Assembly (NCBI RefSeq): GCF_009674585.1 | Contig: NZ_WKJP01000001.1 | Span: 1,364,001 to 1,428,000, forward strand | Length of the DNA stretch: 64,000 nt | From: Haloferax marinisediminis | Lineage (GTDB): Archaea; Halobacteriota; Halobacteria; Halobacteriales; Haloferacaceae | Reading direction: 5' to 3' | Shown here: positions 1 to 64,000 of the stretch, one piece after another | Numbering within the stretch: position 1 is the stretch's first letter | How the letters are laid out: every line of letters begins with the position of its first letter | The notes under the pieces: model-generated | The model's database searches: none | Seen by the model: only the letters and a program-made list of their open reading frames with translations | What the model was told of the DNA's origin: nothing | Position numbers and translations under genes: made by a program

Positions 1-442
1 TCTCGCGCTTTTCGACGACGACGTCGCGAATCTCATCGGGGAGTTCGGGGACGAGCGTGTCGTAGGCGAACTTGTTGACGTTGTAGATAGAGAGGGTCGC
101 CTCGGCGTCCGTGTCGTCGGCGGTGACGCCTTTCCCGAAGACTTCTTCGGCGAGTTCGTCACGTCGTGGGTGGTCGCGCTTGATGAGGTCCGGCGTGACC
201 GTAATCTCGACGTCTCGCTGTTCGGCCTCGAAGACGGCCTCGGCGAGCGCGATGTTCTTCGCGACGCGTGGGAAGAGGTCCTCTTGCGTCTCGACGAGGT
301 CGCCGTTGGCGTCCTTGCGAAGATACCGCGCGGGCAGGATGTTGTTGTAGGCGTTTCCGGTCATCCGCTCCGCGAGCGTCTCGCCTTCGGTCCGTTTGAC
401 CGGCAGGACGAGTTCGTCCGTGGAGAGTTCTGCGTCGCTCAT
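1..442 (-). CDS. nrdJ: Adenosylcobalamin-dependent (class II) ribonucleotide reductase, N-terminal part
   Basis: Makes deoxyribonucleotides from ribonucleotides in the cytoplasm using a B12 radical. Only the first 147 residues are in the window; the gene runs off the left edge. The visible part starts MSDAELSTDELVLPVKRTEG and includes ERMTGNAYNNILPARYL and DLFPRVAKNIALAEA, which look like the N-terminal region of NrdJ. The catalytic barrel with its cysteines is outside, so the class II assignment rests on N-terminal resemblance and on what is usual in haloarchaea. ATG at 442 is preceded by a GGAGGT-like sequence on the minus strand. An unrelated class of reductase is possible but less likely. 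Confidence 0.72.
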   Translation of the reverse strand, partial: MSDAELSTDELVLPVKRTEGETLAERMTGNAYNNILPARYLRKDANGDLVETQEDLFPRVAKNIALAEAVFEAEQRDVEITVTPDLIKRDHPRRDELAEEVFGKGVTADDTDAEATLSIYNVNKFAYDTLVPELPDEIRDVVVEKRE

Positions 443-451
443 CTTACTGTA

Positions 452-458
452 CCTCCCG
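452..458 (-). promoter_or_regulatory. Shine-Dalgarno-like site upstream of nrdJ
   Basis: On the minus strand the sequence gggaggtacagtaag directly precedes the ATG at 442, placing GGAGGT about nine bases upstream. This supports the chosen start and a leadered transcript. The nearest TATA-like sequence on this strand is near 540-550, giving a leader of roughly 80 bases. Confidence 0.45.
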
Positions 459-892
459 CCCGAAGCGTGTTCGGGCATCGGCGTGTCGTGGACTGCGTGA
501 AATTCCGCTCATTGTGACGATATTGGTGTGTGGGGCGTGGTCGGTTAAGGCTTCGGACTCCGGGGCGTTTCACCCCCGAAACTATCACATTTAGTGCAAG
601 TATGTGGAGGTCGAGACGCCGGGCCCGAAACGCACAGGTTTCCTAGAGGTGAGCAGACCACATAACGGTAGCCAGAGCGGAGTGGAAGTAAAATAACGAG
701 GCAGATAATCGCCATACTGCGGCAGGATATGCAGTAGAATGTGAGGGGGGCCAATCGGTGTCTGACACTGTCACATGGGGGATGTATCGAACTGCGGTGG
801 AGAATATAAAAGAATCCACGACTGACGCAACGACAAGAACTATCAGTATTCATATGTACTGAAAATCGCCGCTTAAGAGGGCGCTGAATTCG
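459..892. other. Long divergent intergenic region, no gene supported
   Basis: This spacer between nrdJ and the small membrane gene is less GC-rich than the genes around it. Open frames across it (for example one on the minus strand at 545-970) encode Cys-, Arg- and His-rich peptides unlike the acidic proteins of the neighbours and are judged non-coding. It should hold the nrdJ promoter and leader. I looked for a cobalamin riboswitch because the gene is B12-dependent but could not recognise a B12 box. Confidence 0.5.
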
Positions 893-927
893 ACCGTTTC
901 GGGCAGTGGAACGCCCCCGAAAACGGT
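893..927 (+). promoter_or_regulatory. Imperfect stem-loop upstream of the small membrane gene
   Basis: The arms accgtttcgggc and gcccccgaaaacggt pair with two one-base bulges around a short loop. The structure lies 15-50 bases upstream of the likely TATA element (cttattcg, about 949-955), so it may be an operator or an upstream transcript end rather than part of the message. Confidence 0.3.
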
Positions 928-978
928 GGGTGGTATCGTGCCGCAAACTTATTCGCCTCGCCGGTGTCATATCCGACT

Positions 979-1190
979 ATGGTACTTTCCCCCTCACTCT
1001 CGTACCGCTGCAGTTCGGTGAGTTCTTCGCAGGGCCACTCGGGCAGATTCTGCTGGTGCTCATCGCGATTGCCATCGTCATCGTCGTCGGCCGGATGGTG
1101 TTGAAAATTGCGTGGCGACTCGTGACGATTGCCGCACTCATCATCGCCGTGTTGCTCTTGCTGTCGTTCTTCGGAATCAACGTCATCTGA
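979..1190 (+). CDS. Small haloarchaeal membrane protein, start interrupted by an apparent 1-nt deletion
   Basis: Function unknown. The body reads QFGEFFAGPLGQ followed by two very hydrophobic segments (LLVLIAIAIVIVVGRMV and LVTIAALIIAVLLLLSF), so it is a small integral membrane protein with two helices. The natural leaderless start is the ATG at 979, about 28 bases behind a TATA-like cttattcg, but it is in the wrong frame. Adding one T to the ttt at 987-989 would join it as MVLFPLTLVPLQFGEFF, about 70 residues in total. The only in-frame starts in the sequence as given are GTG at 906 or 930, inside the stem-loop region. Coding of the body is likely; the start is uncertain. Confidence 0.55.
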
Positions 1191-1238
1191 CGACCGAAGA
1201 ACGACGCGCGACGGCCGTTTCGTCGTCACCGACGTCAG

Positions 1239-1853
1239 TTATACAACGTCGAATCCAGCGACCGCTGAGAGAAAGTTTCTGACGACGCCGTGTCCCGACC
1301 CCGTGAGGACGCTCTCCGGGTGGAACTGGACACACTCGATAGGATACTCGCGGTGACGAACGCCCATCACGAGTGATTCGCCGTCGTGGTCCGTCGTCGC
1401 CGACACGTCGAAACAGTCGGGCACTTCGGTGGCGACGAGTGAGTGGTACCGACCGGCGGGGAACCCCGCTTCGAGGTCAGTGAAAACACCCTGCCCGTCG
1501 TGGTCGATGGGGAACGCCTTACCGTGAATCGGTGCTGGCGCGTGGCCAATCGTCCCGCCGTAGGCGTAGACTGCCGCTTCGAGACCGAGACAGACACCGA
1601 GCGTCGGAATCTCGGTCGAGAGTTCCGTGAGTACGTCGGTCGTCACACCCACGTCGCGGTCGTTCTTCGGATGCCCCGGTCCCGGGGAGATGACGAGGGC
1701 GTCGGGGTCGAGGGAACGAATCTCGTCGAGTGTAGCCGTGTTCTTCAGCACCTCGATGTCGAGCGGTTCGCCGTTCACGGTCTGTTCGGAGAAGTACTCC
1801 ACGAGGTTGTACGTGAACGAGTCGAAGTTGTCGACGATGACGAGCCGAGTCAT
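1239..1853 (-). CDS. trpG: Anthranilate synthase component II (glutamine amidotransferase)
   Basis: Supplies ammonia from glutamine to TrpE for anthranilate formation. 204 residues, the usual length for a free-standing subunit. The class I amidotransferase triad is visible: Cys88 in GVCLG, and His178 and Glu180 in FHPES. ISPGPGHP at 55-62 is the oxyanion-strand motif. Oddly, the usual GHQ after the nucleophile loop is LEA here. It is the last gene of the trp operon; its ATG overlaps the trpE stop as ATGA, indicating translational coupling. PabA-type use in folate synthesis is the alternative, but the operon favours tryptophan. Confidence 0.93.
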   Translation of the reverse strand: MTRLVIVDNFDSFTYNLVEYFSEQTVNGEPLDIEVLKNTATLDEIRSLDPDALVISPGPGHPKNDRDVGVTTDVLTELSTEIPTLGVCLGLEAAVYAYGGTIGHAPAPIHGKAFPIDHDGQGVFTDLEAGFPAGRYHSLVATEVPDCFDVSATTDHDGESLVMGVRHREYPIECVQFHPESVLTGSGHGVVRNFLSAVAGFDVV

Positions 1854-3424
1854 CGAGACACCTCCCGTGGCTCGTACTCGATTCGACGGATGGCGTCGAG
1901 GACGCCGCCCATCTTCTGTTCGGTCTCGTCGTACTCCGAGGCGGGATCAGAGTCGGCGACGATACCCGCGCCCGCGCGGACGGTAATCTCGTCTTCGTGG
2001 CCGTCAGTCTCGACCGTCGCCGTTCGGATGACGATCGCCATGTCGGCGTCACCAGTCCACGAGTAGTAGCCAACGCCACCGCCGTAGACACCACGTGGGT
2101 CGTCTTCGAGGTCGTCGATTATCTCCATCGCCCGGACCTTCGGCGCGCCAGTCAGCGTTCCTGCGGGGAAGGTCGCACGGGTCGCGTCGAACGCGTCGTG
2201 TTCAGCGTCGAGCGTTCCGGAGACCGTCGACTCGATGTGCTGGACGTGACTGTACTTGATGACGCTCATGAACTCTTCGACGCGGACGCTCCCGGGCGTC
2301 GAGACGCGGCGGACGTCGTTGCGGCCGAGGTCGACGAGCATCGTGTGCTCGGCGCGTTCTTTGGCATCGGCGAGGAGTTCGCCAGCGAGGCGGCGGTCTT
2401 CGACCGGACCGGACCCACGCGGGCACGTCCCTGCGATGGGGTTGACGACGACACGGTCACCACGAACCGAGACGAGGGTCTCGGGGCTCGCGCCGACGAC
2501 GCGGCGGTCACCGTGGCGAAGAAGGTACATGTACGGAGACGGGTTGACCTCGCGGAGCGAGGCGTACAGACCGACGGGGTCGACCTGTCCACGGAGTTTT
2601 CGGGTGCGCGAGAGGACGCCTTGGTAGATGTCGCCGTCGCGGACGTGTTCTTTGGCCGCACGGACTGCGGCCTCGTACGACGCTCGTGAACCTGCTTCTT
2701 CACTGGTTCGCTCGAAGCCACCGGGGGCGGGGTCGTCGGCCGTCTCGAGTTTCTCGGTGACTGCTTCGACTTCCGCGACGACAGAGTCGTACACCTCGGC
2801 GGGGTCGTCGTCCGGCGTGACGACTGGGGTGCAGACGAGTCGAACCGTATCTTCGACGTGGTCGAACGCGAGCGTCCGGGTCGTCAACACGAACTCGGCG
2901 TCCGGGTCGTCGGTGTCGGGGCGCTCCCGGCCGACTTCGGCTAACCAGAGGTCGTAGACGGCCTCGTACGCGAGGAACCCGACCAGTCCGCCGGTGAGTG
3001 TCTGTCGCTCCGTCTCGGGGAAGTTCACGCGCGGAAGGTCAGGGAGCGCGCCACGAAGCGAGTCGAGCACGTCGCCTTCTGCCTCGCGGACGAACGCTGC
3101 CGCGGGGCCGCCGAGGTCGGTTACGTCGGTTCCGTCGGGGCCGACCGTCACGACTGCTTCGGGGTCGTAGCCGACGAACGAAAAGCGCGCGTGGGAATCG
3201 GCGGTGGTCGCGGGAGACGAGAACGCGCCCTGCGGGTTGCTCGACGAGACCTTCTCGGCGCTCTCCAAGAGGAACCCGTACTCACTCCGGTCGGCGAGTG
3301 CGGTGTACGCCGCGAGCGGGTCGATGTCCACGTCGAGTTCGGTGACGAGGTGCGCCACGACGGGCTCGTCGTAGTCTGCGAGCTCGGCGACGAACTCCTC
3401 ACGGTCGGTTTCGGGTCGCGTCAC
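1850..3424 (-). CDS. trpE: Anthranilate synthase component I
   Basis: Converts chorismate plus ammonia to anthranilate, the first committed step to tryptophan. 524 residues. The N-terminal part has the LLES motif (YGFLLESAEKVS) used for tryptophan feedback binding. The C-terminal chorismate-binding domain shows NPIAGTCPRGSG, LVDLGRNDVRRV and the GAPKVRAMEIID stretch. It starts with GTG at 3424, overlapping the trpF stop as GTGA, and ends in an ATGA overlap with trpG. Its place between trpF and trpG and the LLES motif make PabB unlikely. Confidence 0.95.
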   Translation of the reverse strand: MTRPETDREEFVAELADYDEPVVAHLVTELDVDIDPLAAYTALADRSEYGFLLESAEKVSSSNPQGAFSSPATTADSHARFSFVGYDPEAVVTVGPDGTDVTDLGGPAAAFVREAEGDVLDSLRGALPDLPRVNFPETERQTLTGGLVGFLAYEAVYDLWLAEVGRERPDTDDPDAEFVLTTRTLAFDHVEDTVRLVCTPVVTPDDDPAEVYDSVVAEVEAVTEKLETADDPAPGGFERTSEEAGSRASYEAAVRAAKEHVRDGDIYQGVLSRTRKLRGQVDPVGLYASLREVNPSPYMYLLRHGDRRVVGASPETLVSVRGDRVVVNPIAGTCPRGSGPVEDRRLAGELLADAKERAEHTMLVDLGRNDVRRVSTPGSVRVEEFMSVIKYSHVQHIESTVSGTLDAEHDAFDATRATFPAGTLTGAPKVRAMEIIDDLEDDPRGVYGGGVGYYSWTGDADMAIVIRTATVETDGHEDEITVRAGAGIVADSDPASEYDETEQKMGGVLDAIRRIEYEPREVSR

Positions 3425-4086
3425 GCCGGAACCTCCTCGTGATTCTCGTGGTCACGGAACGCGGTTTTCGCCTCGGTGACGAAGCGGCGAACCGCGTCGT
3501 GGTCTTTGACACCGCCGGATGCTTCGACACCGCTGGCGACGTCGACCCCGTCAGGGGCGACGGTTCGGACCGCATCGGCGACGTTGTCGGGCGTTAGCCC
3601 GCCGGCGAGAATCACAGGCACGTCGACGGCTTCGACGAGCGCCCGTGAGGCGTCCCAGTCGTGCGTCTGGCCGGTTCCACCTGCACCCGACTCAGAGGGT
3701 GTGTCGACGAGGAGACCATCGACAGCGGGCGCGACAGCGCGTGCACGCGCGATGTCTGTTGCGTCGACGACCGGGACGACACGGACGCCTTCGGTGGCGA
3801 GTGTTTCGAGTTCGTCCGCCGAGAAGTCCGCGTGGAGTTGGAGTACGTCGGGGCGGACCTCGCGTGCGAGTTCACGAGCGTGTTCGACCGACTCGGGCAT
3901 CGTCACGAGGACCGTCGAGAGGAACGGTGGAGCACCTGCGAAGAGCTCGCGGGCGCGCTCGGGCGAAATCTCCCGAGGCGTGTCGACGGGAACGTCGCAG
4001 ATAGCGCCGACTGCGTCTGCACCGGCCGCAGCGACGGCGTCGAGGTCTGTCGAACGGGTGACGCCGCAGACTTTCACACGGACCAT
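3421..4086 (-). CDS. trpF: Phosphoribosylanthranilate isomerase
   Basis: Amadori rearrangement of N-(5-phosphoribosyl)anthranilate, third step of the tryptophan pathway. 221 residues with the (beta/alpha)8 pattern: catalytic Cys in the first strand (VKVCGVTR), LQLHAD, and the phosphate-binding ILAGGLTPDNV and DVASGVE loops. The start MVRVKVCGV at 4086 is chosen because the strand beginning there is the conserved N-terminus and it lies one base past the trpD stop; the open frame upstream is inside trpD. Confidence 0.95.
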   Translation of the reverse strand: MVRVKVCGVTRSTDLDAVAAAGADAVGAICDVPVDTPREISPERARELFAGAPPFLSTVLVTMPESVEHARELAREVRPDVLQLHADFSADELETLATEGVRVVPVVDATDIARARAVAPAVDGLLVDTPSESGAGGTGQTHDWDASRALVEAVDVPVILAGGLTPDNVADAVRTVAPDGVDVASGVEASGGVKDHDAVRRFVTEAKTAFRDHENHEEVPA

Positions 4087-4087
4087 C

Positions 4088-5083
4088 TCACGCCTCCCGG
4101 AGCGCGTCGAGTTTTGCTTTCGCGGCACCGGTGTCGATGGCGTCGCGGGCGACGTCGACGCCGTCTTCGAGCGAATCTGCGATGCCAGCCACGTAGATTG
4201 CAGCGCCCGCGTTGGCGAGGATGAGGTCTCGTTTGGCACCGGTCACGTCACCCGTGAGGATGCCTTCGAGGTCGCGGGCGTTCTCCTGTGGCGACCCGCC
4301 GGCGACGGCGTCGATTGGGGCCTGTTCGAGACCGAGGTCAGCAGGCGTGAGCGTGTACTCGATGACGTCGTCACCGTCGACTTCGGCGACGGTCGTCGCG
4401 TCGTGGAGCGCAATCTCGTCCATCCCCGAGCCGTGAACGACGAGGGCACGCTCGACAGGCATGTGCGAGAGCGCGCGGGCAATCATAGGGACGAGGTCAG
4501 GGTCGTAGACGCCGAGAACCTGCGCGTCGGCACCGGCGGGGTTCGTCAGCGGTCCGAGGACGTTGAAGATGGTGCGCATGCCGAGTTCCTTCCGCGGGCC
4601 GATGACGGCCTTCATCGCGGGGTGGAACACGGGCGCGAGCATGAAGCCGACGCCGTTCTCGTCGATACATCGCTCGACCGATTCGGGGTCTGCTTCGACG
4701 TTCACACCCGCGACTTCGAGCACGTCAGCACTCCCAGAAGATGAAGAGACGGAGTAGTTGCCGTGCTTGGCGACTGCGGCACCCGCGCCGGCAGCCACGA
4801 GCGCGCTGGTCGTCGAGACGTTGATCGTGTTGTAGTCGTCGCCGCCGGTTCCACAGGTGTCGACGAGTGGCTCGCGCGAGGGTTCGATGGTCAACGCGGC
4901 GTCGCGCATCCCCTGTGCGAAGCCGGCGATTTCGGCTTCAGTCTCTCCTTTCGCACGGAGTGCCGCCAGGAGGGCGCCGATTTGCGCCTCCGTCGCCTCT
5001 TCGAAGACCGCACGCGCAGCGTCGCGCGCCTCCTCGACAGTCAAGTCAGAACCAGCAGTGACGCGTTCGATGTAATCTTGCAT
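4088..5083 (-). CDS. trpD: Anthranilate phosphoribosyltransferase
   Basis: Transfers phosphoribose from PRPP to anthranilate. 331 residues. An N-terminal helical domain (about 1-70) precedes the PRPP-binding loop DTCGTGGDDYNTINVST, the KHGNYSVSSSSGSADVLE loop and the anthranilate-binding region NPAGADAQVLGVYD. First gene of the minus-strand operon trpD-trpF-trpE-trpG, whose members overlap or nearly abut. A 20-bp palindrome lies 32 bases upstream of the ATG at 5083. Confidence 0.95.
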   Translation of the reverse strand: MQDYIERVTAGSDLTVEEARDAARAVFEEATEAQIGALLAALRAKGETEAEIAGFAQGMRDAALTIEPSREPLVDTCGTGGDDYNTINVSTTSALVAAGAGAAVAKHGNYSVSSSSGSADVLEVAGVNVEADPESVERCIDENGVGFMLAPVFHPAMKAVIGPRKELGMRTIFNVLGPLTNPAGADAQVLGVYDPDLVPMIARALSHMPVERALVVHGSGMDEIALHDATTVAEVDGDDVIEYTLTPADLGLEQAPIDAVAGGSPQENARDLEGILTGDVTGAKRDLILANAGAAIYVAGIADSLEDGVDVARDAIDTGAAKAKLDALREA

Positions 5084-5114
5084 TGGTAATCACCGATGTA
5101 CGTGTTCGAGTTAC

Positions 5115-5134
5115 AATGTACAAATTCGTACATT
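5115..5134. promoter_or_regulatory. Perfect palindromic operator candidate of the trp operon
   Basis: AATGTAC, six bases, GTACATT is a perfect inverted repeat with 7-bp arms, 32 bases before the trpD start. It contains TGTACA, which is the TRP-box consensus bound by the TrpY repressor of methanogens. A further TGTACG lies at 5097-5102. The minus-strand TATA-like cttaag (5137-5142) sits next to it, so a bound protein would sit at the core promoter. Confidence 0.6.
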
Positions 5135-5323
5135 GACTTAAGGGTGTCGGGCAGGCGAAAATCGCCGCCATCGAGCCCGGTCGTGACGCAGGGATTCGGC
5201 GGTATGAGACGGTGGGAGTGTGCTATGGTGGGAATCGCCGCACGTGGTCCGATTCGAAAGCTTAAATTGTAACCCCGGACAACGGAGAGATGCGTCCGAA
5301 CGGGCGTGGAAAGCACCGTAACC

Positions 5324-5398
5324 GGGTTGGTGGTCTAGTCTGGTTATGACACCTCCTTGACATGGAGGAGGCCGGCAGTTCAAATCTGCCCCAACCCA
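5324..5398 (+). tRNA. tRNA-Val (anticodon GAC), copy 1
   Basis: 75-base cloverleaf: acceptor GGGTTGG pairs with CCAACCC, the anticodon stem CCTCC/GGAGG encloses loop TTGACAT giving anticodon GAC, and the T arm is GGCAG TTCAAAT CTGCC. Discriminator A at 5398; CCA is not encoded. An identical copy follows 43 bases downstream. Confidence 0.95.
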
Positions 5399-5441
5399 CT
5401 TCCTTTCCACGTTTCGGAGTTCGGCCGATGTTTGCAACACC

Positions 5442-5516
5442 GGGTTGGTGGTCTAGTCTGGTTATGACACCTCCTTGACATGGAGGAGGCCGGCAGTTCA
5501 AATCTGCCCCAACCCA
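5442..5516 (+). tRNA. tRNA-Val (anticodon GAC), copy 2
   Basis: Identical in sequence to the copy at 5324, with the same acceptor, anticodon loop TTGACAT and T arm. The six bases before each gene (caccgg against taaccgg) and the four after (ctt/ttt) are similar, so the duplication barely extends beyond the gene. Probably a recent tandem duplication kept by gene conversion. Confidence 0.95.
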
Positions 5517-5634
5517 TTTCGCTTCTACGAGAACCCGACGACCACCGAGGCGAAGCCTCGTGTGTGAGTCACGATTCGAGACGAGCGAAATTCTTGGGGC
5601 TGTTTGAACTCGGGAGCGACTGCAAGGAGCGACC

Positions 5635-5660
5635 AACGTTCAAATCTACCCCAACCCACT
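5635..5660 (+). repeat. Decayed copy of the tRNA-Val 3' half
   Basis: The stretch gttcaaatctaccccaaccc followed by actt repeats the T loop, acceptor strand and immediate 3' flank of the upstream tRNA-Val genes with one substitution, 119 bases after copy 2. No matching 5' half is present, so this is a tRNA fragment of the kind left by tandem duplication decay or by integration at a tRNA 3' end. Confidence 0.6.
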
Positions 5661-5721
5661 TCTCTTCGACGTAACGACCGCGAGAGACACGGAGGTCTCT
5701 CGCGTCAGCGTCGTGGTCACG

Positions 5722-5775
5722 GCAGATTTGAACCAGCGAGCGACCGCAAGAAGCGAGTGGGGTTCAGAATCTGCC
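5722..5775 (+). repeat. Inverted pair of T-arm-like sequences
   Basis: ggcagatttgaacc at 5722-5735 is the reverse complement of the tRNA T arm, and ggttcagaatctgcc at 5761-5775 is the same arm in direct orientation with one inserted base. Together they form a hairpin with a 25-base loop. The loop shares a gagcgacygcaaragcga-type phrase with 5611-5632. No gene is seen in 5517-5821. Confidence 0.45.
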
Positions 5776-5821
5776 TACCTGTTCCTCGAGATGAACCGTA
5801 GATGTCGTGGACGACGACTTC

Positions 5822-6625
5822 TCATCCGACATTCTGCTCGTCGAAGTAGACGTTCACCTCGTACTGCGACCTGTCGTAATCCAGTGATAGCGCCTCGATA
5901 GACCCATTGAAACGGTACCGGTCGCCGAGGAAGTGTCGTCCACCGGCGTCCGCGGGTCGCGGACCCGTCGTGTCGGCGACGGTTACCGTACCATCTGCGT
6001 TCTGTGTCGTGGCCTCGTCGGAGTCCGCGGAGAAGTCGCCGCTGTCGGTATCAGGTTGAATGGCACCTTCGAGGAGTAATTCGTACGCCGTCGGCCCGTT
6101 CGCAGTAATCATCACCGAGCGCCACTCGTTCACGTACCCGGGTAATTCGACCGCCAGTGGACTCACGAGCATTTCGTCAACGTAGACGTATGCATCGTAC
6201 CCCGGCTCGGGGACAACCGTTAGCTGTGCGTATCCAGAGATGATGAACCGGTCACCGAGGAAGTTTGTTTCTCCTGCGTTTTCGGGCCGCGGTCCGGTTT
6301 CGTCGCGCACCGCTTGGCCGGCCGGCCCGTCGGGGTCGAACACGATGTCGTCCTCGTCGGCAGAGAAATCGCCGAATTCGGTGTCGGCTTCGAGCGTCCC
6401 GTCGACTGTGAACTCGTAGTCAACCGGTCCGTTTGCCGAAATCATCAGCGTGTGCATGGCCGACCCCGAGGTCTGCCCACTCACTGAACCTGCTACGCCC
6501 CATATCGGCAGCACTGACGCTCCCACCCCGATGGCGGCCGTCTTCAACATCGTTCGTCGATTTAATCGCCGCCCCGTACTCCGTTGGCCCGCTGACTGCC
6601 CGCCAGCTGTGCTATCAATGCACAT
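5822..6625 (-). CDS. Tat-exported protein with two tandem homologous domains, function unknown
   Basis: 267 residues. The N-terminus carries a twin-arginine signal (RRLNRRTMLKTAAIGVGA, then a hydrophobic core), so the folded protein is exported. The mature part is two repeats of about 85-90 residues, each starting MI(S/T)ANGP and carrying GDFSAD, TGPRPxxAG and FLGDR(F/Y). I do not recognise the family. Start ATG 6625 is preferred over GTG 6658 because the TATA box at 6659-6666 directly adjoins that GTG and places the transcript start near 6636. No operon partner. Confidence 0.8.
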   Translation of the reverse strand: MCIDSTAGGQSAGQRSTGRRLNRRTMLKTAAIGVGASVLPIWGVAGSVSGQTSGSAMHTLMISANGPVDYEFTVDGTLEADTEFGDFSADEDDIVFDPDGPAGQAVRDETGPRPENAGETNFLGDRFIISGYAQLTVVPEPGYDAYVYVDEMLVSPLAVELPGYVNEWRSVMITANGPTAYELLLEGAIQPDTDSGDFSADSDEATTQNADGTVTVADTTGPRPADAGGRHFLGDRYRFNGSIEALSLDYDRSQYEVNVYFDEQNVG

Positions 6626-6658
6626 AGATAAACTGTCACTCCCGAGTCTCTTATACAC

Positions 6659-6666
6659 TTTTTATA
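6659..6666 (-). promoter_or_regulatory. TATA box of the Tat-exported protein gene
   Basis: TATAAAAA on the minus strand, centred about 37 bases upstream of ATG 6625. Transcription starting about 26 bases downstream would give a leader of roughly ten bases and rules out the longer reading frame start. Confidence 0.6.
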
Positions 6667-6783
6667 ATTGACAGGAAACTGGACGTGGGATGACATTCAT
6701 CCCAAGAGAGTTGTGCCACGCAAACAGTGAGAGCGATTTCAAACGGCTGCTTCAGTCCCTACTCGAGTGGGTGATGTGGGTCG

Positions 6784-7260
6784 CTAGTCGTCCGCCGGCG
6801 CCAACGCCGGCGACGAGAACTCCCGGTACTTGTACATCCGCGTCAGGTGCAGGACGACGACGTACCCGAGAGCCGCCAGCACGACAGCGAGAATCGTGTT
6901 TCCGAGCAGTTGCCGGAAGAGGATGTCGAACCCTGCATCGAGCGACACGTCGGAGACGGAGACGCCGGGAATCGGGCCGAGGATGTACGACCCAACCCAG
7001 AAACTCGCCCCGTAGACGGCCCACTTGACGGGTGGATTGAAGATGACGAGTGTCGAGACGAGCGCGAGTTTACTCGCTCTGTCGACGAAGTACGCGATGA
7101 GCGCGAACAGCGCGAGTGCGGTGCCAGCGGTGGGCATCACGACGAAAAACACACCGAAGGCGAAACTCACTGCAATCTCGTGAGGCGTGTGTTCCGCCGC
7201 AAAGGCACGTTCGATTCCCGACCACACTCGGGCCCGAATCGACGCTACTCTCTCGCGCAC
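6784..7260 (-). CDS. DUF2062 family membrane protein
   Basis: 158 residues. A charged, amphipathic N-terminus (about 1-25) is followed by three hydrophobic segments (near 30-60, 62-100 and 118-142). The pattern HTPHEIAVSFAFGVFFVVMPTAG and FNPPVKWAVYGASFWVG matches DUF2062 proteins. Their biochemical role is not established; bacterial relatives sit near envelope-polymer genes. Monocistronic on the minus strand, 79 bases beyond the CBS gene that precedes it. Confidence 0.75.
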   Translation of the reverse strand: MRERVASIRARVWSGIERAFAAEHTPHEIAVSFAFGVFFVVMPTAGTALALFALIAYFVDRASKLALVSTLVIFNPPVKWAVYGASFWVGSYILGPIPGVSVSDVSLDAGFDILFRQLLGNTILAVVLAALGYVVVLHLTRMYKYREFSSPALAPADD

Positions 7261-7339
7261 AGGTGACGGCTAGATGCAGGACTCTACTATCAATTCTTCG
7301 CCATGCGAGGCAATAGCTATCGAATTCACGAATTCGAGA

Positions 7340-7777
7340 CTATCTGAATCGGCGGTCAGATTCCCACTTGCTCTTCAGCTCCAACATCTCCCCGACGCCG
7401 CGGGCGACGTCAGAGATGTGGAACGCGATGTCGGTGGCCGTCACGATACCCACCATCTTCGCGCCGTCGACGACCACGAGTTTCTTGACCCGTCCGTCGC
7501 GCATCTTCTGGGCGGCGACGCGACTCGTCGAGTCTGGACGGACCCACTTGATTGGATGTGACATGACGGCGCGCGTCGGGATCGTCGACAGCGGGCTGTC
7601 GCTCGCGACGCCGGCGCGAAGCACGTCCGACTCAGTCACGATACCTGCTGGGCCTCCGTCGGTACTCACGACGACGCTCCCTGCCCCCCGTGTGAGCATC
7701 ACTCGAGCGCAGTGGGCGACGCTGGAGTCCAGCCCGACAGTTGCGACGTCCTCGGTCATGATTTCGTCGACGCGCAT
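7340..7777 (-). CDS. Two-CBS-domain protein
   Basis: 145 residues made of two CBS motifs: MRVDEIMTEDVATVGLDSSV to about residue 62, and AVMSHPIKWVRPDSTSRVAA to about 125, with GIVTESDVL and GIVTATDIA as the ligand-contacting ends. Such proteins bind adenine nucleotides and modulate partner proteins; no partner is evident here. Its start faces a spacer with strong palindromes (7945-7962 and 7985-7996) shared with the divergent gene at 8075. Confidence 0.85.
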   Translation of the reverse strand: MRVDEIMTEDVATVGLDSSVAHCARVMLTRGAGSVVVSTDGGPAGIVTESDVLRAGVASDSPLSTIPTRAVMSHPIKWVRPDSTSRVAAQKMRDGRVKKLVVVDGAKMVGIVTATDIAFHISDVARGVGEMLELKSKWESDRRFR

Positions 7778-7944
7778 CGTTACTCGCCTGCCAGGTTCGT
7801 TCGATGATACTGCCGACCAACGGGAGTCGAAACGACAGTGACGTCTGGGTGTGTCAGTGCGGAGAACTGCAGAATCTCATATTCTGTAATCGCGTCGGGG
7901 GAGTGCGGTTTCACCCCAGAAACGCCAGTTTCGTCCATTAGCGT

Positions 7945-7962
7945 GACCAATCCGGATTGGTC
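7945..7962. promoter_or_regulatory. Perfect 18-bp palindrome in a divergent spacer
   Basis: GACCAATCCGGATTGGTC is perfectly self-complementary. A second perfect palindrome, atcggttccgat, lies at 7985-7996, and a looser one, cagaat-N5-attctg, at 7870-7886. All lie in the 297-base spacer between the CBS gene and the zinc-ribbon gene and look like binding sites for dimeric regulators. Confidence 0.55.
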
Positions 7963-8074
7963 GGATAAACCTCTCCGTTCGAGTATCGGTTCCGATAATT
8001 AGATGGTGTAGTCGTTCACCGTTGGTCACCTGTGTGAGCGGCAACGATACGGTTGTCGAACGCTATCGAATCAC

Positions 8075-8371
8075 ATGGACATTGGTCTCCGACTCCTCGT
8101 GGCAGGGTTCTGCATCGTCGCCCCATCCCTCCTGTTCGTCGGGTTTGTCCGATTCCTCGACAGCATGCGAAACGACGCGCTCGTCGACCGCGTCCTCGAC
8201 CGACTCGACGAGGATATCGACGGCACCGGAACGACACTCGACCCGGCGACGTTCCTCCGAACGGCACAGGAGAAGTCGCGCGAACAGATGACGGCCTGTC
8301 CGGAGTGTGGCGTCCCGAATACGCTCGAAAGTAGTCGCTGTGGGCTGTGTGGGACGAGGCTGCATCGATAA
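8075..8371 (+). CDS. Small membrane protein with C-terminal zinc ribbon
   Basis: 98 residues. One hydrophobic segment at the N-terminus (about 5-27) anchors a cytoplasmic tail that ends in a zinc ribbon, CPECG then CGLCG, about 15 residues apart. Function unknown; a similar anchor-plus-ribbon layout is frequent in haloarchaeal small proteins. Chosen start ATG 8075; no clear TATA box at the right distance, so a longer leader is possible. Confidence 0.7.
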   Translation: MDIGLRLLVAGFCIVAPSLLFVGFVRFLDSMRNDALVDRVLDRLDEDIDGTGTTLDPATFLRTAQEKSREQMTACPECGVPNTLESSRCGLCGTRLHR

Positions 8372-8425
8372 TCTGGCGGCCGCTCCGTTCACGAGTCGCA
8401 AAAATCGAGAGATGAGAGCGAAGAC

Positions 8426-9295
8426 TTAGAGGAAGTCTTCGATGTGGTCGGCGACTTCGTTCGGGGTGTCGCCGACGGGGACGCCCGCGTCGTTGAGGGC
8501 GCTGATTTTGGACTCTGCGGTGCCCGTACCGGAGCCGGAGACGATTGCGCCGGCGTGACCCATGCGCTTGCCCGGCGGTGCCGTGCGGCCGGCGATGAAG
8601 CCAGCGACGGGCGTGTCCATGTTCTCGGCGATGAACTTCGCCGCCTGCTCTTCGTCTTCGCCACCGATCTCACCGCACATGACGACGGCGTGCGTGTCGG
8701 GGTCGTTCTCGAACGCTTCGAGGGCGTCGACGAACGACGTGCCGATGATTGGGTCGCCACCGATACCGATTGCGGTGGTCTGACCGATACCGCGCTCGGT
8801 CAGGTTGGAGACGACCTGGTAGGTGAGGGTACCGGAGCGCGAGACGAGACCGACGTTACCCTCCTCGAAGATGTTACCGGGGAGGATGCCGAGCTTGGCC
8901 TCGCCGGGCGTGATGATACCCGGGCAGTTGGGGCCGATGAGACGGGTGTCGACCTCTTCGAGGCGCTTGTTGACCTTCGCCATGTCCTGCGTCGGGACGC
9001 CTTCCGTGATGGCGACGACGAGGTCGAGGTCCGTGTCGAGTGCCTCGAAGATTGCGTCGGCGGCGAACGCCGGCGGGACGAACACGACAGAGGCGTTCGC
9101 GTCTTCTTCTTCGACGGCCTCAGAGACGGTGTCGTAGACGGGAACGCCTTCGACTTCCTGCCCGCCCTTGCCGGGGACCGCACCGGCAACGACGTTCGTG
9201 CCGTACTCCATCATCTGCTGGGTGTGGAAGCGACCTTCCCCACCGGTGATACCCTGTACAACTACGCGCGTGTCGTCGTCGACGAAAATACTCAT
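8426..9295 (-). CDS. sucD: Succinate-CoA ligase (ADP-forming) alpha subunit
   Basis: Forms or consumes succinyl-CoA in the TCA cycle with substrate-level phosphorylation, as a complex with SucC. 289 residues: CoA-binding Rossmann domain with [18 protein letters not shown] and VPGKGGQ, then the ligase domain with [10 protein letters not shown] and the phosphorylated His247 in GHAGAIVSG. The ATG overlaps the sucC stop as ATGA. Confidence 0.96.
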
Positions 9296-10437
9296 TGGGA
9301 CACCTCCTGTGCGTTCTCGACGGCACGCTGGACTGCATCCTCCAGCGTTCCTTCGACCTGTACGAGTTCCGTGTTCAGAATCTCCATGCCCTCTTCGGCG
9401 TTCGTGCCGGCGAGGCGGACGACGACGGGTTTCGGAATCTCGTCGAAGCTTTCGAGTGCCTCGTTGATACCCTTGGCAACCTCGTCACCACGGGTGATAC
9501 CGCCGAAGATGTTGAACACGACGGAGTCGACGTTCTCGTCGGAGAACACCATGTCCAGCGCGTTCGCCACGCGCTCGGCCTTCGCGCCGCCACCGATGTC
9601 GAGGAAGTTGGCGGGCGTGCCACCGAAGTAGTCGACGAGGTCGAGCGTCGTCATGACGAGACCGGCACCGTTGCCGATGATACCGACGTTACCCGACAGA
9701 CGGACGTAGTCGAAGCCGTACTCGCCAGCCTTGGCCTCAAGGTCGTCTTCGTAGGAGTCCTCTTCCATCGCCGCGAGGTCCTCGTGGCGGAAGAGTGCGT
9801 CGTCGTCGATGTTCATGACGGCGTCCGCGGCGACGACGTCGCGGTCGGACGTAATCATGACCGGGTTAATTTCGATGTCGGACGCGTCGTTGGCCTCGTA
9901 GAGGTCGTAGAGCGTCGAGAGGAACGAGGCAACGTCGAACGCGACGTCACGTGGGATGCCCGCGTCGAAGACGAGTTTGCGAGCCTGGTACGGGTGCAGA
10001 CCGAACGCGGGGTCGATGTGCTCGCGTGCGATTGCGTCGGGGTTCTCCTCGGCGACTTCCTCGATGTTGACGCCACCTTCGGTCGAGACCATCGCGACGG
10101 GCTTGCCCGCGCTGCGGTCCATCGTGACACCGACGTACAGTTCGTTCTCGAAGTCGACGCCTGCCTCGACGAGCACCTTCTCGACCGTGTAGCCCTTGAG
10201 GTCCATCCCCAGGATGTCCTCGGCGGCCTGTCGAGCCTCGTCTTCGTCCATGGCAATCTTGATACCGCCAGCCTTGCCACGCCCACCGACGTGAACTTGC
10301 GCTTTGATAGCAGCGGGGTATCCGATGTCCTCGACCGCCTCCATAACCTCGTCTACAGACGACGCGAGACGGGACTCTGGGACCGGAATCCCTGCCTCTG
10401 CGAAGATATCCTTCGCCTGGTATTCGTGAAGCTTCAT
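9292..10437 (-). CDS. sucC: Succinate-CoA ligase (ADP-forming) beta subunit
   Basis: 381 residues. Starts [20 protein letters not shown], the conserved N-terminus of this ATP-grasp family, followed by the nucleotide-binding [20 protein letters not shown] and, in the C-terminal domain, [10 protein letters not shown]. The longer open frame to 10617 has non-family sequence and is rejected. First gene of the sucCD operon, with its own TATA box at 10466-10471. Confidence 0.96.
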
Positions 10438-10465
10438 TACCAATCGTGGGAGGGGAAGGCACGCG

Positions 10466-10471
10466 CTTAAA
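10466..10471 (-). promoter_or_regulatory. TATA box of sucCD
   Basis: tttaag on the minus strand within gggatttaagcgcg, centred about 31 bases upstream of the sucC ATG at 10437. This predicts a leader of only a few bases. Confidence 0.6.
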
Positions 10472-10657
10472 TCCCATCCATCTCCTTCAGTATTATCCGG
10501 TAGAATTCGCCGACGTGGGTTTACTCGCTGGCGAAATAATACTTTCACTCGACTCGAGTGCTGACGTTGCCGAGTGAGTGACCGTTCGACCCGCCACACA
10601 GTCTCGGGAGATGGCATCTAGCGGTGTATGTTAGTCGTTGAGGTACGTAGCAGACGT

Positions 10658-10942
10658 ATGGGAACCCAGACGAAGGAACGACGCTACGATGCGGGGTTCG
10701 GATGGGCAATCGGGATGGCGGTTGGTCTCGTGTTTGGTGTACTCGGGTGGGTGATGACGAGAGAGATAACCATGCTGCTCGTCGTCTTCGTGGCGACCGG
10801 AAGCGCGCTGGGGTTCGCACTGGAGCAGTCGCTGAACCCAGCGCCGCTCACGCCGCGCCAACGGCGTCTCTTGCTGGTCTTCTTGACGGTCGGTGTCGTC
10901 GCCGGTGTCCTCGCCTTCCTCACGTGGTCTGGGCTCAGGTGA
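10658..10942 (+). CDS. Small three-helix membrane protein, unknown function
   Basis: 94 residues starting MGTQTKERRYDAG. Three hydrophobic segments are visible (about 14-31, 36-56 and 70-92) with a short loop NPAPLTPRQRR between the second and third. No family is recognised. ATG 10628 in the same frame would add ten residues; the later start is preferred because the added stretch is not membrane-like or acidic. Divergent from sucCD. Confidence 0.65.
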   Translation: MGTQTKERRYDAGFGWAIGMAVGLVFGVLGWVMTREITMLLVVFVATGSALGFALEQSLNPAPLTPRQRRLLLVFLTVGVVAGVLAFLTWSGLR

Positions 10943-11055
10943 GTGTTCGTGTGGTCGGCCCTCGAAAGAGGTTCTTCTCACGCGTCCCCGCGTGAACACC
11001 CCCGTATCTATCCGGGGTGTCCGAACTTATCACGCATGAGGCCACACTCCCTTCC

Positions 11056-12021
11056 ATGCGTGCTGTCAGATTCCACGAACACGGCGGACGCGACGTACTG
11101 CAGGTAGACGATATCGATACCCCCGACCCGGCGGCAGACGAGGTGCTCGTCGAGGTCGCTGCGGCGGGAGTCAACCCGGTCGACACCTACTTCCGCGAAG
11201 GGTCGTACCAGCCGTTCGCCATGCCGATGATTCCCGGCGTGGACGTCGCCGGCACCGTCGCCGCTGTCGGCTCCGACGTGACTGGATTCGAAGAGGGAGA
11301 CGCAGTCGTGGGCACTGGTATCGGCAAGGACCACTACGGTGGTTACGCCGAGTTCGTCGCCGTTCCGACCGACCGCCTCGCGGTCCTGCCAGAGAACGCA
11401 GACCTCGTCGCCGCCGGTGGCGCGGGCGTCGCTGGCGTCACCGCGTGGCGCGCGCTCGTCGACCACGGCGAGATGCAACTCGGCGACACCGTTCTCATCC
11501 ACGGCGGGTCCGGCGGCGTCGGCCACGCGGCAGTCCAACTCGCGGACGCGGCGGGTGCGCACGTCATCGCCACGGCGGCACCTGAATATCACGACCGCGT
11601 GTCCGAACTCGGTGCCGACGTGGTCCTCGACTACGGCCGTGACGACCTCGCCGACGCCGTCGTGGACGCCGCGAAAGGCGACGGCGTCGACCTGACGCTC
11701 GACCATCGCCTCGACGACTATCTCCAGTTCGACGCCGACGTTGCGACGACTGGTGGTCGCGTGGTCGGCATCGGCGAGAACGACCCGGAAGTCGGGTTCG
11801 ACCTCTCGTCGTCGGCCCGCGGGAAGGACCTCCAGATAACGATGATGAGCATGTTCAACACGCCCGACCTCTCGGCCCCGCTGCGCGAACTGGCGGGCCA
11901 GATGGGCGCTGGCGAGTTCGAAATCGACGTGGCTCGAACCTACGACCTCGACGAGGCCGACGAAGCACAGCGCGCCGTCATGGAAGACAGTTTCCTCGGG
12001 AAACTCGTCATCACGCCCTGA
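11056..12021 (+). CDS. Quinone oxidoreductase-like zinc-independent medium-chain reductase
   Basis: 321 residues of the MDR superfamily, starting MRAVRFHEHGG. The N-terminal GroES-like domain contains AAAGVNPVDTYFREGSY, typical of NADPH:quinone reductases, and lacks the structural-zinc cysteines of alcohol dehydrogenases. The Rossmann domain has the nucleotide motif VLIHGGSGGVGHAAVQLA. Likely reduces quinones or activated alkenes with NADPH; the real substrate cannot be read from sequence. Single gene followed by a T-run at 12038. Confidence 0.85.
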   Translation: MRAVRFHEHGGRDVLQVDDIDTPDPAADEVLVEVAAAGVNPVDTYFREGSYQPFAMPMIPGVDVAGTVAAVGSDVTGFEEGDAVVGTGIGKDHYGGYAEFVAVPTDRLAVLPENADLVAAGGAGVAGVTAWRALVDHGEMQLGDTVLIHGGSGGVGHAAVQLADAAGAHVIATAAPEYHDRVSELGADVVLDYGRDDLADAVVDAAKGDGVDLTLDHRLDDYLQFDADVATTGGRVVGIGENDPEVGFDLSSSARGKDLQITMMSMFNTPDLSAPLRELAGQMGAGEFEIDVARTYDLDEADEAQRAVMEDSFLGKLVITP

Positions 12022-12032
12022 CCACACTCGCT

Positions 12033-12044
12033 GCGCGTTTTTTC
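12033..12044 (+). terminator. T-run after the quinone oxidoreductase gene
   Basis: gcgcgtttttt, six T residues 17 bases after the stop at 12021. Short T tracts are the usual archaeal termination signal. Confidence 0.4.
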
Positions 12045-12128
12045 ACGTCTCACTCCGTCGACTGTCTCACCCCGTCGGCTAGCGACTGCACGACCGCGAC
12101 CGAATTATGTGGTTTGCTCACGTAGTAC

Positions 12129-12842
12129 ATGGTTATGGACGTGAACTACGACTTCGACGGAACAGTGGCTCTCGTGACTGGCGCGAGCGGTGCCCTCGGT
12201 GGCGCTGTTGCCCGTGCATTCGCAGACGCAGGTGCGAACGTCGCGGCCGCCGACGTGGTCGAACCGGAGGACGAAGACGGCTTCTTCGAGTCGGATGGCG
12301 TCCGCTTCTACGAGGGTGACTTCACCGACGAATCTGACGTCGCCCGCGTCGTCGACGCCGTCGTGGACGACTTCGGCCGACTCGACTCCCTCGCCAACAT
12401 CGCCGGGACGTGGCGTGGCGGAACGCCCATCGACGAGACCGATGCGGAGACGTTCGACTTCCTCTTCGACGTGAACCTGAAGACGATGTTCCTCGCTTCG
12501 AAGCACGCTGTTCCGCATCTGAGAGAGACCAACGGCGCCATCGTGAGCGTCTCCGCTCGCTCATCACTCGAAGGTGGCACAGGTGACGGAATCTATCGGG
12601 CGTCGAAAGCAGGTGTTCGCCTCCTCACAGAGACCATCGCCAAAGAGAACCTCGGAGTCGTGCGCGCGAACGCGGTGATGCCGAGCGTCATCGACACCCA
12701 GATGAACCGCGAGATGATGCCCGACGCCGACTTCGACGCGTGGGTGAAACCGGAGGAGATTGCCCAGGTGGTATTGTTCCTCTGTTCGGACGCGTCGTCG
12801 GCGACGAGTGGAGCCGCGGTGCCGGTGTACGGAGAGGCTTGA
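12129..12842 (+). CDS. Short-chain dehydrogenase/reductase
   Basis: 237 residues. Classical SDR with the cofactor motif TGASGALGGAVA near the N-terminus, NIAG, the catalytic Ser in VSVSARSS and YRASKAG carrying Tyr and Lys. It oxidises or reduces a hydroxyl/carbonyl group with NAD(P); substrate unknown. An in-frame ATG at 12135 (MDVNYDFDG) is equally plausible as start. Monocistronic. Confidence 0.85.
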   Translation: MVMDVNYDFDGTVALVTGASGALGGAVARAFADAGANVAAADVVEPEDEDGFFESDGVRFYEGDFTDESDVARVVDAVVDDFGRLDSLANIAGTWRGGTPIDETDAETFDFLFDVNLKTMFLASKHAVPHLRETNGAIVSVSARSSLEGGTGDGIYRASKAGVRLLTETIAKENLGVVRANAVMPSVIDTQMNREMMPDADFDAWVKPEEIAQVVLFLCSDASSATSGAAVPVYGEA

Positions 12843-13095
12843 TACCACTCTTCACGGGGCATAATACCACTCGTCGCGATATATATTTACATAGTTGCGC
12901 GCGCGGATTTTTTCACCCCACGTGAGCGATTCACGAACACGACACACGTTAGAATTTAGAGGGGAATATCATACCAGATTCGGACGAACGTCTCACCATA
13001 TATAATCGGTTGGAGAAATATGTCGATTTTACCTCCGATATGCGACGGCATACCGCGTCATTTATCACACCCACATCGGCAAGAGGGTGATAGAA

Positions 13096-14432
13096 ATGAG
13101 CGAACGTGAAACATGGGCAAGCAGGGCAGGATTCATCCTCGCCGCTGTCGGCAGTGCCGTCGGCCTCGGGAACATCTGGCAGTTCCCGTTCAAGACTGCA
13201 CAGTTCGGTGGCGCGTCGTTCCTGATCGTCTACATCATCGCCGCACTCGGCATCGGCCTCCCGGCCATCCTCGCCGAGTTCATCATCGGACGGAAGACCA
13301 ACCTCAACACCATCGACGCCTTCGAGAAACTCGGTCACAAGAACTGGCGCATCGTCGGTGCGCTCGGCCTCTTCACTGGCTTCTGGATTCTCTCGTACTA
13401 CAGCGTCGTCGGTGGGTGGGTCCTTCGGTACCTCGGTGGCAGTGTGACGGGTGCGTACTTCGGTGCCCCGCTGAGTACTTCGGACAGATTTCGGCCGGCA
13501 TGGACGCGCTCGTGCTCCACGCCGTCTTCATGGCGCTCGTCGTCGGCATCGTCGCCGCGGGTATCGAAGACGGAATCGAGAAAGCGACGAAACTGATGGT
13601 TCCGAGTATCGTCGTCATCCTCGGCGCACTCGCCGTCTTCGCCTTCACGCTCCCCGGCGCATCCGAGGGCTACGCGTACTTCCTGTCGCCCGACTTCGAG
13701 GCACTCGCCGCGAACTTCGGCGACATCGTCCCGTTCGCCGTCGGGCAGGCGTTCTTCTCGCTGTCGATCGGTATGGGTGCGATGATCACCTACGCCTCCT
13801 ACATCGACGGCGACCAGAGCCTGTTCGGTGACGGTATCACTATCGTCTTCCTGAACAGTTTCGTCGGCATCCTCGCCGGCCTCGTCGTCCTTCCGCTGCT
13901 GTTCGCACAGGGTATCGACCCCAACACGAGCGGTGCGGGCGCGGTGTTCATCAGTGTCGCTGGCGCGTTCGGTGACATCCCCGGTGGCCAGATTATCGGC
14001 CTCATCTTCTTCGGGGTCGTCCTCATCGCGGCGCTCTCGTCTGCGATTAGCCTCCTCGAAGTCGTCGTCTCGTGGGCGATCGACAACTACGACGTGTCGC
14101 GTCCGCAGGTGGCCCTCGGCCTCGGTGGAATCATCTTCCTCCTCGGTGTCCCGTCGGCGCTCAACACGGCGTGGCTCGGCTGGTTCGACACGCTCGCGTA
14201 CAAGTTCCTGCTGCCGGTCGGTGTCCTCGGTATCCTCGTCTTCGTGGCGTGGGTCTACGGCGCACCGGCGCTCGACGAACTCATGAAAGGCAGCGGCCTC
14301 GGCGACGGTGTCGGCCTGACGTGGCTCTGGCTCGCTCGCACGCTCGTCATCGTGGCCGTCGTCGCCACGCTGGCGCTGGGTCTCCAGACCCTGTTCCTCG
14401 GCGAGAACCCGGCTATCATCCCGCCGCTCTGA
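13096..14432 (+). pseudogene. Sodium:neurotransmitter-type symporter, broken by one-base deletion
   Basis: Neurotransmitter:sodium symporter (SNF/NSS) family, importing an amino acid or similar solute with Na+. The first 126 residues (ETWASRAGFILAAVGSAVGL, GNIWQFPFKTAQFGG) are in one frame as far as AYFGAP; the rest (AEYFGQISAGMDALV onwards) is in another frame from about 13473. Adding one G in ccgct to make ccggct restores GAPAEYFGQ, matching the paralogue at 14628, and a protein of 445 residues. Everything else looks intact, so this may be a sequencing error or a very recent inactivation. TATA-like tttatc at 13061-13066. Confidence 0.85.
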
Positions 14433-14465
14433 GGCAGCGACGACTCGCCGCGTTGCGGCAGAAGC

Positions 14466-14480
14466 AATCCACTTTTTTGT
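14466..14480 (+). terminator. T-run between the two symporter genes
   Basis: aatccacttttttgtg, six T residues about 40 bases after the stop of the first symporter gene. It suggests the two paralogues are separate transcripts. Confidence 0.4.
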
Positions 14481-14597
14481 GCAGTTACGAATCGTAGGTG
14501 GTTGTGCACATTCTCCGACCAATCTACAGCAATACGTGCGTCTCGATGCCTTAGAACCGTTAAATTTCTGCGATGACGTATTGTCGGTTCGAAAGTC

Positions 14598-14605
14598 ACT
14601 TTAGG
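14598..14605 (+). promoter_or_regulatory. TATA box of the second symporter gene
   Basis: actttagg centred about 26 bases upstream of ATG 14628, predicting a leaderless message. A partial palindrome tacga-a-tcgta at 14486-14496 lies upstream and resembles the lrp/carA site. Confidence 0.5.
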
Positions 14606-14627
14606 GGCGTAGTGGCAATGGCTCTCA

Positions 14628-16046
14628 ATGGCACGAGAAACATGGGCGACACGGCTCGGGTTCATCCTCGCCGCTGTCGGAAGCGCAGTCGGCCTCGGGA
14701 ACATCTGGCGGTTCCCGTGGCAGACCGCAGAAAACGGCGGAAGTGCGTTCCTCGTCGTATATCTCGGTATCGTACTCCTCGTCGGCGTTCCCGGACTCCT
14801 CGGTGAATTAGTCATCGGCCGACGCGCGAAGAAATCACCAGTCGGCGCACTCCGCGACCTCTCGGGGTCCAAAAAGTGGGGTTACGTCGGCGCCTTCTCC
14901 GTTATCACTGGCATCTCACTGTTGTCGTTCTACAGCGTCGTCGGTGGCTGGATTCTCCGGTACCTGCTCGAAAGCGGCGCCTCAGTCGTCGCTGGAAACC
15001 CTGCGTACTTCTCGAATCCCGGCCAGTACTTCGGTGGCGTCTCTGCCGGCGCCGACGCCGCAATCTACCACCTTCTGTTCCTCGGCTTGACTGCACTCAT
15101 CGTCTTCGCGGGCGTCCGCAAAGGCATCGAACTCGGCACGAAAGTCATGATGCCGTCCGTACTCTTGCTCCTCGTCGGCCTCGCCGCGTGGGCCGCGACG
15201 CAACCAAACGCAGCGGCCGGGTACGCCTTCTTCCTCCGATTCGACCCCTCGGTTCTCACTGAGAACTTCTTCTCCATCCTCGGCCCCGCGGCTGGACAGG
15301 CGCTCTTTACGCTCTCGCTCGGCGCAGGGACGATGATTACCTACGCCTCCTATCTCGACGAAGACCGGTCGCTCCCCTTCGACGGCGCGGCAATCGCCGT
15401 CCTCAACACGAGCGTCGGTGTCATCACGGGCCTCGTCGTCTTCCCGCTCCTGTTCTCGCAGGGCATCAACCCCACTGAGACCGGTACTGGCCCCGGTGCG
15501 CTGTTCGTCGGCCTCGCTGGTGCGTTCTCGCAACTGCCCGCCGGCACGCTCATCGCGACCGCATTCTTCGCCGTCGTGACGCTCGCGGCGCTGTCGAGTT
15601 CTATCAGCATGCTCGAGATTCCCGTCGCGTTCCTCGTCGACGAGTATGACATCTCGCGCAAGCAGGCCGTCGTCGGCATGACCGCGCTCGTCGCCGTGAC
15701 GGGGACTGTCTGTGCGTTCAACCCCAGCATCTTCGGCTTCGTCGCGGGCACGCTCGTCAACATCCTCCTGACCGCCGGCCTCGCAGCGTTCCTGCTGTTC
15801 GTCGGCTGGGTTATGGGTCGTGAAGCAGTCAGCGAGTTCACTGCGGGCGGTGGCGCCATCGCGGACGCGCTCGGCACGCCGTGGCTCTTCGCTGCCGGCG
15901 TCGTCCTGCCGCTGTTCCTCGTCTTTACGCTCCTCACTCACTTCGGATTGGACGCGAGCATCGGCTTCTGGCCGACGGTCGGCATCTCTGTTCTGGCGAG
16001 TGCCGCCGCGTTCGTCGGCCTGCGCCGACCCGAATCGGTCGTCTAA
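14628..16046 (+). CDS. Sodium:neurotransmitter-type symporter
   Basis: 472 residues, NSS/SNF family, with about eleven or twelve membrane helices. The helix-1 region GSAVGLGNIWRFPWQTAENGG carries the unwound Na+/substrate site of LeuT-like transporters; PAAGQALFTLSLGAGTMITYASYLDED is the helix-6 region. Likely Na+-coupled uptake of an amino acid. It follows a broken paralogue with the same N-terminal layout, so the pair arose by tandem duplication. Leaderless start at 14628. Confidence 0.92.
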   Translation: MARETWATRLGFILAAVGSAVGLGNIWRFPWQTAENGGSAFLVVYLGIVLLVGVPGLLGELVIGRRAKKSPVGALRDLSGSKKWGYVGAFSVITGISLLSFYSVVGGWILRYLLESGASVVAGNPAYFSNPGQYFGGVSAGADAAIYHLLFLGLTALIVFAGVRKGIELGTKVMMPSVLLLLVGLAAWAATQPNAAAGYAFFLRFDPSVLTENFFSILGPAAGQALFTLSLGAGTMITYASYLDEDRSLPFDGAAIAVLNTSVGVITGLVVFPLLFSQGINPTETGTGPGALFVGLAGAFSQLPAGTLIATAFFAVVTLAALSSSISMLEIPVAFLVDEYDISRKQAVVGMTALVAVTGTVCAFNPSIFGFVAGTLVNILLTAGLAAFLLFVGWVMGREAVSEFTAGGGAIADALGTPWLFAAGVVLPLFLVFTLLTHFGLDASIGFWPTVGISVLASAAAFVGLRRPESVV

Positions 16047-16055
16047 TCGGATTCG

Positions 16056-16072
16056 ACGGTCTTTTTCTTCCC
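16056..16072 (+). terminator. T-run after the second symporter gene
   Basis: gacggtctttttcttccc, a five-T tract then more pyrimidines, about 15 bases after the stop at 16046. Confidence 0.35.
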
Positions 16073-16226
16073 TTCATCTCGACGCTGTCTGCCGGTTACA
16101 CGCCGAGAACTATGATGATTGTTCGACCTAATATTCGACAGACGTCGAAGTAAGGGTTGCCGGATTGCGGAACTCCTTTGACCCCAGACTACGCACCGAC
16201 GTTTCAATGAGCGAAGGTGGTCTGGC

Positions 16227-17777
16227 ATGACGATGGAGGACCGGATCGACGAACTCCGTGAGAAGCGCGAAGAAGCACTGAAAGGCGGCGGTGAAGACCG
16301 AATCGCCTCCCAGCACGACAAGGGCAAGATGACCGCCCGCGAGCGTATCGACTACTTCCTCGACGACGGCACGTTCCAAGAGTTCGACCAGTTCCGAACC
16401 CACCGCAATCACAAGTTCGGAATGGAAGAGTCGAAACTCCCGGGCGACGGCGTCGTCACGGGGTACGGCGAGGTCGACGGGCGAACTGTGTTCGTCTTCG
16501 CCCACGACTTCACCGTCTTCGGCGGGTCGCTCGGCGAAGTGTTCGCCGAGAAGGTCTGCAAAGTGATGGACAAGGCGATGGAAGTCGGCGCGCCAGTCGT
16601 CGGGTTGAACGACTCCGCCGGCGCGCGCATCCAAGAGGGTGTCCAGTCGCTCGGTGGGTTCGGCGAAATCTTCCGCCGCAACACCGAGGCGTCGGGCGTC
16701 ATCCCACAGATTTCGGCTATCATGGGCCCCTGTGCGGGCGGTGCCGTCTACTCCCCGGCGCTGACCGACTTCACGTTCATGGTCCGCGACACCAGCCACA
16801 TGTTCATCACCGGCCCAGACGTCATCAAGACGGTCACCGGTGAGGAGGTCACCTTCGACGAACTCGGTGGCGCGACCACGCACACGGCGACGAGCGGTGT
16901 CGCCCACTTCGCCACCGACACCGAAGAGCAGGCGCTCGACGATATCCGACATCTCCTCTCGTATCTCCCCCAGAACAACGTCGAAGACCCGCCGCGAGTC
17001 GAACCGTGGGACGACCCAGACCGCGTCGACGACAATCTCGCAGAGGTCGTTCCCGACCAACCGCGGAAACCGTACGACATCCACGACGTCATCAGCGGCG
17101 TCGTCGACGAAGGGTCGTTCTTCGGCGTCCAGGAAGACTTCGCGAAGAACATCGTCGTTGGCTTCGGCCGTCTCGACGGCCACTCCGTCGGCATCGTCGC
17201 GAACCAGCCCCGTGTGAACGCCGGCACCCTCGACATCGAATCGTCGGAGAAGGCCGCGCGATTCATCCGGATGTGTGACTCGTTCAACGTCCCAATCCTG
17301 ACGTTCGTGGACGTGCCCGGGTTCCTCCCCGGAACCGACCAGGAGCACAACGGCATCATCCGCCACGGCGCAAAACTCCTGTACGCTTACTCCGAGGCGA
17401 CTGTCCCGCTGATGACGGTCATCACGCGCAAAGCCTACGGTGGTGCCTACGACGTCATGGCCTCGAAACACCTCGGTGCCGACGTGAACTACGCGTGGCC
17501 GACTGCCGAAATCGCGGTGATGGGGCCACAGGGTGCGGTCAACATCCTCTACCGAGACGAACTGGAGGCAGCCGACGACCCCGACGCCCGGCGCGACGAA
17601 CTCATTCAAGAGTACCGCGAGGAGTTCGCCAACCCGTACACCGCTGCCGACCGTGGCTTCGTCGACGACGTCATCGAACCCGGCGAGACGCGAAAGCGAC
17701 TCATCGCAGACCTGCAGATGCTGAAGTCCAAGCGCAAGTCGCAGCCGGACAAGAAGCACGGTAATATCCCACTATGA
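16227..17777 (+). CDS. pccB: Propionyl/acetyl-CoA carboxylase carboxyltransferase (beta) subunit
   Basis: 516 residues. Transfers CO2 from carboxybiotin on PccA to propionyl-CoA (or acetyl-CoA), giving methylmalonyl-CoA. Two crotonase-like halves: N-terminal with [19 protein letters not shown] and [17 protein letters not shown]-terminal with [20 protein letters not shown] and [11 protein letters not shown], the acyl-CoA and biotin oxyanion loops. The stop overlaps pccX as ATGA. The biotin-carrying partner pccA lies 11.7 kb away on the opposite strand. Role in 3-hydroxypropionate/PHA or odd-chain metabolism is inference from other haloarchaea. Confidence 0.93.
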
Positions 17778-18040
17778 GCGACGAACTGCTCTCGGGCCTG
17801 TCGATTCCCGACGATGCAGACCCCGAAGAAGCCGCGGCCATCGCCGCCGCCGTCGGCGCACACCTCCACGACCAGCAGGTCGCAGCCGCGGCCGCCGCGG
17901 CCGACGACGAAGAGACGTGGAACGAGAAACGCTGGCAGTACGCCGGTCGCCTCGAATCGGTCAGCGGGTGTAGTCGGCGCGTCCCCTCGGGCGCACCGAC
18001 GAACGCGTGGGCCGCATCCGGTCGCGTCGACCGGTTCTAA
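17774..18040 (+). CDS. pccX: Small third subunit of haloarchaeal propionyl-CoA carboxylase (PccX)
   Basis: 88 residues, translationally coupled to pccB. The N-terminal half is acidic and helix-forming ([19 protein letters not shown], then an alanine run), and the C-terminus has [17 protein letters not shown]. In Haloferax mediterranei a small protein encoded next to PccB is required for activity of the PccA/PccB complex; position, size and character here match. It is analogous in layout to the epsilon subunits of actinobacterial carboxylases. Confidence 0.82.
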
Positions 18041-18049
18041 CCGAGCGGT

Positions 18050-18733
18050 TTACTCGACTGACTTCTCTCTGTTTTCTTCTCCGACGATCTCCGGGTCGTC
18101 GACGATGACGCCATCGACGCCCCACTCGCGGAGTCGCTCGACAATCTCTCTATCGAGGACCGTCCACGCGTTGAGTTCGAATCCGGCGTCGTGTGCCTCG
18201 GCGACGCGCGCCGCCGAGAGCAGGTCGTAGTGCGGGTGGATAGCCACGCAGCCCAGTGCGTCCGCAGTGTGGAGTGCGTCGCCCCAATCGTGAGAGATGA
18301 GCAGTGCGACCGGAAGGTCGGTGGTCTCGCGAACCTCGCGGAGGGCATCCACGTCGAACGACGAAACGAGAACCTCGTTCGGCACGTCGGCGACGACGGC
18401 CACGAGGTCGGTCGCGAGTCCCGATTCTTTCAGTTCGACGTTGACGGCGACGCTCTCAGGGAGTGCCTCGAACACCTCGGTGAGCGTCGGAATCGACTCG
18501 TCGGAGTCGTCGACGCGGAGGTCGCGGAGTTCCGTGAGACTCGCGTCGGCGACGGGACCGGTCGCGTCGGTCAATCGGTCGAGTGTCTCGTCGTGGAAGA
18601 CGACGAGTTCGCTGCTCCCGCAGCGCCGAACGTCGAGTTCGACCCAGTCGAGGCGGTCGCTAGCGGCGCGGAACGCAGCGAGTGTGTTCTCGGGCGCGAG
18701 TGCGGGACAGCCGCGGTGACCGATGACGCGCAT
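18050..18733 (-). CDS. Glycerophosphodiester phosphodiesterase family protein
   Basis: 227 residues, TIM-barrel. Starts MRVIGHRGCPALAPENTLAAF, with the conserved HRG and ENT motifs; WVELDVRR provides the metal-binding Glu/Asp and VVFHDETLDRL the second catalytic His. It hydrolyses glycerophosphodiesters to glycerol 3-phosphate and an alcohol, probably cytosolic as no signal peptide is visible. Convergent with pccX, ten bases apart. Confidence 0.9.
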   Translation of the reverse strand: MRVIGHRGCPALAPENTLAAFRAASDRLDWVELDVRRCGSSELVVFHDETLDRLTDATGPVADASLTELRDLRVDDSDESIPTLTEVFEALPESVAVNVELKESGLATDLVAVVADVPNEVLVSSFDVDALREVRETTDLPVALLISHDWGDALHTADALGCVAIHPHYDLLSAARVAEAHDAGFELNAWTVLDREIVERLREWGVDGVIVDDPEIVGEENREKSVE

Positions 18734-18863
18734 AGGGCGTGGTCGCACGACGACGGCGTAAACCCTTTCGTCAGCAGTGCGCTGGTGCGCTCGCGTGGCC
18801 GGCGCTACCGCTCCCGACGCGGGTGGAGAAGAGTAGTCGCAGAGAGAATCGTCTGCTTCGAAT

Positions 18864-19052
18864 TTACGCGGTCTGAGCGCCCTTCTTCCGGGTGATGTAG
18901 CCCGCGATGCGGTTGCGGACGCTCTTCGACTCCACCGTCGTCAGTTGACTGACGCTGTCCTTGTTCGTCTCGAAATCCGTGTTGAACGCCTGCGGGTACC
19001 GTTCCAGCAGGATGTTACCAAGCTGCTTGACGTACTTGGGCTTGATTGCCAT
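18864..19052 (-). CDS. rps17e: Ribosomal protein S17e
   Basis: 62 residues beginning MAIKPKYVKQLGNILLERYP, the conserved core of archaeal/eukaryotic S17e, followed by FNTDFETNKDSV and VRNRIAGYITRK. Part of the small ribosomal subunit. It lies 24 bases after the DUF447 gene in the same direction; a TATA-like ttttag overlapping the DUF447 stop could give it its own promoter. Confidence 0.95.
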   Translation of the reverse strand: MAIKPKYVKQLGNILLERYPQAFNTDFETNKDSVSQLTTVESKSVRNRIAGYITRKKGAQTA

Positions 19053-19076
19053 GTGCGGAATTTCCCCGGACGAACA

Positions 19077-19724
19077 CTAAAACGATTCGTTCCGTCTTTG
19101 CGAGGCCCGTTCGCGCCACCCTGTCAACTCGTCGATTCGTGCGAACGCGTCGCGCTCTCTCGGTCCGCCGCACTTCTCGACCGTCTCTGCGAAGTACGCG
19201 AGTCGAGAGAGCAGTTCGTCGGTGTCGAACGCGGGCACGTCGAGGCGAGAGGCGGCGACAGTCGCGTCGACGACGGCACCGAACCCACGGTTGATGGTGA
19301 ACGGGCGTGTCGCCTCGACACCAGCATCGGCCGGCCTGAGTTCCCAGCGTTCCCACCGTGTTCCGCCGTCTTCACCCGACTCCACCTGTGTCACTTCGAC
19401 TTCCACCCACGCGTCGGCAGAGTCGAGGACAGGCGACTCCGTCTCTCGAATCGTCATCGCAGCCTCCACGAAATCCACAGGGTCGGTGACGAACTGGACG
19501 ACGCCGCGACCCTGTCGGTGGAAGTTCCGCCGCGTTCGAGTGTTGCCCCACGTCGTCGCCGTCACCGGTTTGTCGGCGTCCGCGGGTGCGTGGAGACCGA
19601 GTGCGGCGACGTTCCACAGGTCGTTCGGCCCGAGTGTGGCCACGACCGATTCGGTGACGCCGCGGAGGTCGACCGGCCACTCGACTTCGGTTTCGGACTC
19701 GTCCGCACCCGGTTCGGCAGTCAC
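19077..19724 (-). CDS. DUF447 family protein, probable FMN-binding split barrel
   Basis: 215 residues starting with GTG at 19724, which overlaps the stop of the CitG-like gene as GTGA. Recognisable segments are ATLGPNDLWNVAALGLHAP near the N-terminus and TTWGNTRTRRNFHRQGRGVVQFV. Structures of archaeal DUF447 proteins are known with bound FMN (recalled, not searched), so this is probably a flavoprotein of unknown reaction. Last of the cofD/Dus-like/CitG-like/DUF447 set. Confidence 0.75.
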   Translation of the reverse strand: MTAEPGADESETEVEWPVDLRGVTESVVATLGPNDLWNVAALGLHAPADADKPVTATTWGNTRTRRNFHRQGRGVVQFVTDPVDFVEAAMTIRETESPVLDSADAWVEVEVTQVESGEDGGTRWERWELRPADAGVEATRPFTINRGFGAVVDATVAASRLDVPAFDTDELLSRLAYFAETVEKCGGPRERDAFARIDELTGWRERASQRRNESF

Positions 19725-20578
19725 AACGGGACCCCCCGCTCTAGCGCGACGAACGTCGCCGCACAGACGATATCGGCCGTCGTCCCGGGATTGATTCCGT
19801 CGGCGACGAACGACTCGGCCAGTTCCTCGGCCTCGTCGAGGTCGGAGACGGCGGCCGCACGGTCCATCACGTCGCGCGCGACTGCCTCGCCGTGGTTCGT
19901 CACGACGAGTGTGTCCGGTTCCTCGGTGAGCAACTCCAGAAACGCCCGCGCGACTCGGTCGGTGACTGGCCCCTCGTCGGCCAGAATCGACTCTGCAGCG
20001 CGGAACGTGCGGGCGAAGCCACCGGTCCACTCACGGGCGTTGGCGTCTCCCTCGGCGCTGAGTTCCATCACGTCGAACAGCGTGAGCGACTGTGCACGCA
20101 GGGCCGACTCCGCATCTGCACCGCGGCGGACGTCGAGGTCAGGGGCGTCCTCCGGCGGGTCGCCCACGGCCACGTCGACGTGTTCGAACGCCCGATAGAA
20201 CGACACCGCGTCGTCGACAGTCGTCGATTCGGCGACGTCGGTCACGCCCACCGGCGAGAGTTCGCCCACTGCAGCTGCCCGAACGAGCGGCACGAGAAGC
20301 AGGAGACAACCGAACTGTGTGTTGCCCCCTCCCTGTCTGCTCATGCCGGCGACGGCCGTCTCGAACGCCTCGCCGACTGCCGCGCCATTCTCGGCACGTC
20401 GAAGCCCGTCCGCAGAGCCGACGGCCCCAGTCAGGAAGTGCTCGAAGTGGAGGTCAGAGAGGTCACGACGGCGGTCCACGTTGCCCGGTTTTGGTGTTCC
20501 GGCGACTTCGAGGAGTAAGGCGAGTTCGGCGTGTCGTGCCGGGCCGAATCCTCGGTCTGTGACTGGATGCGTCGTCAT
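19721..20578 (-). CDS. CitG-like triphosphoribosyl-dephospho-CoA synthase family protein
   Basis: 285 residues. AGTPKPGNVDRRRDLSDLHF resembles the N-terminal KPGLV-type motif of CitG/MdcB, followed by MSRQGGGNTQFGCLL and, near the C-terminus, ADGINPGTTADIVCAA. CitG makes the prosthetic-group precursor of citrate lyase, but no citrate or malonate lyase is near, so a related phosphoribosyl transfer on another substrate is more likely. ATG overlaps the preceding gene as ATGA. Confidence 0.75.
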   Translation of the reverse strand: MTTHPVTDRGFGPARHAELALLLEVAGTPKPGNVDRRRDLSDLHFEHFLTGAVGSADGLRRAENGAAVGEAFETAVAGMSRQGGGNTQFGCLLLLVPLVRAAAVGELSPVGVTDVAESTTVDDAVSFYRAFEHVDVAVGDPPEDAPDLDVRRGADAESALRAQSLTLFDVMELSAEGDANAREWTGGFARTFRAAESILADEGPVTDRVARAFLELLTEEPDTLVVTNHGEAVARDVMDRAAAVSDLDEAEELAESFVADGINPGTTADIVCAATFVALERGVPL

Positions 20579-21357
20579 CGGGCGGACACCCCCGATTCGT
20601 CGGTTGAGTGTGTGTGGTCTTCGTTTTCGAACCACTCGTCGACGGCCTGCTCGACTCGACGCAGAACCGCCGGGTCGTCGCTTGGCCGACCCACGCTGAC
20701 GGCGTCTGCACCGTACCGAAGGTACTCGTGTGCGGTCGCTCTGTCTCGGACGCCGTTGTTGGCGACGACGAACAGGTCAGGTTCGGCAGCGACGATGTCG
20801 GCGATGACAGACTCGGAGTCCATCGCGTCGACGTGAAGCCACGAAGCGCCTGAGTCTGCGAGTGTCGGGGCGAGTTCGGGAAGGGAGACGCCGTCGACTT
20901 CGGCGCGGACCTTCACACCGACCGGTGCGTCGGCTTCGGCCGCGGCAGCGACGTACTCGACGAGTCGGTCGGTGTCGCGGAGGAGTGACTCACCACAACC
21001 GATAGCGCAGAGTTCCTCCTGTCGGCAGTGTGCGTTCACTTCGACACCAGCACCGTGGTCGGCGCAGACCGCTGCGACGTCCCGAATCGGGGCTGCTGAC
21101 GTGGCGCGCACGTTGACGGCGACGAAGCAGTCTATCTCCTCGACTGCAGTGAGTTGGTCTGCGACGAACGCGACTGGGTCGTCGGTGAGGAACTCTGAGC
21201 GTCCCCGAGCGACGAGTGCGCGGGCAGCCTCCTGTGTAGTCTGGTCGATGGCGACGCCACCGAGGAACGCCGCGCCGACGTGTGGGGCGGCCGTGCGGGC
21301 CCAGTCGGCGTCAGATTCGCCGCTGAGGCTCGCCACAGCGAGCCGAGGGGAGAACAT
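20575..21357 (-). CDS. Dus-like FMN TIM-barrel protein
   Basis: 260 residues. Resembles tRNA-dihydrouridine synthases: EVNAHCRQEELCAIGCGESLLRD corresponds in order to the catalytic-Cys region and the G-x-LL-x-D loop, VGVKVRAEV to the substrate-binding strand and ADAVSVGRP to the FMN phosphate site. It is shorter than DusA/B/C (about 310-345) and appears to lack their C-terminal helical tRNA-binding domain, so a small-molecule role is possible. The cofD stop overlaps the start region; ATG 21357 is preferred over GTG 21360. Confidence 0.72.
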   Translation of the reverse strand: MFSPRLAVASLSGESDADWARTAAPHVGAAFLGGVAIDQTTQEAARALVARGRSEFLTDDPVAFVADQLTAVEEIDCFVAVNVRATSAAPIRDVAAVCADHGAGVEVNAHCRQEELCAIGCGESLLRDTDRLVEYVAAAAEADAPVGVKVRAEVDGVSLPELAPTLADSGASWLHVDAMDSESVIADIVAAEPDLFVVANNGVRDRATAHEYLRYGADAVSVGRPSDDPAVLRRVEQAVDEWFENEDHTHSTDESGVSAR

Positions 21358-22349
21358 CACGACACCTCCGCGAGTGCATCTTCGACCGCGCGAGCGACCC
21401 GTGCGGCGTCTTCAGGGCCGTCGATTCGGGTGTCTGTCCGGACGACCGGTCTGTCGAGGTCGGTCCCGTCGTCGTCGTCGAGGACGAACGCGTCCGCGAA
21501 GGGGTACGCCTCGGCGACGCCGGCCGTCGAAGGGTCGTATCCCACGCCGGCCATGAGGTCTGCGGCGGGACCGGAGAACACCTTGTCTTCGACGAAAGGT
21601 GAGACAGCGACGACGGGCGTTTCGGCAAGCGCATCGCGGAATCCGTCGAGGGCGAGCATCGGGCCGATGCTCGTGACGGGGTTCGACGGGCCGACGACCA
21701 CAGGGTCGGAGAGTGCGTCGGCGACCTCGTCGGTGATTCGTGCGTCGTCTGCACCGCGGAACTCGACGTCGTGAACCGCGGGTTCGGCACGGCGGTGGAC
21801 CCAGTACTCCTGAAAGTGCATCGTCCCTTCGTCGGTGTGGACGAGCGTCGCCACGGGGTCGTCGCTCATCGGGAGGAGCGAGACGCTGAGGTCGAACGCA
21901 TCCGCGAGGGTCCGTGTGACTTCGGTGAGTGAGCGCCCTTCGTCGAGAAGCGACGTGCGAGTGATGTGGACTGCGCGGTCGCGGTCGCCGATTTCCATGA
22001 ACTCCGCGATGCCAGAGAAGCGTCGCCAACGGGCGATGTCGCGTCCGGCGGTCTGTGCGTCGGCAGAGAGATATCGCGGCCCGAATTCGAGACCCGCGGC
22101 GTCGGCGAGCCGGTGGAGTTCGTCGTCGGTTTCGGTGGTGTCGTCGGCGATGCCCCACCAGCGGTCAGTATCGAGGACACCGCCGCCCCAGAAGAGAACA
22201 GTGTCCACGTCGGGACAGACGAGGTGGCCGCCGAGTTCCACGTCGTCACCCGTGTTGGCGACGACAGTCGTCTCGGCAGGGTCGAACACCTCGCCAGCAC
22301 CGTCGAGGAGTTTGGGGGTGCCCGTGCCCCCAGCGAGGAAGGTTACCAT
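21357..22349 (-). CDS. cofD: 2-phospho-L-lactate transferase (coenzyme F420 synthesis)
   Basis: 330 residues. Joins the phospholactyl group to FO to give F420-0. The start [17 protein letters not shown] carries the conserved GGTG nucleotide motif; [19 protein letters not shown] binds the substrate; [15 protein letters not shown] is a family signature near residue 220. First gene of a minus-strand set of four overlapping genes whose other members may share a flavin or F420 theme. Confidence 0.92.
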
Positions 22350-22403
22350 GCACGGCCGTAGGGTGAGTGTCGGTTTGAAAGTTCCCTCACCGGAAGGTGA
22401 GAC

Positions 22404-22664
22404 TCACGGACCGCTGCGGTACGCCACGGATACGTCGAAGTTCGACGGCATCACCTGCCCAGCGACGGCTTTCCGGACGAAGTAGCCAGAGAATCCGGCT
22501 ATCAGCGCGGTTCCGAGAGCGCACATGACTCCCACGATGCGAAGTTCGGTGAGGCCGCTGAGGAGACTTACTCCCACCAGAGATGCTGCAACGAGGACCG
22601 AAAGCCCGGCCACGGCGAGCAAGAAAAGCCCGAATACGCTCCCGAGTGCAGATTTCAGGCTCAT
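22404..22664 (-). CDS. Small two-helix membrane protein, unknown function
   Basis: 86 residues, with hydrophobic stretches at about 8-36 and 43-62, then a short tail AVAGQVMPSNFDVSV. No family recognised. It lies 54 bases before cofD in the same direction, so it could be the first gene of that transcript, or a separate unit. Divergent from the gene at 22772. Confidence 0.6.
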   Translation of the reverse strand: MSLKSALGSVFGLFLLAVAGLSVLVAASLVGVSLLSGLTELRIVGVMCALGTALIAGFSGYFVRKAVAGQVMPSNFDVSVAYRSGP

Positions 22665-22771
22665 GCTGGGTCGTTTGGCCTGTCGTTGTAAACTACTTGT
22701 GGCGGCTGACCACGTGACAGACCAGCACGAATCACAGCACGACTATCGTCTCAGATGAGAGAAAGTATTCT

Positions 22772-23383
22772 ATGGCACAGTCCCCGCCAGCTCCTCGGTC
22801 TATCGCGCTCGTCGCGCTCGTCGTCGTCCTCGCTGCCGTCAGTAGCGCCTTTCTCTTCGCTGACTTCGAAGCCGCAACGTTCCAAGCCTCGACCGACACG
22901 ACGACCACCGCAGGTGGAACGAACCTCGATTCGCTTCCACCAGTGACGAACGGCTACCTCGTCGTCGACGCACCCGACGCCATCCGCGACGACCTGACCA
23001 GTGAACTCGTCGCCGCCTTCGAGCGCGAAGGAATCACGCTCGAACCGACGGCAGCGCGGGGCTCGTACGACCGGCCCGTCGTGGTCGTCGTCGTCGACGA
23101 ATGGAGTCCGCGCTGGAACCCCGTCGCCCCGTCGGGGGCCGTGATGTGGCGTGCCGCGTTCGACGCCGGTGGGCACGGCGAACACATCGAAGCAGGACTC
23201 TCCGATGGCTCGTTCGTGTTCAACTCGACGACGGGGCCAGACATCGCGGGGTCTCTCGATGCGACAGTCGAGGTCTCTGCTTCTGGTGCCGTCTCTCGGC
23301 CAGCCTACCGGAACCAACTCCTCGACGCCGTCGCCAACACGACGGCCGAACAGGTCGCCGGACAGTTCGAACAGGGACGGTAA
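22772..23383 (+). CDS. Membrane-anchored or exported protein of unknown function
   Basis: 203 residues. An N-terminal hydrophobic segment (about 10-32) is followed by a Thr-rich stretch and a soluble domain with VTNGYLVVDAPDAIRDDL, VVVVVVDEWSPRWNPVAPSG and a final helix AVANTTAEQVAGQFEQG. The segment is an uncleaved anchor or a signal peptide. No family recognised. The next gene, an HD phosphohydrolase, starts 53 bases later on the same strand. Confidence 0.65.
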   Translation: MAQSPPAPRSIALVALVVVLAAVSSAFLFADFEAATFQASTDTTTTAGGTNLDSLPPVTNGYLVVDAPDAIRDDLTSELVAAFEREGITLEPTAARGSYDRPVVVVVVDEWSPRWNPVAPSGAVMWRAAFDAGGHGEHIEAGLSDGSFVFNSTTGPDIAGSLDATVEVSASGAVSRPAYRNQLLDAVANTTAEQVAGQFEQGR

Positions 23384-23436
23384 CGCCGTTCGACTGAACG
23401 GTTGGGGTATTTGACACTCGTCGCACAAGTGTCGGT

Positions 23437-24603
23437 ATGACCGCCGTCAAAGACAGCGTCCACGACTACATCACACTGGACCCCGTGGCCGCGGAACTCG
23501 TCGATACGCCCGAGTTCCAACGACTTCGGCACATCAAGCAGCTCTCGACGGTTCGTCTCGTCTACCCCTCTGCGAGTCACACCCGATTCGAACACAGTCT
23601 CGGCGTCTACCACCTCGCCTCATGCGCCCTCTCGCACCTCGGCATCGACGGTGACCGTGCCGCACACGTCCGTGCTGCTGCGCTCCTCCACGATATCGGT
23701 CACGGGCCGTACGGCCACCAGACAGAAGACCTGATTCGCCGTCGAACCGGCCGCGACCACGACGAGATTCACCACCTGCTCGACGGCACAGCAGTCGGTG
23801 ACGTGCTCGAATCACACGGCCTCTCTCCGTCGCGCGTCGCCGACCTCGTCGCCGGCGATAGCGGACTCGGCCAACTCGTCTCGGGTGAACTCGACGTCGA
23901 CCGGATGGACTACCTCGTCCGCGACGCCCACCACACGGGCGTCCCCTACGGCACTATCGACCACGGCCGACTCGTCCGCGAACTCCGCTATCGCGATGAC
24001 GAACTCGTCCTCGCCGAAGGCAACGTCCAGACCGCAGAGTCACTGCTCCTCGCTCGGGCACTGATGAACGGAACCGTCTACCGACACCACGTCTCGCGAA
24101 TCGCCGGTGCGATGCTCGAACGGGCGTCTGAACGACTCGTTGACGATGCCGTCCCCCTCGAAGAGTTCGTCCGGATGGCGGACCACGATTTGCTCGTCGC
24201 CCTCGACACGCACGTCCCAAAACTCGGACAGCGCATCGAGTGCCGGAACCTGTACAAGCGAGCCGTCTGGGCACCCATCGATGCGGTCCCGACGAACGTG
24301 GTCGACTTCGACGCCGAGGCCGCACGAGCGGCAGCGCGTGAAATCGCCGACATCGCCGACGTCCCGTTCGATTCGGTCATCGTCGACGCGCCGTCACGGC
24401 CGCGAATCAAGGAATCACGGTCACGCGTGGTCGTCAACGGGGTCGTCCGGCGACTCGAAGACGCGTCCGAACTCGTGGGGGCACTCCGTGCTGCTGAGCG
24501 GGCTCAGTGGCGACTCGGTGTCTACGCCCCGGAAGCGGTTCGCGACGAGGTTGCGGCCGCCGCCGTCGACGTCCTCGACGTACCTGTGCGTGCGACGAAA
24601 TAG
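23437..24603 (+). CDS. HD-domain phosphohydrolase (dNTPase/SAMHD1-like), paralogue 1
   Basis: 388 residues. Metal-binding HD signature in order: HTRFEHSLGVYHLA, LLHDIGHGPYGH and LDVDRMDYLVRDAHHTG, as in COG1078 proteins related to dGTPases and SAMHD1. A dNTP triphosphohydrolase or nucleotide phosphatase activity is inferred. Starts MTAVKDSVHDYI. Highly similar along its length to the protein at 25334, so the two are a duplication with a small membrane gene between them. Confidence 0.87.
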   Translation: MTAVKDSVHDYITLDPVAAELVDTPEFQRLRHIKQLSTVRLVYPSASHTRFEHSLGVYHLASCALSHLGIDGDRAAHVRAAALLHDIGHGPYGHQTEDLIRRRTGRDHDEIHHLLDGTAVGDVLESHGLSPSRVADLVAGDSGLGQLVSGELDVDRMDYLVRDAHHTGVPYGTIDHGRLVRELRYRDDELVLAEGNVQTAESLLLARALMNGTVYRHHVSRIAGAMLERASERLVDDAVPLEEFVRMADHDLLVALDTHVPKLGQRIECRNLYKRAVWAPIDAVPTNVVDFDAEAARAAAREIADIADVPFDSVIVDAPSRPRIKESRSRVVVNGVVRRLEDASELVGALRAAERAQWRLGVYAPEAVRDEVAAAAVDVLDVPVRATK

Positions 24604-24797
24604 GTGGAGCGACGCGACAGGTGTGGCGACGCGAGTGTGACGACGCTCCCCTGTCGTTCCAAAGCGGCGGCAGGAGGCACGACGGTTCCCCCCCCTCTGC
24701 TGTATGTGTTGAAATTCCCAATAAACAGAAGAAATTGACCAGAATATACGAATTTTACACCAGTATTGTCGGAAGTTCTTGGAAAGTGTCTAAGATA

Positions 24798-24804
24798 TTT
24801 ATTA
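24798..24804 (+). promoter_or_regulatory. TATA box of the DUF5518-like gene
   Basis: tttatta in an AT-rich stretch, centred 27 bases before ATG 24828, predicting a leaderless start there rather than at ATG 24819. A TACGAATTTTAC sequence at 24747-24758 lies upstream and shares nine bases with the trp and lrp/carA palindromes. Confidence 0.55.
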
Positions 24805-24827
24805 TCGTTCCCATCGATATGACTTCC

Positions 24828-25226
24828 ATGGCAATTAACTGGCGTGCAGTCCTATACGGCTTCGCTACGTACATCGTCCTCGGCCTGCTCAGTGGCTTCG
24901 TTATCCCGTTCACAGACGTCGCTCTTCCGGTACTCGGTGCAGGTCTCTCGGGACTCATCGCGGGTGGCGTCTCCGGCTATTACAACAACCGCAGCACCAT
25001 GAGTGACGCGACGCACGGCGCACTCGGTATCGTCATCGGTGCCCTCATCGTCGGCATCATCCTGACCGTACTCGGAACGCTGGTCGCAGGGATCTTCGGC
25101 CTCGGTGCCGGCCTCGGCCTCCTGACCCTCATCTTCGTCGCGGGCATCCCCGGCGCCGTCGGTGGTGTCGTCGGCGGGTACCTCCACCGCGGCCGCGAAG
25201 ACCGCATGGGCCGCCCGACCGCCTGA
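24828..25226 (+). CDS. Small Gly-rich membrane protein, DUF5518-like
   Basis: 132 residues beginning MAINWRAVLYGF. Four hydrophobic segments (about 8-28, 32-50, 62-88 and 94-118) with many Gly and a short basic tail ending RMGRPTA. It resembles the protein at 48199 (same KWRAV/NWRAV start, same GG-rich fourth helix and PTA end), a haloarchaeal family I assign to DUF5518 from memory. Function unknown. The preceding 200 bases are AT-rich and hold no gene. Confidence 0.7.
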   Translation: MAINWRAVLYGFATYIVLGLLSGFVIPFTDVALPVLGAGLSGLIAGGVSGYYNNRSTMSDATHGALGIVIGALIVGIILTVLGTLVAGIFGLGAGLGLLTLIFVAGIPGAVGGVVGGYLHRGREDRMGRPTA

Positions 25227-25333
25227 GACGTTCCACTATCCTCGCTTTTGGGTGTCTGCTCGACTGAGCCCGGAGCTTCGTCTTTCACTCTCTGCCCGAC
25301 CCTTTTTAGCCGATGACGGCCGAATGACCCTCC

Positions 25334-26557
25334 ATGACGACCATCAAGGACAGCGTCCACGACCACATCGAAGTCGAGGGCGCGGCCGAGGCCCTCCTCG
25401 ATACGCCGGAGATGCAACGACTTCGGCGTATCAAGCAGTTGGGGACGGTCCAACTCGTCTACCCATCCGCGAACCACACGCGGTTCGAACACAGCCTCGG
25501 CGTCTACCACCTCGCGTCCCGTGCCCTCTCACACCTCGGTATCGAAGGCGACGCCGCCGCACACGTCGAGGCCGCAGCCCTCCTCCACGACGTCGGTCAC
25601 GGTCCCTACAGCCACAACATCGAGGACGTGACGCACCGGCACACTGGGAAGTACCACGACGACGTCGCGGGACTCGTCACGAGTGGAAACGTCGGCGAGA
25701 CGCTCGAAGAAGAAGGTCTCGACCCGAAGCGCGTCGCCGACCTCATTGCAGGCGACGGCGAGTTCGGCCAACTCGTCTCGGGTGAACTCGACGTCGACCG
25801 GATGGACTACCTCGTTCGTGACGCCCACCACACGGGCGTCCCCTACGGCACCATCGACCACGAGCGACTGATTCGTGAACTCGCGTTCGTCGACGGCGAA
25901 CTCGTCCTCGCCGAAGGCAACGTCCAGACGGCGGAGTCGCTGCTCCTCGCTCGGGCACTGATGAATCCGACCGTCTACCAACACCACGTCGCGCGTATCT
26001 CGAAGGCGATGCTCCGGCGGGCGTCCGAGCAACTCCTCACCGAACCGGATATCTCGGCCGACGGACTTCGCCGGATGGACGACTACGACCTGTTGGTCGC
26101 ACTCAGGCTCACCCCCTCGACCAGCGAGTTCGCCGAGCGCCTCGCCACTCGCAATCTGTACAAACGGGCCGTCTGGGCAGAAATCCCGGACGTTCCCGAC
26201 TCGGTCATCGACGCTGACCACGAGACGAAAGCGGCGTTCGAACGGGAGATTGCAGACCGTGCAGACGTCGCCACCGACTCGGTCATCCTCGACGTCTCTT
26301 CGCGGCCGTCGATGACGGAGTCGTCGTCGCGGGTGATGGTCAACGGAGAGATTCGACAGTTAGAACGCGAATCACCGCTCGTACAGGCACTCCGGACCGC
26401 CCAAGAACAGCAGTGGCGACTCGGCGTCTACGCGCCGAGAGGAGAGACAGACCGCGTCGGGCGCGCCGCCGCAGACGTTCTGGGACTCGATATCGACGGG
26501 GCACTCGTCTCGGAGGTCAGACGCAATCTCAACACGACGCTCGACGAGTTCGAGTAG
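25334..26557 (+). CDS. HD-domain phosphohydrolase (dNTPase/SAMHD1-like), paralogue 2
   Basis: 407 residues with the same metal site as the gene at 23437: HTRFEHSLGVYHLA, LLHDVGHGPYSH, LDVDRMDYLVRDAHHTG, and a long identical stretch around GVPYGTIDH and AEGNVQTAESLLLARALMN. Likely a nucleotide phosphohydrolase; whether the two copies differ in substrate or regulation cannot be told. It has its own start MTTIKDSVHDHI and probably its own promoter. Confidence 0.87.
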   Translation: MTTIKDSVHDHIEVEGAAEALLDTPEMQRLRRIKQLGTVQLVYPSANHTRFEHSLGVYHLASRALSHLGIEGDAAAHVEAAALLHDVGHGPYSHNIEDVTHRHTGKYHDDVAGLVTSGNVGETLEEEGLDPKRVADLIAGDGEFGQLVSGELDVDRMDYLVRDAHHTGVPYGTIDHERLIRELAFVDGELVLAEGNVQTAESLLLARALMNPTVYQHHVARISKAMLRRASEQLLTEPDISADGLRRMDDYDLLVALRLTPSTSEFAERLATRNLYKRAVWAEIPDVPDSVIDADHETKAAFEREIADRADVATDSVILDVSSRPSMTESSSRVMVNGEIRQLERESPLVQALRTAQEQQWRLGVYAPRGETDRVGRAAADVLGLDIDGALVSEVRRNLNTTLDEFE

Positions 26558-26638
26558 CGTCGTCGTGTTCGTCGGCGAACCGGGTGTGGTCGTTTCGAGA
26601 CGAGAGTTTCAAGCCTCGGGGTGACGGATTCGAGAACA

Positions 26639-27652
26639 ATGCACCTCGAGGGAACCGTACTCCGCGGCCGCGAGTTCGAACCGGTCGAGGGACGGGTCGT
26701 AGTCGAAGACGGGACGATAACCAACATCGAGGAGACGGAGACTGACTCGACGGACATCATCCTCCCCGCGTTCGTCAATGCGCACACGCACCTCGGCGAC
26801 TCTATCGCGAAGGAAGCGGGCGAAGGCCTCTCGCTCGACGACCTGGTTGCGCCACCAGACGGACTGAAACACCGCCTGTTGCGGGCGGCGAGCACCGAGG
26901 AGAAAGTCGCCGCGATGCACCGGTCGCTGCGGATGATGGAACGCGGTGGAACCGCCGCCTGTCTCGAGTTCCGCGAAGGCGGCGTCGAAGGCGTCGATAT
27001 CATCCGACAGGCGCTCGACGGGCGCGACATCGAAGCCGTCGTCCTCGGCCGCGAGACCGAGGCAGCGATGGAAGTGTCGGACGGGTTCGGTGCCTCGGGC
27101 GCTCGTGACGCCGAGTTTGGCGAACTCAGAAATGCCACGGACAACGCCGGCAAACTGTTCGGCATCCACGCCGGCGAACGCGACTCGCTCGACATCAACC
27201 CCGCGTTGGACCTCGACCCCGACTTCCTCGTCCACATGGTCCACCCAGAACCGCTCCACCTCGAACGCGTCGGCGACAGCGAGATTCCAATCGTCGTCTG
27301 CCCGCGGTCGAACCTCGTCACGGGCGTAGGCGTCCCGCCGATTCGTGAACTCGTCGAACGCACGACAGTCGCCCTCGGGACGGACAACGTGATGCTGAAC
27401 AGTCCCTCGATGTTCCGCGAGATGGAGTTCACGTCGAAACTCGCCGCCGTACCCGCGGCCGAAGTCCTTCGGATGGCGACCATCAACGGCGCCGACATCG
27501 CCGGCCTGAACTATGGCCTCGTGGAGGAAGGCCGCGACGCGAAGTTACTCGTCCTCGACGGCGACACAGACAACCTCGCCGGCGCCAAAGACGTGGTCCG
27601 CGCCGTCGTCCGTCGTGCCGGGATGGCGGACGTGAAAGACGTCTATCTCTGA
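26639..27652 (+). CDS. Amidohydrolase-superfamily protein
   Basis: 337 residues. Metal ligands are visible: VNAHTHLGDS near residue 50, LFGIHAGERD in the middle and LGTDNVMLN towards the C-terminus, matching cytosine deaminase/chlorohydrolase-type amidohydrolases. Probably deaminates or hydrolyses a cyclic or aromatic amide; substrate unknown. ATG 26639 (MHLEGTVLRG) is chosen over GTG 26621 because the family's N-terminal strand begins there. Confidence 0.83.
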   Translation: MHLEGTVLRGREFEPVEGRVVVEDGTITNIEETETDSTDIILPAFVNAHTHLGDSIAKEAGEGLSLDDLVAPPDGLKHRLLRAASTEEKVAAMHRSLRMMERGGTAACLEFREGGVEGVDIIRQALDGRDIEAVVLGRETEAAMEVSDGFGASGARDAEFGELRNATDNAGKLFGIHAGERDSLDINPALDLDPDFLVHMVHPEPLHLERVGDSEIPIVVCPRSNLVTGVGVPPIRELVERTTVALGTDNVMLNSPSMFREMEFTSKLAAVPAAEVLRMATINGADIAGLNYGLVEEGRDAKLLVLDGDTDNLAGAKDVVRAVVRRAGMADVKDVYL

Positions 27653-27767
27653 CGGCGGCGGACGCTCGCACTGAACCAGCGGTAGCCCGCTTCTCCGACG
27701 TACTCTCGGAGTCGCTCTGCTGTCACAAAGTGTTATTACTGCCTGTCGCAATATGTCATCAAGTGAC

Positions 27768-28322
27768 ATGGTGCTGTACGACCGAATTATCGTTCCAACC
27801 GATGGGTCTGCGGGGTCCGGACGTGTTGCGACACACGCTGCAAAACTCGCTGCGGTCCACGATGCGGAACTACACGGGGTGTACGTGATCAACGCCGGGA
27901 GCTTTGCGGGACTCCCGATGGAGTCGTCGTGGGAGGGCCTCGACGACCTGTTGCGTTCGGACGCCGAGGCGGCGCTCGAACTGGTAGAGCGTGCGGCCGA
28001 ACGCGAAGGTGTCCAGGTCGAAACACACGTCCTCGAAGGGACACCGAGTCGAGAAATCGTCGAGTTCGCCGAGCGCGGCGGGTGCGACCTCATCGTGATG
28101 GGGACACACGGCCGTGGTGGCATCGACCGCCTCCTCCTCGGGTCGGTCGCAGAGAAAGTCGTCCGCGCGTCGTCGGTCCCGGTGTTGACCGTCCGTATCG
28201 ATGCTGACGAAGAAACGCCTGCCGACGTGGGGGGCGACACGACTGGCGAGTCCACCACAGACGCCTCCGTCGACGCCGACAACGCAGCAGACCCGACCGC
28301 CACGGCAGACGGCGAAGAGTAG
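27768..28322 (+). CDS. Universal stress protein, UspA family
   Basis: 184 residues. A single Usp domain, MVLYDRIIVPTDGSAGSGRV to TVRIDADE at about 146, with the ATP-binding GTHGRGGIDRLLLGSVAEKV loop near 115-134. A very acidic, disordered tail of about 40 residues (Asp, Thr, Ala rich) follows. ATG 27768 is preferred over ATG 27753: the TATA-like gttatta at 27732-27738 places the transcript start near 27762. Confidence 0.88.
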   Translation: MVLYDRIIVPTDGSAGSGRVATHAAKLAAVHDAELHGVYVINAGSFAGLPMESSWEGLDDLLRSDAEAALELVERAAEREGVQVETHVLEGTPSREIVEFAERGGCDLIVMGTHGRGGIDRLLLGSVAEKVVRASSVPVLTVRIDADEETPADVGGDTTGESTTDASVDADNAADPTATADGEE

Positions 28323-28335
28323 AACGGTCGTCTTC

Positions 28336-29373
28336 TCAGTGCCCCTCGTCGGCCACTGGCCGCAGATGTTCGCAGTCACCAGCGTGGACTCGGACGTCGC
28401 CTTCGTCGGTCTGGACGATGAGCGTCCCGGGATGTTCGACGTCGACTGCCGTTCCTTCCACGATGCTGCCAGCAGTGTGGACACGGACTCGTCTGCCGAG
28501 CGTGTCTGCTCGCTCGCGCCACGCCGGAAGGACGCCGTCGAGGTCCGCTCGGAGTTCGTCGAAGCGTTCGAGCACTCGCTGTACGAAGATACGACGTTCG
28601 ACCGCCCCCGACTCGGCGGCGACACTCGTCGCTCCTTCGGGGAGCGTCTCCGGGTCGATGTTGACGTTGATGCCGGTTCCGATGACTACCCACGAGACTC
28701 GGTCGGCCTCGCCTTCCATCTCGGTGAGGATGCCGCAGAGTTTTTTGTACCCTAGCAATTCCGATTTTGGCGAGTCAGATGACGCATCGCTCGCTTCGCT
28801 CACGATGACACCGTCGGACGCTGGCGCGCCCGACGAGCGATTGTTCGCTTCGCTCACAATCACATCGTTCGGCCACTTGATACTTGCATCCACCCCGGCC
28901 TCACGCGCCGCATCACACACGGCGATGGCCATCGCGAGCGTGTACAACGGCGCGAACGCGGGAGGTTCCTCAGGACGGATGAGCAGACTCATCCAGACAC
29001 CGCCGTCGGGTGAAGTCCACACTCGACCCTTTCGGCCTTTGCTGGCGGACTGTTCTCGGGCGACGACGACCACGTCGCTCGCACCTTCGTCGGCGAGTTC
29101 GCGGGCCCGAGTGTTCGTGGAGTCGAGCACGTCGTGGAACTCCACGTCGTAGTCGGCCTCCAGTCCGTACTCGATCGCGGGGCCGCCGTACTCCGGCACG
29201 TCGGTCACGACGTAGCCCTCGTCGTCGCTCTCGACGCCAAATCCTTCGTCCCGGAGCGACTCGACGTGTTTCCAGACGGCAGCGCGGGAGACACCGAGTC
29301 GGTCGGCGAGTTCGGGACCGGAGACGGGACCTTCGGCGAGTGCGGCGAGGAGGGCGCGTCGCGTGTCGCTCAT
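28336..29373 (-). CDS. birA: Biotin-protein ligase with N-terminal HTH (BirA)
   Basis: 345 residues. N-terminal winged helix (about 1-65: ALLAALAEGPVSGPELADRLGVSRAAVWKHV, given here in pieces) suggests a repressor function; the ligase core has the biotinyl-AMP loop GRKGRVWTSPDGGVWMSLL and KWPNDV. Between KWPNDV and KKLCGIL there is an extra segment of about 37 residues made of two 18-residue repeats starting VIVSEA. It attaches biotin to PccA, whose gene lies 73 bases upstream in the same direction. Confidence 0.92.
   Translation of the reverse strand: MSDTRRALLAALAEGPVSGPELADRLGVSRAAVWKHVESLRDEGFGVESDDEGYVVTDVPEYGGPAIEYGLEADYDVEFHDVLDSTNTRARELADEGASDVVVVAREQSASKGRKGRVWTSPDGGVWMSLLIRPEEPPAFAPLYTLAMAIAVCDAAREAGVDASIKWPNDVIVSEANNRSSGAPASDGVIVSEASDASSDSPKSELLGYKKLCGILTEMEGEADRVSWVVIGTGINVNIDPETLPEGATSVAAESGAVERRIFVQRVLERFDELRADLDGVLPAWRERADTLGRRVRVHTAGSIVEGTAVDVEHPGTLIVQTDEGDVRVHAGDCEHLRPVADEGH
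28791..28898 (-). repeat. 54-bp tandem duplication inside birA
   Basis: tcgcttcgctcac recurs at 28791-28803 and 28845-28857, a spacing of 54 bases or 18 codons, and the following bases keep matching in part. In the protein this gives VIVSEANN... and VIVSEASD..., inserted in frame between two conserved ligase strands. Confidence 0.6.
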
Positions 29374-29446
29374 GGAGTGTGCTACTGCAGCGCGGGAAAA
29401 GAGGTTCGCGGTTCCTGACTCGTCTCGGAACGTGTGCGTGTTCCGG

Positions 29447-31240
29447 TTATTCGAGGACGAGGAGCACGTCGCCCATGTCGACGCTGTCGCCCTCGCCGAC
29501 GAGGACTTGCGTGACGGTGCCGCCGCGCTCGGCAACCACGTCGTTTTCCATCTTCATCGCTTCGAGGACGCAGACGGTGTCGCCGGGTTCGACTTCGTCG
29601 CCTTCCTCGACGTCGACAGAGAGGATGGTTCCCTGCATCTCGGCGGTGACGGACTCGCCGTCGCCCTCGATGACTTGCTGGTCGTCGTCACCGTCGTCAC
29701 GGCGCTTGCGCGGACCGGACGGCTTGGATGCGGCTCCGGCACCACCGAGTGGGATGGCGGGCGCGCCGCGTTCTTCGAGGCTGACCTCGAAGCGCTTGCC
29801 GTTGACTTCGACGGTGAACGTCCGTTCGGTGACGTCCTCTTCGTCGTCGTCGCCGTTGACTGCGTCCGGTGCCCAGCGCTCGACGGCGGCCTCGATACGG
29901 TCGCGGTCGAGGACTTCGTCGAGGTACTTCGTCGTGTGGGTTCCTGCGCGGAACTCCTCGTCGGTGAGCATGAGGCGGTGGAACGGGATGACCGTGCGCA
30001 GTCCCTCGATGTCGAACTCGGCGAGCGCGCGCTCGGCGCGGGCGAGCACTTCCGTGCGGTCCGAGCCGGTGACGATGAGTTTCGCAATCATCGAGTCGTA
30101 GTCGCCTCCGATTTCGTCGCCCTGACGGACGGCGTCGTCCATGCGGATGCCGATACCACCCGGTGGGTCGTACGTCGTGAGCGTGCCCGTCGCGGGCGCG
30201 AAGTCCTTCTCGGGTGCCTCCGCGTTGATACGGAACTCCATCGAGTGGCCGTCGATTTCCACGTCTTCCTGCGAGAAGTCGAGTTCCTCACCGGCGGCGA
30301 CGCGAATCTGCCACTTCACCACGTCGAGACCCGTCACTTCCTCCGTGACGGTGTGTTCGACCTGGATACGCGTGTTGACTTCCATGAAGTAGAACTCGCC
30401 GTCTTCGACGAGGAACTCCACCGTCCCGGCGTTGGTGTAGTCTGCGGCGCGGACACCGCGTCGGGCGGCCTCGCCGATACGCTCGCGCAGGTCGTCGTCG
30501 AGTGCGGGCGACGGTGCCTCCTCGATGACCTTCTGGTGACGGCGCTGGAGCGAGCAGTCACGCTCGCCGAGGTGCCGGACGTTTCCGTGCTCGTCGGCGA
30601 GAATCTGCACTTCGATGTGCCGCGGCGCTTCGAGGTACTTCTCGACGTAGACGGAGGCGTTGTCGAAGTACGCCTCACCTTCGCGCTGGGCCGTCTCGAA
30701 CTGGTCTTCCACTTCTGCTTCGGAGTGGACGACCTTCAGACCGCGGCCACCACCGCCACCTTCGGCCTTGATGGCGACTGGGTAGCCGTAGTCGTCGGCG
30801 ACGGCTTTCACGTCCGCGGCGGACTCGGCGGGTTCGGTCGTCCCGGGGACGACCGGCACGTCTGCATCCTGCATGAGGGCGCGGGCCTTCGTCTTCTCAC
30901 CGAGCCGTTCCATCGCGTCTGCGGACGGGCCAATCCACTTGAACTCGGAGTCTTCGACCTTCCGGGCGAACGCGGCGTTCTCGGCGAGGAAGCCGTATCC
31001 CGGGTGGATAGCGTCGGCACCGGCCTTGCGGGCGGCCTCGATGACCGACTCGTGGTCGAGGTAAGAGTCGGCCGCACGGGCGGGACCGATGTTGTACGCT
31101 TCGTCGGCGTAGCGCACGTGCCCACCGTGCTTGTCGGCCTCGCTGTAGACGGCGACGGTTCGGACTCCTAACTCCTCGCACGCACGCATGACGCGCACTG
31201 CGATCTCGCCTCGGTTGGCGACGAGAACCTTGCTGAACAT
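29447..31240 (-). CDS. pccA: Propionyl/acetyl-CoA carboxylase biotin carboxylase + carrier subunit (PccA)
   Basis: 597 residues. Biotin carboxylase N-domain (1-115, starts [20 protein letters not shown]), ATP-grasp (about 115-330) with the glycine loop [14 protein letters not shown], carboxylase C-domain (335-445), a linker rich in charged residues, and a C-terminal biotinyl domain with the acceptor Lys563 in [10 protein letters not shown]. It carboxylates its own biotin using ATP and bicarbonate and passes CO2 to PccB/PccX, encoded at 16.2-18 kb. Divergent from asd. Confidence 0.94.
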
Positions 31241-31437
31241 TTGCGGTAGTCTTTCAGGGAACTGCACGTTATTCTATCGGTTTCCACAACGCACGTCGGT
31301 ATCCTGTTCGACGATTGCCGATTTGTGTGTTCGACCGTGATAGAACCCGCGAGACCGCGGTTCTGTGGAAATAATTGGGGAGAATATCGGCTCGAATCCA
31401 AACGGCCTTATGCGTGTGACACACTACGACACGGGTA

Positions 31438-32472
31438 ATGGCAGTACGAGTCGGAATTCTCGGTGCAACCGGTGCAGTAGGACAGCGATTCATCCAACTC
31501 CTCGAAGACCACCCCACGTTCGAACTCGCGGCGTTGACGGCGAGTGAGTCCAGTGCGGGCAAGCGGTACGACGAAGCCGCGAAGTGGCGCGTCAATACGC
31601 CCATCCCGGAGGACGTCGCCTCGATGGAAGTCGGCCGAACGGACCCGGCGGACGTTCCTGACGACATCGACCTTCTCTTCTCGTCGCTCCCCTCTTCCGT
31701 CGCCGCTGAGGTCGAACCCGAGTTCCTCGAAGCGGGCTACGTCGTCTCGTCGAACTCCTCGAACGACCGCATGGCACCCGACGTGCCGCTGACGATTCCC
31801 GAAATCAACCCCGACCACCTCGACCTCATCGAAGTCCAGCAGGACGAACGTGGCTGGGACGGCGCGCTCGTGAAGAACCCGAACTGCTCGACGATTACGA
31901 TGGTTCCGACGCTCGCCGCGCTCGACCAGTTCGGTCTCGAACGCGTGCACGTCACGACGCTGCAGGCAGTCTCCGGTGCAGGGTACGACGGCGTCACCTC
32001 GATGGAGATTATCGACAACGCCATCCCGCACATCGGTGGCGAAGAAGAGAAGATGGAGACCGAGTCGCGCAAGCTCCTCGGTTCCTTCGACGGTGCAGAA
32101 GTCGCCCTCCACGACGCCGAAGTCAACGCGTCGTGTAACCGCATTCCGACGCTCGACGGCCACCTCGAAAGCGTGTTCGCAGACCTCGCAGCGGACGCCT
32201 CGCCCGAGGATGTCGCAACCGCGATGCGCGAGTTCCCCGGTGTCGACCTCCCGAGCGCTCCCGAGCAACTCATCCACGTCTTCGAAGACAACTACCGTCC
32301 GCAACCCCGCCTCGACCGTGACCGCGGCGACGGCATGCAAATCTCCGCCGGTGCGATTCAGGAGACGCCGAACGGCGTGAAGTACAACTGTCTCGCGCAC
32401 AACACGATTCGTGGCGCGGCCGGTGCCTCCGTCCTCAACGGCGAACTCCTCGTCGAAGAAGGCTGGATTTAA
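31438..32472 (+). CDS. asd: Aspartate-semialdehyde dehydrogenase
   Basis: 344 residues. Reduces aspartyl phosphate to aspartate semialdehyde with NADPH, feeding threonine, methionine and (where made) lysine. NADP-binding GILGATGAVGQRFIQLL at the N-terminus, catalytic Cys150 in KNPNCST, and the fungal/archaeal-type C-domain with EVNASCNRIP and VFEDNYRPQPRLDRD. Start ATG 31438 is in a 197-base spacer shared with divergent pccA. Confidence 0.94.
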   Translation: MAVRVGILGATGAVGQRFIQLLEDHPTFELAALTASESSAGKRYDEAAKWRVNTPIPEDVASMEVGRTDPADVPDDIDLLFSSLPSSVAAEVEPEFLEAGYVVSSNSSNDRMAPDVPLTIPEINPDHLDLIEVQQDERGWDGALVKNPNCSTITMVPTLAALDQFGLERVHVTTLQAVSGAGYDGVTSMEIIDNAIPHIGGEEEKMETESRKLLGSFDGAEVALHDAEVNASCNRIPTLDGHLESVFADLAADASPEDVATAMREFPGVDLPSAPEQLIHVFEDNYRPQPRLDRDRGDGMQISAGAIQETPNGVKYNCLAHNTIRGAAGASVLNGELLVEEGWI

Positions 32473-32473
32473 T

Positions 32474-33040
32474 CTAGAACCACCTGTCTCCGGCGCGTTC
32501 TTCTTCGTCTTCGGTGCGTCGCCACTCCTCGGAGAGGAGGCCGTAGCGCAACACGTCCACGTGTTCGCCGTCGACGAAGCCCTGTTCCCGGTGGACGCCT
32601 TCCTGCTGGAATCCGGCCTTTTCGAGGACACGAACGGACCCCGGATTCGTCTCGTAGGCGTTCGCGTACACTTTGTTCAGTCGCCGCTCACCGAACGCGT
32701 ATCCGCAGATGGTCCGAAGCGCATCTGTCGCGTACCCATTGCCCCAGTGGTCCGGTGCGACGATGTAGCCGACTTCGACTGCGCCGTTGACCACGTTCGG
32801 TGGCTTGAGTCCGATAGTCCCGACCGGGTCGCCGTCGTCGCAGATGACGAAGTTGATGTTGTCGTCGGTGCCGCGTGACTCGACCCACTCGCGTTCGTTC
32901 GTCCGCGTTACCGGGTCGACAGCGGCGATACCACGACGGACGCGCGGGTCGTTGACCATCTCGTGGAAGAAGTCGATGTCTGACTCGTCGACGGTTCGGA
33001 GTTCGACGGCGTCGCCTTCGAGGAACAGTGCGCCGGGCAT
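32474..33040 (-). CDS. GNAT N-acetyltransferase, RimJ/RimL-like
   Basis: 188 residues. Whole-length GNAT fold: DAVELRTVDESDIDFFHEMV, then GTIGLKPP, VEVGYIVAPDHWGNGYATDALR (acetyl-CoA pyrophosphate loop) and NPGSVRVLEKAGFQQEGVHR near the C-terminus, the pattern of protein N-terminal alanine acetyltransferases. Target unknown. It meets asd tail to tail one base apart. Confidence 0.85.
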   Translation of the reverse strand: MPGALFLEGDAVELRTVDESDIDFFHEMVNDPRVRRGIAAVDPVTRTNEREWVESRGTDDNINFVICDDGDPVGTIGLKPPNVVNGAVEVGYIVAPDHWGNGYATDALRTICGYAFGERRLNKVYANAYETNPGSVRVLEKAGFQQEGVHREQGFVDGEHVDVLRYGLLSEEWRRTEDEEERAGDRWF

Positions 33041-33136
33041 ACGTACGCTATCGCCGAGCGCGTATTTTAAACTCCGCTCACGGCCACGGCGCCCAGTCAG
33101 ACACCGTTTTCAGTGTGCGCCAACCGAACGTCGTAC

Positions 33137-33628
33137 ATGACACGGCGAGGGAAAGAGACGGCCCTCACTGCGGGCCTAATGTTTGCTGTGTTGGGGTTCG
33201 TCGCGTGGGCCACTGGGTCAGCGTTCGTCTTCCCGAGTCTCGGTCCGTCCGCGTTCGTCCTCGCCTTTTCGCGTGAGGGTGAGCGGCCGAACGGACGTCG
33301 AGTTATCGGGGGACACGTCGTTGGAGCAGTCGCTGGATTCCTCGCCTACACGCTTCTCGCAGCAGGAGTGACGCTCACCGCATCCCTCCCTGCATTTTCT
33401 TTCGCAGGCTTCCGACTCGTCGCCAGCGCCATCCTCTCTGTCGTCGTGACGAGTTGGGGGATGGTCGCCACCGACACCGTCCACGCGCCGGCGTGTGCGA
33501 CGACGCTCATCGTCTCACTCGGATTGCTCTCGACACCGGTCGAAGTCGGAATCATCGTGGTGAGCGTCGTGCTCCTCGTGGGAGTCTCCGTGGGGCTCGC
33601 TCAGTGGAGCGTGCTGGGGTTCAGCTGA
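33137..33628 (+). CDS. HPP family membrane protein
   Basis: 163 residues, four hydrophobic segments. PSLGPSAFVLAFSREGERPN followed by GRRVIGGHVVGAVAGF matches the HPP family signature, in which some plant/cyanobacterial members transport nitrite. Transport of a small anion is a guess here. ATG 33137 (MTRRGKETAL) chosen; an in-frame GTG at 33113 adds eight unlikely residues. Confidence 0.75.
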   Translation: MTRRGKETALTAGLMFAVLGFVAWATGSAFVFPSLGPSAFVLAFSREGERPNGRRVIGGHVVGAVAGFLAYTLLAAGVTLTASLPAFSFAGFRLVASAILSVVVTSWGMVATDTVHAPACATTLIVSLGLLSTPVEVGIIVVSVVLLVGVSVGLAQWSVLGFS

Positions 33629-33746
33629 CCAATCTGTCGCTCGGTGGACGTCGATTGAATCACGCTCAACGTCGTGTCCACGTCGAAGAGAGTCGAAGAA
33701 TCGTGACTCTAGGTTAAGCCTGTCAGTGACGTTAGAGTACGTGATT

Positions 33747-34568
33747 ATGCGTGTTCAGATACTTACCGTTCTCGTCGCACTACTGCTCGTCATCGCAGGG
33801 TGTACTGGTGCGCCAACCGACACCTCGACGGCGGCACCATCTGGCGGTAGTGGAGACAGCGGCGGAACGGGTGGTTCCGGAGGGGCAGGCGACTCTGACG
33901 GCGACACAGACGGGTTCGACGTCAGCGACTCGGAGGCCCAACTCCGTGCTGCAGGGAGTTTCACGAGTACGTGGTCGTTGACGATGGTCGATTCGACGGG
34001 CGAAGAGTCGGTACTCACCAACACGTACTACGTGGACCTCGAAGCGAACCGGACGAGTGAGACGTTCACTATCTCCGGGGCCGATGAAGGCGTGAGTTAC
34101 GAGCGATTCATCGCCGACGGAACGAGTTACACCAGACTCGGAGACGACACCGAGGCGTTCTATCAGGTCCTCCCAGCGGATGACAACCAGGTCGAGTACG
34201 CGTTGGCACGCGGGGCGTCGTTCTCGTACGACGACTTAGAGGACGCCACGTTCGTCGGCACCGAGACGTTCGACGGTGTCGCAGTCGACCGCTACGAGTA
34301 CACCGACCCCACCCTCTGGCGTCAGTACGGCGTCACCGCGCTCGGGCCCGACGAGAACGTGACGATAACCGACTTCACGCTCGTCGTTCTCGTGGACGAA
34401 GACGGCCTCGCTCGCTCGTCGAGTTGGGACCTTCGCGGCGAAACGGAAGACGGTGAGCCCGTCTCTGCCGAGTGGCGCTTCGAGTTGACCGACGTCGGGA
34501 CGACGTCCGTCACCGACCCTGCATGGTTGGACGAGGCGCGCACGGGACAGACGACTGTGACGTACTGA
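33747..34568 (+). CDS. Secreted lipoprotein of unknown function
   Basis: 273 residues. Signal peptide MRVQILTVLVALLLVIAGC with the lipobox Cys at 19, then a Gly/Ser-rich, acidic spacer (about 25-65) and a beta-rich domain that resembles haloarchaeal outer lipoproteins of the LolA/LppX type (ANRTSETFTISG, FDGVAVDRYEY). That resemblance is weak. The signal lacks twin arginines, so Sec export is expected. Start 33747 is fixed by the signal peptide. Confidence 0.78.
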   Translation: MRVQILTVLVALLLVIAGCTGAPTDTSTAAPSGGSGDSGGTGGSGGAGDSDGDTDGFDVSDSEAQLRAAGSFTSTWSLTMVDSTGEESVLTNTYYVDLEANRTSETFTISGADEGVSYERFIADGTSYTRLGDDTEAFYQVLPADDNQVEYALARGASFSYDDLEDATFVGTETFDGVAVDRYEYTDPTLWRQYGVTALGPDENVTITDFTLVVLVDEDGLARSSSWDLRGETEDGEPVSAEWRFELTDVGTTSVTDPAWLDEARTGQTTVTY

Positions 34569-34626
34569 GTCGCCGCTTCGATTCCGAACGAAGAGGCTAC
34601 CTTTCTCAACGACGGGGTGGAGTACA

Positions 34627-36879
34627 ATGACACTCGAGGACGACGCTCGGGAGTACCACCGCGCGGACCCGCCCGGGAAGATAGAGATTGCGACGACGAA
34701 ACCGACGAACACACAGCGCGACCTGAGCCTCGCGTACTCGCCCGGTGTGGCAGCACCGTGCCGCGATATCGCCGACGAACCGACGCTCGCCTACGAGTAC
34801 ACCGCGAAGGGGAATCTCGTAGGTGTCGTCTCCAACGGGAGTGCCGTCCTCGGTCTTGGAGACATCGGCGCGCAGGCGTCCAAGCCAGTCATGGAAGGAA
34901 AGGGCGTCCTGTTCAAACGCTTCGCCGACATCGACGTGTTCGACGTCGAACTCGACATCGCCGACCCCGACGCGTTCGTCCAGAGTGTCGCGGCGATGGG
35001 CCCCACGTTCGGCGGCATCAACCTCGAAGACATCAAAGCCCCCGAGTGCTTCGAAATCGAGCACAAACTCCGCGAGCGGATGGACATTCCCGTCTTCCAC
35101 GACGACCAGCACGGGACGGCTATCATCTCTGGCGCGGCGTTGCTCAACGCCGTCGACGTCGCCGATAAGGAGCTTTCTTCCCTCGAAGTCACCTTCGCGG
35201 GGGCGGGTGCTGCGGCGACGGCGACCGCTCGGTTCTACGTCTCACTCGGCATCCCTCGTGAGAACATCACGATGTGCGATATCGACGGCATTCTCTCAGA
35301 GAGACGCGCTGACGCAGGCGAGCTCAACGAGTACACCGAACCGTTTGCCCGTGGCGTCGAAGACGGCTCTCTCGAAGACGCGATGGAAGGCGCCGACGTG
35401 TTTGTCGGTCTCTCTGTCGGTGGCATCGTCTCCCAAGAGATGGTCCAGTCGATGGCGGACAACCCAATCATCTTCGCGATGGCCAATCCGGACCCCGAAA
35501 TCACCTACGAGGATGCCAAGAGCGCCCGTGACGATACGGTCATCATGGCGACGGGCCGGTCTGACTATCCTAATCAGGTGAACAACGTCCTCGGATTCCC
35601 GTTCATCTTCCGCGGCGCGCTCGACGTTCGTGCGACCGAAATCAACGAGGCAATGAAGCGCGCCGCCGCCGAAGCGCTGGCGAACCTCGCTCGGCAAGAC
35701 GTTCCAGACGCCGTCGTCAAAGCCTACGGCGACGAACCGTTGCAGTTCGGCCCCGACTACCTCATCCCGAAACCCCTCGACCAGCGCGTCCTCTACGAAG
35801 TCACACCCGCCGTCGCGAAGGCGGCGATGGACAGTGGGTCCGCTCGCCTCGAACGCGATCTCGACGAGTATCGCGAGGAACTCGAAGCGCGTCTCGGGAA
35901 GTCCCGCGAGATGATGCAGGTCGTCCTCAACAAGGCGAAGTCGGACCCCAAGCGGGTCGCCCTCGCCGAGGGGGAAGACGAGAAGATGATTCGGGCAGCC
36001 TACCAGATGCAAGAGGAGGGAATCGCCGACCCGATTCTCATCGGCAACACGAGGCGTATCCTCCGCAAAGCCGAAGCACTGGGCCTCGACTTCGACCCCA
36101 CCATCGCCAACCCGCACGACGGAGACTGGGGTCACTACACGGACCACTTGTACCAGAAACGACAACGTAACGGCCTCACGCGTGTCGAGGCGGCCGAACT
36201 CGTCGGGCAGGACTCGAACTACTTCGCCAGCGTGATGGTCGATATCGGTGACGCCGACGCGATGCTCACGGGGCTCACCCACCACTACCCATCGGCACTT
36301 CGCCCGCCACTGCAGGTCGTTGGCACCGCCGAAGACGCCAACTACGCGGCCGGTGTCTACATGCTGGCGTTCAAGAACCGCGTCATCTTCTGTGCGGACG
36401 CGACGGTCAACCTCGACCCCGACGAGGAGGTGCTCGCCGAGGTGACGAAACACACCGCTGAACTCGCCCGCCGGTTCAACGTCGAACCGCGTGCGGCGCT
36501 CCTATCGTACTCCAACTTCGGCAGTGTGGACAACGAAGGGACTCGGAAACCGCGGAACGCGGTGAAACTCCTGCACGACGACCCCGAGGTTGACTTCCCC
36601 GTCGACGGTGAGATGCAGGCCGACACGGCGCTCGTCGAAGAGATACTCACCGGCACCTACGAGTTCTCTGACCTCGACGACCCCGCGAACGTGCTCGTGT
36701 TCCCGAACCTCGAAGCGGGCAACATTGCCTACAAACTCCTCCAGCGACTCGGCGGTGCCGAGGCAATCGGACCGATGCTCGTCGGCATGGACAAACCGGT
36801 GCACGTCCTCCAGCGTGGCGACGAAGTGAAGGACATCGTCAATCTGGCTGGTGTGGCCGTCGTGGACGCTCAGCAGTAA
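34627..36879 (+). CDS. maeB: Malic enzyme fused to a phosphotransacetylase-like domain (MaeB type)
   Basis: 750 residues. Malic enzyme domain (about 1-410): [49 protein letters not shown] and [14 protein letters not shown] (NAD(P) fold), oxidatively decarboxylating malate to pyruvate. From about 430 a phosphate-acetyltransferase-like domain ([20 protein letters not shown]) that is regulatory in MaeB proteins rather than catalytic. NADP preference is assumed from the family. Single gene with a T-run after it. Confidence 0.92.
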
Positions 36880-36895
36880 GGTCGAACCCGCAGAG

Positions 36896-36906
36896 ACGCG
36901 TTTTTA
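36896..36906 (+). terminator. T-run after maeB
   Basis: gacgcgttttta, five T residues about 20 bases after the stop at 36879. Confidence 0.35.
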
Positions 36907-36954
36907 GACGGTGTTTATCTGCGGGAAGGTCGTCTCGTCGTTCAACCGTGGGGT

Positions 36955-37257
36955 TCAGAAAGACGACCCGAACGCCCCTTGGTTCCCAATTACGTTGGAA
37001 AGTTCGGAGAGTGACTCTTGGAAGAGTGTTCTGCTGATTCGCTTCGTCTCCCCTGAGTCGGGGACGTGAATCTCGATGTGGTCGAACCCGGCGTCGTATC
37101 TATCGAAAAGGAGGGCCGAGGTCATCGTCGAACGCGTGTCTTCGAATTCCTCTTGTTCGATGACGAGTGTGTTACCCGACTCGTGCACATCGTACACCTC
37201 GATATCGTACGCATCAGCAATGTTCTGTACGGTGTGCTCGATTTCCAGGCTATCCAT
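36955..37257 (-). CDS. Small soluble protein of unknown function
   Basis: 100 residues starting MDSLEIEHTVQNIADAYDIE. The body alternates strands and helices (LVIEQEEFEDTRSTMTSALL, DHIEIHVPDSGETKRISRT). No family recognised; length and acidity are normal for a haloarchaeal protein. ATG 37257 is about 28 bases downstream of a clear TATA box. Longer in-frame extension lacks acidic composition and is rejected. Confidence 0.6.
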   Translation of the reverse strand: MDSLEIEHTVQNIADAYDIEVYDVHESGNTLVIEQEEFEDTRSTMTSALLFDRYDAGFDHIEIHVPDSGETKRISRTLFQESLSELSNVIGNQGAFGSSF

Positions 37258-37280
37258 GGGCGGGCATCCAATCAGAGTTT

Positions 37281-37288
37281 GATAAAAA
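37281..37288 (-). promoter_or_regulatory. TATA box of the 100-residue protein gene
   Basis: tttttatc on the minus strand in aaatttttatcaaac, centred about 28 bases before ATG 37257, predicting an almost leaderless transcript. Confidence 0.55.
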
Positions 37289-37448
37289 TTTCCTTTTGGA
37301 TACGACAGAATTGATGTTGGGAGTGTTACACGAATTGTGGCTTTTCGATGCCGGGCTCGACGCGCAGCGTCGTGCAGAATTTCCCGACGCAACTGGATTC
37401 TCGCCGGAGTCCTGACGGACTCGCGGCAGGATATGCAACCCTATTGTA

Positions 37449-37569
37449 CCGCGAGCCGAGCGTAGCGAGGCCTCGCGGCTCTTTTTGGTCCAGATTTTTT
37501 CGAGGCGGGTTCCCGCAACGAGCCGAAGGCTCGTGAGGAAACCCAACGAGGAAAAAGGTGGAGTGGGAC
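37449..37569 (+). repeat. Dispersed hairpin-rich element, copy 1
   Basis: Order of parts: gagcgtagcgag inside a GC hairpin, ctttttggtccagattttt, a pair of short hairpins (gcggg-tt-cccgc and cgagcc-gaa-ggctcg), then gaggaaaaaggtggagtggga. The same order recurs in reverse orientation at 58359-58462, with the outer blocks conserved and the inner hairpin replaced. It ends inside the 3' end of tRNA-Pro. Confidence 0.65.
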
Positions 37570-37634
37570 CGCTGAGAGTCGAACTCAGGTCCTACCGACC
37601 CCATCGGCAGAGGATACCACTACCCCACGGTCCC
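37564..37634 (-). tRNA. tRNA-Pro (anticodon GGG)
   Basis: 71-base cloverleaf on the minus strand: GGGACCG at the 5' end pairs with CGGTCCC, the anticodon stem TGCCG/CGGTA encloses ATGGGGT giving anticodon GGG, and the T arm is CTGAG TTCGACT CTCAG. Discriminator A. Located between the 100-residue protein gene and truB. Confidence 0.93.
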
Positions 37635-37770
37635 AGGGTGCATTCAAAGCGATGCGTGTCTTGCGGTTAAGCCCTTCGTTTCGTTGTCGGACTGCGGCGG
37701 TCTATCGTGCTATCAGCTCGCAGTCTGAAGACCAAATTACACCCGAGCCAGCTGACCCGTCGCGACTGTC

Positions 37771-38640
37771 TCAGACCAACACGCGTTCTAACGAGACGAC
37801 TTCGCCAGCGTCGGCGTCGGCATCGCCGACGAGTTTCCCGAGACAGACGGCCGACCCGTTTTCGGTGTAACACGCGACGAGGTCGCCGCGGCCTGCGTCG
37901 TCGTCCACATCGAACACACCGGGGGCGTAGACCGGCGCACCGTTGGCGACTTCGCGGGCGGCGCTGTTGGCAATCGTGACCGACGGGATGTGCGTCAGTG
38001 CCCGTTCGGCCGGGAAGACGAGGTCGCGAATCCACGACTCGTCACCCTCTTGGGCGAAGACGAGGGCGTCTTTGAGGTCGTGGAGGTCAACGAGGTCCGA
38101 GTCGTCGAAGGGGTCCGTCGCGGTTCGGCGCAGGTGACCCATGTGACCACCGGTTCCGAGTGCGAGGCCGAGGTCGTGACACAGTTTTCGGATGTAGGTT
38201 CCGGACTCACAGCGAATGCGCAAGAGGGCCTGTCGGTCCTTCACTTCGAGGAGGTCGAGGTCGTAGATTTCGCGGACGCGGAGGCGACGCGAGACGGCCG
38301 ATTTTCGTGGTGGCTTCTGGTAGAGTTTGGTCTCGAACTCCGCGACGGTCGATTCGATGTCGGCTGGTGCAGGGCCGTGCAGTTCGAGTACCGAGACGTA
38401 CTCTTTCGACCCTTCGAGGAACACCTGTGCCATTCGGGTCGCGTCGTCGAGGAGAATCGGGAGACAGCCAGTGACCTTCGGGTCGAGAGTTCCCGAGTGG
38501 GCGGCCCGGTCGAGTCCTGCCATGTCGCGGACCCACCCAGTCACCTGGTGGGCCGACGGCCCCGGTGGCTTGTCGAGGTTGACGACGCCGAACGAGAGGA
38601 GTTCGTCGACGCTTCTGTCTTCGGGTGGGGTTCGGAGCAT
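37771..38640 (-). CDS. truB: tRNA/rRNA pseudouridine synthase Cbf5/TruB
   Basis: 289 residues. Catalytic Asp in HSGTLDPKVTGCLPI, followed by YEYVSVLEL-type strand KEYVSVLELHGP and IRCESGTYIRKLCHDLG, then a C-terminal PUA domain (about 215-289: IANSAAREVANGAPVYAPGV). In archaea it works with box H/ACA RNPs and also on tRNA position 55. It starts two bases after the cmk stop, completing the adk-DUF106-cmk-truB set. Confidence 0.93.
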   Translation of the reverse strand: MLRTPPEDRSVDELLSFGVVNLDKPPGPSAHQVTGWVRDMAGLDRAAHSGTLDPKVTGCLPILLDDATRMAQVFLEGSKEYVSVLELHGPAPADIESTVAEFETKLYQKPPRKSAVSRRLRVREIYDLDLLEVKDRQALLRIRCESGTYIRKLCHDLGLALGTGGHMGHLRRTATDPFDDSDLVDLHDLKDALVFAQEGDESWIRDLVFPAERALTHIPSVTIANSAAREVANGAPVYAPGVFDVDDDAGRGDLVACYTENGSAVCLGKLVGDADADAGEVVSLERVLV

Positions 38641-38642
38641 GG

Positions 38643-39221
38643 TTAGAAGTCGTAGCGGACGCCTTCGACGGGGTATTTTCCTTCGTCGTCGTCGGGGTCG
38701 TAGGCTTCGACCGCGGCGGTGATGATTGCAGGTACTTCAGATTCGCCCCAACGGGCCGTGTTGAGCGTGATATCGTAGATAGAGAGGTCGGTGATGTCGA
38801 TGCCGTAGTACTCCTCGTAGCGGAGTGCTTCGCTCGCCTCGCGAGTGGTCGTCTCTTCGCGTGCGACGTCGGCGGGCTTGTCCTCGCGGTCGGCGATTCG
38901 TTCTGCGCGAACGTCCACGGGGGCGTCGAGCCAGAGACGAAGGTCTGCGGCGTCGCCTGCGAGCCAGCCAGCGAGTCGCGATTCGAGAAGCACGTCGTCG
39001 CGTTCGAGTGCGATATTGCGGAGGCGTCGGTCGAGGTCGCGGTCGATTTGGTCGTCTTCTTCGGCGAGTTTGTTGAACTCGACCGCAGACATGCCGCGTT
39101 CGGCGGCGAGTTCACGGAAGATGTCGCCGCCGCTGATGTGTTCGAGGTCGAATGCCGCAGCGAGTGCAGCGGCAGTCGTGCTCTTTCCGCTGCCCGGTGG
39201 CCCGGAAACAGTCAGTAACAT
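38643..39221 (-). CDS. cmk: Cytidylate kinase (archaeal type)
   Basis: 192 residues. Phosphorylates CMP/dCMP. The P-loop [16 protein letters not shown] is at residues 6-21, followed by [22 protein letters not shown] (nucleotide-monophosphate binding) and [18 protein letters not shown]. Short form typical of archaea. Upstream neighbour is DUF106, downstream truB, an order conserved in many archaea next to ribosomal-protein operons. Confidence 0.94.
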
Positions 39222-39317
39222 ATCTATGCTCCGTTGGGTTCACTAAAAGAGGTTATCGTTGGCGTCGGCCCCTGTGGGGGCTTCTCACGCCTGTCGAGGA
39301 AAAATCGAAACGGCTGC

Positions 39318-40250
39318 TTACGAAGCCGACGGGGTCATGTCGATGTTGAGCCCCTTGCGGATGATCTGGGTGAACCCCATCGAGCAGAGGAAGTACCAGA
39401 CAATCCACGCCTGCATCGGTCCGATGACGCCAGTCGTCCACTCGACCTGCCCGACCATCGGGAGCACGAGCGGTTCGAGCGTGACGTGCGGCTGGGCGTT
39501 CGCGCCGCCGACACCGATGGCCCAGTACATCCAGAGGAACACCGGGATGGTGAGGAACATAATCCAGACCATCGGGCGGAACTGCTCTTTGAACATGCCC
39601 ATCTGGTCGCCCATCGCTTCCATCTGCTCTTCCTGGATTTTCTCCAGTTCGGCGTCGTTACCCTCTTCGCGGGCTTTCTTCTGCCGTTTCTGGATGTCCT
39701 TCATGCGCTCTTGGTAGACGGACATCTTCTCCATGTCCATGAGGTTCGCCTGCAGGAGCGTGGAGTACAGCCCCGTCGCGAGTGCGAGAACCATCACGAC
39801 GGCGTAGAACGGGAGCAACTCGGCCAGCGGTCCGAGGAAGACGTCCATGACGCCGCCGATGACGTTGCGGACCTGGGCGACAGAGTAGCCGAGGAACAGA
39901 CCAACAGTCACGACTGCTGCGCCCTTGTCGTACTTCGACCACGACGAGTCGCCAGTGTCGGTCGACGAGGAAGACGAGGACGAAGCCACTGACGAGGAGC
40001 CGGACGACGAGTCGTCGTCTTCGAGGCCAGCGCGGGTCGCCGTCACGTCTGCAAGCCGGAAGCCTTCGTCACCGTCGACGAGGATTCCTTTCTCGATGAG
40101 GCGGCCCCACTGACCGCTCGTGAGCTCGTCGCGGACGTCGGCCCACTCGACTTCGCCGTCGTCCGCCCGTTCGAGGACGGTCTCGACGGCGGCGCGCATG
40201 TCGGAGTCCGAGCCGACGAGGTCGCGCACCTTAGATTCGATTCGTGCCAT
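39318..40250 (-). CDS. DUF106 membrane protein, Oxa1/EMC3 insertase superfamily
   Basis: 310 residues. A soluble N-terminal domain (about 1-75) and a long Ser-rich linker (about 80-105) precede three membrane helices (near 113-130, 147-170 and 228-255, possibly a fourth at 275-295). Between helices there is a charged coiled coil (MEKMSVYQERMKDIQKRQKK and onwards, about 175-220), as in EMC3, TMCO1 and archaeal DUF106 proteins that insert membrane proteins. Haloarchaeal N-terminal extension is not in the basic family. Confidence 0.88.
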   Translation of the reverse strand: MARIESKVRDLVGSDSDMRAAVETVLERADDGEVEWADVRDELTSGQWGRLIEKGILVDGDEGFRLADVTATRAGLEDDDSSSGSSSVASSSSSSSTDTGDSSWSKYDKGAAVVTVGLFLGYSVAQVRNVIGGVMDVFLGPLAELLPFYAVVMVLALATGLYSTLLQANLMDMEKMSVYQERMKDIQKRQKKAREEGNDAELEKIQEEQMEAMGDQMGMFKEQFRPMVWIMFLTIPVFLWMYWAIGVGGANAQPHVTLEPLVLPMVGQVEWTTGVIGPMQAWIVWYFLCSMGFTQIIRKGLNIDMTPSAS

Positions 40251-40426
40251 TACCGACTCCTTAGCAACCGGCCGTTATCAAGGTTTTACTCTCCGGGCGT
40301 GAGCGTGCACAGCTCCGACACGCGACGTTCCTGTCCGAACCACCGCAAAAAACAGTGTGAGTGTCCCGATGATGCGTCGTCGGTGACGCCACCAGAACTC
40401 GAAACGGTCTGGTTGCTCGTCGAGGG

Positions 40427-41053
40427 TTACGCGTCGTCGACGACGTCTGCGACGTCTTCGAACACTTCGTCAGGCGTCTGCTCACCGTCGATTTCGACGA
40501 GAACGCCTTCGTCGCGGTAGTGTTCGATGACCGGCGCGGTGTTCTCTTCGAAGACGGAGAGCCGCTCGCGGACGGTCTCTTCGGTGTCGTCGTCGCGTTG
40601 GACGAGTTCGCCGCCACACTCGTCACACACGCCTTCTTCTTCCGGTTGGTTGAACTTGACGTGGAAGTTGGTTCCGCACTCGGAACAGACACGACGGCCG
40701 GTGAGTCGCTCGACGAGCTCGCTCTCGGCGACCTTCAGGTAGAGGACGGCGTCGAGGTCCGTAATCTCGGTGAGGTACTCCGCCTGCGAGAGGTTGCGCG
40801 GATAGCCGTCGAGAACGTAGCCGTCGGCGTCTTCGAGGGCAGCCTGTACGATTTCGTTGACGACTGCATCGGGGACGAGTTCGCCTTTCTCCATGAACGA
40901 GCGAGGCGTACCGTACTCGGTCTCCATGTCCTTGTTCGCGCGAAGCGCGTCACCGGTCGTGACGTGGTCGATGTCGTAGTTGTCGGCGAGTCGCTTCGAC
41001 TGTGTGCCCTTGCCGGCGCCGGGCGCGCCGAGCAGAAGGATGCGCTTGCCCAT
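40427..41053 (-). CDS. adk: Adenylate kinase
   Basis: 208 residues from [21 protein letters not shown]-loop at about 7-15; AMP-binding [14 protein letters not shown] domain with four Cys (CSECG and CDECGGEL) that bind zinc. Interconverts AMP, ADP and ATP. ATG 41053 chosen: TATA-like actatatg near 41075-41082 gives a leaderless start, and the upstream ATG at 41065 would add four residues. First gene of adk-DUF106-cmk-truB; a 176-base gap separates it from DUF106. Confidence 0.95.
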
Positions 41054-41315
41054 ATCGACTACCATCCGGCGAGAGCATATAGTGTTGAAGATACCCGCCC
41101 AGATATGCGACGAGCGAAGTCAGGGAAAGCGGACAGTGATGCCGGATTCTGGGCAAAAATCTCGTGCTATTGACACACATGGCCAGATAAACCAGCCTAT
41201 TTTGCCGATTCGAGCGACGAAGAGCGATACGTTCAACGGCGCGGGTGTCCTCGAATCGACCGATGTGCGACTCGTCGCTCGAACTGGTTGAGAACGCTTC
41301 CCACTCTGTCCGGCC

Positions 41316-42311
41316 ATGAGCGAGGCACACGTGACACGGGTTAGGCGTCTCCTCCCCGGGATTGGACTGCTCGTCGTCCTCGCCGGAGCAGCGACACTCG
41401 TCGCAACTGTCGTTCCCGGTGTCAACGCGCTCTTGCTCGGCGTCGTCTTTGGTGCCATCGTCGCGAACACCACCGGCGTGCCCGAGTGGGCGACGCCAGG
41501 CGTGCGCACGCAAACGATACTCCTCGAAGCGGGTATCGTCCTCCTCGGCGCCCGTATCGCAGTCGACGAACTCGCCGCCTCTGGAGTGAGACTCATCGCA
41601 CTCGTCGTCGTCACCGTCGTCGCGAGCATCGTCCTCGTCGAATTCGTCGCTGGACGCGTGTTCGGGCTCGCCGACCAGACCGGGTCGCTCCTCGCCGCTG
41701 GCGCGAGTATCTGCGGTGTCTCGGCGGCCACTGCCATCGCAGGGACCATCGACGCCGACGGCGAATCACTCGCACACGTCGTCGCCACAGTCCTCTTGTT
41801 CGACGCGATTACGCTCGCGCTGTTCCCCATCGCAGGTGACGTACTCCCACTGACCGGGCGTCAGTTCGGCGTCTGGGCCGGTCTGAGCATGTTCAGCACC
41901 GGACCAGTCACTGCGGCCGGGTTCGCCCACTCCGACGTGGCCGGACAGTGGGCGACGGTGACGAAACTCGCGCGTAACTCGTTGCTCGGTGTCGTCGCGC
42001 TCTGGTACGCCGTTCGGTACGCCGGAGGGAAATCCACAGACGTCCGGGCAGTCCTCGATGGCATCCCACGGTTCCTCGTCGGATTCGTCTTCCTCGCCGC
42101 AGTGGCGAACGCAGGCATCCTCCCCACCGGCGTAGTGGCGGCATTCGACACTGCCAGCGGCGCTCTGTTCGCACTCGCGTTCGTCGGTCTCGGCCTCGAC
42201 ATCCGTCTCGCTTCGATGCGTGAGACTGGGATGACCCCCGTGTTCGTCCTCGCCGTCCAGTTGCTCGCGGTCAGTGTGGTGACGCTGGGCGCAGTTCTCG
42301 TCCTCATCTGA
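41316..42311 (+). CDS. YeiH/UPF0324 family putative anion exporter
   Basis: 331 residues, about ten membrane helices, almost all hydrophobic. Signature segments: ALLLGVVFGAIVANTTGVPE, ILLEAGIVLLGARIAVDEL, LLAAGASICGVSAATAIAGTI and ARNSLLGVVALWYAVRYAG. The YeiH family is thought to export sulfate or sulfonates; the substrate here is not shown. Divergent from adk with a 262-base spacer holding no obvious gene. Confidence 0.82.
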   Translation: MSEAHVTRVRRLLPGIGLLVVLAGAATLVATVVPGVNALLLGVVFGAIVANTTGVPEWATPGVRTQTILLEAGIVLLGARIAVDELAASGVRLIALVVVTVVASIVLVEFVAGRVFGLADQTGSLLAAGASICGVSAATAIAGTIDADGESLAHVVATVLLFDAITLALFPIAGDVLPLTGRQFGVWAGLSMFSTGPVTAAGFAHSDVAGQWATVTKLARNSLLGVVALWYAVRYAGGKSTDVRAVLDGIPRFLVGFVFLAAVANAGILPTGVVAAFDTASGALFALAFVGLGLDIRLASMRETGMTPVFVLAVQLLAVSVVTLGAVLVLI

Positions 42312-42363
42312 CCGCCGGGAGCGACGCGGGCCGTTTTTGTACCGAGCGAGAGTAGCCACGTCT

Positions 42364-42759
42364 ATGACTCGATTCGAGGCCGACACTCCTCGCGAGCGCC
42401 GGAAGCTCTTCGCCGACGCCGTCGTGGCACACCGGAACCGCGGAAGCGCCTTCCTCACGCTGGAGGCCGACCGCGACCCTGATGTCGACGGTGAGGGCCC
42501 CGGTCCGTGGATTCAGTTCGGCGAACAGACGTTCAACATGGACGTGACAGACGAGGAACTCGCCCGGTTGAAAGACCTCCTCTCTGAGTTCCCGGAGTTT
42601 CGCATCGACCAACTGGAGAGTCCAGACGAAGCAGAAGGAACGAACGTCAGAATCACTGCGCGGTCCGACGCGAACCGTCTCGCGGGGTTCGCCGACCAGG
42701 TGTTTCAGGCGGTGTACGAGCGCACAGAGGAGTATCGCGCCTGGGTCGTTGCCATCTGA
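42364..42759 (+). CDS. Haloarchaeal soluble protein of unknown function
   Basis: 131 residues, acidic. Starts MTRFEADTPRERRKLFADAV. A central stretch PGPWIQFGEQTFNMDVTDEEL and RLKDLLSEFPEFRIDQLES suggest an alpha-beta fold. No family recognised. Start ATG 42364 preferred over GTG 42337. It follows the exporter by 52 bases and might be co-transcribed. Confidence 0.65.
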   Translation: MTRFEADTPRERRKLFADAVVAHRNRGSAFLTLEADRDPDVDGEGPGPWIQFGEQTFNMDVTDEELARLKDLLSEFPEFRIDQLESPDEAEGTNVRITARSDANRLAGFADQVFQAVYERTEEYRAWVVAI

Positions 42760-42969
42760 TGGTTTAAACTAAACGAACGTCCTATTTCCCCGGCGAATTT
42801 CGCCGACACGGGGGCGGGATTTGCGAACTTCTATACCAATCGGCGTCCAAGCCGGCGATATGTATTCCCGACGGTCACATTGTGAATCGGGCGCCGCTGG
42901 ACCCGACACAATCCCGTTCCGCCGGGTCGAATCGCTCACTGTACAACCGACACCACCGTGTCCACAACT

Positions 42970-43467
42970 ATGACAGAACAGGTAGACTCACTGTTCTCAC
43001 GTCCGCTCCTCCCACTCGCAAACGAGGAGGACGCCGAGGTCACGTGCGGCGTCGCGTTCCCACGCATTGCGGCCCAAGATGGCCAGGCCTTCGTCGTCCA
43101 CGTCATCGAGAAAGCCGGCGGTGCGCCCGACAAAGCGGGTGTCGAGCAACGCGAAGAGCTCGCAGACGACCTGTTCGACATCGCTCGTCGCGCCGCTGAA
43201 TCGGCCGACATCGACATCGAAACTGACCTTCGGTTCGACACCGACGTCGGCGACGCCATCCTCGACGCGGCGCGCGACGTCGATGCGTCTGCAATCGTGT
43301 TCACCCCGCGCGGTGGTCGGTCGTGGTGGGACCTCTTTTCGGGGGACGTCCGCGACCGGTTGATTCGGAAGAGTGACCGTCCAGTCGTCGTCTTGCCCCA
43401 CAACGATGTGGCGCTCGACGGCGAGACCGACGACGAATCTGACGACACCTCGAACGGTGAGACATGA
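42970..43467 (+). CDS. Universal stress protein-like, partner of the APC transporter
   Basis: 165 residues starting MTEQVDSLFSRPLLPLANEED. Usp fold: VTCGVAFPRIAAQDGQAFVV, a long helix REELADDLFDIARRAAESAD, and a degenerate nucleotide loop RGGRSWWDLFSGDVRDRLI ending VVVLPHND. The canonical G-x2-G-x9-G-S pattern is only partly kept, so ATP binding is doubtful. Stop overlaps the transporter start as ATGA, so the two are made together. Confidence 0.8.
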   Translation: MTEQVDSLFSRPLLPLANEEDAEVTCGVAFPRIAAQDGQAFVVHVIEKAGGAPDKAGVEQREELADDLFDIARRAAESADIDIETDLRFDTDVGDAILDAARDVDASAIVFTPRGGRSWWDLFSGDVRDRLIRKSDRPVVVLPHNDVALDGETDDESDDTSNGET

Positions 43468-45683
43468 CTGACGAAGAACTCGCAAAAGACCTTGGCCCAC
43501 TCGCGGCCTTGACGATTGGTATCGGGACGATGATCGGCGCTGGTATCTTCGTTCTCCCCGGCGCCGCCGTCCAGTTGGCGGGGCCGCTCGCCGCCGCGGC
43601 GTTCGTCCTCGGTGGAGCCATCGCGCTCTTGACCGCCGCGTCTGCCAGCGAACTCGGGACCGCGATGCCGAAATCCGGCGGTGCGTACTACTACATCAAT
43701 CACGCACTCGGCCCCCTGTTCGGCAGCGTCGCAGGATGGGGTAACTGGATGGGGCTCGCATTCGCGTCCGCGTTCTACATGACCGGGTTCGGGCAGTACG
43801 TCGCGACGTTCCTCACGGTGCCTAGCCTCTCGATTGCGGGTGTGACCATCTCCGGCGTCAAACTCGTCGCCCTCGCCGGTGGTCTGCTGTTCGTGTTCAT
43901 CAACTACGTCGGTGCGAAAGAGACCGGGAAACTGCAGAACGGTATCGTGCTCATTCTGCTGGCTATCCTCGCAGTGTTCACGCTGTTCGGCCTCCTGAAC
44001 GCCGACATCGCGAAACTCCGCCCGTTCGTCCCGCCGGACAAGGGTGTGAGTCCACTGCTGCCAGTGACGGGCCTCATCTTCGTCTCCTACCTCGGGTTCG
44101 TCCAGATTACCTCGGTCGCTGAGGAGATCAAGGACCCCGGAAAGAACCTCCCTCGCGCCGTCCTCGGGAGTGTCCTCATCGTCACGGCAGTGTACGCACT
44201 CGTCCTCGTGACGGTGTTAGCCGCCGTCGACAACAGCGTCGTCGCCGGCAACGAAACCGCCGTCGTCGACGTGGCGAGAATCCTCATCGGACCGCTCGGT
44301 GCGGCCGCGATGTTGTTCGGTGGACTGCTCGCGACGGCGTCGTCCGCAAACGCGTCCATCCTCGCCTCGTCGCGCATCAACTTCGCGATGGGTCGCGACC
44401 GAATCGTCTCCGAAGAGCTCAACGAGATTCACCCACGCTTCGGAACGCCGTACCGCTCTATCGCCATCACGGGTGGGTTCATCCTCCTGTTCATCCTCCT
44501 GGCCGACGTGGGAACGCTCGCAAACGCAGGGAGCGTCCTGCACCTCATCATCTACGGCCTCCTCAACGTCTCGCTGGTCGTGATGCGCGTCGCAGACCCC
44601 GACGACTACCAACCAGACTACCGGGTTCCGCTGTACCCATTCACGCCGATTCTGGGTGCAATCACGTCGTTCGCACTCATCGCGTTCTTCGCCGACACGA
44701 TCGTCTTGCTCGCAGTCGGGTTCGTCGTGTTCGCGATGCTCTGGTACGCCGTCTACGCTCGCGGGCAGGCGACGAAGCAGGGTATCCTCGGCAAGTACGT
44801 GCTCCAGCGGTCGGAAGATCTGCCGCCCGCAGCCGTCTCGGCGACGACGTCGGTCCAACCCGACGGTGGCTACCGGGTCATGGTTCCGCTGGCGAATCCT
44901 GCGAGCGAACGTGACCTCGTCACGCTCGGCGGGTCCGTCGCGAAAGCGAACAACGGGACGCTCGTCGGCGTCCACATCGTGCAGGTTCCTGACCAGACGG
45001 CACTCGACTCCGCACGTCGAGAGTACGACTTCGCGGAGGCCGACGAACTCCTCGAACAGGCCCGTCTCGACGCCGACGAACTCGACATCGACATCGAGAC
45101 GCACACGATTCTCTCCCACCGTTCGTTCGAGGAAGTGTTCGACGCGGCCGAGATGTACAACGCAGACCTCGTCGTGATGGGGTGGGGCCCCGACAGTCAC
45201 GGGGCACCCGGTCGTGCAGAGAGTGCCATCGAAGAGATGACCAACACGCTCCCGTACGACGTGCTGGTGATGAAAGACCGTGGCTTCGACCCATCGAGTG
45301 TGCTCGTCCCGACTGCCGGTGGTCCGGACTCCGACCTCTCTGCGTCGATTGCAACGGTGCTCAAGGAGTTCTACGGAGCAGAGGTGACGCTCCTCCACGT
45401 CGCCGACGACCAACGCGAAGGCGAGGCGTTCCTCAGTGAGTGGGCCGAAGAACGCGGCCTCGGCGACGCCACACTCGAAGTGGAGACCGGCGATGTCGAG
45501 CGCGCAATCGAGTCGCACGCTCGTGACAAGTCGCTCCTCGTCATCGGGGCGACCGAACGCGGCCTCCTGTCGCGACTCGTCCGCGGGACGTTGGTACTGG
45601 ACGTCGTCGACGACGTGGACTGTTCGGTCCTCCTCGCAGAGCGAAGTCGCAAACGGAGCATCCGGCAACGCCTCTTCGGATAG
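43464..45683 (+). CDS. APC-superfamily amino acid transporter with two C-terminal Usp domains
   Basis: 739 residues. About twelve helices in residues 15-445, starting with GTMIGAGIFVLPGAAVQLAGP (substrate-binding unwound helix of APC permeases) and containing PKSGGAYYYINHALGP. From about 470 two Usp domains follow (VMVPLANPASERDLVTLGG and VLVPTAGGPDSDLSASIATV), facing the cytosol. Likely an amino acid importer regulated through its Usp tail and the separate Usp protein encoded just upstream. Confidence 0.9.
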   Translation: MTDEELAKDLGPLAALTIGIGTMIGAGIFVLPGAAVQLAGPLAAAAFVLGGAIALLTAASASELGTAMPKSGGAYYYINHALGPLFGSVAGWGNWMGLAFASAFYMTGFGQYVATFLTVPSLSIAGVTISGVKLVALAGGLLFVFINYVGAKETGKLQNGIVLILLAILAVFTLFGLLNADIAKLRPFVPPDKGVSPLLPVTGLIFVSYLGFVQITSVAEEIKDPGKNLPRAVLGSVLIVTAVYALVLVTVLAAVDNSVVAGNETAVVDVARILIGPLGAAAMLFGGLLATASSANASILASSRINFAMGRDRIVSEELNEIHPRFGTPYRSIAITGGFILLFILLADVGTLANAGSVLHLIIYGLLNVSLVVMRVADPDDYQPDYRVPLYPFTPILGAITSFALIAFFADTIVLLAVGFVVFAMLWYAVYARGQATKQGILGKYVLQRSEDLPPAAVSATTSVQPDGGYRVMVPLANPASERDLVTLGGSVAKANNGTLVGVHIVQVPDQTALDSARREYDFAEADELLEQARLDADELDIDIETHTILSHRSFEEVFDAAEMYNADLVVMGWGPDSHGAPGRAESAIEEMTNTLPYDVLVMKDRGFDPSSVLVPTAGGPDSDLSASIATVLKEFYGAEVTLLHVADDQREGEAFLSEWAEERGLGDATLEVETGDVERAIESHARDKSLLVIGATERGLLSRLVRGTLVLDVVDDVDCSVLLAERSRKRSIRQRLFG

Positions 45684-45767
45684 CGTTTCTCCGGAGCGAA
45701 TCGCCCGCTTTTCGACGGCGGTCGATTCGCCGCGTCACATTTGTGGTCTGACCGCGTAGCGAGACGT

Positions 45768-46718
45768 ATGTCGAGTCAAACGGGGTTGGAGTGTGAGGAC
45801 GTACAGTTACCTGTGGAGGTGACTGGTCGCATGGTCGATGTCGGCGACACCGAACTCTACGTCGTCGAAGCGGGGCCAGAAGATGGAGAACTCGTCGTCC
45901 TCCTCCACGGGTTCCCGGAGTGTTGGTACGCGTGGGCGGACTACTTCCGCCCGCTTTCGGAGGCCGGATACCGGGTCGCCGCCCCCGACCAACGTGGGTA
46001 CAACCTGAGTGACCGGCCGAGCGGTGTCGATTCGTACAGCATCGACGACCTCTCGAACGACGTGGTCGGACTCGTGGACGCACTGGGCCGTGAGAAAGCG
46101 CACGTCGTCGGCCACGACTGGGGTGCCGCCGTCGCGTGGTGGACTGCGCTTCACCACCCCGACCGAGTCCGGTCGCTCACGGTGATGAACGTCCCGCATC
46201 CGACTGTCTTCTCTCGACACCTCCGGCGTAACCCGGCCCAGCAACTCCGCAGTTGGTACGTGCTGTTCTTCCAGGTGCCGAAGCTTCCGGAACTCCTCGC
46301 TCCCGTCGGCGACTGGGCCATCTCCGAGCGGACGATGCGCGCTACTGCACTCCCGGGAACGTTCTCGCCGACGGACATGGAACACTATCGAACGGCGTGG
46401 TCGAGTCCCGGTGCGTATCGCTCGATGGTCAACTGGTATCGGGCAGTCGTCCGTGAGCGTCCACAACCGGCGTCGACCACTGTCGAGGTTCCAACGCTCA
46501 TCGTCTGGGGGACCAACGACCGATTCCTCCGGCCGAAGATGGCCAGAGAAAGCCTCTCGTACTGTTCAGACGGCCACCTCCGAACGTTCGAAGGAGCGAC
46601 TCACTGGGTCCACCACGAGGAACCTGTGGCCGTCGCCCGCGCGCTCATCGAACACATCGACGACGCGTGGTGGACGCCGAACAACACCCCCGACAAAACA
46701 GGGTATCGACCAGTCTGA
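45768..46718 (+). CDS. Alpha/beta hydrolase, epoxide hydrolase-like
   Basis: 316 residues. Oxyanion motif LLHGFPECWYAW, nucleophile elbow VGHDWGAAVAW with Asp as nucleophile, lid region with possible ring-opening Tyr residues, and catalytic His in THWVHHEEP. Layout matches soluble epoxide hydrolases and haloalkane dehalogenases; substrate unknown. Start ATG 45768 (MSSQTGLECED) selected over an upstream frame that lacks the family N-terminus. Confidence 0.86.
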   Translation: MSSQTGLECEDVQLPVEVTGRMVDVGDTELYVVEAGPEDGELVVLLHGFPECWYAWADYFRPLSEAGYRVAAPDQRGYNLSDRPSGVDSYSIDDLSNDVVGLVDALGREKAHVVGHDWGAAVAWWTALHHPDRVRSLTVMNVPHPTVFSRHLRRNPAQQLRSWYVLFFQVPKLPELLAPVGDWAISERTMRATALPGTFSPTDMEHYRTAWSSPGAYRSMVNWYRAVVRERPQPASTTVEVPTLIVWGTNDRFLRPKMARESLSYCSDGHLRTFEGATHWVHHEEPVAVARALIEHIDDAWWTPNNTPDKTGYRPV

Positions 46719-47045
46719 GCGTGGCAGGTAGCTATCGATGTCGTCAGTGATTTATGTCGTTTTAATTCCCCTATAAAGTACTATCGAGGGGACTTAGCGA
46801 GGTTCTTGTATGTCCAGAGCGATGCCTGAACTGACGCGGTCACAGTCCGGTGGTGGTGGGACAGTATGTTCCCCGTCGAACCGTCTCCGCGTCTTCTTCA
46901 TGAGCAGGGACGGGGGACCGTCCCATTTTCACTCGGCGAGCGTGCAGGCTCTCGTTCGAGGTCGTAGCCACCGGTCTGACGACGTACGGGGTCCGCAGAA
47001 ACGACAGATGAGTACGTTCTTACTGGCGGCCCACCGACTCCGACT
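46719..47045 (+). other. Intergenic region with a promoter, hairpin and possible small RNA
   Basis: A TATA box tataaagt (46772-46779) is flanked by TCCCCT and AGGGGA (46767-46772 and 46787-46792), a 6-bp inverted repeat. Transcription from about 46801 would run into a perfect 7-bp hairpin GGGACGG/CCGTCCC at 46907-46924 followed by atttt. An open frame 46810-47049 is also present and ends with the stop overlapping the next ATG, but its peptide is basic and Ser/Arg-rich, unlike haloarchaeal proteins. Confidence 0.45.
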
Positions 47046-48071
47046 ATGACCGACCTCGGAAAGGTCGACCGCGACTTCTTCGACGAGTACATCTACCCGC
47101 GTCTCGGCGCTGACCGAGACGACGTCGCGCTCGGCCCGACCCACGGCGTCGACTTCGGCCTCCTCGACATCGATGGAACCGCAGTTGCGCTGGCGACTGA
47201 CCCGATATCCGTGCTTCCCGCCCTCGGGTTCGACCGCGCGGGACGGTTCGCCATCGACATCGTCCTCTCGGATATCGCCGTCTCTGGCCTCGAACCCTCA
47301 CACATCGCAGTTTCGTTCACGCTCCCGCCGGAGATGACTGACAGCGAGTTCGCCGAACTCTGGAACGCGATGCACGAAGAGGCGTCTGACCTCGGCGTGA
47401 GCATCGTCACCGGCCACACCGCTCGCTACTCGGGCTGTTCGTACCCGTGGGTCGGCGGCGCGACTGCGCTCGCTGTTGGCGACCACGACGACGTCGTCCG
47501 ACCGGATGGCGCACGCCCCGGAGACGACGTGCTCGTGACGAAGGGTCCTGCGGTCGAGACGACCGGTCTCTTGACCACGCTCTTCCCCGAGGGATTCGAC
47601 GGCCTCGATGCCGACGTCCTCGAAACTGCACAGGCACGACTCGACGAGACCGACGCCGTCCGCGACGCGATGACTGTCTCTGCGGCTGGTGGGCGGAAGG
47701 TCCACGCCATGCACGACGCTACCGAGTGCGGCGTCCACGGCGCGCTCAACGAGATTGCAGAGAGTGCAGGCGTCCAACTCGAAATCGACGAGTCGAGCAT
47801 CCCATTCCGTCCGGGTGTCCGCGAGGTCTGTGACTACCTCGACATCGACCCGTGGCGCTCGACGACTGCTGGGTCGCTCGTCGTCGCCGTGGACCCAACT
47901 GTCACCGACGACGTGGTCGCCGCACTCGACGCCCGAGGGACGCCTGTCGGTGTGGCCGGAACCGTCGTCGAAGGTGAGGGCGTCGTCGTCGACGGCGACC
48001 GAATCGACCACCCGGACGTCGACCCGTCGTGGGCGGCCTACGAGCGACTCGCCAGCGCAGCAGAAGAGTGA
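47046..48071 (+). CDS. AIR synthase/HypE-related protein
   Basis: 341 residues. PurM/HypE/SelD/ThiL superfamily: DFGLLDIDGTAVALATDPIS is the metal-nucleotide strand and helix, FAIDIVLSDIAVSG the following segment, VGGATALAVG the middle strand and GDDVLVTKGPAVET the start of the C-terminal domain; MHDATECGVHGALNEIAE is the helix with conserved acidic residues. No hydrogenase genes are visible, so a HypE role is not supported here. The reaction (ATP-dependent phosphorylation or dehydration) is inferred only. Confidence 0.75.
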   Translation: MTDLGKVDRDFFDEYIYPRLGADRDDVALGPTHGVDFGLLDIDGTAVALATDPISVLPALGFDRAGRFAIDIVLSDIAVSGLEPSHIAVSFTLPPEMTDSEFAELWNAMHEEASDLGVSIVTGHTARYSGCSYPWVGGATALAVGDHDDVVRPDGARPGDDVLVTKGPAVETTGLLTTLFPEGFDGLDADVLETAQARLDETDAVRDAMTVSAAGGRKVHAMHDATECGVHGALNEIAESAGVQLEIDESSIPFRPGVREVCDYLDIDPWRSTTAGSLVVAVDPTVTDDVVAALDARGTPVGVAGTVVEGEGVVVDGDRIDHPDVDPSWAAYERLASAAEE

Positions 48072-48198
48072 GAACCTGAAAGAGCGAGAACCCGCCTGGG
48101 TTCATCCACGAACACGCCGCAAAGAGAGTCACCGGTTCGGGACGTTCTCGGTCCTGACAAATTATTTTCAAGCCAGTTCGACACGTACACTCGGTGTT

Positions 48199-48609
48199 AT
48201 GGTAGTCACGAAGTGGCGTGCGGTTGCAATCGGATTCGCAATCACCGCCATCCTCTCGTTAGTGGCCGGGTTCGTCCCACAACTCGCCATTCTTGGTGGC
48301 GGTGTCGCGGGTATCATCGGTGGATGGGCCGCGGGATACTACGCCAATAGCGGACGGGTGAGTGGTGCGTGGAATGGCTTCCTCGCGGGGTCGATTGGCG
48401 CGCTCGTCGCCGTCACGATACTCGTCCTCGCCGGCCTCACAATCTCGCTCGTCGAACTCTCCCTCGGCGGCGTATTCGCGACTATCGGCGTTGCGTTCGC
48501 GATTCTTCTGTTCGTCCTCATCGGCGCGATTCCCGCGACGATTGGTGGCCTCATCGGGGGACTCTCTCCGCGCACGGAGTCCGAAGACGCGGAGCGACCG
48601 ACGGCCTGA
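48199..48609 (+). CDS. Small Gly-rich membrane protein, DUF5518-like
   Basis: 136 residues starting MVVTKWRAVAIGFAITAIL. Four hydrophobic segments, a conserved GGGVAGIIGGWAAGYYA stretch, and a polar tail ending ERPTA. Paralogue of the protein at 24828. AT-rich attatttt at 48161-48168 is the TATA box, giving a leader of about ten bases. Function unknown; the shared N-terminal K/NWRAV motif is likely cytosolic. Confidence 0.7.
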   Translation: MVVTKWRAVAIGFAITAILSLVAGFVPQLAILGGGVAGIIGGWAAGYYANSGRVSGAWNGFLAGSIGALVAVTILVLAGLTISLVELSLGGVFATIGVAFAILLFVLIGAIPATIGGLIGGLSPRTESEDAERPTA

Positions 48610-48663
48610 GTACTCGAATCCGAAGTCGTCCCTAATTTTGGATTTTGTGGGGATCAACCCACG

Positions 48664-49653
48664 TTAGAACCCACGCCGCAACGCGTCTGCAACCCTGTCG
48701 AGCGCCACATCGGCCACGTCCACGTCTGCGGTCAGGCTGAGAAACCCGTGTGGCATCGCGGGTTCGTGGTCGTGGACGACGTGGACGCCTGCCGATTCGA
48801 GTGCCGACGCATAGGCCGCGCCTTCGTCTCGAAGCGGGTCGAACCCTGCCGTGACGACGTATCCCGGTGGCAGGTCGGTGTGTGAGTCCGCACGTAGTGG
48901 CGCAGCAAACGGGTTGTATCGGTCGACAGGCGACCGGAGGTAGGTGTCGTGGGCCCACAACACGTCTCGGCGCGTGAGCAGTGGCCCATCGGCGTTCTCG
49001 GAGAGCGACGGGTGGTCGGCAGAGAGGTCTGTCATCGGATACAAGAGGAACTGGGAGTCTATCGTCGGGCCACCGAACTCGCGACTGTGGAGACACGTCG
49101 CCGCCGCGAGGTTGCCTCCGGCGCTCGTTCCGGCCACGGCGAGTTGGTCTGGGTCTGCACCGATGCGCTCGGCGTTTGCCTCGACCCACTCCGTCGCTCG
49201 CACACAGTCTTCGAGACCAGCGGGGAATGGGTGTTCGGGAGCGAGTCGATAGTCGACGGAGACGACGACGTGCGCTGCCCGTGTCGCGAGGCGCCTGCAG
49301 ACGCCGTCGATGGAGTCGAGGGTCCCCATCGCCCAGAGACCGCCGTGGAAGAAGACGAGCGTCGGGAGCGACCGTTCGGGGTCGGGGTGGTAGACGCGAA
49401 GCGGTATTCCACCCGCCGGCCCGGGGATTTCGAAGTTCGTAACCCCGGCAACGTCGGGTGCATCTGTGGGTGCGAACACCTCGTCTTCGATGCGGCGGGC
49501 GCTCTCGATGTCGAGTGCCGACCACTCGGGGATGCCGAGTCGCGTCACCTCGTCGACGACTGCGTGCGCCTGTGCGTCCAGTTCTGCCGCCGCGTCGGCG
49601 AGGCCGTCATGTCTGGGTGGGGCAGGCGGCGAGTCGTCGTCGAAGAGAACCAT
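48664..49653 (-). CDS. Alpha/beta hydrolase (HSL/Aes family), possible kynurenine formamidase
   Basis: 329 residues. The hormone-sensitive-lipase motif is FFHGGLWAMGTLDS; nucleophile Ser in VAGTSAGGNLAAA; catalytic Asp and His in the C-terminal AGFDPLRDEG and MPHGFLSL. Starts MVLFDDDSPPAPPR. It is divergent from kynureninase with an 84-base spacer. The HGGLW variant recalls the HGGYW of animal arylformamidases, so hydrolysis of N-formylkynurenine is a reasonable guess, but a general esterase is equally compatible. Confidence 0.8.
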   Translation of the reverse strand: MVLFDDDSPPAPPRHDGLADAAAELDAQAHAVVDEVTRLGIPEWSALDIESARRIEDEVFAPTDAPDVAGVTNFEIPGPAGGIPLRVYHPDPERSLPTLVFFHGGLWAMGTLDSIDGVCRRLATRAAHVVVSVDYRLAPEHPFPAGLEDCVRATEWVEANAERIGADPDQLAVAGTSAGGNLAAATCLHSREFGGPTIDSQFLLYPMTDLSADHPSLSENADGPLLTRRDVLWAHDTYLRSPVDRYNPFAAPLRADSHTDLPPGYVVTAGFDPLRDEGAAYASALESAGVHVVHDHEPAMPHGFLSLTADVDVADVALDRVADALRRGF

Positions 49654-49737
49654 ACCCGGAGGCGCGCAGGCGAACGTGAAAAACACCCCGCCGCACGGGT
49701 CACAAAACTACTTGCGTCGGGCGGCCAACTCGCGTCC

Positions 49738-51018
49738 ATGAACGACGAGGAGGACATCGCGTCCATCGAATCTGCCCGTGAGATGGATGCCGCAGACCCG
49801 CTTTCAGACCTCCGTGACCGCTTCTTCGTCCCCGATGGCGAACTGTACATGGACGGGAACTCACTCGGCCCGCTCTCTACGGACGCCGAAGCAGCCCTCG
49901 ACCACGTCGTCGACGAGTGGCGAACCCTCGGTATCCACGGGTGGACCGACGCCGACCCAGACTGGTTCACCTACGGCGAGCGACTCGGTGCACGACTCGC
50001 ACCGCTCCTCGGCGCGAATCCAGACGAAGTCGTCGTCGCCAACTCCACGACAGTGAATATCCACACCCTCGTCGGGACGTTCTACGACCCCGAACGCGGC
50101 GAGAAGCTCGTCGTGGACGACCTCGACTTCCCCACGGACCACTACGCGATTCGAGCCCAACTCCGACAGCGCGGCGTCGACCCCGACGAAGCGCTCCGCG
50201 TGGTCGAGAGTCGCGACGGTCGAACCATCGAGACGGAAGACGTGCTCGCGGCTATCGACGACGACGTGGGAATGGTGTTTCTCCCGTCGGTCCTCTACCG
50301 AAGTGGGCAGTTGTTCGACATCGAGACCATCACCGAGGCGGCTCACGATGCGGGGGCACTCGCTGGATTCGACCTCGCACACTCGGTCGGCGTGATTCCA
50401 CACGAGTTGTCGGCTGTCGGCGTCGACTTCGCCGTCTGGTGTACCTACAAGTATCTGAACGCCGGCCCCGGCGCAATTGCAGGTCTGTACGTCAACGAAC
50501 GCCACTTCGGGGCGACGCCATCGCTCGCCGGATGGTGGGGCAACGACAAAGAGACCCAGTTCGATATGGCACTCACCTACGACCCCGCGCACTCGGCCGG
50601 CGCGTTCCAGATTGGGACGATTCCCATCCTCGCGGCCGCACCGCTCGACGGGACGCTCGACATCGTCGAGGACGCTGGCGGAGTCGCTGCACTCCGGGAG
50701 AAATCACTCGCACTCACCGACTACCTCATCGAACTCGTGGACGAACGACTTCCCGAATGTGAGGTTGGGACGCCCCGCGACCCGGCGGCCCGTGGCGGCC
50801 ACGTCGCCGTCGAACACCCAGAAGCGTACCGTATCAGTCTCGCGCTGAAAGCACGCGGCGTCGTCGTCGACTTCCGTCCGCCGAACGTCGTCCGCATCGC
50901 GCCCGCACCGGCATACGTCGGGTTCGAGGACGTGCACCGGGCGGTCGACCACCTGCGAGAGGTTCTGGATGGGACGGAGTACGAGCAGTTCGACCGGCGA
51001 GGTGCTGGTGTGACGTGA
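49738..51018 (+). CDS. kynU: Kynureninase
   Basis: 426 residues. PLP-dependent cleavage of kynurenine to anthranilate and alanine. Starts MNDEEDIASIESAREMDAAD; ELYMDGNSLGPLS, IHGWTDADPDWFTYGERLG and VANSTTVNIHTLVGTFY are kynureninase segments; the PLP Lys238 is in WCTYKYLNAGPG after FDLAHSVG. The long open frame upstream of 49738 overlaps the opposite hydrolase gene and is not coding. The anthranilate product could feed trpDFEG. Confidence 0.93.
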   Translation: MNDEEDIASIESAREMDAADPLSDLRDRFFVPDGELYMDGNSLGPLSTDAEAALDHVVDEWRTLGIHGWTDADPDWFTYGERLGARLAPLLGANPDEVVVANSTTVNIHTLVGTFYDPERGEKLVVDDLDFPTDHYAIRAQLRQRGVDPDEALRVVESRDGRTIETEDVLAAIDDDVGMVFLPSVLYRSGQLFDIETITEAAHDAGALAGFDLAHSVGVIPHELSAVGVDFAVWCTYKYLNAGPGAIAGLYVNERHFGATPSLAGWWGNDKETQFDMALTYDPAHSAGAFQIGTIPILAAAPLDGTLDIVEDAGGVAALREKSLALTDYLIELVDERLPECEVGTPRDPAARGGHVAVEHPEAYRISLALKARGVVVDFRPPNVVRIAPAPAYVGFEDVHRAVDHLREVLDGTEYEQFDRRGAGVT

Positions 51019-51105
51019 AGCGAAGAACCACCTGAAGTTGGTGTGTACCGCGACCGAGTTACGGGGGTGTCTTCATCAGTTTGAACGACATAATCTGGTG
51101 TACTC

Positions 51106-51525
51106 ATGTTGCGCACGATACTCACCGTGTTCGGCGTCGCTGAACTCCTCCGACCGGAGGTGCTCATCCGGGCGGCAGAACGACTTGCGCTCGAGAACCC
51201 CGAAGAGTGCGAGTTACGGCCGTGGACGGTCCCCGTCGCTCGGGTCGAGGGAGTGGCCTTTTTACTCCTCGTGAGACGGCGCAAAGGCTCGTATTCGACG
51301 TTCAAGAAGTTCCTCGGTGTCGTGGGGCTTCTATCGGTCCTGTATCCACGCGAGTACCTCGGGTATGCGACCAAACTCGCCTACACTGACGCCGCCAACT
51401 GCCAATGGAGGCCCTGGGTGTACCACGCGACGCGGCTGGCGGGATTGTTCTACGTAATCGTGGCGGTGAAGGAGCTCGCGAAGCCTTCACGCGCAGAGAT
51501 AGAAGAAGACTCCCAGCCGAACTGA
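51106..51525 (+). CDS. Membrane protein with two CxxRPW repeats, unknown function
   Basis: 139 residues. Two homologous halves: RPEVLIRAAERLALENPEEC with CELRPWTVPVARVEG, and PREYLGYATKLAYTDAANC with CQWRPWVYHATRLAG, each ending in a hydrophobic helix. The shared pattern is P-x-x-L-x-x-A-x-K/R-L-A, Cys, x-x-R-P-W and Arg-x-x-Gly. Function unknown. 87 bases after kynU, so possibly in the same transcript. Confidence 0.7.
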   Translation: MLRTILTVFGVAELLRPEVLIRAAERLALENPEECELRPWTVPVARVEGVAFLLLVRRRKGSYSTFKKFLGVVGLLSVLYPREYLGYATKLAYTDAANCQWRPWVYHATRLAGLFYVIVAVKELAKPSRAEIEEDSQPN

Positions 51526-51550
51526 CGAGAGCCAGGGGCAACGGTTCGAC

Positions 51551-52249
51551 TTACCAGTCGATGACTTTCTTGTCGCGCCAGAACTTCCCGGACGGACTCC
51601 CCGGCTTGAACTGCGCGAGCCACGTCGGCGTCTCAGCGCCCTTCTCGACTGGTCGGGAGGCCTCTTCGCCGCCCATGTCGGTGCGGACCCACCCGGGACA
51701 GACGGAGTTGGCGATGAGGCCGTCGTCGCCGTACTGGCCTTCGAGGTAGACGGTGAGGCCGTTGATGCCCGTCTTCGAGATACGATACGACGGCGAGCCA
51801 CCGGACTGGCCTTCGACGAGTGCACCCATGCCGGACGAGACGTTGACGACGCGGCCCCCGTCGTTCTGGAGGAGAAGTGGGACCGCGTGCTTACACATGA
51901 GCATCGGCCCGCGGAGGTTGACGGCGAGCGTCTTGTCGATGCTGTCGGTCGGTTCGGCGACGATGTCGTCACCGAACTCTCCGATTCCGGCGTTGTTGAC
52001 GAGGATATCGAGTTGCCCCTGGTCGGCGAAGATCCCGTCGACGACTTCCTCGATGTCGCCTTCTTGGGTCACGTCGAGGAGGACGCGTTCGGTTCCCTCG
52101 GGCGTCTCGTTCGTGACGCTTCGAGACCCGGCGTACACCGTCGCACCGAGGTCACGGAGGTTCGCAGCGATTTGGCGGCCGATGCCTCGGTTCGCGCCGG
52201 TGACGAGGGCAACTTGCCCGTCGAGGTCGTCGTATACGTCGGGTTCCAT
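51551..52249 (-). CDS. Short-chain dehydrogenase/reductase
   Basis: 232 residues. Classical SDR: VALVTGANRGIGRQIAANL, LVNNAGIGEFG, VVNVSSGMGALVEGQSGG and catalytic YRISKTG. Resembles plant-type carbonyl/menthone reductases. Substrate unknown. Convergent with the CxxRPW gene, 25 bases apart. Confidence 0.85.
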   Translation of the reverse strand: MEPDVYDDLDGQVALVTGANRGIGRQIAANLRDLGATVYAGSRSVTNETPEGTERVLLDVTQEGDIEEVVDGIFADQGQLDILVNNAGIGEFGDDIVAEPTDSIDKTLAVNLRGPMLMCKHAVPLLLQNDGGRVVNVSSGMGALVEGQSGGSPSYRISKTGINGLTVYLEGQYGDDGLIANSVCPGWVRTDMGGEEASRPVEKGAETPTWLAQFKPGSPSGKFWRDKKVIDW

Positions 52250-52342
52250 ACGACTCTGTGAGGACTCACGCGGGTTATTCTCACCGGAAACTTCTGACTG
52301 TGTGGAGAGAACGAGGTGTGGAGAGAACGAGGTGACGACGCC

Positions 52343-52762
52343 TCACTCGACGGAGACTTCGAGTTCGCGGAACTCGGTTCCAGTCCACTCGTGGGCGGTG
52401 AGTCGCCCATCGGGGTGACAGATGAGGTAGACGTACCCCGGCCACGACGCCTGCTCCCGGTCGGCGGCGCTTGGGACTGGCGCCGACTCGGGGTGCGAGT
52501 GATAGAATCCGACGACATCGAGCCCCGCAGAGTCGGCGTCTTCGAAGGCGGCGACCGTCTCAGCAGGGTCGAGTTCGTAGGCGAGCCGTGGCTCGTCGGA
52601 AACGTTCGAAACGGGGACAACAGTGGTGATAGAACCTGCACTACGGTCTCCCACGAGGACGCCACAGACCTCTGCTGGAGGGGCTTCGGCGGCGCCCGAA
52701 CGAGCGTGGGAGACGATGGAGTCGTGGGCGTGTGACGCGAGTGAGAGGTTACTCGAAGTCAC
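52343..52762 (-). CDS. JAMM/MPN+ metalloprotease, desampylase type
   Basis: 139 residues. JAMM motif complete: Glu31 in AEVCGVLVG, His88 and His90 in GFYHSHPESAPVPSAAD, Ser98 and Asp101. Archaeal members such as HvJAMM1 of Haloferax volcanii remove ubiquitin-like SAMP proteins from targets. It starts with GTG 52762 and overlaps the idi 3' end by 14 bases in another frame, so the pair is translationally linked. Confidence 0.88.
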   Translation of the reverse strand: MTSSNLSLASHAHDSIVSHARSGAAEAPPAEVCGVLVGDRSAGSITTVVPVSNVSDEPRLAYELDPAETVAAFEDADSAGLDVVGFYHSHPESAPVPSAADREQASWPGYVYLICHPDGRLTAHEWTGTEFRELEVSVE

Positions 52763-53318
52763 GACGCATCGCAATCTCGAACCACGGGCAGAGGCGCAGT
52801 TGACGGTACCACTTGGGGTGGTCGTTGAGGTGCTCGTAGTCGACCCAGAGCATCCCCGCAATCTCGTCTTCGTCGGGGTCCAGCGACGTGTCTTCGAGGG
52901 TAACCTTGAGGACCGCACAGACCTCCCACTCGAGGCCGGCGTTCTCGTAGTAGCGCTTGTACTCGAACTTGTCCGTGACGCGGAGGTCGGAGTACTGGTC
53001 GGGCGTGATGCCGAGTTCGTCTTCGAGTCGCTCTTCGGTCGCTTCTTCCTGCGACTGCCCTTCGACGGGGTGGGAGGCGACGGTGCCGTCCCAGTAGGTG
53101 TCCCACAGGCGCTTGTTCGGTGCGCGCTGTGCGAGGAGCAGTTGGCCCTCTTCGTTGAACACGAGGCAGGTAAAGGCGCGGTGGCGAATCCCGTCGCCCG
53201 TGTGGGCGTCGAGCCGGTTGACGGTGCCCTCCGGATTGTCGTCGGAGTCGACGGCGATGACGTCCTGTTCTGCGTTCTTGTGGAGTTCCGTGGCCTCGTC
53301 GGCCGCTGCATTGCTCAT
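52749..53318 (-). CDS. idi: Type I isopentenyl-diphosphate isomerase family protein
   Basis: 189 residues. Nudix-fold IDI: His39 and His46 (DAHTGDGIRHRAF), SHP with His83, Glu130 and Glu132 (EWEVCAVL) are the metal ligands, and the C-terminal CPWFEIAM matches the substrate-cover Trp segment. The position of the catalytic Cys (NSVCGHP in Escherichia coli) is TVASHP here, Ala81. Isoprenoid lipid synthesis would need such an isomerase unless a type II enzyme exists elsewhere. ATG 53318 chosen. Confidence 0.82.
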   Translation of the reverse strand: MSNAAADEATELHKNAEQDVIAVDSDDNPEGTVNRLDAHTGDGIRHRAFTCLVFNEEGQLLLAQRAPNKRLWDTYWDGTVASHPVEGQSQEEATEERLEDELGITPDQYSDLRVTDKFEYKRYYENAGLEWEVCAVLKVTLEDTSLDPDEDEIAGMLWVDYEHLNDHPKWYRQLRLCPWFEIAMRRDFE

Positions 53319-53378
53319 GTCCGTCTCGTCGGAGGCGGGGGTCAATTATGCTTCGATGCGAACCAGCGGGGAACGAAC

Positions 53379-53792
53379 TCACCCGAGTCGCTCGTCGAGA
53401 ATCAAGCGGGTTTTGGTACTCTTTACGTCGTCGTGCTCGCGTGCACGTGTGATGAGGTCGTTTACTGCACGCGTGTCGGCGGCGTCGACGACGAGGACGA
53501 TGTCCTCTTCGCCCGAGACCTGCCAGACGAAGTCGACGTCCTTCCACTCGGACATGAGTTCCGAAACGTCGTTGGTATCGACGTCGACCGCGACGGTCAC
53601 CTCGATCATCGCTTTCAGGTTCCCGGTGCGGGTCGCAATCGTGAACCGTTCGATGACGCCTTCCTCGACCAACCGTTCGACGCGGTTTCGAACCGTCCCC
53701 TCGGACGTTCCGACTTCTGCCGCAATCTCCGTGTTGGGGGTCCGAGCATCCCGTCGGAGGATGTCGAGGATACGTCGGTCCAGCTCGTCCAT
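53379..53792 (-). CDS. Lrp/AsnC family transcriptional regulator
   Basis: 137 residues. N-terminal HTH: MDELDRRILDILRRDARTPNTEIAAEVGTSEGTVRNRVERLVEEG in pieces of less than twenty residues; it is a classical Lrp winged helix. C-terminal RAM ligand-binding domain about 60-135 (VTVAVDVDTNDVSELM, VWQVSGEEDIVLVVDAAD). Ligand unknown. Divergent from carA; a 15-bp palindrome sits between the two genes, about 32 bases from this start. Confidence 0.9.
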   Translation of the reverse strand: MDELDRRILDILRRDARTPNTEIAAEVGTSEGTVRNRVERLVEEGVIERFTIATRTGNLKAMIEVTVAVDVDTNDVSELMSEWKDVDFVWQVSGEEDIVLVVDAADTRAVNDLITRAREHDDVKSTKTRLILDERLG

Positions 53793-53823
53793 ACCCCACG
53801 TGCCGCCCCCAGCGACTTACCGA

Positions 53824-53838
53824 TTACGAATTTCGTAA
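53824..53838. promoter_or_regulatory. Perfect 15-bp palindrome between lrp and carA
   Basis: TTACGAA-T-TTCGTAA, in the 97-base spacer between the divergent genes, 32 bases from the lrp start and 52 from carA. Lrp proteins commonly autoregulate through such sites. The core TACGAATTT is also in the trp operator palindrome and upstream of the gene at 24828. Confidence 0.6.
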
Positions 53839-53889
53839 CTCGGCTTCGAAAGCAACACTTATGCACCCGTGTTCCGTTCGTTTCTCGTA

Positions 53890-54972
53890 ATGTCGGACGC
53901 CTATCTGGCCCTGGAGGATGGCCGCGTGGTCGAAGCGCGTGGTCGCGTTCCGGGACGTACACGTGGCGAACTGGTGTTCACGACCGCATACACGGGATAC
54001 GAAGAGAGTCTGACCGACCCTTCGTACGAAGAACAAGTACTCACCTTCTCGTACCCCCTCATCGGCAACTACGGCGTCCGAGCCGAGCGATTCGAGTCCG
54101 ACCGGGTCCACCCACGGGCCGCCGTTGCACGCGAGTTCACCGACGACGTCGTCGAGTGGCTCGCCGACGAGGGTGTCCCGGCGGTCGACCACCTCGACAC
54201 GCGCGACCTCGTGACTTCGATTCGCGAAGAAGGTGCGATGAAGGTCGGTATCGTCGTGGGCGAGGATGCGACCCCAGAAGCAGCGAAAGAAGAACTCGCG
54301 AAGTGTAAGGGCATGAGCGAGCACGTCGACATCGGCACGCAGGTAACCACTCCTGAACCCACCACCTACGAGGGCGACGGTGACAAGACGGTGACCCTCA
54401 TCGACTGTGGTGCCAAGCAGTCTATCATCGACTCGCTCGTCGAGCGCGGTGCGACTGTCCACGTCCTCCCGTACGGTTCGACGGCCGACGACGTCACCGC
54501 ACTCGACTCCGACGTGTTGTTCATCTCGAACGGCCCTGGCGACCCAGAGAACTTCGGCGCCGCGCGCGAACTCGTCGAGGAGTTCGCCGGCGAGGTTCCC
54601 ATCGCGGGTATCTGTCTCGGTCAACAAATCGTCGCGAGCGCACTCGGCGGTACCACCGAGAAGATGGCCTTCGGTCACCGTGGCGTGAACCAACCCGTCC
54701 GCGACCTCGACACTGGGAAGGTCATCATGACGACCCAGAATCACGGCTACACCGTCGCCGACCCCGGTGAAAACCTCGAAGTGACGCAAGTCAACGTCAA
54801 CGACGACACTGCAGAAGGACTCGAAAGCGAAGCACTGAGCGTCATCACGCGCCAGTACCACCCCGAAGCGCACCCCGGCCCTCACGACTCCCTCGGCTTC
54901 TTCGACGACGTTCTCTCCATGGCGGACTCGGAGGGAAATGGCCGTAAGCGGCGCGTCGTCGCCTCGGACTGA
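53890..54972 (+). CDS. carA: Carbamoyl-phosphate synthase small subunit
   Basis: 360 residues. N-terminal domain (1-150: YLALEDGRVVEARGR, TAYTGYEESLTDPSY, FSYPLIGNYG) typical of CarA, then a class I glutaminase with Cys242 in GICLGQQIVAS and His in QYHPEAHPGP. Delivers ammonia for carbamoyl phosphate used in pyrimidine and arginine synthesis. carB is not adjacent in this window. ATG 53890 (MSDAYLALEDG) chosen; TATA-like acttatgc at 53857-53864. Confidence 0.94.
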   Translation: MSDAYLALEDGRVVEARGRVPGRTRGELVFTTAYTGYEESLTDPSYEEQVLTFSYPLIGNYGVRAERFESDRVHPRAAVAREFTDDVVEWLADEGVPAVDHLDTRDLVTSIREEGAMKVGIVVGEDATPEAAKEELAKCKGMSEHVDIGTQVTTPEPTTYEGDGDKTVTLIDCGAKQSIIDSLVERGATVHVLPYGSTADDVTALDSDVLFISNGPGDPENFGAARELVEEFAGEVPIAGICLGQQIVASALGGTTEKMAFGHRGVNQPVRDLDTGKVIMTTQNHGYTVADPGENLEVTQVNVNDDTAEGLESEALSVITRQYHPEAHPGPHDSLGFFDDVLSMADSEGNGRKRRVVASD

Positions 54973-55127
54973 CCACACCTGACACCACCCTCGCAGTTTC
55001 TGTACCAAATGCGAACCACCGACTGCGGTTGAGTTCACAGCGGCGGCGCAGTCGCGCGCTTTGCCGTTGTACTTACGGATTACATATATGAGGCACTGTC
55101 AAGCACTCATAACGCGTATCACATCTC

Positions 55128-56156
55128 ATGGGAGATGCATCGCTGATTGAACGCGGATTCGACGAACTCCCGGCAGAAGTCGCGATTCTCGACAAACACG
55201 GCGACATCATCTACACGAACAGAGCGTGGCGAATGTTCGCTGAAAGCAACGATTACGCCGGCGACTCCACCTCGATTGGCGTCAACTACGTCGCCGTCTG
55301 TGATGCCGCCCGTGAGGAGAGTGAGACAGCAGGTATCGTCGCCGACGGCATTCGTTCGCTCCTCCGCGGTCAACAGGACTTGTTGGCGATCGAGTATCCG
55401 TGTCACTCGCCGACGGTCTACCGGTGGTTCTTGATGCGTGCGGTTCCCTACGATACGCCTCGCCACGGTCGGTTTGTCCTCGTCATGCACCTCGACATCA
55501 CCGAGCGACGACTCGCAGAGTTGCAAGTCAACGAGAAGAACCAGCACCTCGCGATGCTCGCGCACGTCCTGTCGAAAGAACTCAAAGAACCCCTCTCGTC
55601 GGCCATGGAGAAGGCTGCGAAACTCGTGGCGAAAGATGGTCCCGATGCGTCGTCGCTGTCGAAGATACTCTCTCGTATCGACGCCGTCATCGAACGGAGC
55701 ATCGCACTCGCCGACCAAGTGGCGACACTCGACCTCGAATCAGTCGATTTCCGCGAGTACGCCCAAATCGAGTGGGACGAGGTCGGTGATGGAACGAACA
55801 TCGATTTCCGCGTCGTCGGTGGTGGCGTCCTCGATGCGGACGAACACCTCTTCGGACTCTTCCTTAGTTCGCTGTTTGCCAACGCCATTGGTCGAAGTTC
55901 GGTTCCGGGTTACCCCACGCAAATCGTCGTCGGGGCGACGATGAACGGATTCTACGTGGACGACGATGGACCACGGCCCTCAGACGAAGAACGTGCCGTG
56001 ACGGCTGGACAAACACAGGTGCTCGGCGTCGATTACGATTCGGTCGAGCTCTCAGTTGCAAAACGCATCGCCGACCTCCACGGGTGGTCATTCGAGATCA
56101 ACGACTCCGAACTCGGTGGTGCCCGATTCGAAGTCCACGACGTGACGTGGCGGTGA
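55128..56156 (+). CDS. PAS-domain protein with degenerate histidine-kinase core
   Basis: 342 residues, no membrane segment. PAS domain about 10-125 (FDELPAEVAILDKHGDIIYTN in part, ending MHLDITERR). The dimerisation helix AHVLSKELKEPLSSAM aligns with S-H-E-L-R-x-P-L, but the phospho-acceptor His is Lys150. The ATPase domain keeps an N-box-like FANAI (about 250) and VDDDGPRPSDEER, but the glycine-rich G2 loop is poorly kept. Probably a signalling protein without autophosphorylation, or one needing a partner kinase. Monocistronic. Confidence 0.75.
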   Translation: MGDASLIERGFDELPAEVAILDKHGDIIYTNRAWRMFAESNDYAGDSTSIGVNYVAVCDAAREESETAGIVADGIRSLLRGQQDLLAIEYPCHSPTVYRWFLMRAVPYDTPRHGRFVLVMHLDITERRLAELQVNEKNQHLAMLAHVLSKELKEPLSSAMEKAAKLVAKDGPDASSLSKILSRIDAVIERSIALADQVATLDLESVDFREYAQIEWDEVGDGTNIDFRVVGGGVLDADEHLFGLFLSSLFANAIGRSSVPGYPTQIVVGATMNGFYVDDDGPRPSDEERAVTAGQTQVLGVDYDSVELSVAKRIADLHGWSFEINDSELGGARFEVHDVTWR

Positions 56157-56167
56157 CGTGCGACCCC

Positions 56168-57076
56168 TTACGAGAGGTCCGCTTCCATCACGAACGTTGG
56201 TTGTTCTGCAACGTCACTTCGAGCGAGTGAGACGTCAGAGACCCACTGGACCCCTTCGGGGACGAGGACGCGCGTTCGGTCTGCGCCGACTGCCGCCGCA
56301 TCACGGCGAACGGCATCGATGAGTGAGCGACAGGTCTCGGCGTCGTTCCACGCGGCGACTGCGTACTCGGCCCACGTCACTTCGCCTTCGTCTTCCAGCT
56401 CGCGCGAGTACGTTCGGTTTCGGTAGGTAAAGCCACTGACTCGGTCGTCGTCGACGACGAACAGACGGTCGTCGGCCGCCGCGTCGTGGAGTTTCGAGCG
56501 AGTCAACTCGGAGACTGCCCACGACTCGACTGGGTCGAGCGCGAGTCCCGACAGCGCAGTTCGCATCTCGCATCCAGTCCAGAACGCCCACGCTGCGTCG
56601 GCATCGTCGCTCACGTCTAACGCCGGTGTCGCGTCGGCATCCGGTTCGGGTGTCGCCCAGCGGAACTCCATCCCCGGGTCGAACCCGACGTGGCGGGAGT
56701 TCGCGAGACTCGGCACGTTCCACGAAAATATCATGTTCCGAACGCGACGAGCACCCTGTTCGCGTGCCCAGTCGAACAGTGCGTGGGTGAGTGTAGTTGC
56801 GAGGCCTTGCTCGCGGTAGTCTGGTGCGACGCGCATTCCCTGCGCCCACGCTTCGTACTCCGAGAGCATGACCATCTGCGCGATGGCCGCAACCTCTTCG
56901 GATGGTGTTTCGTCACCCATATCGACGAGGAGCGTTGCCTGCTCTGCTTCGCCAGGCGCTATCCACTCGTGGTAGATGTCGGGGATGTAGTCTGACCCGC
57001 CACGGTCGGCCCACGTGTCGCGGGTGAACCCGACGACTGCCTCGTAGTCCTCCGGTCTGGCGGGTCGAATTTCCAT
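56168..57076 (-). CDS. Protein with two GNAT-type acetyltransferase domains
   Basis: 302 residues. The first domain (MEIRPARPEDYEAVVGFTRD, and MRVAPDYREQGLATTLTHAL as the acetyl-CoA loop near 83-103) is a clear GNAT; the second half (about 155-300) has a weaker GNAT-like layout (DDRVSGFTYRNR, WAEYAVAAW). Acceptor unknown. It begins four bases after the gatD stop in the same direction, so co-expression with gatD is likely. Confidence 0.8.
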   Translation of the reverse strand: MEIRPARPEDYEAVVGFTRDTWADRGGSDYIPDIYHEWIAPGEAEQATLLVDMGDETPSEEVAAIAQMVMLSEYEAWAQGMRVAPDYREQGLATTLTHALFDWAREQGARRVRNMIFSWNVPSLANSRHVGFDPGMEFRWATPEPDADATPALDVSDDADAAWAFWTGCEMRTALSGLALDPVESWAVSELTRSKLHDAAADDRLFVVDDDRVSGFTYRNRTYSRELEDEGEVTWAEYAVAAWNDAETCRSLIDAVRRDAAAVGADRTRVLVPEGVQWVSDVSLARSDVAEQPTFVMEADLS

Positions 57077-57080
57077 CAGA

Positions 57081-58328
57081 TTACTCCCACGGGACGGACC
57101 GCTCGGTCAGTTCGCCTTCGAGGTTTCGCCCCATCGCATCTGCCGGGTCGGAGTGGTTGGCGAGCGCCCACATGAGCTTCACCTTCGCGGTTCCGGGGAG
57201 GGTGTCACCCGCTTCGACGACGCCGGCGTCGAGGAGGTCGCGGCCGGTGTCGTAGACGCGGTCACAGACGCGGCCTTCGAGACACTGCGAGGTCATGACC
57301 ACGACAGTCCCGTTCTCGATGAGTTCCTCGATTCGCGGGATGAAGTCGGTGTGGACGTGCCCGAGACCGGTCCCTTCGATGACGAGGCCCGCCTTGTCCT
57401 CGAGGTAGTCGAGTGCCGCGATGTCCATGCCGGGCGTGAACTTCAGGAGTTCGACGCCGGATTCGAGGTCCGAGTGGAGTGCGAGTTCTTCTTCGTCGCG
57501 CTCGGTGTAGTCGCGGCGGAACGTGACCTCTTCGGCCTCGTAGTCGACTTCGCCGAGTGGCTTTGCGCCGATGGTCTGGAAGGCGTCGCGCCGGGAGGTG
57601 TGGTTCTTGCGGACGCGGGTTCCCTCGTGGAGGGCACACACGTCGTCGGACTCCGACCCATGCATGCAAATCATGACTTCGGCGGCGTCGGCTTTCGCGG
57701 CCTCGACGGCGCAGACGGCGTTCATCACGTTGTCCGAGGACGGACGGTCTGCCGAGCGCTGACTGCCCGTGAAGACGATTGGGACGGGCGTGTCGAGCAT
57801 GAACGACATCGCCGATGCGGAGAACTGCATCGTGTCCGTGCCGTGCATGACGACGACGCCGTCTGCACCCGCCTCGATTTCCTCGGCGATGGCCTCGGCG
57901 AGGTCGACCCACACGTCGGTCGTCATGTTCTCAGAGAGGATGTTGGCGACGACGCGACCACGGTAGTTCGCGCGCCCGGCGAGGTCCGGCACGGCCCGAA
58001 GCACGTCTTCGGCGTCGAACTGCGCCGTCACGGCGCCCGTTCGGTAGTCGACGGTCGACGCGATGGTCCCACCGGTCGAGATGAGCGAGATGGTCGGGAG
58101 GTCCTCGTCGAACTCGATTTCGGAGGTTCCGCCGCTCTCAGTCTGTGCGTCTTCGATGTCGTAGACGTCCGTTTCGAGCACTTCGACGTCCGCATCGTCG
58201 CGGTCGATGCCGACGTTGTAGCCACCGTCGAGTTTGAGGACGAGATACTCGTCGGTAGAAGAGGGCATCAAGACACCTTCGTTCGTGACATCCGCGCGTG
58301 TGACGCGGACGCGGTCCCCTGCGTTCAT
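57081..58328 (-). CDS. gatD: Glu-tRNA(Gln) amidotransferase subunit D
   Basis: 415 residues. N-terminal small domain (1-75: VRVTRADVTNEGVLMP) then the asparaginase-like domain with ISLISTGGTIASTVDYRTGA, VVMHGTDTMQFSASAM and KADAAEVMICMHG. GatD hydrolyses Gln to supply ammonia; GatE, not in this window, does the transamidation that makes Gln-tRNA(Gln) in archaea. Start ATG 58328 chosen from the family N-terminus. A dispersed repeat sits 31 bases upstream. Confidence 0.94.
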   Translation of the reverse strand: MNAGDRVRVTRADVTNEGVLMPSSTDEYLVLKLDGGYNVGIDRDDADVEVLETDVYDIEDAQTESGGTSEIEFDEDLPTISLISTGGTIASTVDYRTGAVTAQFDAEDVLRAVPDLAGRANYRGRVVANILSENMTTDVWVDLAEAIAEEIEAGADGVVVMHGTDTMQFSASAMSFMLDTPVPIVFTGSQRSADRPSSDNVMNAVCAVEAAKADAAEVMICMHGSESDDVCALHEGTRVRKNHTSRRDAFQTIGAKPLGEVDYEAEEVTFRRDYTERDEEELALHSDLESGVELLKFTPGMDIAALDYLEDKAGLVIEGTGLGHVHTDFIPRIEELIENGTVVVMTSQCLEGRVCDRVYDTGRDLLDAGVVEAGDTLPGTAKVKLMWALANHSDPADAMGRNLEGELTERSVPWE

Positions 58329-58358
58329 ATCGCGGGATAACGCGGGGTCAGACTTGAA

Positions 58359-58462
58359 TCCCACTCTTCCACCTTTTTCCTCCTCGGGGTCGCTACGCGA
58401 CCCGCTCGGAGCAAAAATCTGGACCAAAAAGGGCCAAGAGACTCGCTACGCTCGTCTCTCGG
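58359..58462 (-). repeat. Dispersed hairpin-rich element, copy 2
   Basis: Reverse complement read: cgagagacgagcgtagcgag, ctttttggtccagattttt, a GGGTCGC-GTA-GCGACCC hairpin, then gaggaaaaaggtgga and gtggga. It matches the outer blocks of the element at 37449-37569 and differs in the middle. Lies just upstream of gatD, so it may contribute its leader or promoter. Confidence 0.65.
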
Positions 58463-58644
58463 TGCAACTCAAACAGAACCTCCAGCACTGGCCTGTCGAA
58501 CTACTCTGACTGGGATAGGAGTAGTGTGCAACAAATAGAGGTCATATCTACTAAACGAACGACGTTCGGAGACCCCAAACACGGCGGTCCACCCTTCGAG
58601 GTCGGTCGTATCACTCGTCCGGTCGCAACTGAGCCGGACTGGAC

Positions 58645-59394
58645 TCAGATGAGTGTGACGACGAGGGTGTACGCGACTGCACCACCGAGGAAAGAGAGGA
58701 ACCGGCCCCGTCGGGGGTGCGGAAGTTCCTCCTTGATGACGTTGAGGATGATGCCGCCGGAGACGAACGCGAACAGCCCGGTAATGACGAGGGGTTGACC
58801 CAGTGTGACGAACCCGACCGCGGCACCGAGAAGGGTCGCACCCGCGAGCACCCACCGCCCCACGCGGTCGTACTGTGCCCCGAGGTGTCGGCGTATCCCG
58901 TGGTCGGTGATGCTGAAGTGCAGTCCCATCGCGACTGCGTACAGCAAGAGGTTGACGACGCCCGGGAGTTCCTGGTGAAACAGGAGGTAGCCGATGAGGC
59001 TACTATAGAGGGCGAACACGGCGATGTAGGCCCGGAACACGAGTGGCGGTGCTGCGGACTGCTCGGCCGTGGTTCGGGCGATGAGAACCTCCAGCCCGTA
59101 GAACACGACGAACCCGGCGAGCGCGACACCGTAGATTGTCTCCTCGGTGACAGAGCCTGCGGTGACTCGCGAATCCCCGGCCGCGAAGTGCGCTACTTCG
59201 GGCAGCAGCAGGACGAACACGTACGCAACGGCCGCTCCCCCGGCGGCCGACAGCGCCGACCGCCCTGCCCCTGTCTCGGTATCGACTCCCTCACCGACGA
59301 GGAGGTGGACCGCCGCCAGTGCGAGGGCTGACAGAGAGGCCACAATCAGGAGTGACTCGAATGGCAATCCCGGGACCTGTGACGCGGACAACAT
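58645..59394 (-). CDS. Polytopic membrane protein, ZIP-like layout, unknown function
   Basis: 249 residues, about seven or eight hydrophobic segments. AVAYVFVLLLPEVAHFAAGD, MGLHFSITDHGIRRHLG and SGGIILNVIKEELPHPR resemble the helix-end His/Glu patterns of ZIP metal transporters, but the central metal-binding helix motif is not clear. Transport of a divalent metal is a weak inference. Starts ATG 59394. Confidence 0.65.
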   Translation of the reverse strand: MLSASQVPGLPFESLLIVASLSALALAAVHLLVGEGVDTETGAGRSALSAAGGAAVAYVFVLLLPEVAHFAAGDSRVTAGSVTEETIYGVALAGFVVFYGLEVLIARTTAEQSAAPPLVFRAYIAVFALYSSLIGYLLFHQELPGVVNLLLYAVAMGLHFSITDHGIRRHLGAQYDRVGRWVLAGATLLGAAVGFVTLGQPLVITGLFAFVSGGIILNVIKEELPHPRRGRFLSFLGGAVAYTLVVTLI

Positions 59395-59718
59395 TTCTGA
59401 TAAGAGAGTCGTCGTGTCCGGAGATAAGTTTGTGACTCTCTCCGGACTCTCAGCGACTCTGCCTACTCGTTCGGTTCACACGCGCTCTAGCGTGTTCGGG
59501 AGTCGGATGCGAGAGTCCACGTGTACGAATGGCACGGCGTGGTTCGTCTAGAATACGTGATTGACCGACTCGTGCGCTGAGTTCAGCACGACCGTAGAAA
59601 CCTCTCCAATCGCTATCAGAAATCGCGTGACACAGACAGCGGGTGTATGCAGCAGTCTGGAACCCTGAACTCACTGTAGCAATCCAGCAGAGACGGTCCT
59701 CTCAAACTACTTCCGGCC
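59395..59718. other. Intergenic region without a supported gene
   Basis: Open frames here give Arg- and Cys-rich peptides and are not credible. The only structure noticed is a perfect hairpin ACACGC-GCTCTA-GCGTGT at 59478-59495. The right end holds the vapBC promoter and operator. Confidence 0.5.
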
Positions 59719-59735
59719 GCATACGCAATGTATGC
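59719..59735. promoter_or_regulatory. Palindrome at the vapBC start, autoregulatory operator candidate
   Basis: GCATAC-GCAAT-GTATGC, perfect 6-bp arms with a 5-base spacer, ending three bases before ATG 59738. VapBC complexes usually repress their own operon by binding such a site. Confidence 0.6.
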
Positions 59736-59737
59736 AC

Positions 59738-59938
59738 ATGAGTACGTCAATTCGTGTCTCTGACGAGACGAAGGAGAAACTGGCGAGACTGAAGCGAGAC
59801 GATGAGACCTGGGATGAGTTCCTCGACCGATTGGCGAACGAAGGGTCGGGGATGAAGGCTGGCGCGTGGAAAGGGACTGACAAAGCCGAGAAGGCGCGTG
59901 AAGCTATCAAGCGTTCCCGAGAGAGCTACGAGCAGTGA
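59738..59938 (+). CDS. VapB-type antitoxin
   Basis: 66 residues: MSTSIRVSDETKEKLARLKR, a ribbon-helix-helix DNA-binding N-terminus, followed by a polar, acidic and Lys-rich tail (EKAREAIKRSRESYEQ) that would wrap the toxin. Its stop overlaps the toxin start as GTGA. ATG 59738 is preferred over ATG 59732, which lies inside the palindrome. Confidence 0.85.
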   Translation: MSTSIRVSDETKEKLARLKRDDETWDEFLDRLANEGSGMKAGAWKGTDKAEKAREAIKRSRESYEQ

Positions 59939-60330
59939 CTTTTCTCGATTCATCAGTTATCATCGATTACCTCGACGGTGTCAAGGAAGTTGTCGAGTTC
60001 GTCGATGAACAACCGACCGTAGTCACCTCCAGCATCTGTATTTGCGAAGTTCTCGCTGGTGAGGTGTTCTCAGTCGGTGAGGCAGACCTCATCGGAGCGC
60101 GTGAGAACTTCGGTCGAGTCACCGCTCTCGACTTCTCCGAGGAGGTCGCGTTTGAAGCTGCCCGGATGCAAAATCGTCTTCTCGAATCTGGGAATCCCAT
60201 GTCGCCACGCGACCTCATGATTGCGGCTACAGCTCGATCTGAGGGGAAGGAACTGGTCGTTTCCGACGCTGACTTCGATACAGAAGGCCTCCGTGAACTA
60301 CTCTCTGTCCGGAAATTCGGCCCGTATTAG
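59935..60330 (+). CDS. VapC-type PIN-domain toxin
   Basis: 131 residues, starting with GTG 59935. PIN nuclease acidic residues are visible: Asp5 in TFLDSSVIIDYL, Glu38 in CEVLAGE, Asp93 in PRDLMIAA and Asp111/Asp113 in VVSDADFD. Members cleave tRNA or rRNA and are neutralised by the cognate VapB. The acidic core is intact, so the toxin is probably active. Confidence 0.88.
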   Translation: MTFLDSSVIIDYLDGVKEVVEFVDEQPTVVTSSICICEVLAGEVFSVGEADLIGARENFGRVTALDFSEEVAFEAARMQNRLLESGNPMSPRDLMIAATARSEGKELVVSDADFDTEGLRELLSVRKFGPY

Positions 60331-60378
60331 TCCTTTTCTCAGGTGTACGACTCACGAGGTAAACTGCCAAAACCCGTG

Positions 60379-60753
60379 CTAGACTTCGACCGTTTCCACT
60401 TCGACTTCACCACTCGAATTGACTCGCACCGTCGTCGACTCGTAGTCTTGAATGGTGTCTCTGTATCTTCTCTGGCCGTCGACGTACAGCGCGACAGGAC
60501 AGGTCTCGGCGTCAACCTCGCGCCTGATGGTTTTCGAGTCTCCCGCTTGTAACTCGAAATCCTTGTCACGGCATTCGGCGTCCAGCATCGCTTCTCCAGA
60601 AAACTCAGGACTGACGAACACCCTCACCATCTGCGACCCCTCACACAGTTGGAACTCACCACATTCGTCGGATGCTGGTTCAGACAGCCCACTCGTACAC
60701 CCAGAGAGAGCGACGAGCGACCCAAGAGACGCGAGAACCCGCCTGCGTTTCAT
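60379..60753 (-). CDS. Tat-exported lipoprotein of unknown function
   Basis: 124 residues. MKRRRVLASLGSLVALSGC is a twin-arginine-type signal followed by a lipobox Cys at 19. The mature part has Cys residues (CGEFQLCEGSQ) and a beta-rich body (DSKTIRREVDAETCPVALYV). No family recognised. Two Cys pairs may form disulfides outside the cell. ATG 60753 is fixed by the signal. Confidence 0.75.
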   Translation of the reverse strand: MKRRRVLASLGSLVALSGCTSGLSEPASDECGEFQLCEGSQMVRVFVSPEFSGEAMLDAECRDKDFELQAGDSKTIRREVDAETCPVALYVDGQRRYRDTIQDYESTTVRVNSSGEVEVETVEV

Positions 60754-60845
60754 GTCACCAAACTCGATTGACACAGTAAGTGTCTTGTGAGCGTTCGAGA
60801 CGGTGCGGCACAAGAGCCATCAGCCTTCCCACCCACAACTCACAC

Positions 60846-61337
60846 ATGCAACGGTCGGACCAAAAGGAGTCTGAGCGGTCCGTCGACGACATCCTCTCTG
60901 GACTCAGCCTCGACGACGACGAATCGACGCCGCAGAAGCAGTCCAAACGCGGTGGCGGCCGTCTCAGCGGCCTGTTCTCTCTCCGGACGTTCCTCGTCGC
61001 GCTCGTGCTCTCCATCGGTGGCCTCCTGATTGGTGGGGCAATCCCCATCGTCGGCTTCGTCGGTCGGTTCGTCGGTATCGCCGCTGTTGGCTTCCTCCTC
61101 GGAATCGCCGGGTCGAAACGCCACTACGTCGAAGTCGCCCTCGCAGGCTCGATTGCGGCCGGTCTGGCGTTCGTCCTCTCGACGCTGTTTTCGGTGTTTG
61201 CGCCGTTCGCGGTGCAACTGCTCGCGGACTACGGACTCGCGATTGCAGGCGTCGGCGCACTCAGTGGTGGCCTCGCTGGCATCGTCGGCCACTACTTCGG
61301 CCGTGATTTGAAAGACGGCCTGACGCGAGAACTGTAA
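60846..61337 (+). CDS. Small membrane protein with soluble N-terminal tail
   Basis: 163 residues. A polar, acidic N-terminus of about 45 residues (MQRSDQKESERSVDDILSGL) precedes four hydrophobic segments rich in Gly (about 48-68, 72-93, 97-122 and 128-152). DUF456-like in appearance, not certain. Function unknown. Divergent from the lipoprotein gene at 60379. Confidence 0.65.
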   Translation: MQRSDQKESERSVDDILSGLSLDDDESTPQKQSKRGGGRLSGLFSLRTFLVALVLSIGGLLIGGAIPIVGFVGRFVGIAAVGFLLGIAGSKRHYVEVALAGSIAAGLAFVLSTLFSVFAPFAVQLLADYGLAIAGVGALSGGLAGIVGHYFGRDLKDGLTREL

Positions 61338-61361
61338 CGGCTAAAAAGCGAGTACGGACAC

Positions 61362-62015
61362 TCAGTTAATCTCCCAGCCGTCGCCGTTGTAGACGACGAG
61401 GCCACCCTCGGCGAGGCGCTGGAGTGCCCCATCGACCATGTTGGGGTCTGCGTTCACGTCTTTTGCGACGCTTCTGACCGTGTTCGACCCGTTCGCGACC
61501 GACGCGAGAATCTCGGCGTAGAACCGGCTGTCGGCGTCGACGCCGAGCCGGTCGTTGATTCGGTCGAGTACGTCCGTCAGTCGCCCTTGTACCCACCGCT
61601 GGGCGAGCGAGAGTTCGTTGTCGAGTTCCTGTAGCTTCCCGAGTTCGCGCGCGAGGTCGACGACGTCGTTCGTCTCGGTGTTTTCTACGTCCAGTGAGAC
61701 GTGCGGGCAGCGCCCGGCCATGTCGAGACTGGGGCTCGGTGGGTACGCGCTCTTCGCGCCGAAGCCGTACGGCGAGACGTTCACCTCGAGTCGGAGGTTC
61801 CGAGAGATGTGGAAGTACTTGCGCCGTTGGTCGTCGGTGCGTGACTCGATGAGTCCCGCGTCCTCCAACTTCCGGAGGTGGTCGATGACGGCCTTTGGGC
61901 TGACGCCGAGGTACTCGCTAATCTCGGTGACGTAGCACGGTTTGTGCGAGAGTAGCCGCAAGATACGGCGGCGGTTTTCGTTCCCGAGTAGATCAAGCAG
62001 TACCGCGGAGTCCAT
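61362..62015 (-). CDS. ArsR-type winged-helix regulator
   Basis: 217 residues. N-terminal wHTH: LLDLLGNENRRRILRLLSHK, YVTEISEYLGVSPKAVIDHL and EDAGLIESR, then a mixed alpha-beta domain to the C-terminus with a second possible wHTH near 165-215 (ASVANGSNTVRSVAKDVNAD). No metal-binding Cys pair is seen, so it is not a metal sensor of the ArsR/SmtB kind. Target unknown. It lies 24 bases after the convergent membrane gene. Confidence 0.82.
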   Translation of the reverse strand: MDSAVLLDLLGNENRRRILRLLSHKPCYVTEISEYLGVSPKAVIDHLRKLEDAGLIESRTDDQRRKYFHISRNLRLEVNVSPYGFGAKSAYPPSPSLDMAGRCPHVSLDVENTETNDVVDLARELGKLQELDNELSLAQRWVQGRLTDVLDRINDRLGVDADSRFYAEILASVANGSNTVRSVAKDVNADPNMVDGALQRLAEGGLVVYNGDGWEIN

Positions 62016-62087
62016 TAGGTGTCCATAGTCTACGGGTGGCCAAAAGCCTGACTCATGGGGAACGCTACGCTGTCGTGCGATTAGTGA

Positions 62088-62753
62088 TTATGACCCACGG
62101 GGAAGGCGGTCGAAGGCACGAGCGGCGAGAAACACCGCGAGAAACGACAGGCCAACGGTGATGACCGCGAGCAGGAGACCCGCCTCGTACTTCAGCGGAG
62201 GATAGTAGCCGAACCCGTAGTCGAACACGTCGTTGACGAGGGCGAGTCCGAGGGCGAACACGAGCGCGCCCTTCGTCGTCGCGCCGTAGCGCGGGATGAG
62301 ATACGCCGCGACGAGGAACCCGAGGTGCGTCAGCATGATTCCCCAGTAGTCCCAGAGCGCGGCGCCCGAAAATCCGACGTAGAGGTCGGGCCGGAGGTTC
62401 AGTGCGACGGCCGTCCAGATGCCGTACTTGACCAACCAGACGAACGCGAGCGTGTGGAGATACGCGAGTGGCCGGTTGACTGGGGCGTCCACGACCCGCC
62501 GACCGAGATTCGGGAGAAGCGTCGCCGCCGACAGCGTCATCAAGGCGAGGGCAGTCGGTGAGTCACCGAACAGCGGGTAGAGAAATGTCGGGATGTCTGC
62601 GAGCGAGGGGTCCGAGTGAACGTAGAAACTCACGCCGACGAGGAACGCCGAGGCGTTGAGGAGGATGAAGACGACGAGGCTAGGGCCGTTTCCGAGGTAA
62701 TACTCGACCCACTCGTCGACGGCCGCGTCGAGGTCGAAATCACGCAGACGCAT
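62088..62753 (-). CDS. DUF1405 family membrane protein
   Basis: 221 residues from MRLRDFDLDAAVDEW. Five to six hydrophobic segments: around 27-45, 66-80, 100-118, 133-152, 163-176 and 190-212. Motifs NRPLAYLHTLAFVWLVKYG and NDVFDYGFGYYPP match DUF1405 proteins as I recall them; function unknown, rhomboid-like in size. The longer open frame to 63107 is antisense to gpmI. Confidence 0.72.
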   Translation of the reverse strand: MRLRDFDLDAAVDEWVEYYLGNGPSLVVFILLNASAFLVGVSFYVHSDPSLADIPTFLYPLFGDSPTALALMTLSAATLLPNLGRRVVDAPVNRPLAYLHTLAFVWLVKYGIWTAVALNLRPDLYVGFSGAALWDYWGIMLTHLGFLVAAYLIPRYGATTKGALVFALGLALVNDVFDYGFGYYPPLKYEAGLLLAVITVGLSFLAVFLAARAFDRLPRGS

Positions 62754-62859
62754 CGCCGATGTGGACGGTGCGCCGGAAGAAAAGGCCGTCGGGGTCGGCT
62801 GAGAGGAAGGCGCTGCCAAGAACAAAGGACAATTACCCCAGGGTGCCGAACCAGCGGCT

Positions 62860-64000
62860 ATGAACGCAGCCCTCATCATCCTCGATGGATGGGGTCTCGG
62901 TGACCACGACCGCCGCGATGCAATCAAAGCGGCGGACACACCGAACTTCGACACGTACCGCGACGCGGGTGCCTCCGGCACGCTCATCGTCGATGGCCGG
63001 CGCGTCGGCCTCCCGGACGGCCAGATGGGTAACAGCGAGGTCGGCCACCTCAACATCGGGGCCGGCCGCGTCGTCAAACAGGCGTACACCCGCATCGGCG
63101 ACAGCATCGAAGACGGGTCGTTCTACGAGAACGAGGCTATCACGGCCGCCTACGACCACGTAGAAGAGACCGGCGGGCGCGTCCACCTGATGGGACTCGT
63201 CTCCGACGGTGGTGTCCACTCCGATCAAGAACACCTCCACGCGCTCATCGAACTCGCCGCAGACCGCGGTGTCGGCGCCGTCACCCACGCATTCATGGAC
63301 GGACGCGACACCTCCCCGACCGGCGGCGAAGGCTACCTCACCAATCTCGAAGCCGTCGTCGACGAACAGGGAACCGGGCAGGTCGCCACCGTCACCGGAC
63401 GCTACTACGCGATGGACCGCGACCAGAACTGGGAGCGGACCAAGCGCGCCTACGACGCAATCGTCGAGCGCGAGGCCGAGTGGACCGCAGACACCGCCGT
63501 CGACGCCGTCACCAAGTCGTACGACCGCGGCGACACCGACGAGTTCGTCGAACCGACGCTCGTCGACGACGCGCCCGCGCTCGAAGACGGTGACTCGGTC
63601 ATCTTCTTCAACTTCCGCGCGGACCGCGCTCGCCAACTCGTCCGGATGCTCTGCGACATCGAACCCGAGTGGGAGTTCGAGACAACGCCCCCGGAGATTC
63701 TCATGACGACGATGACACAGTACGACAAGACGTTCGACGTGTCCGTCGCGTTCCCGCCGGAGCAACCCGAAGACACACTCGGCGAAGTTATCTCTGAGGC
63801 GGGGATGACGCAGTTGCGCCTCGCAGAATCCGAGAAGTACCCGCACGTCACCTACTTCCTCAACGGCGGCCGCGAAATCGAGTTCGAGGGCGAGATTCGA
63901 CGCATCGTCCCGAGTCCGGACGTGCCGACCTACGACCTCCAGCCCGAGATGTCCGCCGAGGAACTCACCGACACGGCCATCGACTACATCGAGTCCGACG
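62860..64000 (+). CDS. gpmI: 2,3-bisphosphoglycerate-independent phosphoglycerate mutase, 5' part
   Basis: Interconverts 3- and 2-phosphoglycerate. 380 codons are in the window; the 3' end is outside. Alkaline-phosphatase-like metal site: LIILDGWGLGDHDRRDAI at the N-terminus, catalytic Ser59 in QMGNSEVGHLNIGAGR, THAFMDGRDTSPTGG, GRYYAMDRD and FFNFRADRARQLVR. Length will be about 505 residues if full. Start ATG 62860 (MNAALIILDGW). Divergent from DUF1405. Confidence 0.93.
   Translation, partial: MNAALIILDGWGLGDHDRRDAIKAADTPNFDTYRDAGASGTLIVDGRRVGLPDGQMGNSEVGHLNIGAGRVVKQAYTRIGDSIEDGSFYENEAITAAYDHVEETGGRVHLMGLVSDGGVHSDQEHLHALIELAADRGVGAVTHAFMDGRDTSPTGGEGYLTNLEAVVDEQGTGQVATVTGRYYAMDRDQNWERTKRAYDAIVEREAEWTADTAVDAVTKSYDRGDTDEFVEPTLVDDAPALEDGDSVIFFNFRADRARQLVRMLCDIEPEWEFETTPPEILMTTMTQYDKTFDVSVAFPPEQPEDTLGEVISEAGMTQLRLAESEKYPHVTYFLNGGREIEFEGEIRRIVPSPDVPTYDLQPEMSAEELTDTAIDYIESD

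Follow-up and report, generated by a model that had tools for sequence, protein, structure and literature searches.

Comparison of genome sequences suggests that most haloarchaea harbor an unrecognized methanopterin-like one-carbon carrier, and a four-gene operon of Haloferax marinisediminis, located in the 64,000-nucleotide stretch of DNA that we analyzed (the window), probably serves both coenzymes of Mer, the F420-dependent methylene-tetrahydro(methano)pterin reductase. The operon is comprised of two modules. Module A (cofD and a Dus-like barrel gene) would contribute to the synthesis of F420; module B (a CitG-like gene and DUF447), together with an unlinked mptG, would supply a methanopterin-type one-carbon carrier with a side chain derived from ribofuranosylaminobenzene 5'-phosphate (RFAP). 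Mer would use both products.

All four genes are encoded on the minus strand. The first, cofD (21357-22349), matches PF01933 and passes the TIGR01819 equivalog for the 2-phospho-L-lactate transferase of coenzyme F420 synthesis (390.9 bits; cutoff 257.45), which bears out its original assignment to that pathway. It is followed by a short, Dus-like FMN TIM barrel of 261 aa (20575-21360; PF01207, 36.6 bits), a CitG-like enzyme of a methanopterin-associated clade of 285 aa (19721-20578; PF01874, 215 bits), and a DUF447 FMN split-barrel protein of 215 aa (19077-19724). Each stop overlaps the next start by 4 nt, with GTGA joining cofD to the Dus-like gene (21357-21360), ATGA joining the Dus-like to the CitG-like gene (20575-20578), and GTGA joining the CitG-like gene to DUF447 (19721-19724); the positions and overlaps originally reported for the set are therefore correct.

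The order cofD-Dus-CitG-DUF447 is not due to chance because each pair of neighbors is conserved across haloarchaea. Measured between matched HMM ends, cofD and Dus lie within 350 nt of each other in 28 of 29 haloarchaea, Dus and CitG in 21 of 26, and CitG and DUF447 in 25 of 26, with a spacing of 515 nt in the remaining genome. Gene positions in three GC-rich loci (L019, L020, and L043), where some ORF calls are out of frame, were taken from tblastn; the L019 row is out of frame in alignment A2 and was omitted from alignments A4 and A6. The complete order also occurs in a family outside the haloarchaea (G001), and the CitG-like gene and DUF447 are adjacent throughout Halobacteriota.

The two modules are nonetheless separable. 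Three haloarchaea (G008, G049, and G104) retain cofD and Dus together and lack CitG and DUF447, some genomes of family f4 feature the modules set apart from each other, and one genome (G017) encodes cofD-CitG-DUF447 without the barrel. S. acidocaldarius is the mirror image of the three losers: CitG, DUF447, and MptG are present, and cofD and TIGR00736 are absent. Scattering of the four genes in other genomes had been named in advance as evidence against a common pathway, and they are indeed scattered between the modules but not within them.

Within module B, the CitG-like protein was originally described as a phosphoribosyl-CoA enzyme, but its scores do not identify it as a triphosphoribosyl-dephospho-CoA synthase; it fails both the CitG (TIGR03125) and MdcB (TIGR03132) equivalogs, with 17.1 and 21.9 bits against cutoffs of 272.3 and 282.35. 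It shares Pfam family PF01874 with these enzymes, and alpha-ribosyl transfer chemistry is plausible. Unlike CitG and MdcB, however, it carries the motif PKxGNV.R.HDF..D rather than PxPGLV.R..xGAH.DM and is not accompanied by citrate or malonate lyase genes, in keeping with the earlier remark that no citrate lyase is seen near the operon. It groups with CitG of H4MPT (tetrahydromethanopterin) islands and with that of methanogens, and a branch (support 100/100, length 2.3) separates it from true CitG, the reference for which was lyase-linked CitG adjacent to a CitX-like gene and featuring the motif GAHxDM. We infer that it is a ribosyl(-phosphate) transferase. Its partner, DUF447, exceeds the gathering scores of PF04289 (74.7 vs 24 bits) and PF20766 (61.7 vs 24.8 bits), and its structural model (pLDDT 92.3) best matches PDB entries 2iml, 2nr4, and 2ptf, followed by flavin reductases. 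By their titles these three entries are FMN-bound, which agrees with the statement that relatives of DUF447 bind FMN, and the match of the model to them makes the window protein a candidate FMN binder. DUF447 may act as a ring-opening reductase of a ribofuranosyl arylamine; together, DUF447 and CitG would probably perform ribitol formation and alpha-ribosylation.

Module B belongs to H4MPT biosynthesis based on its placement in H4MPT gene islands. In bacterial islands of several phyla, DUF447 is grouped with MptG or a DHPS-like enzyme, and CitG is found next to Mch and a ligase. Moorella, Formimonas, and Desulfosporosinus share the order MptG-AfpA-DHPS-like-DUF447-MtdB-ATP-grasp-(FhcA)-Mch-ligase-CitG-MfnB, and the same gene set is likewise annotated in Aquabacterium and Phyllobacterium. 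Rhodopirellula features GATase-DUF447-MptG, one CitG of Synergistaceae is fused to dihydropteroate synthase, and every examined bacterial genome with DUF447 also has a PF01874 gene. Homologs of the Dus-like barrel were not found in 13 bacterial H4MPT island loci; the HisA/HisF-like barrel of these islands was considered as a relative and rejected, as no similarity was found. The methylotroph islands (mch-orf5-orf7-fae and orf19-orf20-afpA-orf21-orf22; PMC3615186) similarly encode CitG-like and DUF447 genes and the same MptG family; judged by gene order in the Aquabacterium and Phyllobacterium islands, orf7 would be the CitG-like gene and orf22 DUF447. In contrast to these islands, the haloarchaeal pair is joined to cofD and the Dus-like barrel, in a genome that lacks an H4MPT-type DHPS and whose carrier is believed to be folate.

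A related arrangement is found in methanogens, where the marker protein 9-CitG-DUF447(-DmrX) operon (marker 9-CitG-DUF447-DmrX in Methanosarcina) features CitG and DUF447 in the same order behind a barrel of the same family. It differs in that its barrel has a Cys-rich C-terminal marker 9 domain (TIGR03277), absent from the haloarchaeal protein, and cofD is usually elsewhere. The literature searched contained nothing direct on marker 9 or on a tie of methanopterin to DUF447 or CitG; the bacterial link of CitG and DUF447 to H4MPT has likely been noticed before.

The connection to Mer comes from joint loss. MptG, CitG, DUF447, and the Mer-class protein are all missing from G008, G049, and G104, while MptG, DUF447, and Mer are all present in the 27 other haloarchaea of the Mer test. 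At least two independent events are required, as a single clade of losers is rejected (p-AU 0.0002). Because the same three genomes retain Mch, as well as cofD and the Dus-like gene, Mch was excluded from the co-loss set. Conversely, Halorutilus (G159) has MptG, CitG, DUF447, and Mer with no match to Mch; in these genomes, therefore, Mch does not track the RFAP module. Comprising three genomes and about two events, the co-loss could have an indirect cause. Haloarchaeal Mer passes equivalog NF002619 (464.2 vs 276 bits) and reaches 297.5 of 348.7 bits for TIGR03555; its gene comes after cofE, elsewhere in the genome than the operon. Haloarchaeal MptG passes TIGR00144 (172.2 vs 113.5 bits) and falls under the stricter equivalog NF040726 (182.7 of 328). 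The mptG gene is unlinked to the operon, and none of its conserved neighbors in haloarchaea is informative; in Haloferax volcanii, mptG is HVO_2628 and mer is HVO_1937. H4MPT-type DHPS (TIGR00284) was not found in haloarchaea beyond weak partial matches, and the published view is that haloarchaea use folate and are without methanopterin-specific enzymes (PMC8305020); current annotation likewise gives them folate only. The missing DHPS, the published view, the low MptG score for NF040726, and the behavior of Mch all count against the proposed carrier.

Relative to module B, the function of the barrel in module A is more speculative. The window protein features the Dus barrel fold with an active-site Cys: its NAHCRQ motif, with Cys at the Dus/DHOD position, is conserved in alignments, and the nearest folds to its model (pLDDT 92.9) are Dus, dihydropyrimidine dehydrogenase, and dihydroorotate dehydrogenase. 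The model ends after the barrel, near residue 250, and its alignment with the 308-residue Dus 3b0p covers residues 2-244 of the latter; the C-terminal tRNA-binding domain is absent, just as the description of a short Dus-type FMN barrel had stated. With 138.6 bits, the protein is under the cutoff of TIGR00736 (MJ0144 family; 218.7), and it is related to the N-terminal portion of methanogenesis marker protein 9; TIGR03277 matches the methanogen homologs and not the window barrel. In Haloferax volcanii, HVO_2478 is numbered next to cofD (HVO_2479). Deletion of HVO_2478 (COG0042) causes poor growth in defined medium only (0.0075 vs 0.0133 per h; PMC3017900), and one of the deletions proposed in the original prediction thus already exists. 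We count this phenotype, along with the lack of dihydrouridine in H. volcanii tRNA and the persistence of the cofD-Dus pair in the three losers, in favor of the proposed two-module operon.

Based on its fold and position beside cofD, we regard the barrel as a speculative candidate for an enol reductase that is missing from the archaeal F420 pathway. It would saturate an enolpyruvyl group en route to F420, either as the postulated archaeal CofX or in the conversion of PEP to 2-phospholactate. At the step postulated for CofX, mycobacteria use the C-terminal dehydro-F420-0 reductase of FbiB, which is likewise FMN-dependent (PMC6450877), but it has a nitroreductase fold fused to a glutamate ligase rather than a Dus/DHOD-type TIM barrel encoded beside cofD. 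Some archaeal CofC/D pairs favor 2-phospholactate (PMC8764529) and would therefore require no CofX. Moreover, G017 and several further families have cofD without the barrel, which also counts against a role for the barrel in F420 synthesis.

Several alternative readings of the operon were weighed. The original prediction envisioned one linear pathway from all four genes to a new flavin, deazaflavin, or pterin, consistent with three 4-nt overlaps within one operon and an identical order in G001. Given that the modules are independently lost and separated in other genomes, and that bacterial H4MPT islands feature CitG and DUF447 with no barrel homolog, we judge this very improbable; of the proposed coenzyme pathway joining F420 with an undescribed derivative, the pterin and F420 options stand, the single four-gene pathway does not, and nothing points to a new flavin. 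Even harder to credit is that housekeeping genes simply came together here by chance; in this view, fold and Pfam assignments are taken at face value, and the barrel is a tRNA dihydrouridine synthase beside a true triphosphoribosyl-dephospho-CoA synthase. However, dihydrouridine is absent from the tRNA of H. volcanii (PMC2584109), the barrel lacks the tRNA-binding domain, and the CitG-like protein, which fails both equivalogs, sits in a separate clade with a different motif. Possible, though on balance unlikely, is that the barrel belongs not with F420 but, like marker protein 9 of methanogens, with CitG and DUF447, and that its adjacency to cofD is secondary. The usual methanogen order, with cofD elsewhere, favors this association, but a barrel with an intact NAHCRQ motif stays beside cofD in the three genomes without MptG, CitG, and DUF447, and S. 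acidocaldarius has all three of the latter and no barrel.

A further rival concerns the product itself. In haloarchaea, MptG, the CitG-like protein, and DUF447 may have been inherited from a methanogen-like ancestor but today yield a small molecule, derived from RFAP, that does not carry one-carbon units; the Mer-like protein would use folate, and the joint loss would reflect a general loss, such as that of methionine synthesis. The missing H4MPT-type DHPS, the uncoupling of Mch from the gene set, and the assignment of folate as carrier in a review (PMC8305020) all fit such a product. Against it, a one-carbon reductase, Mer, is lost with exactly MptG, CitG, and DUF447 in at least two independent events that spare Mch and cofD, and we consider it unlikely.

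For an operon serving both Mer coenzymes, we propose the following route to the carrier. DUF447, with FMNH2, would reductively open the ribofuranosyl ring to ribitol, an aza-quinone methide formed from the para-amino group serving as hydride acceptor. The CitG-like enzyme would then add an alpha-ribofuranosyl 5-phosphate, a step suggested by analogy because CitG forms an alpha-riboside on dephospho-CoA, and FolP may join the pterin in place of the missing H4MPT-type DHPS. The full version of this proposal is that most haloarchaea make, beside folate, an undescribed methanopterin-like carrier with an RFAP-derived ribitol-ribose side chain (via MptG, DUF447, and the CitG-like enzyme), that Mer uses it with F420 for methyl groups, and that the Dus-like barrel is the archaeal F420 enol reductase; taken as a whole, it is doubtful.

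Under the proposal, ring opening to ribitol and alpha-ribosylation, two steps in the synthesis of methanopterin for which we know of no assigned enzyme, would each receive a gene with a mechanistic rationale. Methanogenesis marker 9, an orphan, is also connected with coenzyme genes, and the barrel becomes a candidate for CofX, the reductase that has been postulated for archaeal F420 synthesis. Finally, the joint loss of MptG, CitG-like protein, DUF447, and Mer suggests that the RFAP-derived product is tied to an F420-dependent, methyl-forming reductase. If true, this tie would revise the picture of one-carbon metabolism across a large class of archaea, and the link to Mer would give a job to haloarchaeal F420, the role of which has been called enigmatic (PMC8305020).

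Four overlapping genes on the minus strand of the window match the original prediction in position and family, as judged from ORFs, profiles and a reading of the junctions: cofD (21357-22349; TIGR01819), a short Dus-like FMN TIM barrel gene (20575-21360; PF01207, with TIGR00736 below cutoff), a CitG-like gene (19721-20578; PF01874) and a DUF447 gene (19077-19724; PF04289 and PF20766). From cofD to DUF447, the successive junctions read GTGA, ATGA and GTGA. In profile searches, the CitG-like protein falls far below the cutoffs of the CitG and MdcB equivalogs. A ribosomal protein S17e gene (18864-19052, minus strand) starts 24 nt downstream of DUF447, and the two possibly share a transcript. Upstream of cofD lie two tandem HD-domain-like phosphohydrolase paralogues on the plus strand (23437-24603 and 25334-26557; 64.6% identity to each other); a Methanocellales contig has a similar HD-domain-like gene near cofD (L107:473-1669).

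The pairs cofD-barrel and CitG-DUF447 behave as separate modules. The 157 Halobacteriota genomes searched gave 151 with DUF447, 150 with CitG, 153 with cofD and 112 with the TIGR00736 barrel. CitG and DUF447 lie no more than 350 nt apart in 25 of 26 haloarchaea (515 nt in the remaining one), and cofD adjoins the barrel in 28 of 29 (separate contigs in the other); barrel and CitG are adjacent in only 21/26. One genome of a non-haloarchaeal family (G001) has all four genes in the order of the window, a haloarchaeon (G017) encodes cofD-CitG-DUF447 without the barrel, and three (G008, G049, G104) keep cofD-barrel while CitG and DUF447 were not found. Conversely, CitG, DUF447 and MptG were found in the control genome of S. 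acidocaldarius, and cofD and the barrel were not. The barrel is therefore the partner of cofD, and CitG that of DUF447.

The three haloarchaea without CitG and DUF447 also lack other genes. MptG and DUF447 families each occur in 161 of 165 Halobacteriales; both were not found in G008, G049 and G104, nor was MptG in fragmented G199 (where CitG is present) or DUF447 in fragmented G263. An orthologue-class match to Mer, the F420-dependent methylene-tetrahydromethanopterin (H4MPT) reductase, was detected in 27 of 30 genomes tested (288-332 bits) and in none of the same three, G104 having only a 133-bit relative. In the CofD+barrel tree, a single origin of the three is rejected (p-AU 0.0002), and G104 is sister to G123, which carries the whole set. 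The joint absence of MptG, CitG, DUF447 and Mer thus arose at least two times, on a base of three genomes and two events. Mch was ruled out as a member of this set because all three genomes keep it. The haloarchaeon Halorutilus salinus (L152; genomes G159/G301) has MptG, CitG, DUF447 and Mer with no Mch match; at 92% completeness, the missing Mch may reflect a gap. With the joint losses, retained Mch in the three genomes and the Halorutilus gene content tie the MptG-DUF447-CitG product to Mer rather than to Mch. A published view holds that haloarchaea use tetrahydrofolate as carrier without methanopterin-specific enzymes, that the MptG homologue HVO_2628 is something else, and that Mer (HVO_1937) is folate-dependent (PMC8305020). 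Haloarchaeal Mer scores above the cutoff of the Mer equivalog NF002619 (464 vs 276 bits), and its gene lies directly behind cofE.

A DUF447 profile scan of genome contigs returned matches in bacteria of several phyla. A single H4MPT island holds them in Moorella, Formimonas and Desulfosporosinus, its gene order being MptG, AfpA-type flavoprotein, TIGR00284 DHPS-like, DUF447, MtdB, ATP-grasp, FhcA, Mch, MptN-like ligase, CitG, MfnB. DUF447 is flanked by a class-I glutamine amidotransferase (PabA/TrpG family) and MptG in Rhodopirellula, and by a DHPS-like enzyme and MptG in two Acidobacteria, where CitG adjoins Mch; a Synergistaceae genome fuses a CitG domain to dihydropteroate synthase in the same H4MPT island. 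In Methanosarcina, the gene immediately behind DUF447 encodes the dihydromethanopterin reductase DmrX (TIGR02700, 410 bits), an arrangement shared by locus L012. The CitG tree places archaeal, haloarchaeal and island CitG together, apart from true CitG beside a CitX-like gene (100/100). The tie of CitG and DUF447 to H4MPT in bacteria is thus solid, and specialists have probably noticed it before. In Aquabacterium and Phyllobacterium, annotation shows this gene set on plasmid-borne islands; set against the arrangement mch-orf5-orf7-fae and orf19-orf20-afpA-orf21-orf22 of methylotrophs (PMC3615186), they suggest that orf7 is CitG-like and orf22 DUF447. Some bacterial H4MPT islands also encode a HisA/HisF-like barrel (L175:12774-13472, L176:11635-12342) with no similarity to the Dus-like protein.

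The model of that Dus-like protein (pLDDT 92.9) shows an FMN barrel of the Dus/DPD/DHOD type that lacks the tRNA-binding domain, and the protein's conserved NAHCRQ motif is intact even in the three genomes lacking CitG and DUF447. If Haloferax tRNA has no dihydrouridine, as reported (PMC2584109), the barrel is not a tRNA dihydrouridine synthase there. HVO_2478 (COG0042) is presumably the barrel orthologue from its number next to cofD HVO_2479, and the slower growth caused by its deletion is confined to defined medium (PMC3017900). An archaeal dehydro-F420-0 reductase, CofX, has been postulated (PMC6450877), and some archaeal CofC/D pairs are argued to use 2-phospholactate (PMC8764529). As an enol-group reductase, the barrel would fit either route and is a candidate for this step of F420 synthesis; against this, cofD occurs without it in several families. 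Locus L122 (G017:C1:1393500-1400500), a clean barrel loss between cofD and CitG in a haloarchaeon, offers a natural test of whether F420 changes without it.

Most methanogens, unlike haloarchaea, have a barrel with a C-terminal methanogenesis marker protein 9 domain before CitG-DUF447. In many methanogens this domain (TIGR03277) is the Cys-rich part of a Dus-like barrel, and the position of such genes directly before CitG-DUF447 (L017:5210-6346, L002:4574-5677, L018:3952-5058, L003:2877-4079) ties orphan marker 9 to coenzyme genes. One marker 9 protein (L011:3862-4812, family f21) keeps the Cys-rich domain and has lost NAHCRQ; its barrel was not recognized as Dus-like.

Methanopterin carries its aryl group on ribitol, with an alpha-linked ribose 5-phosphate on that ribitol, and the MptG product is a ribofuranosyl arylamine phosphate. 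To our knowledge, the two steps between, ribitol formation and alpha-ribosylation, have no assigned enzyme. From known chemistry, we infer roles for DUF447, the CitG-like enzyme and FolP. DUF447 is an FMN split barrel with relatives FMN-bound in crystals and flavin reductases as fold neighbors, and would suit reductive opening of the ribofuranosyl ring via an aza-quinone methide. The CitG-like enzyme may perform the alpha-ribosylation, given that CitG itself forms an alpha-riboside on dephospho-CoA. Since TIGR00284, the H4MPT-type DHPS, was not found in haloarchaea, FolP would have to attach the pterin there, unless the product is not a pterin. The gene families, like their association with H4MPT in bacteria, are of known kinds; what is new is that haloarchaea have the module, that it is lost together with Mer, and that it is joined to genes for F420. 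Because Mer needs both F420 and a carrier, the operon may unite genes for the two requirements of a single enzyme.
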